A DNA stretch of 64,000 nt, from NCBI GenBank assembly GCA_015233565.1, contig JADFXM010000001.1, positions 1-64,000 on the forward strand, in the 5' to 3' direction. A program made the translations under genes and the position numbers. The stretch comes from Candidatus Rifleibacteriota bacterium. GTDB taxonomy: Bacteria; Muiribacteriota; Ozemobacteria; Ozemobacterales; Ozemobacteraceae. Shown here piece by piece: positions 1 through 64,000 of the stretch; the first letter of the stretch is position 1; every line of letters begins with the position of its first letter. A model generated the notes under the pieces. It did not search any database. It was not told where the DNA came from and saw only the letters and a program-made list of their open reading frames with translations.

Positions 1-310
1 AAAAGAAAAAAAGCAAAAACAATCTCTTTTAAAGAAAGAAATTTTAAGCTCCAAATCAGAAACTTTTGTGAATCAACGTAACAATTTAGCAGAGAAAAAC
101 CGTATCAATTTAGCAGAGCGCCATAGCAGGAATTGTGGTTTAACGTTGAATTCCTGCTTAAAATTCAAAATACTTTTTAGGAGGGAAGGAGGAAAGAGAA
201 CCTTCGATTATCCCAGACTTCCCCAAAATTGAAATTTTGCTGTACACAATCGATTAACAGTCATCCGCAGGTTAAATTGAGAGCTATTAACGCTCAAAGT
301 TCTTGGCAAC

Positions 311-345
311 AAAAAAAACCAGGGCTATTAACCCCGGTTTTTTTT
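311..345. terminator. Probable bidirectional rho-independent terminator
   Basis: AACCAGGGCTATTAACCCCGGTT hairpin flanked by A8 on the left and T8 on the right; lies just downstream of the minus-strand ORF ending at 362. Confidence 0.75.
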
Positions 346-361
346 AAAGAATTCTTTAAAA

Positions 362-772
362 CTATTTCTTTTCCTCGAATGATTTGATCATGAGGCCTTC
401 AGCTTTTTTGTCTTTGGAAGGAACTTTTTCGCCTTCGACTACGAAAGTTTTCTTTTCGAAATCAGCAACTTTTTTGAGTTCTTCGAGTTTGTCGCCAGGA
501 AGGAGAACCAAATCGCCAGCGGCGGTCTTGAGCATATAAGTATCGGGTGCGCCTTCAGCGCCTTTGGTTACAACGATTGTGCCTTCGAGTTTGGCTACGG
601 CAGCAGCGGGAGCGTCTTTAGCGGGAGCAGCGGCTGGAGCATCTTTAGCAGGAGCTGGGGCTGGAGCGGCAACGGCTGTGGCTGTTGGAGCGGCTGTAGC
701 AGCTGCATCCTGGGCAAAAGAAGGAACTACAAGGGCGAAAGCCAAAAGAGCGGTCAACAAAACTTTTCTCAT
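362..772 (-). CDS. Small exported Ala/Pro-rich protein of unknown function
   Basis: Signal peptide MRKVLLTALLAFALVVPSFAQ, low-complexity Ala/Pro/Lys/Asp linker with APAKDAPAAAPAKDAPAAA repeat, short C-terminal domain. Confidence 0.8.
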   Translation of the reverse strand: MRKVLLTALLAFALVVPSFAQDAAATAAPTATAVAAPAPAPAKDAPAAAPAKDAPAAAVAKLEGTIVVTKGAEGAPDTYMLKTAAGDLVLLPGDKLEELKKVADFEKKTFVVEGEKVPSKDKKAEGLMIKSFEEKK

Positions 773-825
773 ATCTAACTCCTATAAAATTATGATTTGT
801 GGTATTTCCACTATAATATTGTTTA

Positions 826-843
826 AAGCATCTTTTGTGCCAA
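826..843 (-). promoter_or_regulatory. Candidate sigma-54 (-24/-12) promoter for the 362..772 gene
   Basis: Minus strand reads TTGGCACAAAAGATGCTTT: GG-N10-GC spacing, perfect TTGGCAC -24 element, about 54 nt from the ATG at 772. Confidence 0.6.
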
Positions 844-945
844 CCCTTAAAAATAGCTGTTTGAGACAAATCGAAATATTATTGAGCAATTTTACTACTA
901 ATTGATTGGGTAATTTTCCCCAAACAAATAAATGTCTGGGTAAGT

Positions 946-2355
946 TTACTCAATCTTTTCAAGATCGTATTTCTTTAATCTATATCTTAAGATGTCACGC
1001 GTCATTCCAAGAGTTTTGGCTGCTTGTGATTGATTTCCACCTGACATGGAGAGAGCCTGGGACAAATATTTTTTCTCGATCTCTTCAAGATAATTCAAAA
1101 GGTCAAATCCTGCTTCAAGAATTGAGGGTGGCTCCTTTTCAATTGAATTGATCTGCGGATGATAAATTTCTGATTTTTCAACACTCAATCCAAGGCTGAT
1201 TTCGGAAATATCATTTCCCATTTCCAGTATTACAGCCCTTTCAATACTGTTTTTCAACTCTCTTATATTGCCCGGCCATTGATAACTTAATATTTTTTTT
1301 ATTGCCGCTTCAGAAAACCCGCTTAATTTTCTTTTATACCGGTTTTGATAAATCTCCAGAAAATGCTCGGCCAGGATCAATATGTCATCCCCTCTCTCCC
1401 GCAAAGGGGGCAGAAAAATGGGCACGACGTTTAATCTGTAAAACAGGTCTTCCCGGAAAAAACCGTCTCTGACAGCCTGAAGGAGGTCTCGATTCGTCGC
1501 AGCTATAATATGAACATCAAGCTGAATCGGCTTTCTTCCACTTACCCGCCAGATTTTTTGATCTTCAAGAGCTTTTAAAAATTTAATTTGAATCGGAATC
1601 GGCATTTCGCCAACTTCGTCGAGAAAAAGAGTTCCTCCATCTGCAAGTTCCATCAATCCACGTTTTGTATCAGTTGCTCCAGTAAAAGCTCCTTTCTCAT
1701 AGCCAAATAGCTCTGATTCAAAAAGGTTTTCCGGAATTGCCCCACAGTTTATTTCTATAAAGGGCCTATCCGCTCTGGGGCCAATATTATGTAGATCTGA
1801 CGCTGCAACTCCTTTCCCAGTTCCACTTTCACCGGTTAATAAAACCACACTTGCTCCGGCTTTCCCTATTCTTTCAATTTTTTCAACGACTGTTCCCATT
1901 TTGGGGGATTTTCCTGAAAGTAGATGACGTTTCTGCCTTTGCGAGCGTTCGAGTTTGAGCGATTCAACCTCTTTTTTTAACCTTCTTGCTTCAAGCGCAT
2001 TTTGGATTGTCAGATGAATTTTTTCAAGGGAAAATGGCTTCAAAACAAAATCAAAAGCCCCCTTCCTGATCGATTCCACTGCTGTTTCAACATCAGCAAA
2101 TGCCGTAATCATTATTACCTGTGTGTCAGGGTCTACTTCCTTGATCTTTTCAAGGATTTTCAGTCCTCCGATTCCTGGGAGCCTTACATCCACAAGAGCT
2201 GCGAGAAAATGTCCATTTTCTATCGCCAAAAGAGCATCTTCTCCCTTGGGAAAAGCGCTAACTTTATATCCAACCCGCTCCAGATCGCGTTTTAAACCCC
2301 AGAGAATCAATTTTTCATCGTCGATTAACAATAATTCCATATTCTTTCCTCGCAA
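946..2355 (-). CDS. Sigma-54-dependent response regulator, NtrC/AtoC type (receiver, AAA+, Fis-type HTH)
   Basis: N-terminal receiver (LLIDDEKLILWGL, ALVDVRLPG), GESGTGKG Walker A, GAFTGA motif, C-terminal HTH GGNQSQAAKTLGMTRDILRYRLKKY. Confidence 0.95.
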   Translation of the reverse strand: MRGKNMELLLIDDEKLILWGLKRDLERVGYKVSAFPKGEDALLAIENGHFLAALVDVRLPGIGGLKILEKIKEVDPDTQVIMITAFADVETAVESIRKGAFDFVLKPFSLEKIHLTIQNALEARRLKKEVESLKLERSQRQKRHLLSGKSPKMGTVVEKIERIGKAGASVVLLTGESGTGKGVAASDLHNIGPRADRPFIEINCGAIPENLFESELFGYEKGAFTGATDTKRGLMELADGGTLFLDEVGEMPIPIQIKFLKALEDQKIWRVSGRKPIQLDVHIIAATNRDLLQAVRDGFFREDLFYRLNVVPIFLPPLRERGDDILILAEHFLEIYQNRYKRKLSGFSEAAIKKILSYQWPGNIRELKNSIERAVILEMGNDISEISLGLSVEKSEIYHPQINSIEKEPPSILEAGFDLLNYLEEIEKKYLSQALSMSGGNQSQAAKTLGMTRDILRYRLKKYDLEKIE

Positions 2356-2378
2356 CCCAAATAATGACTAACACACAA

Positions 2379-3836
2379 TTATTGAGATATAACTTCCTTT
2401 GGAGACTCCCTAGGGAATTCCATTTCAAATCTTGCTCCACCGAGTTTTGTCCCCCTTAGAGCTTTAATACTTCCACCATGATTCTCAATAATATCCCAAA
2501 CTATTGAAAGTCCCAATCCAGTACCCTTCGACTTTGTACTAAAAAATGGATCAAATATTTTCCCAAGATTTTCTTCTGAAATTCCTGCACCTGAATCTTC
2601 AATCGAAATTTTTAAGATGTTTTTGTCAACAGCTTCAGTTTGAAGAAAAATAGTCCCCTTTTGCGAAATTGCATCAACAGAATTGGTAATTAAATTCAAA
2701 ATAGCTCTATGAATCTGATTTTCATCCCCATACAAAATTTCCGCGGAAGGGCTGATGGCCATTTCAAATTCAATTTCCTTCTCCTTTAAAAACGGTGAAA
2801 CAAAAATTCCTAATTCCTTCAAAAGCTCTTTTAAGGAAATTTTTGTGATTTTAAGTGGCTTGGGGCGAGCAAAAACGAGCAGATCTGAAATGATGCTATT
2901 TATTCGATATACTTCCTTGAGAATTTCTGAAAAAATTTCCCGATCAGGGGCTTCGGGAGGATAGCTTTTCTCCAAAGTCTGGATTGCCATTCCAATTGCA
3001 GCAATCGGATTTCTAACTTCATGGGCAACTGTTACAGCTAGTGAAAGCATTGAATCCAGTCTCTTTTGATTTTTTTTGAAGCTTGCATTCATCTGGTTGA
3101 AAGACTGAATCAATTCACACATTTCGGGAGCCCCTATTGGACTCACATGACCGGGAAAAGTTCCACCTTCGGTGCTTTTCATGGCATTCATCAGAGATCT
3201 CAAAGGCGACATTGCAGCACGATGAACGTAAAAAGCAAACACACTTCCGCATAACAAGACAATAACCGCTACCCAAATCATTGCATCTCGTATGGCATCA
3301 ATTTGTTCCTCAAGCAAACCTTCAAGCCCATGCCGGTTTTCACGTTCCTTTAGTAGAAGGGATCTGATTTCCTGATGAAGTCTCGAGCGGGCATTTTTTA
3401 TGTGTGCAAGAGTCGTTGGCGAAAGTGCTCCAACCGAAAATTTAGGATCAATTGTGTAGGTGGCGTTTTGAATCATCGTAGCCATTTCTTCGCGGGTCTG
3501 TTCCAGATCAGCAAGTTCTTTTCCCTGTTTTCGCAAACTGCGCAATTCCCGTGCCCGATCAATCAAGTCCTCCACTTTTTGGCTGAAAGAAAGATAGTGC
3601 CGCCAGGTTTGCTCAGAAATATACTGATCAAAAATTTCCTGAGTTTGTAAAAGAAGATAAAGATCGTCCTGAAGTTGACTTCCTTCAAGGATGACATCAT
3701 CGCTGATTTTCAAATGCGCCGCCGAATTCAATAAAGACGACAGATGGCGGATGGTAAAACCCGTTATTACAACAATCAAAAGACATAAAACTATTGATCC
3801 AAGTACTACCCTGTGTGTAAGTCCAAATGTTCGCAT
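2379..3836 (-). CDS. Sensor histidine kinase, membrane-anchored
   Basis: N-terminal TM, sensor loop, second TM, HAMP-like region, H-box AHEVRNPIAAI, N/G boxes (NLITNSVDAI, DSGAGI, GTGLGLSIV); just upstream of the response regulator. Confidence 0.95.
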   Translation of the reverse strand: MRTFGLTHRVVLGSIVLCLLIVVITGFTIRHLSSLLNSAAHLKISDDVILEGSQLQDDLYLLLQTQEIFDQYISEQTWRHYLSFSQKVEDLIDRARELRSLRKQGKELADLEQTREEMATMIQNATYTIDPKFSVGALSPTTLAHIKNARSRLHQEIRSLLLKERENRHGLEGLLEEQIDAIRDAMIWVAVIVLLCGSVFAFYVHRAAMSPLRSLMNAMKSTEGGTFPGHVSPIGAPEMCELIQSFNQMNASFKKNQKRLDSMLSLAVTVAHEVRNPIAAIGMAIQTLEKSYPPEAPDREIFSEILKEVYRINSIISDLLVFARPKPLKITKISLKELLKELGIFVSPFLKEKEIEFEMAISPSAEILYGDENQIHRAILNLITNSVDAISQKGTIFLQTEAVDKNILKISIEDSGAGISEENLGKIFDPFFSTKSKGTGLGLSIVWDIIENHGGSIKALRGTKLGGARFEMEFPRESPKEVISQ

Positions 3837-4140
3837 ATGTTAATTCCATTTTCAAATGAGGTTCTTGCAAAATTACCAAATCAGGATTTGTGAGAAATTT
3901 TACATCACTTACCAAACTGATTTTCAAACAATGAGTTAAATTCAAAAATACATAAACCGATTCCAGAGTCCCTTCGACTTAGTCAACGACCAGCTTCTAC
4001 CTCTAATTAAATTTCACGCCACTTATCAATGTTGAACTTTGAACACTATTCTGGGCTATTTATGTACAACATTATAAAAACCACAAAAGGATATGTGAAT
4101 TTCCCCTTAAACATTGAATTGGCTAATTTCAGCATTTTTA

Positions 4141-6507
4141 TCACTTGAAAGAGTCGAATTCCTGAGCAGATGAGGGAGCATCAAACCAGGTTGCAATATT
4201 AAATCCTGCTGGTTGATGAGGGGGGTAAAAATCTCCACTTCCCGGAACATAAGTTGAATCCCAAACGTTTCTTCTGACAATAGAATTGTCTTCTCGAAGC
4301 CTTCCATCCAAAAATTCTTTTGTCGGGGTGGTGCGAAGATGGATTTTTCCACCCATATGGCGCAGAATAATTCGTGTATTGGAACCCACATATGGAAAAC
4401 AACGCGCTTCAGGGCTAAAAATGTTCCCAATTTCGTTTTCAACTTTTACCACTCCGTCACGGTCATCCCAGCGAGCATTTATCTGTGCAGAGTCAATCAA
4501 CATTGCATTTACAGTCATTTCCGGCATTCGAAATCCTTGCTTCTTGGAGAGGGCAAGCTTAAAAAGCCGATCTACTGCATTCCATGCCCCCAAAGCCTGG
4601 TTGGGTTCGTCTTTCAACACTTCATTTGTCGCTTCATCTAAAAGTTCATTGATAACATGATCTCTAAGTGTTACCGGAATAGCTCCAAGTGTGTAACAGG
4701 AAACCGCTAATTTTGTCAGTTCGATCTCACGCTTGGTCGTACTTTTTATTCCAAAACGATACTTATATTCCGTAGGATCTTCTGAATATGTAAAATATTC
4801 GCGAATTCCTGCAAAAGCCGGATTCAGATAGAGTGAAGCCAGAAATTCCAGAGAAAGTGAAACCGCATTAGGGTCCTTGGGAACAGCATTCAATGCTGAA
4901 ATTGCGGAAAACCCAACCGAAGTGAGCGGCATTCTGGGATCTGAATTTGGGCTGTTATGATAGGGATAAACTGCTTTCATAAGCAAAAACTCATCAATCG
5001 CATGGCTGGCAATATAACATACGGGGGCTGAAATCCTGTGAGATCCTGATCCATTTTGGTTTCCGGAATTTGGATTCCCGGAGTTAGCAGAATCGGGTAG
5101 CAGAGGTTGAGTATCCGTTGAATAACCCTGCAGTCTTGAAGCCATCTCATAATCCAGCATGGTATGGAATTCATTTCTTAAAAAAAGCATGGGGTTGGAA
5201 TAATCAAACCAGATTCTTCCCATGGAGATAATCATTGCACCATTTTTGTCAACCCCATTTGTTATGGGGTCCTTGTAATCAATATATCCTTCAGTGTAAT
5301 TTTGCGGAGACTTGGGATTGGCATTGAAATCCCCGGCGATATATACATCTTTTTCACAAAAGATTGTGATTGCTTTATATGGCGGACACCCCCAGACCCT
5401 TAGTGGGACTGTGGAATAGAAAACAACTTTTTCCCCCGAACTTGAAAACTTCCAACCAAAATTCAGGTCAAAGACTTCTTCCTGTGGCCTGACTGGGTTC
5501 CGCCATTTCGATTTTTCAAAACCTTCGAATTGTGATGAATCATTCAAAATTATGGGTTTAGGGTGAACTGAATTTTTATAAACCAAAGGATTCAAAGGTG
5601 GTAATTTTTCTGATTTTCCACCATGGAAACCATCTAGAACGAACTGTCCAAGAGTGATTCCATTAGATTCTTCCGGAAAAGTATCGAAAGTTTTTGGATC
5701 ATCTGAACCACTGGATTTTAATCTTCCCTCTTTTCCGTTTCGAAACTGAAAATAAGCGTCGTATGTTGATTTTATGCTTCCCGGGGTAGAAAATTTTTCA
5801 ATCTCCCGAAACTCAGTCCCGGTATCAAAAAGGCCACGTCTGGACAATTTGATCATTTCGTGACCGTATATTCGCCCGCGTCTAAGGATTCCTGGTCGGA
5901 CACGATAAGGGCCCTGGCCGCCGAGGTCAAGTATTTGCTCATCATAAAGTAAAAATGCGCTCGGAAAAAATCTTTCCACAACAGCCGAGACCTTTCGATA
6001 AACATCACCTATTCTTCCAATGGATTCAACAAGGTAATAGCGGTCAGATTCATCCACTGTCTGTGTTAGATGGTTTTCTTTCGAAGGAATTCGCCTAACT
6101 CGGGTCTTGAAATCAGCCACAACTCTGGTTCTTTCCAAAGTGATTCTGCCTGAATAAACCCCTCTTGAAGGATTATCAAGCTCAAGCCCCGACACTGATT
6201 TAATATAATAGTGGGTGTGTGGCGCAGGTTCAACCCAATCTTTTTGTGGTATGTAAGCATTTCCATGAGTAACAAAAGCCGGGTTAGTCTTCATTTCCGA
6301 TAAAACACAGTTTATTCCTACTTCCGCTGCGCAGATTGCTAGATAATCCTTTGCGCTTTTAGACAAAAGATTGATCTGTCCTCTCTGAAAATTAAAAACT
6401 GCACCCAGCAAGATTCCCAGGACCATGCAAATCAAAAGAACTACAATAATCGCCTGTCCACGGTTTTTTGAGGTTTTTTCGAAAGGTCTAAAAAATTGTC
6501 TATTCAT
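4141..6507 (-). CDS. Large PilX/GspK-like pilus or pseudopilus protein
   Basis: N-terminal hydrophobic segment RGQAIIVVLLICMVLGILLGAVFNFQRGQ typical of PilX/GspK; follows two prepilin genes. Start placed at internal ATG (MNRQFFRPF); the track ORF starts at 6636. Confidence 0.7.
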   Translation of the reverse strand: MNRQFFRPFEKTSKNRGQAIIVVLLICMVLGILLGAVFNFQRGQINLLSKSAKDYLAICAAEVGINCVLSEMKTNPAFVTHGNAYIPQKDWVEPAPHTHYYIKSVSGLELDNPSRGVYSGRITLERTRVVADFKTRVRRIPSKENHLTQTVDESDRYYLVESIGRIGDVYRKVSAVVERFFPSAFLLYDEQILDLGGQGPYRVRPGILRRGRIYGHEMIKLSRRGLFDTGTEFREIEKFSTPGSIKSTYDAYFQFRNGKEGRLKSSGSDDPKTFDTFPEESNGITLGQFVLDGFHGGKSEKLPPLNPLVYKNSVHPKPIILNDSSQFEGFEKSKWRNPVRPQEEVFDLNFGWKFSSSGEKVVFYSTVPLRVWGCPPYKAITIFCEKDVYIAGDFNANPKSPQNYTEGYIDYKDPITNGVDKNGAMIISMGRIWFDYSNPMLFLRNEFHTMLDYEMASRLQGYSTDTQPLLPDSANSGNPNSGNQNGSGSHRISAPVCYIASHAIDEFLLMKAVYPYHNSPNSDPRMPLTSVGFSAISALNAVPKDPNAVSLSLEFLASLYLNPAFAGIREYFTYSEDPTEYKYRFGIKSTTKREIELTKLAVSCYTLGAIPVTLRDHVINELLDEATNEVLKDEPNQALGAWNAVDRLFKLALSKKQGFRMPEMTVNAMLIDSAQINARWDDRDGVVKVENEIGNIFSPEARCFPYVGSNTRIILRHMGGKIHLRTTPTKEFLDGRLREDNSIVRRNVWDSTYVPGSGDFYPPHQPAGFNIATWFDAPSSAQEFDSFK

Positions 6508-6620
6508 GGGAGGGTCTCGCAAAATTAGCAGACTCTTTTTTGGGAAATGTTTCACAATGAAGACCATCATTGAATTCCTTTTAACCAAATGTTCCTTTTT
6601 TATCCAAAATTGCAAGAAGT

Positions 6621-7340
6621 TCATGGGTTTATCCAATTATTTTGCCCACGCTTGGCAAAACAAGTTCGAAGTGTGAGCGTCGTTTCCCCTTGCTGTAAAG
6701 CATTTTTGGCGGTCTTAACAAACAGGATTCTTACATGTATAAGACCGGGACCGGTTCCATTATTTGAATATGGAGGATAAGTTAGAAAAGGCTTGAATAC
6801 CGAAACCGGAGCAATGCTCTGACTTGGAGGTTCTTTTATTGTAGAAAAAATGTACAGTTCTTTCACTCCCTCACAAACTTTCCTGCTTCCTTGTAATGGG
6901 CCCCCTCCTCCTGGTGTGGAGCTAAGTTCAGAAACAATATCTCGATATACCTCAAAAGTTCCATTTGAAGCCTTCTTTAAGCGCCAATCAATACTGATTT
7001 TCTTAATAAAATCTGCTTGAGGAGGTTTAATGGCAAAATCAAGTATTTGTTTTTTGAGGGAGCAAAATATCCCTTCAGGAGAAGGGGGAATTTTTTGAGC
7101 CTCTTTTCGTTCGATCGGTTTTGGGATATCAACAATATTGGAATCACGAATATCATTGCCGAAGATGGAATAAAAAGAACGAAAATTTTCGTTGATTCCC
7201 ATTTGCTCAAGAGAGGTTCTAATGGAGTGAATTTCCGAAAAAAACAGCCGATAAGCCGCAAAAAGCAATAATACAAAAATTGCGGATCCAATGGCAACTT
7301 CAATGATTGTAAAAGCTCGCTTTTTCATATTCAAGATCAC
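6621..7340 (-). CDS. Prepilin-type N-terminal methylation protein, PilW/GspJ-like
   Basis: MKKRAFTIIEVAIGSAIFVLLLFAAYRLF class III prepilin leader. Confidence 0.85.
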   Translation of the reverse strand: MILNMKKRAFTIIEVAIGSAIFVLLLFAAYRLFFSEIHSIRTSLEQMGINENFRSFYSIFGNDIRDSNIVDIPKPIERKEAQKIPPSPEGIFCSLKKQILDFAIKPPQADFIKKISIDWRLKKASNGTFEVYRDIVSELSSTPGGGGPLQGSRKVCEGVKELYIFSTIKEPPSQSIAPVSVFKPFLTYPPYSNNGTGPGLIHVRILFVKTAKNALQQGETTLTLRTCFAKRGQNNWINP

Positions 7341-7686
7341 TACATCCGACTATTTTTTTAAGCTTACTAATTATACACATTTTGGAAAGCGGAAAGTTCA
7401 ACGATTTTGAGAGAGAACTTTGCCTCCGCTTTTTCCACAAAGCGTATTACCCCTATTATACCAATTCTACTAAATTATGACGCAATTTCTGGAATGAGCA
7501 ATGGCACCAAATGTCTACTTTGTTCCACCTCGTTACGTGACAATTTTTTATAATTGGTATTATTCTTTTGAAGCAAAATCATTGTGATGTCATTCACGAG
7601 GTGCTTCTTTAACTGAGTTCCGAATTGAAATTGCCAGCAGAGTGGTTCGTAAAATCCAACTTAAACATTTCTTTCAAAAGAGTGTA

Positions 7687-8286
7687 TTACTGAGAATCGC
7701 AAACAGCAGTTGCAGCTTCAAAAACCATCGGGGTGTAATCGGCCGGATCTTTCCACGTTACCCGTACTTGAACAAGCTTAAGAAGAGGTGGAAAACCTTC
7801 GATGTTAGTTGGACAATCCAATATTTTCACCTCTCTTTTAAACTCAATGCCGTCAATTTTTACGATTGGGACAAATCCTTCACTGGTTTCACCGTCGAAT
7901 AAATCCTTAGCCGATGAAAAGTCACTAATCAGTGTGTCTTTTCGATTATCATTGGTCGTTCCCAATTCTCGAAATCTGGCAGCCTTTGCAGCTTCAATTG
8001 CCTGAGCGGCAATGGCAATAGCTTGCTCATAATTCCGAACCTTTTTCACACCCGTAAATGTGTTGGATATTCCCCAACCGATGACGAAAACCATGCTCAT
8101 TAAACTCGTTGCAACAAGTAGTTCCAGAAATGTCAAACCACTCTTTCTTTTAAAGAAATCACAAACCGAGCGACACAATCGGATTTTTTTCTTATAAATC
8201 AAATTTTGCTCGAATGCCAAACGCCTCACAATGCCATTTTCAAAGATGCTTTCCGAGCTTCTTTTTCGAAATAGTTGTCCCATCAT
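7687..8286 (-). CDS. Prepilin-type protein, PilV/GspI-like
   Basis: KSGLTFLELLVATSLMSMVFVIGWGI prepilin motif with conserved Glu after the leader. Confidence 0.8.
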   Translation of the reverse strand: MMGQLFRKRSSESIFENGIVRRLAFEQNLIYKKKIRLCRSVCDFFKRKSGLTFLELLVATSLMSMVFVIGWGISNTFTGVKKVRNYEQAIAIAAQAIEAAKAARFRELGTTNDNRKDTLISDFSSAKDLFDGETSEGFVPIVKIDGIEFKREVKILDCPTNIEGFPPLLKLVQVRVTWKDPADYTPMVFEAATAVCDSQ

Positions 8287-8355
8287 GATTATTTAATCCA
8301 GCTTCTTTAAAATCATTTCCAAAAAAATCATCTAGTCAAGACACTTTATTGAAAA

Positions 8356-10419
8356 TTAGCCGGGAGATTCATAATCGAGATCGTTAAGGATTATATCTAA
8401 AGCATCACTGATTGAAGGTTCCAACTCTCTTTCCCGTCCCGGTAATTTCTCCAAAGTAAAGTCTCTTCCGGGCAAATCTGAGAACACTAAATAAACTTTG
8501 TAATCAATCATCTGCTTTTTTTGAGATTTAAGGAATTTGGCAAAATGGGAGAGCTCAACGTCTACTGCATCAAATCCGTTTTTCCGTAGATTGCCAAGGA
8601 AATCATTTGTTTCCTGAAGTGGTGAAAAGACCGAAAAAACTTTCCCGGTTTTCAACTGAACTCTAGCCCATTCTGGCTTCTTTGCAACATTTTCGGAAAG
8701 AGTGAAAGTCCCGGACAGATCAGAAACTTCTTTTGGAACGATCACTTCTCCGATTTGGGAATCTGATGCAAGAGCTCCACAACTACCGAAAAAGAAGATT
8801 TTCCGAATCTTCTTTTCGTTTACTAATATATCCATCAAAGCGTTTATTTGATCTCCATAAACGCTTTGTGTAAGAAGGAGAGTTTTTGGCTTTCCCATCG
8901 AATCGCTGAAAGCAGCAATAGTGTGGGGAAGATCTTCGTTTGTGAAATGTTTTTGCGGCCATGAATCAGGCGGTCTGGCAGCCAACAGGTCTTCATTTTG
9001 TTTCAATTTAAGCCACTTTTCATTAATTTTGCTGTCTCTGATCGCCCATTTTGAAGGATGTACTCTAAACAAGGTTACTCTTCGAGCGAGGTTGTTCAGA
9101 ACTTTCCAGTGGAAGCCAATTATCGCCGCATCGACCGTTTCAGGAATCACTTTTTCCAGGCACTTTCGATATATCCCTTTCATTACTTCTGAATAATCCA
9201 GGGAATCTGAGGACTTTACAATAGAGAAGGAATCTGTCGGGCGCCCATGCAGATATAATGCACAAGCCAACAATGCTTGCGTTTGAAGCTCCCGCGAAGT
9301 TCCGTAAATCCCGGGTATTACTGCCAAATGTTTTCCTGATCGCGCTTTTCCTATTAAAAGAGTTGTGGTAATTTTCGATCTGGACCGTGTAACCAAGGCT
9401 CCCTCTAAAACTCCTTGTGAGCGAAGCCAGGCATGTAAGCTTTTCTCTGACCCGGCAAAAACAAAAATTTCAAGGTCAGGTTTAGATAAAATCTTCAAAC
9501 CAAGGGGTGTAAATTTTTGTTGTACATAGTCTCTCAAATTGGACAAGGAGTGTGATACGGAAAAATCGATCTTTTTAACTTGTTCTGAGGGTTTAAAAAC
9601 AGAATATGAGTCCAATTTATCAGACTCTGAAGCAATCGTATGAAAAGGAAGTACTAATTGTGATTCGTCGAACTTCTTGCAATCACTCAATCGTCTGGCA
9701 ACTTCTATTATACCCTCGAGCCATTCTGACGTGGAAGCAACTCCATACATTCCCGAAAGTATGATTTCAGCAGCTACCGGAAAAGGAGTTTCAGAAAACA
9801 ATTCTTTCAGATTGCCCTCGGAGCATGCTTTTCGCAAATTGGTGGAAGAAAGACTTTCCTCTTTATAATCAGGAAGAAAATTTACAAAATTAGCGAGAGT
9901 AGAATTTCTGATTCTTTCAGGAAGAGAACTTTTTTCCTGACGTGATTTTATTACTAATTGATAATTCTCACCAAGTCTTTTGAAATCACTGCTTTCCTCC
10001 ATTTTTCCAATCGAATCTGAGCCTAAAATGTGGAAAATTTTGTCTTTGGGATATTTGGAAATAACCAATTCTATTAGATACTCAGAAGGATTTGCTTGAA
10101 AAGCTGGCGCATTTTCAGATTCAGGGTTTCCGACCGATAAAACCTCGATTTTCGGATTATTAATTACGGTCAAAGCTCTTTTTATCAAAAATACTCTGGT
10201 TTGCAGATCAGAAATGCTTTTATCCACTTGACTGAAATTAGGAACAAAAATCAACTTGTCCAGCTTAAGTTTACTGATTGCATCAACTGCAATTCTTAGA
10301 TGGGAATTATGTATAGGATCAAAAGATCCCGGAAAAATTCCTATTCTTTTTTGGGATGCAAAAACAGAATTTGTAAGGATAAAAAAAGAAATCAGCAAAA
10401 GAAAAAATCGTTTTTTCAT
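8356..10419 (-). CDS. Exported protein with N-terminal NadD-like nucleotidyltransferase domain and C-terminal nucleoside-phosphorylase-like region
   Basis: Signal peptide MKKRFFLLLISFFILTNSVFAS, then KRIGIFPGSFDPIHNSHLRIA (NadD/CTP-transf-like), LSSTNLRKA (ISSTxIR-like); C-terminus FFGSCGAL...IGEVIVPKEVSDLSGTF...VDVELSHFAKFL resembles the PNP/UDP family. Confidence 0.7.
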   Translation of the reverse strand: MKKRFFLLLISFFILTNSVFASQKRIGIFPGSFDPIHNSHLRIAVDAISKLKLDKLIFVPNFSQVDKSISDLQTRVFLIKRALTVINNPKIEVLSVGNPESENAPAFQANPSEYLIELVISKYPKDKIFHILGSDSIGKMEESSDFKRLGENYQLVIKSRQEKSSLPERIRNSTLANFVNFLPDYKEESLSSTNLRKACSEGNLKELFSETPFPVAAEIILSGMYGVASTSEWLEGIIEVARRLSDCKKFDESQLVLPFHTIASESDKLDSYSVFKPSEQVKKIDFSVSHSLSNLRDYVQQKFTPLGLKILSKPDLEIFVFAGSEKSLHAWLRSQGVLEGALVTRSRSKITTTLLIGKARSGKHLAVIPGIYGTSRELQTQALLACALYLHGRPTDSFSIVKSSDSLDYSEVMKGIYRKCLEKVIPETVDAAIIGFHWKVLNNLARRVTLFRVHPSKWAIRDSKINEKWLKLKQNEDLLAARPPDSWPQKHFTNEDLPHTIAAFSDSMGKPKTLLLTQSVYGDQINALMDILVNEKKIRKIFFFGSCGALASDSQIGEVIVPKEVSDLSGTFTLSENVAKKPEWARVQLKTGKVFSVFSPLQETNDFLGNLRKNGFDAVDVELSHFAKFLKSQKKQMIDYKVYLVFSDLPGRDFTLEKLPGRERELEPSISDALDIILNDLDYESPG

Positions 10420-10744
10420 ATGCCTCCTCTTCTATTGATATTCATTTAACAGAGTTTTGACTTCATTTCTAGTTTCAAAGACACATTGTCCATTATGATT
10501 CTGATTCCGTCTAATCGTATTTCAAAGTTGAACGTCTCATTGCTCAAACTCTCGCTTAATATGACTTTTCCATAACTCTGCCGGAAAATGTCCCAAAAAG
10601 AGCTTTTCTTGCAATCTTCAAAGTTATCAATTACACATTCATGCTTGTTTCACCATACCGATTTTTCAGAAAACATTACGATTTGAAATTTTCCAAGCGG
10701 TTCAATGCTTGATTCAGCGTTTTAAAAAAAATTTGAATTTAACT

Positions 10745-11953
10745 TCATTTCAGTGATTTTTGATTTTCAGCAAAATTTCCAAAAAAATACAAAAGAATTT
10801 TATCAAAACGTTCTGCCCAATCACTTTCGTGGTGTCTTCCTCCCGCAACTTCAAGATAATAATAGTCGCGACCAGGTAACAACCCTTTCTCCAAAAATAT
10901 TTTTTCTAGGTCTCTGGTGTTCTGAATTCCTTCGTTGAATTCTGAAATATCGTCTCCCTCCTGGGATCCCATGTCAAGCCAAAAACGAACCCCCTTCAAC
11001 CATTCCCCAGTTTTTTTGACTTGTTTCAGAATCCAGGCATTGCCAACCCAGAGTCCCGGCGACACTATTCCGCACATCGAAAAAACTTGTGGATATTTGG
11101 AACAAATATACAATGAAACCAATCCGCCAAAAGAAGAACCACAAATCCCGGTTGTTTCTTTCCCTGGCAAGGTACGGTAGGTTTTATCGATGAAGGGCTT
11201 TACTTCTTCCACGACAAATTTTGCGTATTTTGAGGCTTTTCCACCTTTTTGCCGTTCCTTGTCGCGAATTGGAAGATATTCGTCGACCCGGTCTTCGTTA
11301 TTATATATTCCAACTATAATCATGGGTGGAAGTCGACCCGATTTGATCAACCTTTCAGCAGTTTCATCAGCTTGCCATTCAAATCCTGAAGAGCAAGTCG
11401 AAGCATCAAAAATGTTCTGCCCGTCATGCATATAAAAAACCGGGCATCGCATTTTCCTTTGTTTTTCATAATCGGGGGGAAGATAAACAATGATAGTTCT
11501 CTCATTTTTCAGATTGGAGGAATAGAATTTCTTGTGAAATCTGATATCTCCGGTTAACGTTGATGGGACAGGCCCACCTCCCCACTTTTCGACGATTACG
11601 TCTATTGTGGAATCCTGAATTGCAGTCAATCTTCTGTCCTTGATATCCAACCCTTTCGAGTTTTTTTCAACTGATTTCCAATCCCCTTGTGTAATTTTGA
11701 ATGAAAGCGGGGTATTAATCGGAACTTCAAGATTAAAATGCCAGCTTTTATCCTTTTCTTGAAACAATCTGACTCCATCGGGTTTCCATGATCCGAGTTT
11801 TTCATGATTACCCGCGAGGAAGACACCTTTATTTTTGTCAGTGTCTTTCGGAACTTGAACATTGAATTCAATTTTTATCATCTTTTCACCAAAAACCTGA
11901 TTAGGAGAAAACAGCAAAAGTAACAGAGTAGCCCAAATAAAGAAAAAGTTCAT
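10745..11953 (-). CDS. Exported esterase (esterase D/enterochelin esterase-like alpha/beta hydrolase) with N-terminal CBM20/48-like domain
   Basis: Signal peptide MNFFFIWATLLLLLFSPNQVFG; VFLAGNHEKLGSWKPDGVRLFQ (CBM20-like); RTIIVYLPPDYEKQ...VFYMHDGQNIF, nucleophile elbow GSSFGG. Start refined to 11953 (RBS AGGAGAG). Confidence 0.85.
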   Translation of the reverse strand: MNFFFIWATLLLLLFSPNQVFGEKMIKIEFNVQVPKDTDKNKGVFLAGNHEKLGSWKPDGVRLFQEKDKSWHFNLEVPINTPLSFKITQGDWKSVEKNSKGLDIKDRRLTAIQDSTIDVIVEKWGGGPVPSTLTGDIRFHKKFYSSNLKNERTIIVYLPPDYEKQRKMRCPVFYMHDGQNIFDASTCSSGFEWQADETAERLIKSGRLPPMIIVGIYNNEDRVDEYLPIRDKERQKGGKASKYAKFVVEEVKPFIDKTYRTLPGKETTGICGSSFGGLVSLYICSKYPQVFSMCGIVSPGLWVGNAWILKQVKKTGEWLKGVRFWLDMGSQEGDDISEFNEGIQNTRDLEKIFLEKGLLPGRDYYYLEVAGGRHHESDWAERFDKILLYFFGNFAENQKSLK

Positions 11954-12013
11954 TTTTCTCTCCTGATAATGACCTACTATTCCCTTGCAACAGTTAGGTC
12001 TCAATTTTACTTG

Positions 12014-12943
12014 TCATTTAAATGGAAAAAGAGTCTCAATTTCTTCCACAAACCGGAAGGAAGTTGCTTTCTTGCCAGGAAATGGATTCTGTGCACACCC
12101 GACACAAGGGGCCCCTGCTTTGGTACATGTGTTGCTTTCACCATTCCATAGTCTGGAATTGCAATCTGCTATGGTTCTTGGCCCTTTGCAACCTAGCTGA
12201 ATCAGACAACCTTCATCAGAATATGATTTAGCAAATTTTTTAGCCTGAAAATCAGGTAATTTCGAGCATTTTTCATGTATTCTATTGGAAAAAAAAGCTT
12301 GTGGTCGACCCTGCGAGTCGAGCTTAAGTTGATCAATTCCAAACGCAACAGCATATGCCAGACTTCCAACCAACCAATCAGGATGTACTGGGCAACCTGG
12401 AACCACTACAACTTTTTTGTTAATACCCTTGGCTTTAAGAAAATCCGGAACACTCATTGCGCCGGTTGGATTTCCTTCCGCACCTGAAATTCCACCGTAG
12501 GAGGCACATGTACCAATAGCAAATACTGCCAATGAATTCTGGGCCGATTCCACAACCTGGTCAGGAAATTTTTTCCCACCTATTACACATGCTTCGCCCA
12601 TTGTTGCGGGAATAGCCCCTTCAATTATCAAATAATACCCTCCGGCATTTGTTGTCGATTTAACTATTTCGCAAGCTTTTTCTCCAGTTGCTGCTGAAAT
12701 AGTTGAATTAAAAACAAGTGGAGCCTTTTTAGTCAGTATCTCCGCAATTCCCAACGGGGTGGAGTTGAGAAATGAAACTGAACATCCCGAACAGCAAAGC
12801 CCCTGGAGCCAGAGCGAATAAGGTTTTTGAGTGGTTTCACGGAGCGCTGCAGCAAGCTTCTTCGTTGAGGCCGGGTTTAATCCGAAAAGGACAGCAAGTT
12901 GTCCACAGAATTTTATAAAATCTCGTCTCGAAAAATTCGACAT
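12014..12943 (-). CDS. [NiFe]-hydrogenase small subunit, Tat-exported
   Basis: Tat motif SRRDFIKFCG; LQGLCCSGCSVSFLN proximal cluster, GTCASYGGISGAEGNPTGA, VPGCPVHPDWLVG, C-terminal Fe-S ligands; RBS AGGAGG before ATG at 12943. Confidence 0.95.
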   Translation of the reverse strand: MSNFSRRDFIKFCGQLAVLFGLNPASTKKLAAALRETTQKPYSLWLQGLCCSGCSVSFLNSTPLGIAEILTKKAPLVFNSTISAATGEKACEIVKSTTNAGGYYLIIEGAIPATMGEACVIGGKKFPDQVVESAQNSLAVFAIGTCASYGGISGAEGNPTGAMSVPDFLKAKGINKKVVVVPGCPVHPDWLVGSLAYAVAFGIDQLKLDSQGRPQAFFSNRIHEKCSKLPDFQAKKFAKSYSDEGCLIQLGCKGPRTIADCNSRLWNGESNTCTKAGAPCVGCAQNPFPGKKATSFRFVEEIETLFPFK

Positions 12944-12962
12944 TTTTTGCCTCCTGGTTAAG

Positions 12963-14474
12963 TCAGTGAACAGCACAAGCAAGGCACGGGTCGAAAGATC
13001 TTACTACCCTAGCTGCTTCGATTGGATTACCTGGATCAGCAATTGCAGTATCGAGCAATGCTTGTTCAACAGGGCCAGGAGTGCCATTGCTATCTCGCGG
13101 GGAACAATTCCAAGTTGTTGGAACTACACATTGATAGCTTCCAATTTTCCCTCCGGAAAATTGAATCCAGTGGTTAAGTGAACCACGTGGAGCTTCAACG
13201 TAACCCACGCTTTTTCCGGAATCCGGTTGCGTAAAACTCGTAAAAACACCATCACCTGGTTTCAGCTGAGAAATCCATTCCAAACACTTTCTTGCAATAA
13301 TCTTGGTTTCCAGTGCTCGTGCAGCATGCCTCCCAAAGACGGAATGCAATTGAGATATGTTAAGGTTGAGGTATTTGAGAAGATCATCAATTTCCTTAGT
13401 AAAAGGATGATTCTTGTCTGGATAGCTCACCATTGCTCTCGCAAGTGGCCCCACCTCAAGAGGTTTCCCGTTATAACGCGGAGCTTTGATCCATGAGTAG
13501 GCACCGGTCTTTCCGGGGCTTGCATTCGTTTCCCCTTGAGATGGGTGAAGTATTCCGGATGATGAAAAATAAGAAAACTTGGAATCTTCCGTAAAGGCCT
13601 TTTCATCAAGTGCTTCGACCTTGTTTTCAAAACAAACGCCAGAAGGAATAAAATTTTTCAACTGGTTGTTGATTTCCGGAAAGACTCCCACGCACAGAAA
13701 TCCACCCTTCCATGCGCCCACCGAAAAATAGCTAGGAAATGCTTTTGAAATCTCAATTACATCAGGAATATATGATTTTTCAATAAAATCAACCAATTTT
13801 TGCATAATTGTACGATACTTATCAATAGCGTCTTGAGCTGGATGCTCGCTTGACCCGCCAGGGACGATAGAAGCAGAATGAGGCATTTTTCCGGAAAAAA
13901 GAGCGGCTGCCTGATGAGCCATCATGCGCATCTCAAAAGCTTCAAGGTAGTGTTTGATCCCTGTTGTGTTCAACTCAGGATCACCAATGTAATCACCAGA
14001 ATACCTCGGAAGGAAGGGCGAGGCCGGATATAACACGTTTGAACTCAATTGTTCCTTAACCCAGGCTTGAAAACCCAGAAGTGAAGTATCGCTTCCCTGA
14101 TATTTCAAAATAGCCTGAACATCAATGAAATCAAGGGCCGAAAGATGGTAAAAGTGTAGTATGTGAGACTGAATAAAATCAGCTCCAAGCATGAGGTTTC
14201 GTAAAAGAATTGCATTTGAGGGAGGAGCAACGTTAAATGCTGCTTCCAGCGCCGAAACCGATGCTATAGCATGTGAAATCGGACAAATTCCGCAGATACG
14301 TTGTGTAATAATTGGAGCATCCAGGGGGTTACGTCCCTGTAAAATTTGCTCGAAACCCCGAAACATATCTCCACTACAACTGGCGTTATTGATTCGATTG
14401 TTTTCGGTCTCTATTTTAATGGATAAATGCCCTTCAATGCGGGTTACCGGATCCAATGCAATTAATTGACCCAT
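12963..14474 (-). CDS. [NiFe]-hydrogenase large subunit
   Basis: MGQLIALDPVTRIEGHL, RICGICPISHA (L1 motif), C-terminal DPCLACAVH (L2 motif) followed immediately by the stop codon. Confidence 0.97.
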   Translation of the reverse strand: MGQLIALDPVTRIEGHLSIKIETENNRINNASCSGDMFRGFEQILQGRNPLDAPIITQRICGICPISHAIASVSALEAAFNVAPPSNAILLRNLMLGADFIQSHILHFYHLSALDFIDVQAILKYQGSDTSLLGFQAWVKEQLSSNVLYPASPFLPRYSGDYIGDPELNTTGIKHYLEAFEMRMMAHQAAALFSGKMPHSASIVPGGSSEHPAQDAIDKYRTIMQKLVDFIEKSYIPDVIEISKAFPSYFSVGAWKGGFLCVGVFPEINNQLKNFIPSGVCFENKVEALDEKAFTEDSKFSYFSSSGILHPSQGETNASPGKTGAYSWIKAPRYNGKPLEVGPLARAMVSYPDKNHPFTKEIDDLLKYLNLNISQLHSVFGRHAARALETKIIARKCLEWISQLKPGDGVFTSFTQPDSGKSVGYVEAPRGSLNHWIQFSGGKIGSYQCVVPTTWNCSPRDSNGTPGPVEQALLDTAIADPGNPIEAARVVRSFDPCLACAVH

Positions 14475-14756
14475 AATTGAGTTCCTTTTTAAAAAGTTTT
14501 CACCCTAGAAGGGGGTAACACAAGGATTCTGTACTAAATATGACTCTGGTGGCAATTCGCTTTGGAATTCTTTTGGGATTTTGCCATAGTATACATCAAA
14601 TAAACCTTTCGGGATTTATTTCCCGGGGAAGAATTTTAGGAGTAATAGTTGCCTTATTTACGCCTTTTAATTATTCTAATCCATTCTGGATTATATAGTT
14701 ATCGAAAAAATAAATCAAACAAGTGAAATGCAGTAAGAGCGGGCAACCAGGCTTCT

Positions 14757-16277
14757 TTACTTCATAAGCCGACGCATCAGGGGAAGGCGTTCGTCTGATT
14801 CATCGACATAGGGTGTCAAATCCAGATCATGTGGTACTCGCAAAACAGGTTTTCGGTCAATCAAATCAATTTGTTTGACAAAGAAGTCATCATACCCTTT
14901 CCATGATATTCCAGCAGCTTCAACCCCGGCTTGTTCAATTCGAAGAGCCATCTGATGCGCTTCGTGATAACAAAGTCCGAATTCATCAATAAATGCCTTT
15001 TCAATAGCTTCATGAATAACCAAAAAAGGATCAACCTTTATTCTTTTTCCTTGCGGGTCAGCAAAATCAATTGGGAGAGAACGATCAATATAAATGTTTC
15101 TACCATTAGTTTTGGAATATCCAGCAACATAAGGAATATCAAAAGTTCTGTCATGTAAGGTTGCAATCCAGATTGCATCAGTAACTTTATTCATTTTTTC
15201 AAGGGAAGGAACGCAAAGTGATCGAGATAACAGTCTCTCATCAGCATTGCCTAAATCGGCCATGGAAAAACCAATCGCCTTGGCAACTTGCTCAATCAAA
15301 CGCGCTGCAACCTCTTTTGAAAGATCGGAAGTTAGTGCGAGATGTTTTTCCAGAGCCCGTTCAATCCGGGCACGATACAAATATATGGTTACAAGCGGGA
15401 CTGCCAGATTGTCTTTGCTCACCAAATCAGTAGCTGTGATTTCAGGGTTAGTAATAAAAGCTCCATCACCAGCGAATGTTCCCAGAGAGTCGCTATTTGC
15501 TTGGATTTTGAGTTTGCTCTCACTTACTATTCTGCGCATCCCTCTGATTAACCAATAATCAGAGTATAACCAGTTTTGTTCTGGTGGTCGTTGCGAACTT
15601 AAAGCTTTGAGAAAAAACAGAGAAAAAACTTTCTGACAATTTCCAGAATCTTGTTCTAATAATCGAAGAGAAATAAGAGGTAGGTATCCCTGAGATCGAG
15701 TAAGTTTGCTCAAAAAAACCTTGAGCCATTGATATAATTTATTACCTGGGCATTCAGTTACAGCTAAATCTCTGTGACCAAAAATATTTTCTGGTTTCAA
15801 TTCGTATTCCTTCATTTTTGCAATCAAAAGTTCTGACAAAGCTTTTGTCGCTTGCGCTGTCGGGTCTTTTTCCTGATAATTCCCAAGCATGCAGATCATC
15901 AGCTTATTTTTCAGATCATACTTTGTCCCTGAATCTCCCTGAAATCCTGAATTTCGGCCCTCGTAGATCCTTCCCGAAGGGGCAATGAGGTAATGATAAG
16001 CTGTATCACCCCAATTTTTATCGTCCATATGGAAGGATTGAATCCCCTTCAATACCTTTGTTTCATTGTCTGGTTCAGGTGCAGTGCCGGCAGAATGATG
16101 GACAACAATGGCAGTGATCTTAATTTGAGGAATCATTTTGCTTTCAACAGCCTGAGTTGCATTCCAGGAGTCTCTTGAGAATATGGGCAATTTATCGTCA
16201 GCAGGTACAATCTGATCAGCTGCAAACAAAATTGAAAGCGAAGAGATAAACAAACAAAATATCGCCAAATTTTTCAT
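14757..16277 (-). CDS. Exported N-acetylmuramoyl-L-alanine amidase (PGRP/Amidase_2) with unassigned C-terminal domain
   Basis: Signal peptide MKNLAIFCLFISSLSILFA; AIVVHHSAGT...HYLIAPSGRIYEGR...GHRDLAVTECPGNKLY; C-terminal region with IHEAIEKAF and YHEAHQMA motifs. Confidence 0.88.
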   Translation of the reverse strand: MKNLAIFCLFISSLSILFAADQIVPADDKLPIFSRDSWNATQAVESKMIPQIKITAIVVHHSAGTAPEPDNETKVLKGIQSFHMDDKNWGDTAYHYLIAPSGRIYEGRNSGFQGDSGTKYDLKNKLMICMLGNYQEKDPTAQATKALSELLIAKMKEYELKPENIFGHRDLAVTECPGNKLYQWLKVFLSKLTRSQGYLPLISLRLLEQDSGNCQKVFSLFFLKALSSQRPPEQNWLYSDYWLIRGMRRIVSESKLKIQANSDSLGTFAGDGAFITNPEITATDLVSKDNLAVPLVTIYLYRARIERALEKHLALTSDLSKEVAARLIEQVAKAIGFSMADLGNADERLLSRSLCVPSLEKMNKVTDAIWIATLHDRTFDIPYVAGYSKTNGRNIYIDRSLPIDFADPQGKRIKVDPFLVIHEAIEKAFIDEFGLCYHEAHQMALRIEQAGVEAAGISWKGYDDFFVKQIDLIDRKPVLRVPHDLDLTPYVDESDERLPLMRRLMK

Positions 16278-16598
16278 TTTGACGACCTCCTTTTTCATCT
16301 ACCAAAAAAAACACATAAGTCTCATTACAAAACGCTCATTAGCTAGGGAACAAAAAAAATTATAACATTATCTTTCCCGAAAAAGCTGAATATTTGCAAC
16401 TAATTCAGGGAAAATGCGAAATATTTGAAAGAATGAATGTGTAGAAATTCACAATTTTAATTTTGTTAAGAATTGCTTGAAAATCGTCAAGATCTTTAAA
16501 GATTTCTGCTAAAAACTTATCAAAATTGTAATTTTGTATTGTTGAAAAACAAATCCAAATCTATGCTGGAAGCTATTTTTCATTGTTATTTAGTACTA

Positions 16599-16615
16599 TG
16601 GCATATTAATTGCTT
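16599..16615 (+). promoter_or_regulatory. Candidate sigma-54 promoter upstream of the His-rich exported protein
   Basis: TGGCATATTAATTGCTT: GG-N10-GC spacing with good -24 (TGGCAT) and -12 (TTGCTT) elements, about 53 nt upstream of the ATG. Confidence 0.6.
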
Positions 16616-16667
16616 CATTAATAGTTGTTGGTAAAATCCTGCAGAAAAATAATCGGAGGTCTTGATA

Positions 16668-17153
16668 ATGAGGCGTTTATTGATTGCTTTGGCAGTTTTT
16701 ACTTTTGTTCTTCCTGGGTTGGCTTTCGCTCAATGGGGTGGGCATGGGTATCCTCCTTCTCAACCATTTCCGAATGAAAACCATGGCGGATACAATAACG
16801 GAAACGGAAATAACTTGCCACCGGCGTTTCCTCCTGGAAACAACGGCGGATACAATAACGGAAATAATGGCGGATACAATCCTGGCAATGGCCACGGCTT
16901 TCCTCCCCCACCTCCTACACCTCCTGGCGGCAACTGGGGGCATGGCGACCATGGTTATCCTCCCCCCCCTCCTCCTCCACCCTGGGGTCACGACCATGAT
17001 GGTGGCTGGGGACATGATCATGACCACGATCACGATGGTGGCTGGGGTCATGACCACGACCATGATGGTGGCTGGGGTCACGACCATGACCACGATCACG
17101 ATGGTGGTTGGGGCCATGACCACGACGGACATGATCACCATGGTGGCTTTTGA
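16668..17153 (+). CDS. Exported Gly/Asn/Pro- and His/Asp-rich repeat protein, probable metal-binding
   Basis: Signal peptide MRRLLIALAVFTFVLPGLAFA; GGYNNGN repeats, poly-Pro, then four DGGWGHDHD-type repeats ending GHDHHGGF; RBS CGGAGG before the ATG. Confidence 0.85.
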   Translation: MRRLLIALAVFTFVLPGLAFAQWGGHGYPPSQPFPNENHGGYNNGNGNNLPPAFPPGNNGGYNNGNNGGYNPGNGHGFPPPPPTPPGGNWGHGDHGYPPPPPPPPWGHDHDGGWGHDHDHDHDGGWGHDHDHDGGWGHDHDHDHDGGWGHDHDGHDHHGGF

Positions 17154-17214
17154 TAGCTGAATAGTAATAAGAAAGAATTAAAAACCCATTTTACAAATAT
17201 ACACAAACATTGAG

Positions 17215-17249
17215 AACTCCCTGAACAAAATTCGGGGAGTTTTTTTTTC
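17215..17249 (+). terminator. Rho-independent terminator after the His-rich protein gene
   Basis: AACTCCCTGAACAAAATTCGGGGAGTTTTTTTTT hairpin plus T tract. Confidence 0.85.
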
Positions 17250-17668
17250 GGTTTGATCAAAAGCACCCCATAGTTTCAGGACCAAAATTAAATTCTCCTG
17301 CAATTTTTTTTCAAAGAAAATGCATTAGAATTGCTAAGTAGTCGGAAATAATTAAGTCATCGGCTTTGAATATCTTCGAGTTGTGAAAGGTCCTTAAAAT
17401 TATGTGTTTAATGCAGTCTTTAAGAAAACAAACGATGAGTAATTAATTTTCAATTCCTAAAAGGACTATGAACAGAGCAAATTGAGAAAAATCTATTGGA
17501 ATTTAAAACCTATGAAACTGGTTTTATCAGAAGATTATTATGGTTTGTGAACGTTTGTCTTGTTTTTTTTAAAAAGAATTTATCTGCATTAAAAGCTGTG
17601 ATAAAATAACACCTATATAAAATAACCCTCATATAAAATGAATCCAAAATAAACTGAAAGGAAATAGA

Positions 17669-19138
17669 ATGAAGTCTGTAGCAACGAAAAAAGCTGAGGA
17701 AAAACCTCATACTTACAAAAAAGTTTGCGCCTGGGATGAACTTCCCAAAGAAAATGAAGAAGAACTGGAACTCCAATGTGGACGATACATCGATTTTTTA
17801 AATACCTGCAAAACAGAGCGTGAAACAATCTCTTTTCTTGAAGCAGATGCAAAAAAACGTGGGTTTAAAAACCTTTCCGAATTTTCCGGAAAATTAAAAC
17901 CCGGTTCTAAAGTATACTGGATAACAAAAAATAGGGCTATGGCAATTGCGGTCATCGGAAAAAAACCGATTGCAGATGGCTTGAGAATTGTGGCAGCCCA
18001 TCACGATGTCCCACATCTTGACCTCAAAGCCCTTCCAATTTATGAGAAACATGGTTTGGCATTGCTTCGAACTCATTATTACGGCGGGATAAAGAAATTT
18101 CAATGGGCTGCTATTCCTCTCGCAATCCACGGAATGGCCTGTACTGCCGACGGGAAATTTGTCTCTTTTGCCATAGGAGAAAATGAAAATGACCCAGTTT
18201 TTACTATTACAGATATTGCACCTCACCTTTCAGCCAAAATTCAGAATGACCGCAAAGCGACAGAAGTCCTTAAGGGAGAAGAATTGACCGTTCTGGTCGC
18301 CAGTCGTCCCAAAAAAATTGAGAAAACTGAGAAAACAGATAAAAAAGACAGCCCGCCGGCAGCCAAGGTTGAAGAAAAAATTAAAAGCGTAGTACTTGAT
18401 TATCTTTTCAAAAATTTTGGTTTGATTGAAGAGGATCTTGCCTGGTCTGAAATATCAGTGGTTCCAGCTTTAAAAGCCAGAATCGTAGGTCTGGATTCAA
18501 GCATGATCGGAGCTTTCGGACAAGATGATAAAGCCTGCGTTATGGGAAGCTATGAAGCTATACTATCAGTTAAAACCCCAGTAAATACTGCTGTGGCAAT
18601 GCTGTTCGACAAAGAAGAAATCGGATCAGCCGGAGCAAATGGTGCACAATCAATGATGGTATCTGACTTCTTCCTGAGACTCCTGGAACTGTCAGGAGAA
18701 AACCCTGATTACACAACCATGAGAAAAGCCATTTCCGCAACAATGGTTCTTTCTGCAGACACCAATGCCGCAGTAGAACCTAACTTTGAAGGAGCCTGGG
18801 ACACCAGTAACGCAGGTTTCCTTGGAAGCGGAGTTTGGATTTGCAAATTTACCGGATCCGGAGGAAAATACAACGGCCATGAAGCTGAAATGGAAATGAT
18901 GGCAAAAATCCGGAAAATGCTCATTGCAGAAAAAATACCCTACCAATTCGGTGAAATGGGAAAAGTAGACGAAGGTGGCGGTGGAACCGTTGCCAAATAT
19001 CTGGCAGAACTGAATATGAATGTCCTGGATCTGGATATTCCCCTTTTGGGTCTCCACTCTCCATTTGAAATAATTTCAAAGGTCGATTACCACTATTCAA
19101 TTAACGCCTATAAAGCTTTTTTTGAAAAAGCCATCTGA
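17669..19138 (+). CDS. M18 family aminopeptidase
   Basis: VAAHHDVPHLDLK, GLDSSMIGAFGQDDKACV, DKEEIGSAGANG, LSADTNAAVEPN, LGLHSPFEIISKVDYH. Confidence 0.92.
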   Translation: MKSVATKKAEEKPHTYKKVCAWDELPKENEEELELQCGRYIDFLNTCKTERETISFLEADAKKRGFKNLSEFSGKLKPGSKVYWITKNRAMAIAVIGKKPIADGLRIVAAHHDVPHLDLKALPIYEKHGLALLRTHYYGGIKKFQWAAIPLAIHGMACTADGKFVSFAIGENENDPVFTITDIAPHLSAKIQNDRKATEVLKGEELTVLVASRPKKIEKTEKTDKKDSPPAAKVEEKIKSVVLDYLFKNFGLIEEDLAWSEISVVPALKARIVGLDSSMIGAFGQDDKACVMGSYEAILSVKTPVNTAVAMLFDKEEIGSAGANGAQSMMVSDFFLRLLELSGENPDYTTMRKAISATMVLSADTNAAVEPNFEGAWDTSNAGFLGSGVWICKFTGSGGKYNGHEAEMEMMAKIRKMLIAEKIPYQFGEMGKVDEGGGGTVAKYLAELNMNVLDLDIPLLGLHSPFEIISKVDYHYSINAYKAFFEKAI

Positions 19139-19150
19139 CTTATAATAATC

Positions 19151-19186
19151 AGGATGAAACTGATACAGACGTTTCAGTTTCATCCT
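19151..19186. repeat. Perfect 13-bp inverted repeat (hairpin) between aminopeptidase and holA-like genes
   Basis: AGGATGAAACTGA-tacagacgtt-TCAGTTTCATCCT; no T tract. Confidence 0.8.
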
Positions 19187-19219
19187 TGGGTAGAAATTGA
19201 GAGTGTAGCAAAAAAATAA

Positions 19220-20380
19220 ATGGATATTCCAACGTTCGAAGTACTATTAAAGAAACGTGGTTTAACCAAGCGTTTATTTGTTTTCGCCGGCCGGGAAGAT
19301 TTTTTGAAAGAGAGAATGTGCGAGAAAATAGCAGAAACTCTCGTTAACTCAGATGAACGCAGTGAAAATGTCTTCCGATTCGATTTCTCCAAAAATGACT
19401 CTGATGATTTTTTCAGCAAACTTGATGGTTTCTGTTTTTCATCAGATCCGCGACTGTTCTTCTTTTCAAATTTCGACTCTTTGAGTACCACCAATCGTAA
19501 AAAAATTTATTCAACTATTACATCATCCTATTTCCCCCAAGACATTTTTTTGGTACTGATGATTTCGAATCAACCTATTTCTATGGAAGCAACTCGCGCT
19601 TTAGGTGAATTATCTGAAAAACTGGACTTCTGGGCCCCATTTGCTAATCAATTTCCCTCCTGGGTTCAAAAAACTGCTGGAGAATTTGAAGCAAGAATTA
19701 CCCCCGGAGCATGCAATTTACTGATTCAAAAAATCGGCGAAAATTTACGCCTTATTTTTCAGGAAGTCAAAAAACTTGCTCTTTCGGCAGGAAAAGGCGG
19801 AATAATTTCAGAAAAAATGGTTGAAACTGGAGTTTCCTATTTAAAGGAAGACAACATTTTCGACCTTTTGACTGCAATCGGAAAAAGAGAATTATCCAGT
19901 TCATTAAAAATAATGGAAAACCTTTACTCCAGGGGTGAACCGATTCAGAAAACCTGGTTCATGATTCAAAAAACACTACGCGATTTCAGGTTGTTTCACG
20001 ATCTAAGCTTTGACCGCCCTGATCTTTTTGGGGAAATTTCCACTTCTATGAAACGCCTACTGTCAATCCATGGTAAAACAGATTTCAAGGCAAATCAGGA
20101 GCGTAAGAACATTATTTCTGAAATTCAGGGATCAACAATGAGTTTCCCTGATTTAATCCGAGAAGTCTTTTCTATGGAAAACCCTAATGTGGTTTCAAAC
20201 CTATCCTTGGCATTAAACTTCAGCCATTCTGAACTTCGCGATTTATGGCCACGGCTACTCGAAATGGATGCATCCATGAAGACTTCCATCCCATCACAAA
20301 TATTGGCGATTCAGGAATTTTTGATCGAAGTAATCAACCCGAAATTGCGAAAACAAAGTCTTTATCAAGTTAAAAACTGA
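19220..20380 (+). CDS. holA: Probable DNA polymerase III delta subunit
   Basis: Overall HolA-like layout (RLFVFAGREDFLKERM N-terminus, QKIGENLRLIFQEVKKLAL, LTAIGKRELSSSLKIMENLY). Confidence 0.7.
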   Translation: MDIPTFEVLLKKRGLTKRLFVFAGREDFLKERMCEKIAETLVNSDERSENVFRFDFSKNDSDDFFSKLDGFCFSSDPRLFFFSNFDSLSTTNRKKIYSTITSSYFPQDIFLVLMISNQPISMEATRALGELSEKLDFWAPFANQFPSWVQKTAGEFEARITPGACNLLIQKIGENLRLIFQEVKKLALSAGKGGIISEKMVETGVSYLKEDNIFDLLTAIGKRELSSSLKIMENLYSRGEPIQKTWFMIQKTLRDFRLFHDLSFDRPDLFGEISTSMKRLLSIHGKTDFKANQERKNIISEIQGSTMSFPDLIREVFSMENPNVVSNLSLALNFSHSELRDLWPRLLEMDASMKTSIPSQILAIQEFLIEVINPKLRKQSLYQVKN

Positions 20381-22376
20381 TGTCACCGCTGGGAGGAGCT
20401 TGTCGATCGATTCCCCAAACATCGTCGGGAGAAGGAAAGGCAACTCTCAACCGATAGTCAGTTTTCCCCCCGCCTGAGTCTTTCATAAAAACCGGTTGAT
20501 CCGAAATGGAACCTGGAAGAGAGGCACAACCCACGTAAGCACCTCCAGACGGAAATCCTATCACATCATTAGGACCAAATTGAGGCAGTGGTTCCGTACC
20601 AGTCAAATGCTCTATCCCCTTAATCCCCTGCCCAGTTAAACTAAGTGTTGAAACCAGGATATTCTTTTCAATTTTGGGATTGTTTTGGTCAATTCTAATT
20701 CCATATGGAGAATCAAAAGTGTTTTTGAAAATTGTTCCTGACTGTGCAAGAATATGAATTCCAAGCCCGATTGGTGAAACGAAAAGGTTGTTTTCCAGAT
20801 CGCATTCTCCTGAACCCTCATTTAGATATGTTCCATATTCCGTGAAACTGATAAAATCACACCCTTTGATGGAAACAAAATTATTTCCAATGCTGGTAAT
20901 GCATCTTCCACAGTGGATAAAAGCCGAATTTCCAATTGAAAATGAAGCGTTCTGAGTCAATTCTATCCCGTCCTGACAAAGTGATACTGTTAGACTTGAA
21001 ACCAAAAGGTTGGTTGTCTGGCTGGCAATCAATCCTTGTACACAGTTCAAAATATGAAGATTAGAAAAGAAACCTGTGGTTTTGTAAAGAGAAAGCCCCT
21101 TTGCAGCATAGGCGATTGTAACATTATCAAGAAGATTCACGTTCGGAGGAGTATCGAGAAAGCTAATTCCACCCCAATTTCCTGATGAGGGAGTTGGATT
21201 TTGAGATGTAAAAACTATTGGCGCGTAGTTTCCGGCACTTGCAATCATACAACCTTGAACGCGTATCTCAACCTTACTTTTGTCTCCCCTCTTAAGTGCA
21301 TCATAATCGGCCATCCTTATTTCCACTCCCGGATCGATGGTTAACTTTCCACCGAAAAGAATGTCGAGATCACCGGCAAGAACATAGGGACTGTTGGCTC
21401 TTGTCCAGTTTATTTCTCCGGTAAGGTCTCCAGGAATTACCATGGAAACTATCTCGGAGGCACTTCCTTCATTTCCAGCCTGGTCAACTGCCGTAATCCT
21501 GTAATAGTATTTTTTCCCTGTCATCGCTGAGGCATCGATGTATCGCTCATTTCCTTTGGGAATCATTACCCCAGAAATTTCCGCAAAACCCAAATTTGGC
21601 AACTCACTTCGATAAATTTTGTAACCTTTCAAATCTGATTCGGTATTTGGCAACCAAAAAATCGTGACTTGATTAGGTTGTTCGGTCAACGCAATGCCTG
21701 GTGCCTTTGGTGAATCAGGAGGAGTCGAATCTTCAAGCACTGAAGGGGTATTAAAAGTATTTGTAACAGAAGTTTCAGTCGGATAATTTTGTCTTGATGC
21801 AATTATTCTGAAAGAATACAACGTTTCAGATTTCAACCCGTCCAATACGAGTGAATGAACAGTTGCGTAGGAGTCTTGAGTCTCCTTTACCGTTCTTCCA
21901 AAATAACTTCCTTCACCAAATTCAATCTTTCCATTGGTGAATTCAGTCGTCTTCCAAGTAATGGTTGCATCGGAAGCGCTTACCTTTTGAGCTTTAATTT
22001 CCAAGAAATCAAATGAAGCTGTTTCGATAATAACTTTTCTGACATCAGTTATTGTATTGGAATAAACAGGTGCAGCAAACTGTGAAGTTCGATATCCCTG
22101 CTTCTTGACAAGGAAAGAATTACTTCCAAACTCCACACCCTCGATTAGAAAAGTTCCACTTGCATCAGTCAGAGACCACCTTTTGTCATCCTGGCTCCAA
22201 TATACAAGAGCACCCGAAACAGGACTTCCTGATTTATCAAACACTTCCCCTGTAATTCCTCCTTCACGAGGTATTACATTATTTGTTGGAGCAGCACACC
22301 CAATCATCGTCAGTAAAACTATTCCAATGATAAGGAATGATTGTAAATAGGATTCATAAGTCTGGAAAATTTTCAT
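20370..22376 (-). CDS. Lipoprotein with carboxypeptidase-regulatory-like, FN3 and parallel beta-helix regions
   Basis: Lipobox LLTMIGC; GEVFDKSGSPVSGALVYW; FN3 VTIFWLPNTESDLKGYKIYRSE; right-handed beta-helix-like C-terminal half. Confidence 0.8.
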   Translation of the reverse strand: MKIFQTYESYLQSFLIIGIVLLTMIGCAAPTNNVIPREGGITGEVFDKSGSPVSGALVYWSQDDKRWSLTDASGTFLIEGVEFGSNSFLVKKQGYRTSQFAAPVYSNTITDVRKVIIETASFDFLEIKAQKVSASDATITWKTTEFTNGKIEFGEGSYFGRTVKETQDSYATVHSLVLDGLKSETLYSFRIIASRQNYPTETSVTNTFNTPSVLEDSTPPDSPKAPGIALTEQPNQVTIFWLPNTESDLKGYKIYRSELPNLGFAEISGVMIPKGNERYIDASAMTGKKYYYRITAVDQAGNEGSASEIVSMVIPGDLTGEINWTRANSPYVLAGDLDILFGGKLTIDPGVEIRMADYDALKRGDKSKVEIRVQGCMIASAGNYAPIVFTSQNPTPSSGNWGGISFLDTPPNVNLLDNVTIAYAAKGLSLYKTTGFFSNLHILNCVQGLIASQTTNLLVSSLTVSLCQDGIELTQNASFSIGNSAFIHCGRCITSIGNNFVSIKGCDFISFTEYGTYLNEGSGECDLENNLFVSPIGLGIHILAQSGTIFKNTFDSPYGIRIDQNNPKIEKNILVSTLSLTGQGIKGIEHLTGTEPLPQFGPNDVIGFPSGGAYVGCASLPGSISDQPVFMKDSGGGKTDYRLRVAFPSPDDVWGIDRQAPPSGDISF

Positions 22377-24943
22377 TTTAGCCTTGCTAGGGCTTCCTCA
22401 ATGAATTTTGCAATTCTGCTTCCCTTCGGGGCGTGCTCTTTAGCTTTTTGATAGCAAGCCCTCGCCTCCGGGGAAAGATTTTTTTCCTCGTACGCAAGCC
22501 CCAAATTGAAGCAGGTATAAGCATCTTCAGGATTAATATTCACAACTTTCACAAAAGCTTCGATGGCCATGTCAAAGTTTTTTTCATCCATATAGGCCAT
22601 TCCAAGATTGTACAAAGCATAAGTGTCTTCGGGGTTAATTTCAATCGCCCGTTGAAAAGCACCAATGGATTCGTTAAGTTGTCCTTGTTCATAAAAAGAC
22701 ATTCCAAGATGCGAAAAAGAGTAAGGATCATCGGAATCCAATTCGATTGCTCTTCCAAAGGCTTTTATAGCCATTGTCAACCGTCCGGAATTTTTGTACA
22801 ATACACCCAAACTATACAGGGAAAATGCATCGTCCGGGTTAAGCTCAGTTGCTTTTTGAAAAGCCTCTTCAGCTTTTTCAAGATTTCCTAAAGTCCTGTA
22901 AATACTCCCCAGAAGATAATAAGCATAGAAATTCTTTTCGTCAAGCCTCAAAGCCATTTGAGTACAAGAAAGTGCTTTATCAAGTTGATTTAAATTTTTA
23001 TAAACTGCACCAAGATTTATCAGAGTTTGATTATGGTCTTCACGTATAGCGAGAAGTGCTTCAAAAACATCCCTTGCTTCTTCCATCATTCCATTGTTTT
23101 TATAAATCAACCCAAGCAAATACCGACTATCAGTGTCCTCAGGACAAAGTTTGATGGTTTTCTTTATCGCAATAAGAGCTTCTTCAAGCATTCCGCGATT
23201 AAGATAAGCTTGTCCAAGATGGAAGAATGCTTCTTTGAACTCAGGGTCCAAATCGATTGTTCGACGCCACTCTCTAATTGCATCCTCTGATTTTCCTGTG
23301 GATTTATAAGCAATTCCAAGCTGCAAATGAGCATGTGAGAAGTCAGGATCAATTGCAACAGCTTTTTCCCATTCCCGAATCGCTTCATCCAGAATTCCCT
23401 TTTCTTTATATGCAAGCCCCAAACGATAATGTCCACCCGCATTCTCCGGGTTAATGGCCACTGACCGTTTCCACCTGGCAAGATTCGGATCATCAATCCC
23501 CTTGATTCGATAAATTACTTCAAGGTTGTAATGCGCAAATGAATCACTCGGATTCAAGGACAGAACTTTTTTATATTCAAGAATTGCTTCGTCATACAAC
23601 TCGGTGTTTTTGTAAGCAGAGGCGAGCTTATAATGTAAATCAGGATTGTTTGGATTGTTAAGAACCTCTGTTTTGAACCTTTCGATCATCATTTCCATTT
23701 CAGAACGGTTTCTAAAAACTGGGACTTTTTCTGATACTTCATGCTCATGAACTTTTTTTCGAATCTCAGAAGCTTTACGCCAATTCGTTACCGCAAGGTC
23801 ACACTGTCCCTTGACGTCATAAATCTCTCCTAAAACCTCATGCGCTCGAGCCAGATTGGGATCAAGAAATAGTGCTCTTTTTAATTCTCCCACAGCCTCG
23901 TCCAACATTCCCTTGTCCTTGAAGGCCAATCCAAGGTTCAAATGTAATTCCGCATCATTTGGATTAATTCCATTCTCCAACCGAAATTCTTCAATTGCCT
24001 TAAGGGTCTCTCCCTTTTTTCGGTAAACGGAACCAATAAGAAAATGGATACGTGGATATTTGGGGTCAATTTTCAAAGCTTTGCGAAATTCAGAAAGAGC
24101 GGCATCGTCCATTGATTTTTTTTGCAAGGCCTGCCCCAGAACAACTCGCGCTTCAATTAGATCAGGGTTAATATCCAATACCCTTTTTAGTGCTTCAATA
24201 GACTCATCGTATCTTTTCCCAAGAAAATGTGCCATTCCCAAATTAAGATATGCGAAGGCATTATCTGGATTGAGGCTGATTGATTTTCTCAATGAAGCAA
24301 CCGCTTCATCAAATAAATGAAGCTCTACAAATCCCCTTCCAAGCTGGCAATAAGCAAATGAATCCTGAGAATTCAAAAGAACCGCTTTTTTAAATTCTAC
24401 AATAGCCTTTTTTGGCTTTCCGATTTCGAGGAAAACCGAACCAAGCGCAAAATGCGCGAAGGCATAATCATGATTAATATCAATCGCATTTCTCAATCTG
24501 ACAATAGCTTCATCAAATAATTTTTTTAGTTTATAAATCAACCCAAGTTGAAGATGCGAAAATGCAAAATCTGATTTTAAACTGATAGCTTTTTTAAATC
24601 GAATTATCGCTTCATCAAGCATTCCCTTACTTTTATAGATTACTCCCAAATTGGCGTAAGGAAACGCATAATTATTATTGTACATTATCGCTTTTTTAAA
24701 TTCAGTTATTGCTTCATTGATCATTCCCTTGTTCTTAAACAACAATCCAAGAAAATTGTGAGAATAAGCATCTTTGGGATTTATCGCAATCGCGTCATTG
24801 TACACCTTAATTGCTTCATCTATTTCTCCCTGCATTTCAAGAGCTCTTCCGAGTTGATAATAAGCAAAGAAATCTCTTGGATTGGCACTTATTCTTTTTT
24901 TACAGTCGTTTACCGCTAATTCCAGTTTTTTTTCCATTCTCAA
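22373..24943 (-). CDS. TPR-repeat protein made almost entirely of tandem TPRs
   Basis: 856 aa of 34-aa repeats of type A.YNLG..Y...G..DEAI..F.KA..INP; 4-nt overlap with the downstream lipoprotein gene. Confidence 0.95.
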   Translation of the reverse strand: MRMEKKLELAVNDCKKRISANPRDFFAYYQLGRALEMQGEIDEAIKVYNDAIAINPKDAYSHNFLGLLFKNKGMINEAITEFKKAIMYNNNYAFPYANLGVIYKSKGMLDEAIIRFKKAISLKSDFAFSHLQLGLIYKLKKLFDEAIVRLRNAIDINHDYAFAHFALGSVFLEIGKPKKAIVEFKKAVLLNSQDSFAYCQLGRGFVELHLFDEAVASLRKSISLNPDNAFAYLNLGMAHFLGKRYDESIEALKRVLDINPDLIEARVVLGQALQKKSMDDAALSEFRKALKIDPKYPRIHFLIGSVYRKKGETLKAIEEFRLENGINPNDAELHLNLGLAFKDKGMLDEAVGELKRALFLDPNLARAHEVLGEIYDVKGQCDLAVTNWRKASEIRKKVHEHEVSEKVPVFRNRSEMEMMIERFKTEVLNNPNNPDLHYKLASAYKNTELYDEAILEYKKVLSLNPSDSFAHYNLEVIYRIKGIDDPNLARWKRSVAINPENAGGHYRLGLAYKEKGILDEAIREWEKAVAIDPDFSHAHLQLGIAYKSTGKSEDAIREWRRTIDLDPEFKEAFFHLGQAYLNRGMLEEALIAIKKTIKLCPEDTDSRYLLGLIYKNNGMMEEARDVFEALLAIREDHNQTLINLGAVYKNLNQLDKALSCTQMALRLDEKNFYAYYLLGSIYRTLGNLEKAEEAFQKATELNPDDAFSLYSLGVLYKNSGRLTMAIKAFGRAIELDSDDPYSFSHLGMSFYEQGQLNESIGAFQRAIEINPEDTYALYNLGMAYMDEKNFDMAIEAFVKVVNINPEDAYTCFNLGLAYEEKNLSPEARACYQKAKEHAPKGSRIAKFIEEALARLK

Positions 24944-24957
24944 TTTTCTCCAAAGCT

Positions 24958-25401
24958 TCAGGGAATCCAGGGCAAGGATTTATAGGTTTCAATCGTTTCC
25001 CCACGGAGCAGTTTGATAAACTCATCTCCAAAATTAGGATAGACAGGAACTTTCAAAGCTTCATCCGCCGAAAAGAAATCAATTCCTTTGAGTCGGGAAT
25101 CACAACCAGCTGAAAGCTTGGAAAAATCAGGATCAATAGTCTCAAAAATAGGGAATTGAATATGTCTTTGAGCTTTTTCATCCATGCTTTCACGCAAACC
25201 AATGAAACGAAATCCTTTTGCAGTAACACCTGTTTCTTCCAGTAATTCACGAGCCGCCGCCTTAAAAAGGTCTTCAAACGGCTCCTGTCCTCCGCCGGGT
25301 AAAAGCCAATATGTCCGACCATCCTTCACATGCCGAACAAATAAAAAAGAATTCTGATCTTTTTTTACTATCAACGTCGGACGAATTCTAATAGTTGTCA
25401 T
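24958..25401 (-). CDS. NUDIX hydrolase
   Basis: Nudix box GGGQEPFEDLFKAAARELLEETGV. Confidence 0.95.
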   Translation of the reverse strand: MTTIRIRPTLIVKKDQNSFLFVRHVKDGRTYWLLPGGGQEPFEDLFKAAARELLEETGVTAKGFRFIGLRESMDEKAQRHIQFPIFETIDPDFSKLSAGCDSRLKGIDFFSADEALKVPVYPNFGDEFIKLLRGETIETYKSLPWIP

Positions 25402-25641
25402 TTTCCCGCCAATTCAATGTTTTAATTTTTCACTCCCGCCAAAAGACTGCTTTTTATCTTTCTTCCACAACTCTCAACGTTTTCTATTATTTGATCATTT
25501 ATCCAAATCAATTAATCAGAAACAAACAATAATCATAAATAAAAGCTTTTCTTTAGGTAGTGAAAACTTACCCAATATTCAAGTCTTTCTCTCAAGTATC
25601 GACAAAAGAGAAAAATTTAAAAAGAGTGGGATTATTTTATT

Positions 25642-26697
25642 TTATCGCAGTTGACTTTTTTTTCTAAGTACCGGTTCGATATTAGCTTTTGAAAAAATTT
25701 GTTCCGCTTTTTCTTCCATTCCCTTGGGGACATAGAGGGAGCGTTTTGAGGCTGGATTGGCGATGTCAATCGGAGTTATCGTAAATTCAATATTTTCTTC
25801 CACCAGTAGACTTATTGCTTTCAGAAGATCATGCGGAGTGGAAAAGAAATATTGAAAATTCTCAAAACTTTGAACGCATTTTCGATAAAAATATTCCCCC
25901 ATCGCAAATTCGCGAATGAACTGGCGGTTTTCCCCCCAATGAAGAGTTTCAGTTGACCCCGGAATGAAGATCCCGCCATTTTTAAGCCCGTTAAAGAATC
26001 TCTCAGTCAGATGTTTTTTTGTTTCCTCATTGAAATATATCATTGTGTTTCTGCAAAATATTATATCGAAACTAATATCTATCCATTTGGAGTCAAGTAA
26101 ATTTCTTAATTCAAAGCTTACCATTTGAGAAAGTTCCGGCTTAACTTTGAAAAAACCGGGTGAAGAAGGGATAAAAAAAGCAGCCAACAGTCTTTGTGGA
26201 ACTAATCGAATCTCAGTAGAGGAATAAATTCCCTCTTTTGCTTTGGATATGGCATAGGGGGAAATATCGCTCCCAATAATTTTTACGTTTACATTAGGGT
26301 GGGAAGTCATCATTTCACGGGCAACAATCGCAATGGAATATGCCTCTGCACCGATGGAACAACCTGCTGACCAGATATAAATCTCTTTTGAAGGCCTTTT
26401 GTCGAAATCCCTTATGGATGGAAAAATAACTTCTCGAAGTATTTCAAAATGCTTGGGATGTCTGAAAAACCATGTCTCATTTGTGGTTAGCACTGCAAGT
26501 AGTTCATTTTTGAACGACTGATCGGCCTGAACCGTCTTGATGAAATCATTAAGATCAAAACTATTTATTTTGGAAAAAAGCGGCAGAATACGATTTTCCA
26601 AAAAACTGAATTTTCCAGTTTCAAAGAAAAGGCCAAACTCCCGGGAAATAAATTCCCTGAGTTGATGATAATCTATTTTAAGAGATCTTTCGTCCAT
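25642..26697 (-). CDS. cheR: CheR-type protein-glutamate O-methyltransferase
   Basis: TTNETWFFRHPKHFEIL, WSAGCSIGAEAYSIAI, IIFCRNTMIYFNEETKK, GGIFIPGSTETLHW. Confidence 0.92.
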   Translation of the reverse strand: MDERSLKIDYHQLREFISREFGLFFETGKFSFLENRILPLFSKINSFDLNDFIKTVQADQSFKNELLAVLTTNETWFFRHPKHFEILREVIFPSIRDFDKRPSKEIYIWSAGCSIGAEAYSIAIVAREMMTSHPNVNVKIIGSDISPYAISKAKEGIYSSTEIRLVPQRLLAAFFIPSSPGFFKVKPELSQMVSFELRNLLDSKWIDISFDIIFCRNTMIYFNEETKKHLTERFFNGLKNGGIFIPGSTETLHWGENRQFIREFAMGEYFYRKCVQSFENFQYFFSTPHDLLKAISLLVEENIEFTITPIDIANPASKRSLYVPKGMEEKAEQIFSKANIEPVLRKKSQLR

Positions 26698-26764
26698 TTT
26701 TTAACGATGCTTTCCAGTTAGAAAATTTATGGATCCCAGGAAAAATGGACACTTTTTAAATTTT

Positions 26765-28024
26765 CTAGCTCTGGTTGTCAATACGAAACGAAGAAACCAT
26801 TGAAAGGATTTTTCGTGGAAGTTCCACGCTTATCTTGACACCATTTTCACTCCATTCCTGAGATTTGACTATCCCAATTGAAAGAATTTGTTTGCAAATT
26901 GGCGAATTTCCCGGAATCAGGAGTTCAACCAATTGGTATTCTCTCTTCATGATTTCGTCAAATTTGAAGAGCAAATCTCCAAGCCCAATTTTTTCTTTGG
27001 CCGAAATATAAATCCCTTCCGGGTATTTGGTTTTGAAAATATTGATTGTTTCAGGAGCTGACTTATCAGTTTTGTTGAAAACCAGGATGATTTCTTTTTC
27101 AAGAGCTTCTATTTGTAAAAGCACATCACGGACGACAGCGATCCTGTTTTCGGTGTCAGAGGAGGAAATATCACTCACAAGAATAACCACCTGGGAATTG
27201 ATAACATCTTCAAGAGTTGCTCTGAAAGCTTTTACAAGATTGTGCGGAAGTTTTTTTATGAAGCCAACTGTGTCCGAAAGAACGCAAAATCTTCCACTGG
27301 GTAAATTTACTCTTCTGGCTGTTGGATCGAGGGTTGTAAAAAGCCCGTCGTTAACAGTTACTTCACTCCCGCAAAGAGAGTTTAAAAGAGTTGATTTTCC
27401 AGCGTTAGTATATCCAACAAGTGCAAAAAGCGGCGCAAGATTTTCGATTCTCTTTTGTCTTAATAATCTACGATTTTCTACAACTTTTTCAAGTTCCCGC
27501 TTCAATCTGACAATTTTGAATTTTAAAACTCTCCGATCTGCTTCAATCTTGGTTTCGCCGGGCCCCTTGAGACCTATTCCTCCTCTTTGCCTGGAAAGTG
27601 CTGAGTACCCTCCAGCCAAGCGAAGGAGTTGATACTGCATTCTGGCCAGTTCAACTTGCATTTTTCCTTCACGACTTGAAGCCACATTTGCGAAGATTTC
27701 CAGGATAACTCCTGTGCGATCAGAAACCGTTGTTTCCGTTCCTTCTTCTAACTTTCTTACTTGAAGTGCAGACAATTCATCATCAGCGACTATATGGTCA
27801 ACATCTGCTTCTTCAACAAAACGTTTCAGTTCCTGGATTTTTCCATCTCCAAAATAAGAAACTCTGTCAAATCGAGGACGTTTTTGTACAATGCTCGAAA
27901 CCACGGAATAAGCTGCCGTTCTCAAAAGTTCCCGAAGCTCATCCAGATTTGCCTGAATCTCTTCATCAGTCTGTTCGGGCGTCTGGACCGCAATTATTAC
28001 AACTGTTCCTTTGATTTCAGTCAT
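26765..28024 (-). CDS. hflX: GTPase HflX
   Basis: GLKGPGETKIEADRR, LVGYTNAGKSTLLNSL, FTTLDPTAR, DTVGFIKKLPHNLVKAFRATLE. Confidence 0.97.
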   Translation of the reverse strand: MTEIKGTVVIIAVQTPEQTDEEIQANLDELRELLRTAAYSVVSSIVQKRPRFDRVSYFGDGKIQELKRFVEEADVDHIVADDELSALQVRKLEEGTETTVSDRTGVILEIFANVASSREGKMQVELARMQYQLLRLAGGYSALSRQRGGIGLKGPGETKIEADRRVLKFKIVRLKRELEKVVENRRLLRQKRIENLAPLFALVGYTNAGKSTLLNSLCGSEVTVNDGLFTTLDPTARRVNLPSGRFCVLSDTVGFIKKLPHNLVKAFRATLEDVINSQVVILVSDISSSDTENRIAVVRDVLLQIEALEKEIILVFNKTDKSAPETINIFKTKYPEGIYISAKEKIGLGDLLFKFDEIMKREYQLVELLIPGNSPICKQILSIGIVKSQEWSENGVKISVELPRKILSMVSSFRIDNQS

Positions 28025-28027
28025 AGA

Positions 28028-29452
28028 TTAATAGACTTTGTGCAATTTGATCATGTTTGTGTTTCCCTTAACTCCGAGCGGGACACCTGCAACAATCATA
28101 ATTATATCCCCTGAAGAAAAAAACTTCCCGCCTTTCAAAACAGTTTCGGCATACCCAATCATCGCATCAGTGTTTCTTAGATCTGGAACGAGAATTGATT
28201 CCACTCCCCAACTAAGCGCAAGGCGACGACATGTTGATTCGACCGGAGTCATCGCAATAATCGAAACCGGCGGATGGTATTTTGAAATATTTCGGGCAGT
28301 ATTGCCACTATGGGTAAAAGTTACAATGGCCTTTGCTTTAGCATCAACCGCAGCTTCGCAAGCTGAATGGGCAATGATATCTTCGATCTCATGCTTCACT
28401 TCAGGCATCATGTCTCCGTAGGCTGGCTTTTCAAGCAACATTTTTTCAGCTTCACAAGCAATTGCAGACATGACCTTTACAGCTTCAACTGGATTTTCTC
28501 CGCTGGCGGTTTCTCCGGAAAGCATTACAGCATCAGAACCGTCAAGAATTGCATTGAAAACATCAGTGGTTTCAGCTCGAGTGGGTCTCGAATTCTGAAT
28601 CATCGATTCGAGCATTTGAGTAGCAGTAATTGCCACAATGCCTCTTCTGGAGCATCTGTTCAAAATCGACTTTTGAATTGTCGGCACCTGCTCAATAGGG
28701 ACTTCCACACCCAGATCACCACGGGCTATCATTATCCCGCCGGTTACACTCAAAATATTCTCCAGATCAGCAATAGCCTCAGGTTTTTCAATTTTAGCAA
28801 TTATTCTTGGACTGGCTTTCCCTATAAGACTCTTTAAGGTCTTAATATCTTCAGCTTTCCGAACAAAAGAAAGTGCAACGAAATCTAAATCTTCTTTTAT
28901 AATAAACTCAAGATCTTTTTTATCTTTGACAGTAATTGTTTCAATGGAAAGATTTATTCCAGGCATATTCATGCCCTTTTTGTCCTTAAGTACACCACCT
29001 TGAAGGATTTCGAAATCAACTGAATCGGTGTTTTTTTCAATTGCACGCAAGCTGATATTCCCATCATCAAGTAAAACAACATCGCCCTTTTTAAGATCTT
29101 TCACCAAATGAGGATAAGTTGATCCTACTGTGGTATTGTCTCCAGGAAGGTCCGGATTTTCGGAAATAGTAAATTTATTTCCTTTTTTTAATTCAACTTG
29201 ACCTCCTGGAAATTTTCCTACTCGGATTTTGGGACCACATAGATCCCCGAGGATTCCAATATTGGCTCCAAGTGCTCGCGAAATCTCTCTGATCAAAACA
29301 ATTAGAGCTTTATGGCTTTCATGGGTTCCATGTGAAAAATTCAGCCTGAAAACGTTACAACCATTTTTTATCAATTCAGTAATTACTTCTTTTGAACTGG
29401 ATGATGGTCCTAGGGTGGCTATTATTTTCGTTCTTTTATTCATATTCCTCAC
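28028..29452 (-). CDS. pyk: Pyruvate kinase
   Basis: TKIIATLGPSS, FRLNFSHG, MIARGDLGVEVP, ITATQMLESMIQNSRPTRAE. Confidence 0.98.
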   Translation of the reverse strand: MRNMNKRTKIIATLGPSSSSKEVITELIKNGCNVFRLNFSHGTHESHKALIVLIREISRALGANIGILGDLCGPKIRVGKFPGGQVELKKGNKFTISENPDLPGDNTTVGSTYPHLVKDLKKGDVVLLDDGNISLRAIEKNTDSVDFEILQGGVLKDKKGMNMPGINLSIETITVKDKKDLEFIIKEDLDFVALSFVRKAEDIKTLKSLIGKASPRIIAKIEKPEAIADLENILSVTGGIMIARGDLGVEVPIEQVPTIQKSILNRCSRRGIVAITATQMLESMIQNSRPTRAETTDVFNAILDGSDAVMLSGETASGENPVEAVKVMSAIACEAEKMLLEKPAYGDMMPEVKHEIEDIIAHSACEAAVDAKAKAIVTFTHSGNTARNISKYHPPVSIIAMTPVESTCRRLALSWGVESILVPDLRNTDAMIGYAETVLKGGKFFSSGDIIMIVAGVPLGVKGNTNMIKLHKVY

Positions 29453-29499
29453 GTTTCCATTTCGAAAAGATCTCGATAAGTAAAATTATAGATACTGTT

Positions 29500-29521
29500 T
29501 GGCAATTAGCTAAAATTGCCA
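29500..29521. promoter_or_regulatory. Perfect palindrome in the pyk / TPR-lipoprotein divergent intergenic region; possible operator
   Basis: TGGCAATT-AGCTAA-AATTGCCA, 8-bp perfect arms, 48 bp upstream of the pyk start. Confidence 0.5.
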
Positions 29522-29703
29522 TCACTCTCAACATTCTGAGTATGAGAAGACACAATAAATGTTACTCAATTTATTTATACAAGTAAATCAAAATTGTTAG
29601 TTTTAGCTTTTTTAAATTAAACCCCGAAATTTCTCTATAATGAGAGCATCTATTTGTCGATAATTCTAAGGAATAGAATAGATTATATCCGGAGGCAATA
29701 CGA

Positions 29704-31296
29704 ATGAAAAAGCTTTATTTTTCACTTTTCATTTCATTCTGCTTTGCCTTTTCCTGTCAGGCCCTTACCCTTGATAACCTCCCCGAATATCAGGATGCGG
29801 GAATGCGATGTTATGTCAAGGGAACTCAAAAACTTCAGGAACAGGACTATGTAGGAGCAATGGAAGAGCTAAGAAAGGCTGTAAAAACCAGACCAGACAT
29901 GGCTGAAGCCTTTCACAACCTTGGCTACGCATTGGAAAAGACTGGACAAATTCGTGAGGCAGTCTCGGCCTATGAGCGTGCAGTAGCTTTAAAACCAAGT
30001 TACGCTTCAGCAATGAATAACCTGGGTTATCTTCTTGCTACAATGGAAAACGATATTCCCAGAGCAATCCAACTTTGTTCCAGAGCAGTGGAAATAGACC
30101 CCGCTTCAGCTAATTTCCGTGATTCGCTTGGTTGGGCCTGTTACAAAGCAGGAAAAGCAGAAGAAGCCGAGCTTCATTTTCGAACAGCTATCAAGCTGGA
30201 TCCTTCTTTCGCAAAAGCGTATTTTAATCTGGGAATTTGCCAATTCAACAGGAAAAATTTTGAAGACGCAGCTCATACTTTTTCAACCGTAGTACAACTC
30301 AATTCGAACTTTATTAAAGCTTACATTCCTCTTGGAGCATGCTACGAAGCTATGAAACAGAGTAATCGTGCCCTATACGTATATCAGCAGGCACTTTCCC
30401 GAGCTCCAGAGGGCTCGCAGGTGAAAAATTTCCTCCAAAAACAAATCAAAAAACTCAATTCGAGCCAGAAATCATTTTATTTTTCCAATGCCAAACAAAT
30501 TCAATCAAGTTCCAAGCTTGCAGACTTTGTTGCAAGAAAAGGGAAAAGTGGAAATATGACTGCTAGTTTCATGGCTCAAAAAAGCATCGACCCCTTGGAA
30601 TCTTCAGGGTCATTCACTCCTGCCAGCATTGAATCAGCAAATTTAAGCCATGCAAGTTTCGAGGTTCCCGATGCACCAGCATTTTCCGGAAAAATTTCCT
30701 CAGTCAGAACCTCTCATTCCACTAACGAAAATGAGTTGAGTTTTTCCCAGGAACGCGAGCTTGAAAAGCGCTATGCCTTGTGCAATTCATATATTGAAAA
30801 GGGCTTGATCCAGGATGCAGTAAACGATCTGGAAAAAATTGTTACTGTCGGAAGAGATTCAGGGACCGCACGACAAGCCAAAAACCTCCTATTAAAAGCC
30901 CGAAAAATGCTTGATGAAAGAAGTAGAGAAAATGCAGAAACACATTTATCAATGGGAAAAGACTTCATCAGAGCTGGAAAATATGACATGGCCGAAGCGG
31001 AAATTTCCAAGGCAATCAGCATAAAACCTGAGTATGCTGAAGCCCACAAAGACCTTGCCGTTCTACAGTACAATCTCGGAAGATTGAAAGAAGCTTATGA
31101 GGAAAGCAAACGAGCAATAGCTCTAGATAAGACTCTTAAAGAGGCATATGTGGTTCTGGCTTCATTGTATTCTAAAAAGGGAAGAAAAGATGACGCCTTG
31201 AGAATGCTCCGAAAAGTAAAAGAAATCGGCGGTGAAAGAAATGCAGTCGACGATTTGGCAGATCGGATGATTTCTTCAATCTCTTCAGAGTCTTAA
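29704..31296 (+). CDS. Exported TPR-repeat protein
   Basis: Signal peptide MKKLYFSLFISFCFAFSCQA; N- and C-terminal TPR blocks with a Ser-rich linker. Confidence 0.9.
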   Translation: MKKLYFSLFISFCFAFSCQALTLDNLPEYQDAGMRCYVKGTQKLQEQDYVGAMEELRKAVKTRPDMAEAFHNLGYALEKTGQIREAVSAYERAVALKPSYASAMNNLGYLLATMENDIPRAIQLCSRAVEIDPASANFRDSLGWACYKAGKAEEAELHFRTAIKLDPSFAKAYFNLGICQFNRKNFEDAAHTFSTVVQLNSNFIKAYIPLGACYEAMKQSNRALYVYQQALSRAPEGSQVKNFLQKQIKKLNSSQKSFYFSNAKQIQSSSKLADFVARKGKSGNMTASFMAQKSIDPLESSGSFTPASIESANLSHASFEVPDAPAFSGKISSVRTSHSTNENELSFSQERELEKRYALCNSYIEKGLIQDAVNDLEKIVTVGRDSGTARQAKNLLLKARKMLDERSRENAETHLSMGKDFIRAGKYDMAEAEISKAISIKPEYAEAHKDLAVLQYNLGRLKEAYEESKRAIALDKTLKEAYVVLASLYSKKGRKDDALRMLRKVKEIGGERNAVDDLADRMISSISSES

Positions 31297-31298
31297 AT

Positions 31299-32003
31299 AT
31301 GCGCCTTGAAAAAATTGAAAATATTACAATTGGATTTTCGGAAAGAAAAGATGGTGACCTGAGTTTTTGGAAAATGACGGATGATGTATTTCGAAAAACA
31401 TGGCAAAAAATTTGTAAAGAAAACCATCTCGATATCCCAGAACCATGCTTTTTAAAACAAGTTCATGAAAATTCAATAATTTCCGTAACTAATCCAGCGT
31501 TATCCGGATTACTGGGGGAAGCAGACGCACTACTATCCTCTTGCAACAAAATAACTCTTGGGATTTTTACCGCCGACTGCCTCCCAGTAATCATATTTGG
31601 TGAAAAAAGCATTTGTGCTATTCATGCTGGTTGGAAGAGCACCCGAATGAATATTACCGGATACTCAATAGCAAAAATGGCTGAAATAGAAGGTTCTTCT
31701 CCATCTAATTTAAAGCTTTTCATGGGGCCATGCATCGGTTCGTGCTGTCTTGAGATGGGAGATGAAATTCCAATCTTTTTTGATGAATCTGATCGCTCTT
31801 TCCGGGGAGCTTTCTCTCATGGTCGTAAATGGCATCTGGATTTGCGCGGGTTAAACTGCATGCAAGCTATCAGCAGAGGAATCAAACCGTCCAATATCTC
31901 TCACCACAATGACTGCACCAAGTGCAAAGTCAATTCATTTTTTTCTTTTAGAGGTGATGAAGGGCGCTCAGGTTCAATGTTTTCTTTTATATCCAGAAAC
32001 TAG
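31299..32003 (+). CDS. pgeF: YfiH/PgeF family multicopper-oxidase-like (laccase domain) protein
   Basis: GEADALLSSCNKITLGIFTADCLPVIIFGEKSICAIHAGWKST, FMGPCIGSCCLEMGDE. Confidence 0.92.
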   Translation: MRLEKIENITIGFSERKDGDLSFWKMTDDVFRKTWQKICKENHLDIPEPCFLKQVHENSIISVTNPALSGLLGEADALLSSCNKITLGIFTADCLPVIIFGEKSICAIHAGWKSTRMNITGYSIAKMAEIEGSSPSNLKLFMGPCIGSCCLEMGDEIPIFFDESDRSFRGAFSHGRKWHLDLRGLNCMQAISRGIKPSNISHHNDCTKCKVNSFFSFRGDEGRSGSMFSFISRN

Positions 32004-32047
32004 CGACTTCGAAAAAGCAAATTTGGCTGTGAAATTTTTTTTATGGA

Positions 32048-32812
32048 GTGAATAAAGTGATTAAGCTTGGTGTAAACATTGATCATGTAGCGACATTGAG
32101 ACAGGCCCGAAAAGGCCGGGAACCTGATCCGGTACACGCCGCCGCAATTGCTGAACTAGCTGGAGCGGACGGAATCACGGTGCATTTGAGGGAAGATCGC
32201 CGCCATATCCAAGACCGGGATTTACTAATTTTGCGAGAGAGTGTCAGAACAAGACTCAATCTTGAGATGGCAATCGAAGAAGGTGTTTCACGTATTGCTG
32301 AAGAAATTAAACCAGATATGGCAACACTCGTCCCCGAAAAAAGAGAGGAAGTTACTACCGAAGGTGGCTTAGACGTAATTTCCAATAAAGAAAGAATAAA
32401 GGAAGTAATTGGACGCTTAAAAAAGAGGGGAATTTTGGTTAGCCTCTTCATCGATCCAGAGAGAAAACAAGTTGAAAAATCTGCGAATTTGAAGGCGGAT
32501 TTTATTGAATTTCACACCGGGTGTTTTGCAAACGCTGTCGCTGCTCAACACGAAGAAGAATTAACAAGACTTCACGAAATGGCAGAATTGGCTGTAAAAC
32601 TAGGGTTACGGGTAAATGCAGGCCACGGCTTGAATTATTGGAATGTTGCCGAATTAGTCACAATGGCTGGTTTGGAAGAATTCAATATCGGACATTCGAT
32701 TATTTCTCGCGCGGTCCTGGTCGGCCTTGATAAATCAGTTAAAGAGATGAAAGCAGCTATCAGAGAGGGTGAAATCCTTCTTATTCAAAGAAATAAACTT
32801 TACGAAAAGTAA
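32048..32812 (+). CDS. pdxJ: Pyridoxine 5'-phosphate synthase
   Basis: [53 protein letters not shown]. Confidence 0.98.
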
Positions 32813-32870
32813 ATTTTAGCCGATAGGGGATGGAAGTTATTTTATCGGCAAGTCCTTTAAGGAGAGTCGT

Positions 32871-34829
32871 ATGTTCAAAATTACGGCACAGGCAATGTAT
32901 CGAAGAACTTTGATGGCTGGAATTACAATATTAATGCTGATTTCAATTTTCGGCTGTACAACTGGGGTAAAAAAGGATCCAGGCTTGATTGATTTTGAAG
33001 CTCCCAATATTCCTACAAATATTGTCGGGCTCGGGAAAGAGAAGGCCGTTGAGATAACATGGAGTTCAAATACGGAAGCTGATCTTGTTGGATACAAAAT
33101 CTACCGATCCAACAACTCGGGAGGACCTTTCACTCTTATCACAACCATTGGTAAAATGCCCGCTCCTATTTATCTTGACAACGATAATCAGAATGGCCTT
33201 GTAAATGACCAATACTATTACTATAAAATCTCAGCCTTTGATACTCAAGGTAAGGAATCCGACTTATCCAGAACAAATGCAGTTCAGGCTCGTGCTGGTC
33301 TTCCTTTTGACCAACGACCACCCAGAGTCGTGAATATTAAAGCCAGAGCTTCAATGGATTCAGTCTATGTAGCTTGGGACAAAGTTACCGGATATAAAAT
33401 CAAAGGTTACAATATCTATAGAGGATTAAGTACATCAGCAGGTGGAGTTGCTTGGATAGCAGCTGTACCTCAAGATCTTCCAGGATTTATTGACACATCT
33501 GTAAGTAAGACTTCTGCTTCCCAATACACATATGTCATTCGGTCTTACAACGATCAATACACAGAAAGCGAAAATTCTGATCCCGTCCAGGTAGTGCTTA
33601 GATCTGGGGATGATACTATTCCAACCATGCCTTATGATGTCACCGTATCAAATGATATTGACCCAATAATTTCCTGGCACAAGCCAATCGTTAACGAAGA
33701 TGGGTCAAGTATTTTCGATGGATTAAATCCTACACTGGATTTAGATGCCTATCTGATTTATCGAGCGAATACAACAGACCGTCTCTTTTCCCTTATAGGA
33801 ATCATTGAAGACAACGGAACTGCCAATCTCACGCAAACCTTCAAGGATATTAACGGAACTCCATATAATTTGTATGGAGTCAGAGCGATCGATCACAACG
33901 GAATGCTCAGCAAGATGAGTTCAATCACTACTCAATCGTCAGATTCCGATATTCCAGCTATCCCAACAGGTGTTTCAGCTTGGTCATCAACTTCTACTGA
34001 AGCGGGAATAAAACTTGCCTGGGATGCTGCCAAAAATGCAACAAGTTATAACATCTACTTTTCAACTGTTGCCGACGGTGGATACACAAAACTAATAGAC
34101 GCTCAACCCCAGTGGACTCTAACCTCTCCCTATGTAATCACTACATATCCAAGCAATTTTGGACAAATTCCAGAAAAAAAGAGCCAAAAACTTGAATTTG
34201 GAATTCCATATTTCTTTAAAATTTCATCAGTTAGTTCTTCTGGAAAGGAAAGTGATTTGAGCCCATATGTTAAATCTTATCCAGGCGGTTTATGGGTAGG
34301 AATCCTGGAAGGGGAAAATTCCAATTGGGGGTTCAACAATAGAAGCGCCATCACAGGATCTGTCGCAGGAGCCTACTTGTTTTTCTCCAGTAAGGATTAC
34401 CCAAATGTGAATTATTACTCCGGAGCAGGATGGGCTCTACTTATAGCCGACACTCTGGGGCCATCCGGAACAGGGGATTCTTATGAATTTGGATTTGGCA
34501 ACTCTTCATCTCTGTATTTCAAAGTGCCATCCCCAACATCAGGTCAATATCGATACAATGTTTATGCTTATTACTATCCCCATACTTCCGGTGGAAACTG
34601 GCGGGTCAGGGTTTCGGAAGAGGGCTTGATACTAACTGCAACACTTTTGGAAAAAGATTTGAATTGCTATGGACAAATTAATCGCGGAAGAACCCAGGTA
34701 GCACTGGGGCAAATACTTGTAAATTCAGGGGTTGTAGGAGTTGATGTTGAAATCACGGCAGTAAATGCAGGTGCAGGCGGTGGAGCAAATCTTTTCCTGG
34801 ACTCCCTCGTTTTCGTAAGAGCTCCATAA
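32871..34829 (+). CDS. FN3-domain lipoprotein
   Basis: Lipobox ISIFGC; repeated FN3 modules (AVEITWSSNTEADLVGYKIYRSN; SVYVAWDKVTGYKIKGYNIYRG). Confidence 0.85.
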   Translation: MFKITAQAMYRRTLMAGITILMLISIFGCTTGVKKDPGLIDFEAPNIPTNIVGLGKEKAVEITWSSNTEADLVGYKIYRSNNSGGPFTLITTIGKMPAPIYLDNDNQNGLVNDQYYYYKISAFDTQGKESDLSRTNAVQARAGLPFDQRPPRVVNIKARASMDSVYVAWDKVTGYKIKGYNIYRGLSTSAGGVAWIAAVPQDLPGFIDTSVSKTSASQYTYVIRSYNDQYTESENSDPVQVVLRSGDDTIPTMPYDVTVSNDIDPIISWHKPIVNEDGSSIFDGLNPTLDLDAYLIYRANTTDRLFSLIGIIEDNGTANLTQTFKDINGTPYNLYGVRAIDHNGMLSKMSSITTQSSDSDIPAIPTGVSAWSSTSTEAGIKLAWDAAKNATSYNIYFSTVADGGYTKLIDAQPQWTLTSPYVITTYPSNFGQIPEKKSQKLEFGIPYFFKISSVSSSGKESDLSPYVKSYPGGLWVGILEGENSNWGFNNRSAITGSVAGAYLFFSSKDYPNVNYYSGAGWALLIADTLGPSGTGDSYEFGFGNSSSLYFKVPSPTSGQYRYNVYAYYYPHTSGGNWRVRVSEEGLILTATLLEKDLNCYGQINRGRTQVALGQILVNSGVVGVDVEITAVNAGAGGGANLFLDSLVFVRAP

Positions 34830-34864
34830 GAAAAAATTTTTCGAAATATTGGCGCTAAACCTAC

Positions 34865-34907
34865 CGAAGCAATCTCTCTTTGAATTAACAAAAGCGAGAT
34901 TGCTTCG
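34865..34907. repeat. 12-bp inverted repeat between convergent genes
   Basis: CGAAGCAATCTC ... GAGATTGCTTCG perfect arms; no clear T tract. Confidence 0.6.
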
Positions 34908-34957
34908 CTGGCAGTTGGGAAAAAATCAAACGCAACATTTAAGAAAACATAAGTATT

Positions 34958-36037
34958 TCACATTTTAACGGAATGATAAAATCCTGCAAATGCAACAAAG
35001 GGATTGGTTTTCTTTATTTGGTTGATTATGTTGGAAATATTGCCTTTCTTTAATACATTTTCAAAATCTATCCAGAAAATCTTGTTAAACGGCTTATCGA
35101 AAAAATGAAATGAATAAATTTCGCTAAGCAAAAAATCAGAAGATTTCAGGATTTCGCAAACATTCAAAATATCCGAAGAAGAGGAATTCGAAGCTACAAG
35201 AAGGGTTCCTTTTGAAGAATCCATCTCGTATTCACTTTTTTTATCCCAGTTAGAAATGGTCAAAAACCTCAATGCAAACTTATCGCTTGGAATAATTTCC
35301 GATTGCAGGCAATTGAGATCCTGATCCTGGGCAATCTGTTGTGGTAATATGGCAGCTATTGGCCTGCTTTCAAGCAAGTTTTCAAAAGCCTCTTCCTCGT
35401 AGTTACAAAGCGTAATTTTTACAGGGATATTCAACGAGTTCGCCCATTCCCTAAGCATTTGAAAAAATTCACGAGGAATTAAAATTTCCGAAACATCAAA
35501 AAAACTTTTACAACTTTTACTCACCAGTGCAAATTTTGGAATTTGAAGGCTTTCAGAAACTATTCTGATTTTTCCAGAAATGAAATCTTCCAAAAGTAGT
35601 GAAAAATCAGGATTTCTTATATCGAAAGCTATGAAGGCACTTGGAGCAGATTTTTCATCAAGGGTGCTTAGCACTTGCCTCCATTGCCATTTGAAAGTCA
35701 TGGGAATAGGCTTTCCATATTGAATTCGCGCGGCATTATGGCTTAACCCAAATTTTTCTCCGTAGATCACTAGTTTCTCGTCCACTCCAAGCTTTCTGCA
35801 CGCAGAAACAATTTCAAGAAAAATATTTCTCAAATCTTCTTTGGTAACTCTTTTTGATTGGAATTTGGAAATAAAATCAATTATCTGAGTTTCACGCTTG
35901 GGCGAAAATGTTGGAAGGCCAATTTCAAGCTTTTCTTTAAAAATTTTTTCTGCTATCTCAGCTCTTGAGTCGATTAAATTTATTATTGCTTCATCAATTT
36001 TATCAATTTCACCTCGTAAATTCTCCATATCACTCAT
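34958..36037 (-). CDS. Chorismate mutase (AroQ-type) domain fused to a divergent prephenate-dehydratase/ACT-like region
   Basis: MENLRGEIDKIDEAIINLIDSRAEIAEKIFKEK (AroQ); remainder PheA-like in layout but motif-poor. Confidence 0.7.
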   Translation of the reverse strand: MSDMENLRGEIDKIDEAIINLIDSRAEIAEKIFKEKLEIGLPTFSPKRETQIIDFISKFQSKRVTKEDLRNIFLEIVSACRKLGVDEKLVIYGEKFGLSHNAARIQYGKPIPMTFKWQWRQVLSTLDEKSAPSAFIAFDIRNPDFSLLLEDFISGKIRIVSESLQIPKFALVSKSCKSFFDVSEILIPREFFQMLREWANSLNIPVKITLCNYEEEAFENLLESRPIAAILPQQIAQDQDLNCLQSEIIPSDKFALRFLTISNWDKKSEYEMDSSKGTLLVASNSSSSDILNVCEILKSSDFLLSEIYSFHFFDKPFNKIFWIDFENVLKKGNISNIINQIKKTNPFVAFAGFYHSVKM

Positions 36038-36759
36038 TAATTCTCTCCTTGTAATTGCTTTTGCGTTGCATTCCTAGGATATAGCTTACACGAAGGGTCG
36101 TCCTCACGACAAAAAGGGCTCTTATAAGTACATGGCGAACCTGCATAGCGGAAAACCCGTGGAGCAACCGAACGGCATAAATTCAACATTTCGATAGCAA
36201 GTTTTCTAATTTCCCATTGAGCTTTCAAGCAAAGTCTCTGCTCAAAAAAATTAAAAAGAGTGCGAGCATTCATGGTAAACACAATTTTCGTTTCAATAGC
36301 ATTCGGAAATACGTACCTTGCATCTTCACCTCTAACATTCAGCTCACGAAGCTTTTTATAAGCGGCAAGGGTCTTTTCCATTAAGTCCTTGTATACTTTT
36401 AAAGCTTCAGCATCTTTAACTATTTCTGGAGGAACAATGCATGGGAGTTCTTCGAGTTTAGAATACTCCACATATCGCTGGCTTTCCTGAGAATAGGAAG
36501 CAATTCGATGTCTGACAAGTTGATGGGACAAAGCCCGGGAAATTCCGCCGACAGAGAAAGTAAACTGGGCATGTTCAAAAGGAGAAAGGTGATTTCTTCT
36601 TCGCAAGAGTTGAATTAAACGGTCTATTTCTTCTTCTGTTAATCGCTCATTGATTGCAAACGCCGGCAATGAAGAATAACATCTTCTTGCGGCAAGGGCA
36701 ACAATCCTGTCTGGATCCGGAGTGGATCTCAGAAGCACTACGTCTAGTTGTTTTTCCAT
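36037..36759 (-). CDS. thyX: FAD-dependent thymidylate synthase
   Basis: ThyX signature RHRIASYSQESQRYV; HLSPFEHAQFTF; 1-nt overlap with the downstream gene. Confidence 0.97.
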   Translation of the reverse strand: MEKQLDVVLLRSTPDPDRIVALAARRCYSSLPAFAINERLTEEEIDRLIQLLRRRNHLSPFEHAQFTFSVGGISRALSHQLVRHRIASYSQESQRYVEYSKLEELPCIVPPEIVKDAEALKVYKDLMEKTLAAYKKLRELNVRGEDARYVFPNAIETKIVFTMNARTLFNFFEQRLCLKAQWEIRKLAIEMLNLCRSVAPRVFRYAGSPCTYKSPFCREDDPSCKLYPRNATQKQLQGEN

Positions 36760-36770
36760 ATATTAAAATA

Positions 36771-36796
36771 TCCCGAGGGACCCCCCCCGGGATGCT
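36771..36796 (-). terminator. Possible terminator hairpin downstream of rpmE
   Basis: ATCCCG..CGGGAT arms around a C8 run, followed on the minus strand by ATTTTAATA. Confidence 0.4.
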
Positions 36797-36976
36797 GATT
36801 AATCAATATGACTGCAGGGGTGATAAAGAATTTCCACTTAAATGGAAAAACCGTTATTGTCTCCCCACTGAAAAGATTGTTTTGACAAAAAACACCCCAT
36901 TGCAGTGCCAACAAATAAGCACTTGCACTTTTCAAAAAACAACCCTTCAAAACATTCATTCACTACAAATGTAGTT

Positions 36977-37288
36977 CTAATTAGTAGGTGTAGTAGAAGG
37001 AACCTCGACTGGTGTTTTGACTACAGCTGATTTTGTGGTCTTCGCAGCAGTTTTGCTCTTTTTTGCAGCGTTTTCCTCCGCAAGTTGTTTCGTTTTGTCA
37101 ATTTTTGCCTGGAAGCGTTCCACTCTTCCGGTGGTGTCAACAAATCTTTGGGTGCCTGTAAAAAAAGGATGACAATTTGAACAAACTTCAACCTTCAATT
37201 CTTTGGAGGTCGAACAAGTCTCAAAAGAATTTCCACAAGCGCACGTAACGTTAATTTTGTGAAAATCGGGATGAATTTTGGGTTTCAT
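36977..37288 (-). CDS. rpmE: 50S ribosomal protein L31 with Lys/Ala/Thr-rich C-terminal extension
   Basis: [59 protein letters not shown]. Confidence 0.97.
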
Positions 37289-37318
37289 ATATAACTCCTT
37301 CTCCCCATATTTCGGGGG

Positions 37319-37690
37319 TTAAAAATGTTTCGATGCTTCTTCAAGGCTATCGTAAGTCTGAATAATATGTTGAAGTTGAATCAACTTAAAAATTCCATAG
37401 ATATAGGCATTGAGATTTATTAACATCAAATCTCCACCTGCATCTCTCAATTTTTTCAAAGTTCCGATAAAAAATCCTAAACCGGAAGAATCAATATAGT
37501 TCATCTTTTCCAGGTCCAGAACAATTTTTACCTTTTTGTTGTTTACAAGCTCATTTATTCTTTCTTTTGCTTGTGGTAATGTCCACATGTCTAGATCCCC
37601 AATCAGGGAAAGCACGGTATACCCCTTTTGAGCTTCGCTCAGCTCAAAGGAAAGTTTCTCTTTTTCCGCCGTGGTCTTTCGATCGGTCAT
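37319..37690 (-). CDS. STAS-domain anti-sigma factor antagonist-like protein
   Basis: LSLIGDLDMWTLPQAKERINELVNNKKVKIVLDLEKMNYIDSSGLGFFIGTLKKLRDAGGDL. Confidence 0.92.
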   Translation of the reverse strand: MTDRKTTAEKEKLSFELSEAQKGYTVLSLIGDLDMWTLPQAKERINELVNNKKVKIVLDLEKMNYIDSSGLGFFIGTLKKLRDAGGDLMLINLNAYIYGIFKLIQLQHIIQTYDSLEEASKHF

Positions 37691-37713
37691 TTTTTCCTCC
37701 AGTTGTAAATTTT

Positions 37714-37986
37714 CTAGTGACGAGGCTTTTGCCTCACTTTTTCAAGTGCTTTTAACAAAGCGACTGTTACATCTGCCCTATACTGTGAACTCTCTAATTC
37801 AAGGTTCGCAGCTATTTCTCCAAATTTAGTCACTACATATCGAGAAGGGAGAGCATTTAAAGCCAACGCGATAACATCCAGCAAACACCTTTCACAAGTG
37901 CAAATATCAGCCTCACGAGCTTTAAGAACCTCCAACTCGTTTCTAACAAATACTTCCATTCGGTTGTTAAGAAAAACCTCGGTCAT
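37714..37986 (-). CDS. ComFB-family protein
   Basis: CTCERCLLDVIALALNALPSRYVVTKFGE matches the late-competence ComFB domain layout. Confidence 0.8.
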   Translation of the reverse strand: MTEVFLNNRMEVFVRNELEVLKAREADICTCERCLLDVIALALNALPSRYVVTKFGEIAANLELESSQYRADVTVALLKALEKVRQKPRH

Positions 37987-38008
37987 CGATTTTTCCTGAC
38001 TATCTATT

Positions 38009-38941
38009 CTAAACGTTTTCTAGCTTTGCACGCAACGTTTTTGGATCAATATCTAAAATTTTTGCTGCTTTCAGCTTATTTCCCCCGGTCATTGCAAGAA
38101 CTTTCTTAACGTATGCCTTTTCCATTTCGATAAGAGTCAACATTTTTTCATCACCTTGGAAAACAAAATCATTCGATTCAAAACTTCTAAGTTTCTCCGG
38201 GAGAGCTTCAGGCTTAATTTGATTCCCTGGTGATAAAACAACGGCTCTTTCTATTATATTTCTCAATTCTCTAACATTTCCCGGCCAATTATAATTTTCA
38301 ACTAACGAAAACGCTTCTGACGAAAAACAAGATTTTGGTTTTCTATATTTTTCTGCAAACAAATCTAAAAAAGCATCTGCAAGGTATTTTAAATCTCCTT
38401 TTCTCTCTCTAAGAGGTGGCAAATGAATTTCAACCACATTTAATCGATAGTATAAATCTTCTCGGAACCGATTTTTCTTTATCTCTTCTGCGAGATTTTT
38501 ATTTGTTGCCGCAATTAACCTTACATCTACTTTGAGCGTCTCTTTTCCTCCAACTCTTTCGAATTCCCTCTCCTGGATTACTCTCAACAGCTTGGTTTGT
38601 GTTGCCAAAGCCATTTCACCAATTTCATCAAGAAAAAGAACTCCTGAATGTGCTCGCTCGAAACAACCTTCCTGCCTCGAAATTGCCCCGGTAAAAGCAC
38701 CTTTCTCATGTCCGAAGATATGACTTTCAAGCAGATCAGCTGGAATTGCAGCACAATTCATTTTGATAAAAGGCTTCCCAAACCTGGGGCTCGATTTTAC
38801 AATAGTATCAGCAGCAATCTCTTTACCAGTTCCACTTTCTCCAGTAATAAGAACAGTTACATCGCTTTCGGCAACTCTGGCGACGACAGCTAGAACATCT
38901 AATATTGCCTTGCTTCTACCGATAATTTCGGTTTCTAACAT
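38009..38941 (-). CDS. Sigma-54-dependent activator lacking an N-terminal regulatory domain
   Basis: AAA+ domain starts at residue about 5 (IIGRSKAILDVL), GESGTGKE, GAFTGA, C-terminal HTH GGNKLKAAKILDIDPKTLRAKL. Confidence 0.93.
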   Translation of the reverse strand: MLETEIIGRSKAILDVLAVVARVAESDVTVLITGESGTGKEIAADTIVKSSPRFGKPFIKMNCAAIPADLLESHIFGHEKGAFTGAISRQEGCFERAHSGVLFLDEIGEMALATQTKLLRVIQEREFERVGGKETLKVDVRLIAATNKNLAEEIKKNRFREDLYYRLNVVEIHLPPLRERKGDLKYLADAFLDLFAEKYRKPKSCFSSEAFSLVENYNWPGNVRELRNIIERAVVLSPGNQIKPEALPEKLRSFESNDFVFQGDEKMLTLIEMEKAYVKKVLAMTGGNKLKAAKILDIDPKTLRAKLENV

Positions 38942-38979
38942 TCAATTAGCGCAATTATTTCATTCCTCGGACAAAAACA

Positions 38980-39051
<72 letters not shown>

Positions 39052-39187
39052 AAAAACACATTCTTAACTGTACGATATTATCATTTGATAAAATGCTTGT
39101 CAATGAGTTTTTTGTGAAGTAAAGTAAAGTAATGATTGATGCTGGAAAGAAAATTTCACTTATAATAAAAAAAGGAATTCTTGAAAA

Positions 39188-39910
39188 GTGCAATATTTAT
39201 CAGATATTAACTTTGAATTGCTTAATAAGCTAAATTCTCTGTTCGAAAAACGCTTCAATAAAATTTGCGAGAATATTCTCCGTGCTTCAGCTGAACAGGG
39301 ACCGTTCGGAATAGCCCTATTGGAAGCACTTCAAGCTGAACTACCCAAAACTGAATGCTCCAATTGTGGATCTTGTTGCAACTCAATATCATTTTTTTCT
39401 ATCGAGTATCATCGAATTATTAGAGATCTAATGAATCGACTTTCTTCAGATCAATTAAAAAAAATGTTGCAAGACGCGTTAAACATCAAAAATAGATTAG
39501 CCGAAACGGATCTTGAATCTGACAAGGAAAATGAAAAACGCATTCGATGCACTTTTCGTAAGCAGGAAAGCAAAGTTTGCGCGATTCACCCTGTAAGACC
39601 TTTTCCTTGCAGGTTTTTTGGGTTGAAAAAAGCCGATGGAAAAAGAGAATGTCAGTATGTTCGTGAAATCGAGCCCTGGGAACCCAAAAATGATGAAATC
39701 TTTTCGAAACTTCAAGAACGAATTGCTCTAAACTCAGAATCTCATTTGGTTTTTCCTGATACCGAAGAGATAACCTTTTTTCCATTTGAGTTCTGGCTAT
39801 TTCGTTATTCTCTTGGAGTAGAAAATGCTCTCAAAATTTATCGGGAAATTATCATTCCATCCTCAACGCCACTATCTAAATTCTGGGAATCAAAACTTTC
39901 TCCCTCTTAA
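39188..39910 (+). CDS. YkgJ-family cysteine cluster protein
   Basis: CSNCGSCCNS ... CTF...CAIHPVRPFPCRFFG. Confidence 0.85.
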   Translation: MQYLSDINFELLNKLNSLFEKRFNKICENILRASAEQGPFGIALLEALQAELPKTECSNCGSCCNSISFFSIEYHRIIRDLMNRLSSDQLKKMLQDALNIKNRLAETDLESDKENEKRIRCTFRKQESKVCAIHPVRPFPCRFFGLKKADGKRECQYVREIEPWEPKNDEIFSKLQERIALNSESHLVFPDTEEITFFPFEFWLFRYSLGVENALKIYREIIIPSSTPLSKFWESKLSPS

Positions 39911-40054
39911 TTTGTGGAGTTTAGCAGCCCTTACGCCTAAATTATTCTGGGAGCAAGCTTGAAAAATGCTTGCGAATTTTTCAAAATACAGGAAAGTAAA
40001 TATTAGACCTCAAGCAAAAAGACTTCACACCTGATTTTGAAAGAAAAAAAAATT

Positions 40055-40684
40055 TCATTTTGAAGGAGGATTTTCCGTAAGGTTCTTTTTGGTTGCTCTT
40101 CGCAAGAGAAATTCTCTGATTAAAACAATAATTAAGGCAATTCCAAGAACAGAAAACACCCACATTCGATATCTATGCAAATATTCGGTGGCAAAACTTC
40201 CAAATTCATACCCAAACCATATGGAAATGGGGCATGTCAATAGTGCTCTTATTAAATCCCAGAATATGTAAGTCCAGAAATTCACTCCCATCGCACTGCT
40301 TAAAAAGTAGACAGAAGCTCTTATTCCCGCAAAAAATCCAGCAAAAAAAACCGCTTTTGAACCATGATTTCGAAAAAAAGTTTTCCCCTTCTCAACCCTT
40401 TTTTGGGTAAACACTAAACGAAAAGGCCATTTTCTCAAAAGAGCCAAACCATATTTACGGGCTAGAAGATACAAGCCAACATCTCCACAGAGGACTCCAA
40501 ATACACCAACAACCATCATCATTACAAGCGATCCCCCCATTTTGTCGACAACATAGCCCGATACCAGGAACGTAATCTCTTCAGGTATGGGCAAACCAAG
40601 GCCGCACAAAACCAAGACGATGAAAACGGCAAAGTAGGACCCTTGTTCATATATAGGGGCCAAATGAGTGAACCAATCCATCAA
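40055..40684 (-). CDS. DedA/SNARE-associated (VTT domain) membrane protein
   Basis: LCGLGLPIPEEITFLVSGYV; GDVGLYLLARKYG; FFAGFFAGIRASVYFLSSAMGV. Confidence 0.9.
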   Translation of the reverse strand: MMDWFTHLAPIYEQGSYFAVFIVLVLCGLGLPIPEEITFLVSGYVVDKMGGSLVMMMVVGVFGVLCGDVGLYLLARKYGLALLRKWPFRLVFTQKRVEKGKTFFRNHGSKAVFFAGFFAGIRASVYFLSSAMGVNFWTYIFWDLIRALLTCPISIWFGYEFGSFATEYLHRYRMWVFSVLGIALIIVLIREFLLRRATKKNLTENPPSK

Positions 40685-41133
40685 ATAAGACTTCTTTGTT
40701 TAAACTCGATGATAACCATCGGCTCCAAGCTATTGATCCAGTTGTCCCGTTTAAAAACTTTCGAAGAAAACTGCAATCGCTTTTAGATTACTGAAATCAA
40801 AACCAATTTAACACAAGCACACAACCGCAATTTTTCAAAAGAAACAGCTTGAAGTAAAAAAAACTTTTATAAAGAAGCTCCTTGTAAAATTCGATTTAAG
40901 CCTGAAATTGCCTGACTTCCCCGAAAATGCACAAAAAACCTTAATAGAGCCATTGGAAGGGATATCTTACCGAAGCACCCGTTCTAAGCGTATAAAAGCA
41001 ACCTAAAATTTCCATATTTTTTTAAATCTCATGGTTTTGAAAAAAAAAGATCGGAAAATTTAAATCGGAGTATTCTACCAGAAAATCCTTAGCATCACAA
41101 TAATTCTGGCTCACCCTGGTTGGCAAACCAACC

Positions 41134-42585
41134 TCAGAGCTTAAACTGCAATTCCCCGGGGGAGGAATTAGCCATGTAATCAACTGAGATAGTTAATTCG
41201 TTGACCGCCGTTATACTAAAGATTGCATAATGACCGGTTTTTGGGAAAAAAGCTGCAAAGGTATCACCTACCTCAAATTTTCTTTCTTGAGAGATTTCTA
41301 ACATTGCTCTTTGCATAGTCGGAAAATATGGATATCGGTTATGATCTGGTACCGATTCTATTCCAGATAGCGCTGGTTTTCCCGAAAAAGCAAGAAGCAT
41401 CAGAGATTTTCCATCACTGCTTCCTAATCCCAGGTTTCGATTCAAGTACACCAACTTTTGATCGGTTTCACTACCATCACTAAGAAAATCACTGGAAATA
41501 ACTGTTCCCGAGGCCGCAGCGGAACCTAATAGGGAAAAAGTTTTACTTCCCTTCACAAGCGAGGTTCCAGTTGCAGTAACAAATGAATACTCAGATAGAA
41601 TTCCCTTTAAGGTCCCTTCGCTGGAATCAATTCTTCTTACAAAAATTTTCAAATATAGATCGCTTTTAATGGATCTTTTGAAAAAATAACCCAACGCGAA
41701 ATTGCTTGAGTTAACAGCAAAAGTTCTTGTTGCAAGAAGGTTATTAGAATTAAAATCTTGAAGAAGTTGTGCGTCTGAATAGCCCTCAAGGCTTGCAATG
41801 TTATCAAGCATAGAGGAATATGTGGAAAGGGGACATTCAAACCTTATTCTCGTACCATCGGTCGTCGGTCTCACAAAAAAATCATTAACACCATCACCAT
41901 CTAGGTCATTTTCCAGAGTAAGGTAGGAAATCTTATTTTTTGTATTTACTGTTCTATTTTGAGCAAGAAACTGTCGTTGCCTTTCAATTTCATCCTGAAG
42001 GAGAGGAAGTTGAAAAATGTTTTCGAATCCCGTATCTGCGCTTTTGAAAAGTTCTTCAATTTTATTCGCCACCGGAGTTATTGCCGAAGTAAAGGTGGAA
42101 ATGATGTCCCGTGCAGCAATATTGGATACATCTGCAAGAAGAAATGCAGCAGTTGTTCTAACATCCATATAAAAAGAACCCTTATCTTTATCTTCGACTA
42201 CAGCTTTCAAACCAACTTTTCCGCTCGAAATTTCCACCCTGTAAACTTGGTTTCCACTTTCTGGAACACCATGCAATTGGACTTCCCAGGGGTAAGCTGA
42301 AGTAATAACTTCAGAACCGCTAACTTCATTGCCATTAACCAGAATCTTAGCTCTGGAAAATGAATCTTTTACCATACTGTCGGTGCTTTGCGCACCAAGC
42401 ACTCGCGCAAGGAGTTTTTCGTTTACATTCTGGGGAATAGCAATATAGCCATCTAAATTGATTAATTTTTGCTGAACATTCTGGGAATCATCGGCTACTG
42501 AATTTTTTTTTCCGCATCCGGATGCAAAGAACGTACAAAAAATCAAGATTAACACACTGATTCGAGCCTTAATTCCCCTGTTCAT
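41134..42585 (-). CDS. Hypothetical lipoprotein
   Basis: Lipobox FFASGC after a signal peptide; DLDGDGVNDFFV Ca-binding-like stretch. Confidence 0.7.
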   Translation of the reverse strand: MNRGIKARISVLILIFCTFFASGCGKKNSVADDSQNVQQKLINLDGYIAIPQNVNEKLLARVLGAQSTDSMVKDSFSRAKILVNGNEVSGSEVITSAYPWEVQLHGVPESGNQVYRVEISSGKVGLKAVVEDKDKGSFYMDVRTTAAFLLADVSNIAARDIISTFTSAITPVANKIEELFKSADTGFENIFQLPLLQDEIERQRQFLAQNRTVNTKNKISYLTLENDLDGDGVNDFFVRPTTDGTRIRFECPLSTYSSMLDNIASLEGYSDAQLLQDFNSNNLLATRTFAVNSSNFALGYFFKRSIKSDLYLKIFVRRIDSSEGTLKGILSEYSFVTATGTSLVKGSKTFSLLGSAAASGTVISSDFLSDGSETDQKLVYLNRNLGLGSSDGKSLMLLAFSGKPALSGIESVPDHNRYPYFPTMQRAMLEISQERKFEVGDTFAAFFPKTGHYAIFSITAVNELTISVDYMANSSPGELQFKL

Positions 42586-42925
42586 CCTTCAATCTCCTTC
42601 AAAAAAGAATTTTCAGAAATCCTTTTTTAAGATATATCGAAAGATCCCTGATAAACTTGAAATTAATTTTTTAAAGGACATATTTTTTTGCCTTTTTTGT
42701 TATTAACATATTAGAATGTTGTATCTTCTTTACGACCGGAGGTTCATGGATTTCGTTTCATTGCAAAGAAGTGGAACAATTTAAGTTGACCTCAGCTATA
42801 TTTTAGGTGAAATTGTTTTAGCAAACTCAGCACAAATGCTTCTGAAATAAGCACTCGAAATGACTCCACCCCTCCGAAATTGAGCTGAAACAAATGCTAT
42901 AGCGATTAAAAAGACAGGTGAAAAA

Positions 42926-44011
42926 ATGGACAAAAAAATCAATTTTTCCAATGAAATTCCGGATTTCATTAGAAAACCATGTTTTGAAGACCTTTCGTTA
43001 CCCCAGGCTGAAAAAAACGAAAATTACGAAGGTTATCGCTTTCAAGGATTGATTGACTTGCACCTGCACGGTGCATTTGGATGGGATTTTTCCTGGGGTG
43101 ATCCTGAAAAAATCGATGAAATGCTTGATAGCCTTCTTTCATTAGGTCTCACCGGAGTTGTCGCGACATTGATTTCGTGCTCTGAAGAACAACGAGTCAA
43201 AGCCTTAATTGATATAAAGAAAGTAATCGAAAACCGCCGGAAGCCCCCCTATATTCATGGAATATACCTTGAAGGGCCTTTTATTTCCCAAGAGAAAAGA
43301 GGCTCTCATCCCGCTGAACACTTGATGTATCCTGATTTTGAGGCACTTGAAAGATGGCACCGGTTATCGAGTGGCCGAATAAAAATAATCACAGTAGCTC
43401 CAGAGCTTCCTGATGCTGGGAATTTAATCTCCACAGCACTGGAACTTGGAATAAAGCCAGCAATAGGCCACACCGCCGCTGATCACTTTACTACATCGGA
43501 AGCCATTAAAATTGGGGCTGATCACGTAACCCATTTTTTTAACGCAATGCGGCCATTTACTCAAAGGGAACCAACCGCAGTTTCAGCTATTTTAGCGCAT
43601 CGCAGATTGACAGTCGAATTAATTGCAGATCAAATCCATGTTTCCCCCGAAATAATGAGTTTAACTTTCAAAACTTTTGGCCCGGAAGGTGTAGTTCTCA
43701 TATCTGACGGGGTTTGCCCTATGGGCCTGCCCGACGGATTATTTGACGCCTATGGGCATTCTTTGTCCCTTCACAATAATAAATGCACTTTTACCGGAGG
43801 GCATCTCTTTGGCGGTGGAAAACATCTCTTGCAATGCATTGCCGATTTAAGCAAATTCCCCGGTTTCAGCCTCCGGGAATTAGCACATTCGGCTTTTGTC
43901 ACTCCGGCAAAAATCCTGGGATTAAATTTCCTTAACTCAGATGTGATTGTTGACCGGGAATTTAATTGGTTAGCCACAAGAATCGGACCCGCCTGGTATT
44001 CAAAATCCTAA
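42926..44011 (+). CDS. nagA: N-acetylglucosamine-6-phosphate deacetylase
   Basis: GLIDLHLHGAFGWDF, YLEGPFISQEKRGSHP, AIGHTAAD, VTHFFNAMRPFTQREP, LISDGVCPMGLPDG. Confidence 0.93.
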   Translation: MDKKINFSNEIPDFIRKPCFEDLSLPQAEKNENYEGYRFQGLIDLHLHGAFGWDFSWGDPEKIDEMLDSLLSLGLTGVVATLISCSEEQRVKALIDIKKVIENRRKPPYIHGIYLEGPFISQEKRGSHPAEHLMYPDFEALERWHRLSSGRIKIITVAPELPDAGNLISTALELGIKPAIGHTAADHFTTSEAIKIGADHVTHFFNAMRPFTQREPTAVSAILAHRRLTVELIADQIHVSPEIMSLTFKTFGPEGVVLISDGVCPMGLPDGLFDAYGHSLSLHNNKCTFTGGHLFGGGKHLLQCIADLSKFPGFSLRELAHSAFVTPAKILGLNFLNSDVIVDREFNWLATRIGPAWYSKS

Positions 44012-45153
44012 TCAAGACGTTTCGAGAATCTTCGAGTACTTATAGCCAGAATACCAACTCCGAATAAAATCAGAATCAGTGTCTGTTTCCAAACCATATT
44101 AAAACCAAGTCCTTTCAAGTAAACTCCCCGAACAATTTCAAGAAAATACCTTAATGGGATAATTCGAGTTAACGCTTGAATAGGTAATGGCATGTTATCA
44201 ATCGGAAAAATCAATCCCGACAACATAATCATCGGGAAAAAACAAAAAAATGATGTAATAACAGCTTCCTGTTGAGTTTCAGAAATGGTAGAAATGAAAA
44301 TACCTAGACCTAATGCGGTCAGCAAAAAAATACATGCTAAAGAAACCAGCAAGAGTAAACCTCCTACCGGCACAACGCGAAACCAGCAGATGGCAATTAC
44401 TAGTACAAGAGTCATAGTGCACATTCCAGTGCAGAAAAATGGAATCGTTTTCGAAACGATGAACTCCCATGGGCGGATCGGGGTTACTATGATCTGCTCA
44501 AGAGTTCCCAGCTCCTTTTCTTTTACAATAGACATCGCTGTTGCTATCATACTGGTAATGAAGAGAATCAAGCACAGCACTCCCGGAACCATAAACACAA
44601 CGCTACGAAGCTCCGGATTGAACCAGACTCTCGGCCTTGCATCAATTGACGGAATTTCACCAACTGCACGGCGCATTCGATCAAATTTCTTTTTTCCAAA
44701 TTCAAGTCCATATTCCTGGACAATTCCGTTCACATAGGAATTGATAATTCCAGCTGACATTGAATCTGTTCCATCGATAAGAGTCTGGATGCTTGACGGG
44801 CGACCGCGTCCCAAATCTTCACCAAAGCCGCGGGGAAGCCTAATCACTATTTGACTTTTCCAACGTTCAAGCGTTTGATTACATCCAGCATCGCTATCAA
44901 GATAACCGACTACCATGAAATAGCCACACCCACGCAAACGTTCGACAAATCCACGGCTTGCACGTGAATGATCCTCATCAAGTATCACGGTTTGAACATG
45001 ATTGATATCGGTTGTGGCCATATATCCGAAAATAAACATCTGAAATACCGGCATAATGAACATAAGCCCAATCATTTTCGGATCACGCAGAATCTGCGTA
45101 AGTTCCTTTCGAACCAGTCGCCTGACACGGCGAAGATTTGCCAGAATATTCAT
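44008..45153 (-). CDS. ABC-2 type transporter permease (YbhR/YbhS-like)
   Basis: RRLVRKELTQILRDPKMIGLMFIMPVFQMFIFGY; VKEKELGTLEQIIVTPIRPWEFIVSK. Start refined to ATG at 45153. Confidence 0.93.
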   Translation of the reverse strand: MNILANLRRVRRLVRKELTQILRDPKMIGLMFIMPVFQMFIFGYMATTDINHVQTVILDEDHSRASRGFVERLRGCGYFMVVGYLDSDAGCNQTLERWKSQIVIRLPRGFGEDLGRGRPSSIQTLIDGTDSMSAGIINSYVNGIVQEYGLEFGKKKFDRMRRAVGEIPSIDARPRVWFNPELRSVVFMVPGVLCLILFITSMIATAMSIVKEKELGTLEQIIVTPIRPWEFIVSKTIPFFCTGMCTMTLVLVIAICWFRVVPVGGLLLLVSLACIFLLTALGLGIFISTISETQQEAVITSFFCFFPMIMLSGLIFPIDNMPLPIQALTRIIPLRYFLEIVRGVYLKGLGFNMVWKQTLILILFGVGILAISTRRFSKRLD

Positions 45154-45169
45154 TGATATGTTCCTGCCT

Positions 45170-46306
45170 TTAGAGTTTTTTCTTGAAACTTTTCGCACTT
45201 AGAACAATCATTGCAATTCCGAAAAGAAGTAAGGCAATTGTTTGCGGCATCAGAGAAGAAAGAGAACTTCCCTTCAAAAATAACCCCCGCAGGATGACGA
45301 TAAAATGGGAAGCTGGAATTAATTGCGGAATCCACTGCAAACGCTCAGGCATACTGGTAATCGGAAACATGAACCCTGAAAGCAGCACCGCTGGCAATTG
45401 TGTTCCAACCATTGCACCCATGTTGGCAATCTGTTGAGAAGGTGCCCGCGCTGAAATCAGTAAGCCAACTCCGAGCGCGCACGAAAGAAAGACTCCACTT
45501 AAAAGAAATAGCACACCAAGATTCCCTCGAAATGGAACAGCAAAAAACAAATGGCTAATAAGCAATATCAATAAGACATCCCCATAAGAAATTAAAACAT
45601 ACGGAACAAGTTTTCCGATAACCAACTCGAAAGAAGTGACAGGTGTTCCAATAATGCTTTCGAATGTCCCGCGCTCCTTCTCTCTCACTATCGTCACCGA
45701 CGTAAGAAGAGCCGATAACATCATTAATACCACAGCAATAAGGCCGGGAACTATAAAGTTCGCACTGCGCAACTCAGGATTGTACCAATAACGATCACGA
45801 TTTTCGATCGGCATTAACTGTTTTCGCCGAATTCCAAAACGACGAACCGTCTCCAGGCCAAAGTCGCTTGAAATACGTCCAAGCAACCCTTTTACATATC
45901 CCAATGCAGTATTTGCAGATGAACTGTCCGAACCATCAATTACAAACTGCACCGGAACGGATCTATGCCGGGAAATGTCACGCCCATAGTGGATTGGTAT
46001 CACCAATACACCGCGCACTGCTTCTTCGAAAATTGCACTATCAATATCACAATCCCGTTCCAGGAAAGTCACGATAGAAAAATATTCGGTGTGAGCAAAA
46101 GCCTCGATAAGACGTCGTGATGTAGCACTGCGATCGTGATCCAGAATTCCGATCCTGATATGCTTAACGTCAAGATTGATGCCATACCCATATAATGCGA
46201 CCATAAACACCGGCAGGATAATAGTAATACCTAGCATCCTTGGGTCACGGCTTATTTGCTTGAATTCTTTCCAAGAGATCATCAAAAGTCGCAGAAGCAT
46301 TGTCAC
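45170..46306 (-). CDS. ABC-2 type transporter permease (YbhS-like)
   Basis: ISWKEFKQISRDPRMLGITIILPVFMVALYGYG; VREKERGTFESIIGTPVTSFELVIGK. Confidence 0.93.
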   Translation of the reverse strand: MTMLLRLLMISWKEFKQISRDPRMLGITIILPVFMVALYGYGINLDVKHIRIGILDHDRSATSRRLIEAFAHTEYFSIVTFLERDCDIDSAIFEEAVRGVLVIPIHYGRDISRHRSVPVQFVIDGSDSSSANTALGYVKGLLGRISSDFGLETVRRFGIRRKQLMPIENRDRYWYNPELRSANFIVPGLIAVVLMMLSALLTSVTIVREKERGTFESIIGTPVTSFELVIGKLVPYVLISYGDVLLILLISHLFFAVPFRGNLGVLFLLSGVFLSCALGVGLLISARAPSQQIANMGAMVGTQLPAVLLSGFMFPITSMPERLQWIPQLIPASHFIVILRGLFLKGSSLSSLMPQTIALLLFGIAMIVLSAKSFKKKL

Positions 46307-47253
46307 CCCTCCTGAACCGATTCAGGTCGGTCAGCGTGTTCGATCAATGAAACAAAAACATCTTCGAGAGTCGGAACGATTCTGGTAATCGATGCCCCCT
46401 GATTTGCCAAAATTCTTTGCACAGCAATTTTCGCCTCTGTTTCGTCAGAAACAAGAGCATGCAGGGTTGCCCCAAAGACGGCCAGCTCACGGATCGAAGG
46501 TTCTTTTTCCAGGAGAGCCAAGGCATCCATCAAAGGCTCCGTCTCTATTTCCAATAACACTCCGTGAGCGTGTTCCTCTTTCATTTTTGTGGGGCTTCCT
46601 AATGCTATTAATTTTCCACGGTAAATCATCGCCAACCGATCACAATGTTCGGCTTCATCCATTACGTGGGTTGTAACAAATATTGTTGTTCCTTTTGCAG
46701 CCATTTGATAAATCAGATCCCAGAAGCCACGACGGGAAATTGGATCAACACCGGATGTCGGTTCATCAAGAAACAGGAACGGAGGCTCGTGAATAACCGC
46801 ACAGCCCAATGCCAATCGTTGCTTAAGCCCAAGAGGAAGTTCCGAAGTTCTACTACATGTACGGTCACTCAAACGTGTCAAAGCCAGAACCTCATTTTTT
46901 CGCTCAACCAGCCGCTCATAGGGAACATTGTAAATGTCCGCATAAAGATCAAGGTTCTCCCCGACAGTTAAATCGTCGTAAAGTGAAAAACGCTGGCTCA
47001 TATACCCAATGTTTTCTTTAATTTTTTCGGATTCTTGAACAATGTCAAACCCGCCAACCCTTCCACTACCGGAACTCGGGCCGAGCAAACCGCAAAGCAT
47101 TCGAATGGTGGTTGACTTTCCCGCACCGTTGGGGCCGAGGAACCCAAAGATTTCCCCCCGACGTACGGTAAATGAAACATCATCTACAGCAGTAAAATTT
47201 CCGAATTTCTTCACAAGATTCCGAACTTCAACTGCGGTATTATCGATACTCAT
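46303..47253 (-). CDS. ABC transporter ATP-binding protein
   Basis: GPNGAGKSTTIRML Walker A; degenerate signature region ELPLGLKQRL; FLDEPTSGVDP. Confidence 0.96.
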   Translation of the reverse strand: MSIDNTAVEVRNLVKKFGNFTAVDDVSFTVRRGEIFGFLGPNGAGKSTTIRMLCGLLGPSSGSGRVGGFDIVQESEKIKENIGYMSQRFSLYDDLTVGENLDLYADIYNVPYERLVERKNEVLALTRLSDRTCSRTSELPLGLKQRLALGCAVIHEPPFLFLDEPTSGVDPISRRGFWDLIYQMAAKGTTIFVTTHVMDEAEHCDRLAMIYRGKLIALGSPTKMKEEHAHGVLLEIETEPLMDALALLEKEPSIRELAVFGATLHALVSDETEAKIAVQRILANQGASITRIVPTLEDVFVSLIEHADRPESVQEG

Positions 47254-48272
47254 GATGTAATCCTCAAGGGAGTATTGGTTTTCGAACTTTCCACAAGTGA
47301 AATAAATACATCCTCAAGATTGGGATGGATAGGGCGCAAAGCATGATCATTTCGCCCAGCCTTGCGCAATTCACGATCAATGACAGGGATAGCCGAAACC
47401 GCATTGGGAACATGGACATGAAATCTGCTTCCAAATTTCTTGATTCCGGTTATTTCCGGAATCTTGTACAACAATTTATCTACTTCATGATAGTTATTGC
47501 AACACAGTTCAACCAGTTCGCCTGGCATGGCAGCTTTAAGATCGTGGGGAGTCGCACATCGCAGAAAGCGGCCGCAATGCATAAAAGCAATACGATTACA
47601 TCGTTCTGCTTCATCCATGTATGGGGTTGAAACAACCAAAGTCATCCCTTCCCGTACAAGTGCATACAAAATCTTCCAAAAATCCCGTCTTGATACCGGA
47701 TCAACACCGGTTGTAGGTTCGTCAAGGAATAGAACTCGCGGCCTATGAATTAAAGTGCAGGTCAATGAAAGCTTTTGTTTCATCCCCCCGGATAGATTCC
47801 GGGCAAGTCGATCACCAAACGGGGTCATTCTACTTGCTGCCAGAAGTTCTTTTTCCCTCTGAATTCTTTGATCAGACGGAACATGGAAAAGATTAGCAAA
47901 AAAGTAAATGTTCTCAGCAACAGTCAAATCGCCATAGAGACTGAACCGTTGCGGCATATACCCAATAAGCTTTTTTACCCCTTCAGGATCCTCGCGCACT
48001 GAAAGACCACTGACGAGAGCGTCACCGGAGTCGATATCCAAAATTCCTGAAAGCATACGCAAAGTTGTTGTTTTTCCGGCACCATCGGGACCAACAAGTC
48101 CGAAAATTTCGCCGGCCCGTATGTCTAAATCTATTCCCTGAACAGCTTCAAGTTTTCCAAATGATTTTTTAAGACCACGAACGGTTATACCGTTCCCCAG
48201 TTTGCCATCCTTATTGCCATAACTGCTATTCGAAACCAGGTTCGAACTCTTTGAGATTGAATTTTCTGTCAT
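47250..48272 (-). CDS. ABC transporter ATP-binding protein
   Basis: GPDGAGKTTTLRML, LSGGMKQKLSL, FLDEPTTGVDP. Confidence 0.96.
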   Translation of the reverse strand: MTENSISKSSNLVSNSSYGNKDGKLGNGITVRGLKKSFGKLEAVQGIDLDIRAGEIFGLVGPDGAGKTTTLRMLSGILDIDSGDALVSGLSVREDPEGVKKLIGYMPQRFSLYGDLTVAENIYFFANLFHVPSDQRIQREKELLAASRMTPFGDRLARNLSGGMKQKLSLTCTLIHRPRVLFLDEPTTGVDPVSRRDFWKILYALVREGMTLVVSTPYMDEAERCNRIAFMHCGRFLRCATPHDLKAAMPGELVELCCNNYHEVDKLLYKIPEITGIKKFGSRFHVHVPNAVSAIPVIDRELRKAGRNDHALRPIHPNLEDVFISLVESSKTNTPLRITS

Positions 48273-49498
48273 TTTGGGGATGGAAGACCGGTGATCTTGA
48301 TCGTCGCCTCACCTGGCATTCCGGGTTTCAGGTCACCGGTTGAATTTGGCATCTCAATCTTTACCCAAAAAATCTGCTTGATCCGTTCGTCGCGAGTTTG
48401 GACATTTTTAGGAGTGAATTCCGGATACTGCGAAATTTCGACAACACGTCCCGGAAATACTTTGTCGGGAAGCGAATCGCAGATAACATTTGCAGTTTGA
48501 CCATACTTTACAAGCCCTACCTGCGTTGCTGGAATGTAAACTTTCATCCAAAGGGTCTCCAAATCGGCAATCTGAACAATCGGTGTTCCTGGGGTAACAA
48601 GTTCGCCAGGTTCAAGGTTGCGCTCAGTCACGCGCCCTGTAAGTGGGGATGAAATGTGCGTGAAGTCCAACATGGCCTGAGCGGTACGAAATTGAGCGCG
48701 TGCCAAATCCAATTGAGCACGTGAAGCATCAACAACCTCGCGACGTGGCCCCAGTAGTGCCAAATCAAGTGTAGCGCTGGCTGCTTCAACCTGTGCTTTT
48801 GCAAAATCAACTGCCGCTTCAGCATCAGCTCGCTCCTGCCCACGGGAACCGGCTTTAGCTTCAACCAAACGTTGCATCGCAGAAGCAACCCGAGCCTTAG
48901 CAACGTCATAATGCGTTTTTGCTTGATCAGCTTGCTGACCTGGAGCAGCTCCTTCGCGTTCCAGTCGTTTGGAACGTGTAAGCTCTCGCTCAGCATCATC
49001 CAGGGTTGCTTGTTCCTGAGCCAGATTTGCTTTTAGTTGCGCTATTTGCTCAGTTCTTGGCCCTTCATGCACAAGACTGCAACGCGCCTGAGCTTGATGA
49101 AGCGATTGTTGAGCAGCAAAATACTGGGAACGAGCCCGTTGAATTTCTTCAGGGCGTGTTCCATTTACAAGCTCCTCAAGGTGCGCCTCGGCAAGCTTTA
49201 CTTGCGCCTTCGCTTGATCAACTTGCCCCAAAAAATCCTCAGATTCTAATAATGCTATCGTTTGTCCGGAAGCAACTAAATCACCGACGCGAATCGACAA
49301 CGTAGCAACACGAGCAGTGACCTTCGTCGAAATCTCAACCTCTGTGGCCTCGATTACGCCGTTACCACTCATGGAGAGGTTATCCCCAGCAGTGTCATGA
49401 ATCGAGGAGTTATCACCACTTCCACCATAACTGATAGCTATACCAAGAAGTGCAAAAATGCAAAAACAGATAACGAAAAGTTTGAATGACTGTTTCAT
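48269..49498 (-). CDS. HlyD-family membrane fusion/adaptor protein
   Basis: N-terminal TM, long coiled-coil hairpin, lipoyl-like and beta-barrel halves (SSPLTGRVTERNLEPGELVTPGTPIVQIADLETLWMKVYIP). Confidence 0.93.
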   Translation of the reverse strand: MKQSFKLFVICFCIFALLGIAISYGGSGDNSSIHDTAGDNLSMSGNGVIEATEVEISTKVTARVATLSIRVGDLVASGQTIALLESEDFLGQVDQAKAQVKLAEAHLEELVNGTRPEEIQRARSQYFAAQQSLHQAQARCSLVHEGPRTEQIAQLKANLAQEQATLDDAERELTRSKRLEREGAAPGQQADQAKTHYDVAKARVASAMQRLVEAKAGSRGQERADAEAAVDFAKAQVEAASATLDLALLGPRREVVDASRAQLDLARAQFRTAQAMLDFTHISSPLTGRVTERNLEPGELVTPGTPIVQIADLETLWMKVYIPATQVGLVKYGQTANVICDSLPDKVFPGRVVEISQYPEFTPKNVQTRDERIKQIFWVKIEMPNSTGDLKPGMPGEATIKITGLPSPK

Positions 49499-50868
49499 CG
49501 ATTTGTCTCCTTAGGATTAACACCCATAGCAAGACGAAGTTCGATCTCAGCAATTCTAAGATCTGACATCGCGCGAATTTGGCCTTGCTTTGCCCGAGTT
49601 ACACTGGTTTGAGCATCTGCAACTTCTGTCATCGTTGAAATACCTGACGAATAACGTACATGGGCAACTCTCAGCATTTCCTCAGCAAGCGCCAATCGCT
49701 TCGTAGCAACACCAACCTGTGTGACAGCCGAATCTATTCGAGCATGTGCCTGACGAACCTCACGTTCTATCTGCTTTATTATGCCATCAGATACAGCTTT
49801 TTGTTGAGAAACTATTGCTTTGGCACTATCTACGCTCGCACGAGCGTGGCCACCGTCGATTAAGGGAAAGTCCGCAACAACAACAGCTGACCACCGGTTA
49901 AGTTGTAGTGTTGTCTCAGGATCGTTCCGTTGGTAGTCAGCAACAAAATTCACAGAAGGACGACGTTCCCCATGAGCTACTGCCAATCCGGACTGAGCTG
50001 CCTGAATATTAAGTTCAGCTCCGGCCAATTCAGGACGTTGCTTAAAAGCCATCTCGATCGCATCGTTGACGGAAAACCTTGTCCAACTTGCAAGTAATCC
50101 CTCTTCGCTTGCCCGCCAAGCCTCAACAGGGATAGCAAGTGTTTGGCCTAATGATGCTCTTGCTGTTTCAACCGTAGTGTTGGCCCGCACCAAATCCAGA
50201 CGGGCTTCTTCAACTTGAACTTCCGCTCGCAGCACATCGAATTCTGCTGCAGATTTTGCCTCATAGCGATTTCTTGCTACCCGCAGGTATTCCTCAGCTG
50301 TATCAAGCGCTTGACTTGCAACCCCGACCTCACCTTGTGCAAGTACTAGTTGCAAAAAATCACGCTCAGCAGCAAACGCAACCAACTGTCGGGAACGAAT
50401 AGTGCCAAACACACTCGCTTCAGCAACCAGTTGAGATTGCCGCAACCCATTTTCAATCTTATTACCAGACGAAATCACCCTCTGAGCAGTAATGGATCCT
50501 GAATGCGCATCTTCCTTAGCCAAGGTGACAGCCGACATATGAAATGCGGGAGGAAAACCCGACAAAGTCGGCACTTTGCTAAGATGTACCTGTTCCCCTT
50601 CGAGCTTCACCTGCCAATCTTTACGGGATCGAACATCACGCGTAGCAGCTTTCGCCTGACGTTCCCGAGCTTTGGCTTCCGTAATCTGCGGATGATGTGT
50701 AAGGGCTAACTCTATTGCTTGATCAAGCAATAGTACAACTGTAGTCGAAGCCGGCACCAACGGAACTTGAGCCTGACTTTCAAGCAAAATCAATAAAAAC
50801 CCTAATAATCCAAAAATAAGAAGCTTCATGTTTGTAAATGTTTTCATCGAAAGTCCTTCTGTCTTCAT
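49495..50868 (-). CDS. TolC-family outer membrane efflux protein
   Basis: Signal peptide, internally duplicated alpha-hairpin layout (LDQAIELALTHHPQI; DAIEMAFKQRPEL). Confidence 0.93.
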   Translation of the reverse strand: MKTEGLSMKTFTNMKLLIFGLLGFLLILLESQAQVPLVPASTTVVLLLDQAIELALTHHPQITEAKARERQAKAATRDVRSRKDWQVKLEGEQVHLSKVPTLSGFPPAFHMSAVTLAKEDAHSGSITAQRVISSGNKIENGLRQSQLVAEASVFGTIRSRQLVAFAAERDFLQLVLAQGEVGVASQALDTAEEYLRVARNRYEAKSAAEFDVLRAEVQVEEARLDLVRANTTVETARASLGQTLAIPVEAWRASEEGLLASWTRFSVNDAIEMAFKQRPELAGAELNIQAAQSGLAVAHGERRPSVNFVADYQRNDPETTLQLNRWSAVVVADFPLIDGGHARASVDSAKAIVSQQKAVSDGIIKQIEREVRQAHARIDSAVTQVGVATKRLALAEEMLRVAHVRYSSGISTMTEVADAQTSVTRAKQGQIRAMSDLRIAEIELRLAMGVNPKETNR

Positions 50869-51812
50869 TCAGGAAGCTGCTTACTTTTGGAAGCCTGAGT
50901 TTTTTTCGGTAAATCTTCAATATCGGGTTCATCAAGATTTGAGTTAGAAACCAACTCAACTTCACGTTTTAGATTGTCAAAACCTTTTCCCAATACTCTT
51001 CGAGCATCAGCAACCACCAAAAATGCGTCATGATCTACTTGATAAACCAACTCTTCCAGTAGCGGAATTTCCCGACGTCTGACTGCAGTTATCAAAATGT
51101 CATAGTTGCGGTTTGTGTAGCCGCCTCGGCCGTTCAGGACTGTAACGCCACGATGAATTTCTTCCATTATTCCCCACATTATCTCTTCTGATTTTTTTGA
51201 TACAATCAAAACCTGGCGATATACCGACGAACCTTCCATGAAATTATCAACAGTGCTACTGACGATATATGACTTTATCAATGCAAAAAGAGCCAGATCC
51301 GGGCCGTAAACAAAACCGGCAAAAAGTAATACTACAACATCGCTCCACAAAAATGTTGTTCCAACAGGGATGTGCTTGAAACGCGCCAACAACTGAGCCA
51401 AAATATCTGTTCCTCCAAGTGTCGCACTTGCTTTAAAAATGCAAGCCGTTCCAAGACCAGTCAGCACCCCCCCATAAATCGCAGCAAGCATGGGATCACT
51501 GGCCAACCTTTGGACTTTAAGATAAACAGTACAAAAATCCAGAAAAAAGCCGGACAAAAAAATAGCAACCATGGTTTTCGCTCCAGCGCCTAATCCCATC
51601 ATTCTGGCCTGAATAACAATCAAAAAAAGATTTACAACAATGACAAATGTCCCAACTGGCACTCCAAATTTATGAAAAAGAATGGTTCCGATTCCTACCA
51701 AACCGCTGGGAACAATTTTATTTGGTATTAAAAAAAACGCCTGAGAAAAAACTGAAAGGGCTACACCGGCACAAATCAGTAAAATAGAATGCAATGTAAA
51801 TTTGTTCTTCAT
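50865..51812 (-). CDS. YitT-family membrane protein (DUF161/DUF2179)
   Basis: GVALSVFSQAFFLIPNKIVPSGLVGIGTIL; GGTDILAQLL; C-terminal RGVTVLNGRGGYTNRNYDILITAVRRREIPLL. Confidence 0.92.
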   Translation of the reverse strand: MKNKFTLHSILLICAGVALSVFSQAFFLIPNKIVPSGLVGIGTILFHKFGVPVGTFVIVVNLFLIVIQARMMGLGAGAKTMVAIFLSGFFLDFCTVYLKVQRLASDPMLAAIYGGVLTGLGTACIFKASATLGGTDILAQLLARFKHIPVGTTFLWSDVVVLLFAGFVYGPDLALFALIKSYIVSSTVDNFMEGSSVYRQVLIVSKKSEEIMWGIMEEIHRGVTVLNGRGGYTNRNYDILITAVRRREIPLLEELVYQVDHDAFLVVADARRVLGKGFDNLKREVELVSNSNLDEPDIEDLPKKTQASKSKQLPE

Positions 51813-51887
51813 TTTTGTGTCCTGGGAAAAATTTTGGAAATTATAAATCAAGCAGTAATAAAAAGGAATCCTGTTTTTAAATTTGAT

Positions 51888-51998
51888 AGGGAAGCTGTGA
51901 AATATTTTAAATTCTGAAGGGAAAAGAATCGCAATGGTTATGAAATGCGGCCTTTCGGCCTAATACGTTTCGAAAGGTTTATTTTTCACAGCTTCCCT
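51888..51998. mobile_element. MITE-like element with 15-bp terminal inverted repeats
   Basis: AGGGAAGCTGTGAAA ... TTTCACAGCTTCCCT perfect arms over 111 bp, non-coding. Confidence 0.5.
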
Positions 51999-52625
51999 GA
52001 ATATTATTTCTACACGATTAGGAAAACCATGAATGTCCGAATCACTTGCACGAGCTGTCTGTCCAGGTAGTCGTGATGGGTTGACATGGTCGCTGTGATA
52101 CGAGTTAAACATTCGATCTAATCTGGTTTACCAATATTGTGGTTAAATTTTCGCTTGTTATTCGCCTATGCGTAGGGAAAGTTTGTCAAAAGAGCAGTGT
52201 ATTTGATCTTTTCGTCGGGTTTTCAGTGAAAAATCGAATTTTTTTCCAATTTTGCCGACTATGGTATAGGCTAAAGTTTTTTTGACCAAAATCAGCGCAG
52301 AGGCACCCGAAATTTTCCCCATTTTAGCTAAAAGTCATGTCAAAAATCCATTTTGACAACCGAAATCGTATGTGATACTTTAACTACGCTAAAGCAAATT
52401 CCTATCAAGGGGGCTCGACAACGGGCTTCCGGGGTTCATATAAATTGAAATGTGCTGATTGTCTTTTTATGCAACTCTCACTACGAATTCACAAATTTTT
52501 CCTCCATCGAAAAAACCACCTGTGCCAGTTATTTGGTGTATTACGCCGGACGGGGTAAAGCCAGGAAGTGGGGTTTAGAAATAAGGATGAAAGAAATTGA
52601 ATTACTGACAACGATAAAAAGGTAA

Positions 52626-52868
52626 GTGATCCGGATACAAAAGCCGGGAAAGACCGTTTATCATACAGGAAATTTTCTATGGGAAGAAAATTCAAGCAAA
52701 GTTAAAGCAGCTCTGCGTTTTATTCAAAGATATCAAGAGAAACATAAGCAATTCGACGGGGGTTTCGATAAAAAAACTATTTTTGCCGTTCCTAATCACG
52801 TGTGGTATTTTGTGACAGAAGATAAAATGTTTATGGATTGGATTTATGTCAGATATCGGAATTTTTGA
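52626..52868 (+). CDS. Hypothetical protein (80 aa), possibly a gene fragment
   Basis: Open frame with GTG start only; no recognised motif. Confidence 0.35.
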   Translation: MIRIQKPGKTVYHTGNFLWEENSSKVKAALRFIQRYQEKHKQFDGGFDKKTIFAVPNHVWYFVTEDKMFMDWIYVRYRNF

Positions 52869-52890
52869 GAAGCCTCGATGATTACGCGAT

Positions 52891-54692
52891 TTGGCACGCT
52901 TTCTCCCCCTCAAGAGCCAGTTCGTTCTGTCGGGGAATGTTCGTGACTTGCAAGTAATTGAAACCGCCCCTGGTGTGTTTGCCGCTGTTCCGCTCACAAA
53001 CTGTTTGCACCGGGAAATGATAGCCGCAGGTTATTCTGCAACACTGGTTTATGATCTTGTTACTGGTTTTGGGCAATTCGGTACAAATTGCAATGAATTG
53101 ACAGCAAGCCGAAATTTGATGGAAAGGCTTAGTCTTACTCTAAATGAAACCGGGCGAGCACCTACCACCGCATCGATACTGACAGACCTGCTTGGGCGTT
53201 TTACAGACTTGGACGGTCCGCCGGTTGCTCTGGTTGTTGATTTTGCATCCCGTTTACTGGTGCGAACGGACACCTTAAGTGATGCTGAACATCGGTTGTT
53301 CACTAACGCTCTTATCCAGTCGCATCGGGCTCGCCCACGTCCCGTTGGGATCAATAAGGCACCAGCATTCAATACCATTATTTGGATTGTTGAGCGTGAG
53401 GGAAATTTCCCCGACTGGTTCCTGATTGACAACCCCAGAGTGCGGAGCATTCCGGTTGCTAAGCCGGACAATCAGACAAGAAGTATTCTAGCTCCATCAT
53501 TGCTTCGGAACATGCCCACTGGCGTCGGTCTTTCTCAGGATGTTGCGGGGCCGATTGCACGTGATTTCGTCGATCAGACGGAGGGGTTGTTGCTTCTAGA
53601 CCTCACCGCTATCTCCCAACTGGCACGTCGTGAAAATATATCAGGAACCGAGGTTCACGATGCGGTTCGAAACTACAATGTTGGAGTGACAGAAGCCCCT
53701 TGGAGTAAGCTTCCACAGGAAAAAATCTGCAATGGGGAAATACTGATAAAGGAACGCGTTAAAGGGCAAGATCATGCTGTAATTCATGTGCTTGATATAA
53801 TCAAGCGTGCGATGACCGGTGTGGGAGGGGGGCATCGAGGAGGTGGGCCAAGGGGTGTAGCATTTTTTGCTGGCCCAACAGGAGTTGGGAAGACCGAACT
53901 GGCCAAGGCTGTTACGAGCCTATTGTTTAATGACGAGAGCGCGTATATTCGCTTCGACATGTCCGAGTTCAGTGCCGAACATTCGGATCAGCGGCTGATC
54001 GGGGCCCCACCAGGGTATGTGGGCTATGACGCAGGGGGTGAGCTCACAAATGCAGTTCGGGAAAAACCCTTCAGCGTTGTTTTGTTTGATGAAATTGAGA
54101 AGGCGCACCCACGGATTCTTGATAAATTTCTTCAGATACTTGACTACGGTGTGCTGACCTCGGGGCGTGGCGAACGGGTATATTTTTCGGAGACGCTGAT
54201 CATTTTTACCTCGAATCTAGGCATCTACAAACAATCTTCGACAGGAAAACGTGTCCTTAATGTACGATCAGGCGAGAGTTTTTCCACGGTTCAATCTAAG
54301 GTGCGTAGTGAGATCGATAGGTATTTTAAGCAGATCATCAACCGGCCTGAATTACTTAACCGAATGGGTGAAAATATCATTGTTTTTGACTTCATTCGAG
54401 AATCTACTGCCCTCGAAATCTTCGATAGTATGGTTAAAATATACTTAAAGACCTCTCAACTCATGATTTATCAGTTGCGTTGAGCGATAGTGCCCGCAAT
54501 GTTTTGCGTGAATTGTGTCTAAGTAATTTGACAAATGGGGGGCGTGGAATACGTAATCAATTAGAAGCACATCTTGTCAATCCGCTGGCGCGTGCCCTGT
54601 TCGATGCTGGAATTAAGACTGCCACCAGTGCAACTATCGAATCCATTTACCCAGGAATGGTGACACGCCTAAAATTGCGACGCGGGTCATGA
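52891..54692 (+). pseudogene. ClpA/ClpB-like AAA+ ATPase, frameshifted near its C-terminus
   Basis: AGPTGVGKTELAKAV, DMSEFSAEHSDQRLIGAPPGYVGYDAGG, LFDEIEKAHP; N-terminal half looks like an inactive AAA module (no Walker A). Frame shifts at about 54436, and the C-terminal D2-small-like region continues in the 54480..54692 ORF. Confidence 0.75.
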
Positions 54693-55027
54693 GTCAGAAA
54701 ATTTGTCCGAGTTGCAGAGATTTGCGACCTTCAGAGGAGCTCTTCTGCCAGCATCAGATAGAGGGTAACACCTGTGGCTGGGACTTGTCATCCGAACCGA
54801 TCGTTATTCCTGAAACGCCATCGTTACCTCAAGATGAAAAGCAGGTGTTAAGATGTGTCAATGGGCACCCTACAAACCCCGGAGATCTGATGTGCCGGGT
54901 CTGTGGTCTAGATGTAGCAGCAATTTTTCAACCAAGTGTAGATCAAAATTGTAACCATGCGCGGACGAATGCGATAGGAGGTTATTCAGCGCATCCATAT
55001 CTCCAAAACCTCAATAGAGTGTTTTAG
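54689..55027 (+). pseudogene. Double zinc-ribbon protein, likely N-terminus of a frameshifted zinc-ribbon/kinase-like gene
   Basis: CPSCRDLRPSEELFCQHQIEGNTCGW and CVNGHPTNPGDLMCRVCG; ATGA overlap with upstream frame; coding appears to continue in another frame (VIQRIHISKTSIECFRVRREEGNEGILTLYP). Confidence 0.6.
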
Positions 55028-55028
55028 G

Positions 55029-58000
55029 GTGCGACGCGAAGAAGGGAACGAAGGAATCCTCACGCTCTATCCCGCAACCATAAAACTTGAGCAGTTGGTC
55101 TACAATGCTCTTCGCTCGCTTCCCCGACGGTCAGCAACCCCTGGTCGGGAATACAGGAAACCTTCGACGTATGCGTTGGCTGCAGCACGCCAAGAACAAT
55201 GGAATGAAGCGCGGGAACAGCTAATTCGGGGGGAAGTGGCTACTTGGCTTGAAGGGTTTCCAGGTGCGGGTCGCATGCTGTCAGCGATTCGAAATCTGCT
55301 CCGACGGGAAGAGCTTGATGATGATACCAGGTTGTCAGTGGCGCTTAAGATTCTGAATCCCGATATGCCACTTGTTCGGGCTGACGAGATCGTCACGCCA
55401 AATTGGCTTTTGACGAACCCTGTGGAAGGGTATCAACTCATTAGCGGGCCAGTTCCCGATTTCCTTGATCAGCTCGAATTAGAGCCTTGGCTTTCGCATT
55501 TGAAACAGCGCGAGGTGAATGTTCGAGGGAGAGCCAAAGTGCACGATATTGAGCTCAATGAAGACATTCTTCGTATCCATCTGTTGGGAACATCCCGAAT
55601 AAGGTTTGGAAAGTTGTGGGAAGAACAACGACGACAGAGTCCAGATAGCGACCACAAAGGTCTTGTAATGCTTATGGAGCGAAAGCAAATGACAGATGAG
55701 GATCTTATCCTCCTTCTTTCTGCTTGCCTGGGCCAGTTTCGGCCGCTGAAAGAAATTATTGAAAATGCTTCAGAATTAGCACGAAGGGAAAGCGTTTCAT
55801 ACTTTGAAGAGAGTAGTGCAACTCATCTGCTGCAACAGCCTCGCCGGGAAGTTTTGAAGCAGCTTAACGAGCGTATTGAGAATTTTTCCCGTTGTAATCT
55901 TCAACGGCTTGATGAATGGGCTGATCAATACCGCCTTGAAAAAAGGATTAGTCTCCCCCGCGCGGCAGTTATTCTTTCTGTTCCGGCATATCAGTGGGTG
56001 AAACCCCCCAAGCAAGATTATGTGGCCCAACTATTAGGTTTCTTCGAAAAGCGGATTGCACAATCCATTTCACGTGGTTCACTCGCACGGATGATCATCA
56101 GAAAAACGAGTCCGATTATTGATCTCACCGAACTTGGCACTGATCATATGAGCGCTGCCGGAATTCTTGATCAACTCTTGGAACGTTCTGGCACAGCCAT
56201 ATCCCTTCCCCAAAGCATATTTGCGATGGATCCGTCTTTGGAGAAGCGTCTCCGAACACTTGTCAGTCACGCCGATCTCTTGCGAAGGGATACGGGAATT
56301 AATGGTCTTTATATGGGTTTTCCATTCGTGTTAGTTCAGACTCGTGGTGATGATGTGAAGCCGAGGGTAGCTCCGATTTTGCTCTTGCCAATTCGGATTG
56401 GAATCGAAGTCGGGCAGCGCAGTCGTTTTACAGTAGCCTTTGATAGCGAACGGGAAGAAGTGCGTATCAATCCGGCATTGCAAAATATTTTATCACCCGA
56501 GGTAATGGAGCGCTGGACGGTAACTCGGGACACAGTTTTAAGCTCCACTGTCACAACTTCTGTGGTAATGGACGAATACTCTGTCCTCACAACCTCTATC
56601 CGGCAGCCCTCACTAAACCGATTGCCTGGAGCCGATGTCAAAGTTTCTAAAGACGCCATGGAACTTACCGCTGCAGCGGTTTTATTTCAGGTCACGTTTG
56701 TTGCCCAAGCCATCGTTGAGGATATTCGTCAATTGAAAGCTATTCCTCCTGGAGGAACAGGACTTGAATCGATGCTGAGAATACACGAATTAACCCCGCA
56801 GAGTTTATCCAATCTTTCTGTGGACATGATTGATCCGTTTGCGACTGCTGAAAGCGATCCGACACAAGATCTTGCAGTTCTTCAAGCGCGCAACCCGCCT
56901 GGTCTGGTAATCGAAGGTCCACCTGGGACAGGTAAAAGTCAGACCATCGTCAATATGGTCGCAGATTCGATCGGTCGAAAAAAAAGTATTCTTAATTGTC
57001 TGCCAGAAGCAAGCTGCTCTCGACGTTGTTTACAAACGTCTACAAAGAGAAGGGTTAGAAGACCGGGTAATGATCGTGAGGGATGTCATCAAGGATCGGC
57101 GATCAGTGATAGAGGCAATACGTAATCAGGTTGAGGCGATCTTTTCGAACACTGCACCGGTAACAATTTGGATACACCAACGCAAAACTGTGCTTGAGCG
57201 GATCCAGCGGTTAGAGCATCAACTCAATGCCCAAAATGAGATAATTCACCGACGGGATGAGCTTTCTTTATTAACCTATCGCGAGTTGATCGGGGAGCTT
57301 GTGGCGATTGATGAAATGCCTCTCCTGGATGCAGTGATCTTCGAATCCTTTTGTCTGACTGGACTGCCGAGCGCGTCAACGCTGCAAGCGATGTCTGCAC
57401 TGGCCTCGTCGATTTGTGGCTCCGGTCGGACTTTGAAATCAATCCGCTTGCGTTTGTGAAACAGTTTGACTCTGCCCCAGCTCTAGTGGAGCGCTTTCAC
57501 AAGGTTTTTGAAATTTTTTGCAAAGCAGAGAAGTGGCGATGGAAACTGCCAGGAAACGCAGCCGAAACCTGGGCCGTGGAGGACGGAGAAAAATTACGAG
57601 AATGGGCTGATTCTAACCGTTCCAAGCTGTGTTCTTTAAATCAGACCGAGCTTGAGGAGTTAGACCTTTTTGTTGACACCTTCCACGGGAGAGATGGACC
57701 CCGTTCCAGTGGCAAGGCAATCATAACACAGCTAAAAGTGGTCATGGATAAACTTCTTTCGCTGCCAAATGTTCGGTATGTTCGATCACTTTACGAATTA
57801 GTGCAGGAACAGTCAGATCTTGAGTTGGGTGGTTGGATTGTGCTTACAACCCAGGCAATAGGACCCGTTTCGTTTTTTGGTCGCTTGAATCCATGGCGAT
57901 TCTTCAAACGGTGGCGAATTCGTGGGCTTCTGGAAATAATGGCGCCAGAAGTTTCAGACGAACTGATGAAGCACTTCTTAGAAACCGCTCAGCTTGAACT

Positions 58001-60253
58001 TACGTTGCGAAGGTTACGATCCAATGTTGATTACATTTTCCGATTTATTGGACTGCCTCCTCAAGACTTCAAACATGCTACTACCGAGGATCTAATCAAA
58101 CCGGCAGGGAGGTTTCTTGATGCTCTTATGCGGGTGTCGGAGCTTGCAGACGCGATTGGGGTGGCCCCGGAACAAAAGCGTCTCTTTGATGCGTTACGTC
58201 AGAAGCGGGTCGGTGCATTTGCCATTCACTTTAGTGAGATTGACAAAGCCTTAGTGCGATACGATGCTCGGAAGAATAGTCTTTCTGCTATTGATACCCT
58301 CGAACCTTGGTTCAAGGAAGGCTGGCTTGCGGTGTGCCGAAGGCGCGTAATGAGTAACAAACCAACAGACGATATCATCGACCCGATTATCGAAAAACTT
58401 CCGACATTACCGCCTATCAGATGTTTAGGATTAAGTCACGAGAGCATTCGTCGGATGTTTGGGCAATGTTTGCGGCGCTTCGCGTATCTGACCAACATTT
58501 GAAGGTGATGAACCCAGGGGTGCTTGGGGAAGCAACGCGGCGGCTTATACGACGGGAAGCTTGCCTTGCCTGGAAGGCCAGAATGGAGCACAACAATCAA
58601 TTGCTGCTCAGTGAGCATGAGGAAATTCAGGAGCTAGTTCGGTCCCTGGCCCAAGCAGAGGGAGAACTTCGGCTACTGAACAGGCAAGCTATATCCTGCA
58701 ATATCGATCCGAGAAAGCTTCGAAACAGGGAATCGTGGAATGATATTACCCGATTCACCGGGCCGCGAGCGAGGCGATTGCGTGAATTCATTGACATGGG
58801 TTCCGAGATTGGGTTGATGGAATTGCGCCCAGTGTGGCTCATGGGGCCAGACGTCGTTAGTCGTATGCTTCCGCTGAAGAAAGCACTCTTTGATAGGGTT
58901 GTTTATGATGAAGCATCACAGATGCCGATTGAATTCGCTGTTCCGAGCCTGTTCAAAGGAAATGTCGTGGTTGTTAGTGGCGACGAAAAGCAGTTGCCGC
59001 CTATGTCATTCTTCTCAAGCCATGCGGCATTAGACGAAGATGATTCAACTGATTTCGATGGCGAAGCAGATGACCTGACCGATGATGAGCGTGCTTTAGC
59101 CACTGAGATCTAGAATCGGCGAGAGATAAAGGATTGTTCCAATCTTCTGGAACTTGCAAAGGCTGTCTTGCCGACAGTTGTTTTGAAAATACATTATCGC
59201 TCTGCGTTCCGTAAGCTCATTGCATTCTCTAACAACGCTTTTTACAAAGGGCAACTCAACGTGCCGGTACTCCATCCAACTTCAGAAATAGATCGGCAAC
59301 GTCCGCTTGAAGTTATTCAAGTCAATGGTCTTTATGAAGATCGGATGAATAAACCTGAAGCCGATACTGTAGTGAACTTACTGGCATCCATCTGGTGCTC
59401 ACAAGAGCGGCCGGTTCCATCAATTGGAGTGGTAACTTTTAATCGCAATCAAGCAGACCTTATCGAAGAATCGCTCGAACTGCGTGCCGAGGAGGATGAA
59501 ATCTTCAGATTGGCCTACATTAGGGAACGGCGGCGGTCTGAGTTTGGTGAAGACATGGGCTTTTTTGTAAAGAATGTAGAGAACGTCCAGGGGGATGAGC
59601 GAGATCAAATAATCTTTTCGACTACGTTTGGCCGGAACAAAAAGGGAACTTTCCGACGGAATTTCGGTGTTCTGGGGCAGAGTGGCGGGGAGCGACGGCT
59701 TAATGTCGCCATAACCCGAGCTCGCCAGAAGGTTACTTTGCTTACATCAATGCCTCTGGAGGAGATTTCAGATTTGGTTGGGAAGGTAGCAAAACCCCAG
59801 CAACCGAGAGACTTCCTTCAGTTGTATTTGGCGTATGCTATTGCATTGTCTGGGGGCCAACATGTCCGAAGTCAAGAGATCCTAAGCCAAGTTTTGGGAG
59901 AGCGCACTCAAACACTTGGCAATATTTCAATGGCAACCGACGGATTATTAAGGTCGGTCGCAAGTTTTATTGAAAGTATGGGTTTAACACCAACATCTTC
60001 AAATGATGGTAGCGCCTTTGCCCTCGATTTTGCAATTCGGCATGAGAGAAAGGGAACCTTTGGTATCGGTATTGAATGTGGTACACAGCGCCATCCTATT
60101 CTTGTGACAGCACGCGCGAGGGAAATATGGCCTCGCAGTGTAACGCAAAAAAATATTCCGACCATTCACCGCGTTTCCATTCGCGGGTGGTATCACAATC
60201 GAGAAGCAGAACAAAACCGGCTTCGACAGGCGATTGAAGAAGCATTAACTTAG
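55029..60253 (+). pseudogene. Superfamily 1 (AAA_11/AAA_12, UPF1-like) helicase with C-terminal REase-like (MTES_1575/Vsr-type) domain, broken by multiple frameshifts and a nonsense codon
   Basis: GPPGTGKSQTIVNMVAD (56.9 kb), DEASQMPIEFAVPSLF and GDEKQLPPMSFF (58.9 kb), VENVQGDERDQIIFSTTFG...GGERRLNVAITRARQKV (59.6 kb), C-terminal ALDFAIRHERKGTFGIGIECGTQRHP...ARAREIWPRSV. Open frames 55029-57125, 57070-57459, 57351-58502, 58421-59113, 59168-60253 join in homologous order. Confidence 0.8.
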
Positions 60254-60262
60254 GAGGCACCC

Positions 60263-60553
60263 ATGAGTGGACCCAAAGTAGTCAGAATTGTTACTCGCGA
60301 AGAAAAAATTGAGGAAAATAGTCGGAGCGCGATCAAATTGCCGCAAGGGCTACGGCGAGAATGTGAGGCAATTGCCAACGGGGGTGGTGGTGACGAAAAG
60401 CTTGGCAAAAGCATGAAGGCAGATAATGGGGAAATGGTGGTTGAAAAGATATTGCCTGTGGGGGCAGTCGAAGTTCTGTTTGTCGCTGAGGATGAGCTCA
60501 ACATGTCACGACGACCTGAGATCAAAGTTCAACCATTGAAACGATCGAGATAG
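60263..60553 (+). CDS. Small protein starting MSGPKVVRIVTREE, possibly a shortened remnant
   Basis: AGGAGG RBS 4 nt before ATG, immediately follows the helicase remnant. Confidence 0.6.
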   Translation: MSGPKVVRIVTREEKIEENSRSAIKLPQGLRRECEAIANGGGGDEKLGKSMKADNGEMVVEKILPVGAVEVLFVAEDELNMSRRPEIKVQPLKRSR

Positions 60554-60721
60554 TGGGCACTCGATATCCAATAAAATAAGCAAATAGAGACACCCCCCGC
60601 TGTCATGACTGTAAAACTGGCTATTTCTGACCACTTTTTCCCTTGTCGAGGTTACAAATCTATGCGGTTTTGTCCGACCAGGTTTACCGGTAGCTCTGCG
60701 CCACAAAAATCTGAAACGTTA

Positions 60722-60849
60722 GAGACTGTCAGAAAATCTCGATACATTTTATTCGGTACAAAGCGGCTCGCTGTTGATGCGAGAAGACAGGGCAAAAAAT
60801 TGAGTGGGTACACAAAAAAGTGAATTTTCAGGGATTTTTCGACAGTCTC
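60722..60849. mobile_element. MITE-like element with terminal inverted repeats and GTTA target-site duplication
   Basis: GAGACTGTC ... GACAGTCTC, GTTA on both sides (60718-60721 and 60850-60853); inner similarity continues (agAAAATC / GATTTTTc). Confidence 0.6.
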
Positions 60850-61242
60850 GTTAGGCATTCTTAGATCAGAAACAACAGAATGGAAATAACAAAAGTGCTC
60901 CAAAAGTTTGGTATTTCCCCACTTTGCAAAATATCCAGTCCGTAGTTTCCGATAGAAGGAATCTAACCTTCAGGGGAAAACTGCGCCTTTTTTAAAAGTT
61001 TTCAAAAAAATTATCACATTATGTTTTTAAAATCTTGCTTTTTTGCCGAAAGGACACAGACTTCGGTCTCTTCAGGATGACAAATCGGATAACAAAAAGA
61101 AAGAAAAAAATACCCTCGAAAAATCCCCTAAAAACCTCTCTGGAAGCACTCCGCGAAGCGGTTAGTTCAAAAGTTATTAAACAGATCGTTATCATGCAAG
61201 AATGTGAGGATAAACAACCAACAGGAATTTCTTTCGGATGCC

Positions 61243-61572
61243 TTAAGCCTGTAACAATCGTCTTTGTAAGAGAGTTTGCATATCCCTGCGACCATCGACA
61301 ATCAGGAATACATAGACCTTTTTTTCAATGACTTTATAGATGATTCGGTAGGGCTTGAAAAAAATTTCCCGGAATTCCCGAATTCCTAATTCCAAAAGCT
61401 CTTTCGGGAAACTTCCACGGTATGGAAATTCGCACAGGCTCCCAAATGCCTTTTCAATCTCCACTAGAACATGCTCTGCTCTTCCGGGACTATCATGCCG
61501 GAAGATGTATTCGTAAATCTCGTCAAGATCAATCACAGCGTCATCGGTCAACCAGACCTCAAACTGCATCAC
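61243..61572 (-). CDS. ParE/RelE-family toxin
   Basis: VWLTDDAVIDLDEIYEYIFRHDSPGRAEHVLVEIEKAFGSLCEFPYRGSFPKELLELGIREFREIFFKPYRIIYKVIEKKVYVFLIVDGRRD. Confidence 0.92.
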   Translation of the reverse strand: MMQFEVWLTDDAVIDLDEIYEYIFRHDSPGRAEHVLVEIEKAFGSLCEFPYRGSFPKELLELGIREFREIFFKPYRIIYKVIEKKVYVFLIVDGRRDMQTLLQRRLLQA

Positions 61573-61854
61573 CGAAACTCCCGTGCACCACGCATGCGTT
61601 TTAATGCCTCTGATGCGGAGACAACCTTTCCTTCCTCGACCTGCCGATTTCCAAGCGCCAAGATCTTTAAGAGAGCCATAGTTTCTTGAGTTTGTTCGTA
61701 ACTTTCAATATCCTGGATGATCACCTTTGCTTCCCCATTCTGAGTAATGATCAACGGTTCCCGCATCTTGCCCAGATTTCGGATAATTTCAGCGGCATGG
61801 GCTTTCAAAAAGCTAATCGGTTTAATTTGCCTGGCCAGGGTCATTGTTTTTCTC
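61569..61854 (-). CDS. Phd/YefM-family antitoxin
   Basis: MTLARQIKPISFLKAHAAEIIRNLGKMREPLIITQNGEAKVIIQDIESYEQTQ; 4-nt overlap with toxin; RBS AAGGAG before the 61854 start. Confidence 0.92.
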
Positions 61855-61922
61855 CTTTTCTTAGACATAACCAAATATAGGCCAAAAATAGGTCGCCTGT
61901 CAAGCCTATCCCCCAAAATTCC

Positions 61923-62038
61923 CACGGTAAATTTGTTCTTGAACGAACATCCGCTTAAATCGAGGAAATAGGATTATCTGAACTTGACGGAAAACCCAGC
62001 TTCTGAAAGGTAGAACTCATGAGAACGAATTTACCGTG
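61923..62038. mobile_element. MITE-like element with about 17-bp inverted repeats
   Basis: CACGGTAAATTTGTTCT / AGAACGAATTTACCGTG (16 of 17 paired); AAAATTCC direct repeats just outside (61915-61922 and 62041-62048). Confidence 0.5.
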
Positions 62039-62496
62039 CTAAAATTCCAGAACGATTATCCCCTTAGACCTTGCCGGAAATCCTCCCTTCGAGTTGCCCT
62101 TATCCACCCGCAGAAAGCATCTCCCAATCTCAAACTAACTTGTTATCCAACTTAACGCGAGGCTAACAAATTATTATATAGTTTTCGGAAACGCATCTTT
62201 CCAAGTCTGCCCAACTGTTCAACTCTATAGGACACAATACCCAATGATTTGATTTGGTCAGCTTCCGGAAGGTTTGTCCAGTTGCAAACTACAGAAGAAT
62301 TGCATCCGAACCAATAACCTTTCTTTGAAGATAGTTTAGATGGAAAATTCAAAATAGTTTTTTTTCGGAAAACTTGCTCGATTCAGGCTAATTGCACAAA
62401 CTTTTGTTGGTTTGTCCAGTCATCAAAAACATTTATTGCTTTTCATCGAATGTTGAGTTATTATAAGCCCACTTTTTTTGACAGGGAAAACTACCT

Positions 62497-63165
62497 ATGG
62501 AACTCACATTACATGAAGTTGTAAGGTTATTAAACGTTTCAGAAAAACAAATTCATCAGTGGGTGGATTCAGAGGAGATCCCGGTTTACAGAGTCCAGGA
62601 TCGCCTGATATTTAATAGAGATGAGGTCATTGATTGGGCCGCGGTTAAGCACCTTAACACAACTCTTGAAAAGCTTGAAGACAACATTTCTCCGGTAAAA
62701 CCCAAGCCAATTTTTGTTAATGCTCTGAGACGAGGCGGGGTATTACATGATGTAAAAGGAAATGATCGCCGGGAAGTGTTAAAAGAAATTTCCATCTTAC
62801 TTCCAATGCCTCCAGATTGTGATCGGGACTTGGTTTTTCAAATGTTTATTGCTCGGGAAATTGCAAATTCAACCGGAGTAGGTGATGGAATAGCTTTACC
62901 ACATGTTCAAAATCCGATGATATTGCATGTCCCCGAATCGCAAGTAACAATCGCTTTTTTAAAGAAACCTGTTGATTTTGATGCTCCGGACAAAAAACCT
63001 GTATTTTGTCTCTTTAACATTATTTCCACGTCTGTTAAGGAACACATCCAAATGCTTTCCCATATCGCAAATGTTCTTAGAAACAATGAATTCATGGCCA
63101 CTCTTCGTGAGAAAGGGCCGTTTGAAAAGATTGTCAGGATGGCCGAAATGGCCGAAATTTCTTGA
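62497..63165 (+). CDS. Excisionase/MerR-type HTH fused to PTS EIIA (PtsN-like) domain
   Basis: LTLHEVVRLLNVSEKQIHQWVDSEEIPVYRVQDRLIFNRDEVIDW HTH; FQMFIAREIANSTGVGDGIALPHVQNP EIIA active-site region with His. Confidence 0.9.
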   Translation: MELTLHEVVRLLNVSEKQIHQWVDSEEIPVYRVQDRLIFNRDEVIDWAAVKHLNTTLEKLEDNISPVKPKPIFVNALRRGGVLHDVKGNDRREVLKEISILLPMPPDCDRDLVFQMFIAREIANSTGVGDGIALPHVQNPMILHVPESQVTIAFLKKPVDFDAPDKKPVFCLFNIISTSVKEHIQMLSHIANVLRNNEFMATLREKGPFEKIVRMAEMAEIS

Positions 63166-63168
63166 AAA

Positions 63169-64000
63169 ATGACATTGAGCATATTTCAAATCTGCCTGAT
63201 ACTACCTATTATTGGCGGGTTGGGAAGCTTAATAACAGCTCCGCTACCTAAATTTTCCAAATGGTTTGGGGCGTCGTTATTGGTCTTGGGGTCAATTATA
63301 GGATTATTTCTTTGTATTCAAGCTTTTTTTACAGGAAACCAATTTCAGGAGAGCTTCTCGTTATCGGTTCCATTTGGCGACTTTAAAATTGGCTTGGATT
63401 CGCTTTCCACGTTTTTTCTTTTTCCAGTGTTCTTACTCGGCGGCTTGGGAACCATATATGGAACTAAATATATGGATGCCGACCATTCTGATACCAATAA
63501 GGCAACCAGTCATAACTCCCATCCAAAAGCTGATTTTTCAATAGCAAGTTTTTCTTTTTTAGTAGCTGGCATGGCACTAGTGCTAGTTTCTAGAAATGCT
63601 CTGCTTTTTTTGATAGCCTGGGAACTAATGACAGTAGCCTCTTTTTTTCTTGTTGTTCATGATGGCGAAAAACCTGAAAGCAGGGATGCAGGGTTTGTTT
63701 ATCTGGTTGCCGCCCACTTTGGAACGGCTTTTTTGATTTTTTTCTTTCTTTTTCTTGCCACAAAATCCGGCTCTTTGGATTTCGACTCCTTCACAAAAAT
63801 AGCGATTTCAGAGAAAGCCCGTAATCTGCTTTTTATTTTTGCCTTTATCGGGTTTGGAACAAAGGCTGGTTTAATTCCTTTTCATGTCTGGCTTCCTGAG
63901 GCCCACCCCGCAGCCCCCAGTCATGTTTCAGCTATTATGTCCGGAATAATGATAAAAACAGGAATTTATGGACTTATGAGAGCCATTTTCTTTTTGGGCC
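63169..64000 (+). CDS. HyfB/NuoL/MrpD-like proton-translocating membrane subunit (partial, runs off window)
   Basis: ATG at 63169, open to the window end: MTLSIFQICLILPIIGGLGSL...FLIAWELMTVASFFLV...FGTKAGLIPFHVWLPEAHPAAPSHVSAIMSGIMIKTGIYGLMR. Confidence 0.9.
   Translation, partial: MTLSIFQICLILPIIGGLGSLITAPLPKFSKWFGASLLVLGSIIGLFLCIQAFFTGNQFQESFSLSVPFGDFKIGLDSLSTFFLFPVFLLGGLGTIYGTKYMDADHSDTNKATSHNSHPKADFSIASFSFLVAGMALVLVSRNALLFLIAWELMTVASFFLVVHDGEKPESRDAGFVYLVAAHFGTAFLIFFFLFLATKSGSLDFDSFTKIAISEKARNLLFIFAFIGFGTKAGLIPFHVWLPEAHPAAPSHVSAIMSGIMIKTGIYGLMRAIFFLG

Follow-up and report, generated by a model that had tools for sequence, protein, structure and literature searches.

A family of putatively exported proteins joining a NadD-like nucleotidyltransferase domain to a nucleoside phosphorylase-like domain

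The stretch of DNA analysed here, 64,000 nucleotides long and called the window below, carries on its reverse strand an open reading frame that begins with ATG and encodes a protein of 687 aa (Table 1). The original prediction had placed at this locus a NadD-like nucleotidyltransferase, led by a Sec-type signal peptide and fused to a region resembling PNP/MTA phosphorylases; the reading frame lies where it was described, and the two homologies are indeed combined in one protein, each domain scoring above the curated cut-off of its Pfam model. The DNA 5′ of the frame reads GAAGAGGAGGCAT-ATG, which contains a strong Shine-Dalgarno sequence, and the protein opens with MKKRFFLLLISFFILTNSVFA, a basic n-region followed by a hydrophobic core. 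A start 3′ of this leader, put forward earlier as a possible objection, is ruled out, short of a rare start codon, because the sequence, read directly, holds no in-frame ATG, GTG or TTG between the hydrophobic stretch and the first NadD strand. The sole TTG near the leader is codon 8, within the hydrophobic stretch.

A gene for an esterase, exported and bearing a starch-binding-type domain, precedes the fusion gene by about 325 bp. In a congener (G001) only about 40 bp separate the same esterase gene from the fusion gene downstream of it, and the two may therefore be co-transcribed there. The genes downstream of the fusion gene in the window are prepilin-like, but the prepilin-type N-methylation motif has 64–137 matches per genome, which is unusually many (G000, the genome of the window, and G001, G005, G007, G012 and G017), so that with more than 100 such genes in the genome we regard this proximity as uninformative. 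The host also has a separate ordinary NadD (G000:C118), along with two more CTP_transf_like proteins and five PNP-family proteins of the ordinary kind. As the ordinary NadD is kept, NAD synthesis does not require the fusion copy.

Table 1. Positions in the window of the fusion gene, its parts and the adjoining esterase gene, followed by the domain architectures of the family and the genomes that carry them.
Feature	Position or genome	Strand	Basis
Complete ORF (687 aa and stop codon) with signal peptide and NadD-like, middle and PNP-like domains	8356..10419	(-)	Homologues with the same architecture
Shine-Dalgarno AGGAGG	10423..10428	(-)	Just 5′ of the ATG; read from sequence
Predicted Sec-type signal peptide, residues 1–21	10357..10419	(-)	Hydropathy and charge; cut likely after VFA, by eye
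NadD-like HIGH-type nucleotidyltransferase domain, residues 24–228	9736..10350	(-)	Pfam, NCBIfam, PDB profile, Foldseek of a low-confidence model, tree
HNSH, residues 37–40, HxxH nucleotide-binding motif	10300..10311	(-)	Both His in 12/12 of the exported clade
GSD, residues 133–135, Asp corresponding to Asp-109 of E. coli NadD	10015..10023	(-)	11/12 of the exported clade; role from PMC1249556
SSTNLR, residues 191–196, SSTxxR motif	9832..9849	(-)	12/12 of the exported clade
Middle domain, residues 284–450	9070..9570	(-)	Common to the family; without detectable relatives
PNP-superfamily domain, residues ~499–684	8368..8925	(-)	Pfam 18/18 members; PDB profile; hhalign
SPLQET, residues 599–604, corresponding to DAPYRET/GPSYET of cytoplasmic PNPs	8608..8625	(-)	Glu603 18/18
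VDVE, residues 619–622, with Glu622, corresponding to VEME	8554..8565	(-)	Glu 17/18
SD, residues 647–648, corresponding to the purine-contacting Asp/Asn	8476..8481	(-)	16 Asp and 2 Asn of 18
Exported esterase (CBM_20 + PF00756) adjoining the fusion gene	10745..12004	(-)	Pfam; association only
Leader-NadD-mid-PNP	Window; G001, G007, G012 (twice), G005, G017, G028, G227		
Leader-mid-PNP-NadD (swapped order)	G029, G034, G037		
Leader-mid-PNP alone	G031, G027 (twice), G035, G033, G001		
Leader-NadD alone	G002		
Leader-X-mid-PNP	G000, G001, G002, G003, G009, G012, G029, G034, G037		
Mid-PNP with unmatched C-terminal domain	G001 (one protein)		

The protein belongs to a small and apparently undescribed family. 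Beyond the window we found eight further proteins of the same domain order, one of them in another phylum, while relatives of the middle and PNP-like parts occur in about 18 of 40 genomes of the same phylum (protein and profile searches) and, outside it, in a single genome (G227) among the 382 searched; a second genome sample around G227, largely overlapping the first, yielded no more. The genome of the window itself encodes two paralogues (contigs C97 and C152). As several genomes carry the same fusion, it is not an assembly chimera. Neither is a phage or plasmid origin indicated, with no PHROGs match, no viral relative and plasmid matches spanning the NadD part only, and we reject decay for the window copy; a decayed remnant of the fusion gene with an internal deletion was seen in G008:C49 (L138:5504-6025 and L005). 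The family is under purifying selection, as judged from one pair of relatives (G005 vs G017), for which dN/dS is about 0.15 overall, 0.09 for the NadD-like domain and 0.13 for the middle and PNP-like domains; the leader stands at about 0.7, as is usual for signal peptides. In one architecture a different N-terminal part, X, takes the place of the NadD-like domain. This part showed a weak match to the poly(A) polymerase head in 5/5 tested proteins (best E 0.007, below cut-off) and carries GGTVRD and SDxDLI motifs, with no match in the PDB. The G001 protein with a C-terminal domain lacking a Pfam match (G001:C44, L136:3005-5314) is likewise exported and adjoins several prepilin genes.

A hydrophobic leader was present in every family member checked, across relatives sharing only about 20–40% identity. 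In 10 exported NadD-bearing proteins the maximal 12-residue mean hydropathy ahead of the NadD domain ranged from 1.95 to 3.33, whereas in ordinary NadDs (n = 20) the corresponding N-terminal stretch was either too short or reached at most 0.91, and the remaining members have leaders comparable to those of the former. A positive n-region, a hydrophobic core and an AxA-like site, judged from hydropathy and by eye, are kept in the relatives, and the predicted signal peptide of the original reading thus recurs throughout. One of the G012 proteins has a spacer between the leader and what comes next, and the G028 protein is cut by a contig end and lacks its start codon. From these leaders we infer that the fusion protein is exported via Sec.

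For the N-terminal domain, the likeness to NadD holds for the fold and for the nucleotide side of the active site and fails on the acceptor side. CTP_transf_like (PF01467) matched residues 28–197 with E=6.1e-16, and the family profile found B. subtilis NadD (1kam) among solved structures at 1.2e-25. The best NCBIfam models were NadD models, each below its own cut-off (for TIGR00482, 77 bits vs 112). The domain shares with NadD (TIGR00482/PRK07152; PDB 1kam) the HxxH, mobile-loop Lys/Arg, GxD and SSTxxR elements, and the loop Lys is kept in 12/12 exported NadD-like domains; the G037 protein has a deletion through GxD. In E. coli NadD, roles have been assigned to His-19, His-45, Arg-46 and Asp-109 (PMC1249556). 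The deviation HNSH, singled out in the original prediction, is by its residues no defect, both catalytic His being present, and the host's ordinary NadD carries HKQH at this motif. The sYTxxT motif and a Trp are known from NadD structures to act in nicotinate binding. In the exported clade both Thr of sYTxxT are found in 0/12, the Trp in 0/12 and the His-45 equivalent in 3/12, against 16–19 of 20 ordinary NadDs for these residues, though the sYTxxT columns adjoin an insertion and the exact counts depend on the alignment. This pattern reads as one of chemistry kept and acceptor changed, and since the ATP and catalytic residues are retained (in 11–12 of 12) and those recognizing NaMN lost, adenylylation of NaMN by this domain is unlikely.

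In a maximum-likelihood tree the exported NadD domains (11) separate from ordinary ones (16) at 99/99. A swapped-order protein and the protein from the other phylum both fall in the exported clade, as does an exported protein with NadD alone. Going by the first two, export and the association with the PNP module both appear to be old, the domain order having apparently changed within the clade. An AlphaFold model of the NadD domain alone reached pLDDT 54, and all 50 Foldseek matches shown were NadD structures, but as they superpose poorly we take this structure search, which the original prediction had proposed for both halves, as supporting only. The model of the whole protein, made without an alignment (mean pLDDT 36), was discarded.

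The C-terminal domain belongs to the NP-I superfamily, although the narrower comparison with PNP or MTA phosphorylase stood only in part. PNP_UDP_1 (PF01048) matched residues 531–627 with E=9.7e-7 (28.9 bits vs a gathering score of 25.1) and was found in 18/18 family members at E<=0.1; the family profile retrieved S. solfataricus MTA phosphorylase (1jds) at 9.2e-8, and hhalign against 13 ordinary cytoplasmic PNP-family proteins gave a probability of 99.3 (E=1.1e-20), pairing SPLxET with GPSYET/DAPYRET, VDxE with VEME and SD with SD/TD. Compared with DeoD-type PNP, MTA phosphorylase and cytoplasmic phosphorylases with the DAPYRET motif, it shares the C-terminal two thirds of the fold, the Glu of ET, the Glu of VDxE and the Asp/Asn of SD, and the base-binding pair, Glu603 and Asp/Asn648, is complete in all 18. 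In trimeric PNP the base is held by the corresponding Glu and Asn, and replacing this Asn with Asp brings adenosine activity (PMC6128611). In E. coli PNP the purine receives a proton from Asp204, Arg87 being the residue that binds phosphate (PMC6193948). Unlike NP-I proteins, the family is exported, has a unique middle domain ahead of this one and shows an equivalent of Arg87 in 0/18 members, which speaks to the hexameric-type phosphate site, other designs being possible. Because this Arg is replaced throughout, phosphorolysis is not assured, and the residues make hydrolysis as likely. No family-level NCBIfam model matched the PNP part above its cut-off. The best match was HpnG (TIGR03468), the hopanoid-associated phosphorylase, at E=1.4e-6 but with 28 bits vs a cut-off of 187, and HpnG is a stand-alone enzyme.

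Other PNP-like proteins came up beside the family. In the window's genome a 969-aa ORF that combines a PNP domain at its N terminus with a radical-SAM domain sits immediately upstream of the exported poly(A)-polymerase-head-like/mid-PNP paralogue (G000:C152:30974-36575; L095:4975-7881 and L137:1000-3576), and neighbours of a similar kind were also seen in G002, G003, G029 and G037. In another phylum, a 713-aa protein (G047:C9, L097:2336-4474) has a C-terminal PNP-like part with YGSTAG, ACETDKY and VEVELGH motifs and no signal peptide.

Between the two recognizable domains lies a middle domain of ~170–200 aa that the original prediction had left out. It matched nothing in Pfam or among the sequences of solved structures, nor the PNP domain of the fusion, and hhalign gave no support to an internal duplication of the latter.

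NadD and other nucleotidyltransferases of the HIGH type depend on ATP and are considered cytoplasmic enzymes. A conserved exported family with catalytic residues would imply either that nucleotides are converted in the periplasm or the medium, or that the proteins act on other cells. We tentatively favor the reading that the protein is an exported, catalytically competent enzyme with two activities on adenine nucleotides and an acceptor other than NaMN, in keeping with the earlier notion of a repurposed nucleotide-binding or salvage enzyme. After translocation by Sec it would work outside the cytoplasm, where the NadD-like domain would bind ATP or an adenine dinucleotide and carry out nucleotidyl transfer at the alpha-phosphate in either direction. 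The PNP-like domain would bind an adenine-type nucleoside or nucleotide and split its N-glycosidic bond by hydrolysis or phosphorolysis, and the middle domain could offer a further binding surface. Together the domains would act on adenine nucleotides encountered outside the cell, and their being joined in both orders suggests that the two reactions are coupled. The simplest role would be scavenging, by which a dinucleotide or ATP is broken down to smaller parts and the base. This reading as a whole, with catalysis, adenine preference, direction and the scavenging role as its inferred parts, draws on the strong Shine-Dalgarno sequence with no start codon after the leader, the family-wide leaders, the single exported clade, the kept catalytic and base-site residues, the low dN/dS and the host's own NadD. 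Against this reading stand the lack of a known extracytoplasmic ATP source for the organism, the poor whole-protein model, the missing phosphate-binding Arg, the Asn at 648 in two relatives, and the incomplete G028 and G037 proteins. The ATP supply could be accounted for by the pyrophosphorolytic direction, by nucleotides from lysed neighbours or by ATP in a target cell. A broader proposal, and a rather doubtful one, is that of a modular class, in which an exported base-cleaving PNP-like module is joined in either order to varied nucleotidyltransferases, NadD-like or poly(A)-polymerase-head-like, with ATP- or dinucleotide-dependent chemistry outside the cytoplasm.

Among the alternatives, an effector and a pure binding role weigh most. 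The protein could be an exported effector whose enzymatic core reaches other cells, uses their ATP or NAD and depletes or modifies nucleotides, which would solve the ATP problem and would suit the modular joining of the PNP-like part to differing N-terminal parts. ATP-cleaving PNP effectors do exist in the Detocs anti-phage systems, where a PNP-superfamily domain acts on adenine nucleotides (PMC11249213), but those act inside the cell whereas this one would act outward. As the fusion had no PADLOC match, no immunity-like neighbour was recognized, a known delivery domain is absent and the nearby prepilin genes are uninformative, we consider an effector unlikely. It also seems improbable that both domains are merely nucleotide-binding pockets without catalysis, as in a sensor or capture protein. 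Exported plant storage proteins with the PNP fold are a precedent for such binding, the acceptor-site and phosphate-site residues are lost, and ATP is not expected outside the cytoplasm; however, the residues for chemistry, beyond those for binding, are kept nearly everywhere across very divergent relatives, and dN/dS is low. An exported NaMN/NMN adenylyltransferase proper, within extracellular NAD handling, would agree with the NadD models being the best matches and with the ability of PNPs to use nicotinamide riboside too, but we find it very unlikely for a clade that lacks sYTxxT, the stacking Trp and the His-45 equivalent and falls outside ordinary NadDs at 99/99. A cytoplasmic enzyme tethered by the hydrophobic stretch would have access to ATP, but this is the least probable reading, as the positive-inside rule, given the KKR ahead of the stretch, predicts that what follows it toward the C terminus is outside, AxA-like sites are present, several members have a NadD domain that begins 2–3 residues past the predicted cut, and in swapped-order members the leader precedes the PNP part instead.

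Returning to the favored reading of a two-activity exported enzyme, its closest formal parallels are NadR, NadM-Nudix and NadD-YqeK(HD), in which an adenylyltransferase is fused to a second nucleotide enzyme, but these are cytoplasmic and pair it with a kinase, a Nudix enzyme or an HD phosphohydrolase where the present family has a PNP-like domain. In agreement with the original prediction, which knew of no precedent, such a fusion was not described in the open-licence literature searched, outside which most subscription journals lie.

Two further observations concern the window at large. A DUF4011 / AAA_11-AAA_12 helicase / REase_MTES_1575 protein is spread over four ORFs at 55029-60253 and is apparently frameshifted, and at 16662-17153 a repetitive Gly/His/Asp-rich ORF (GWGHDHDHDGG) with a leader lies where long overlapping frames are open on both strands.
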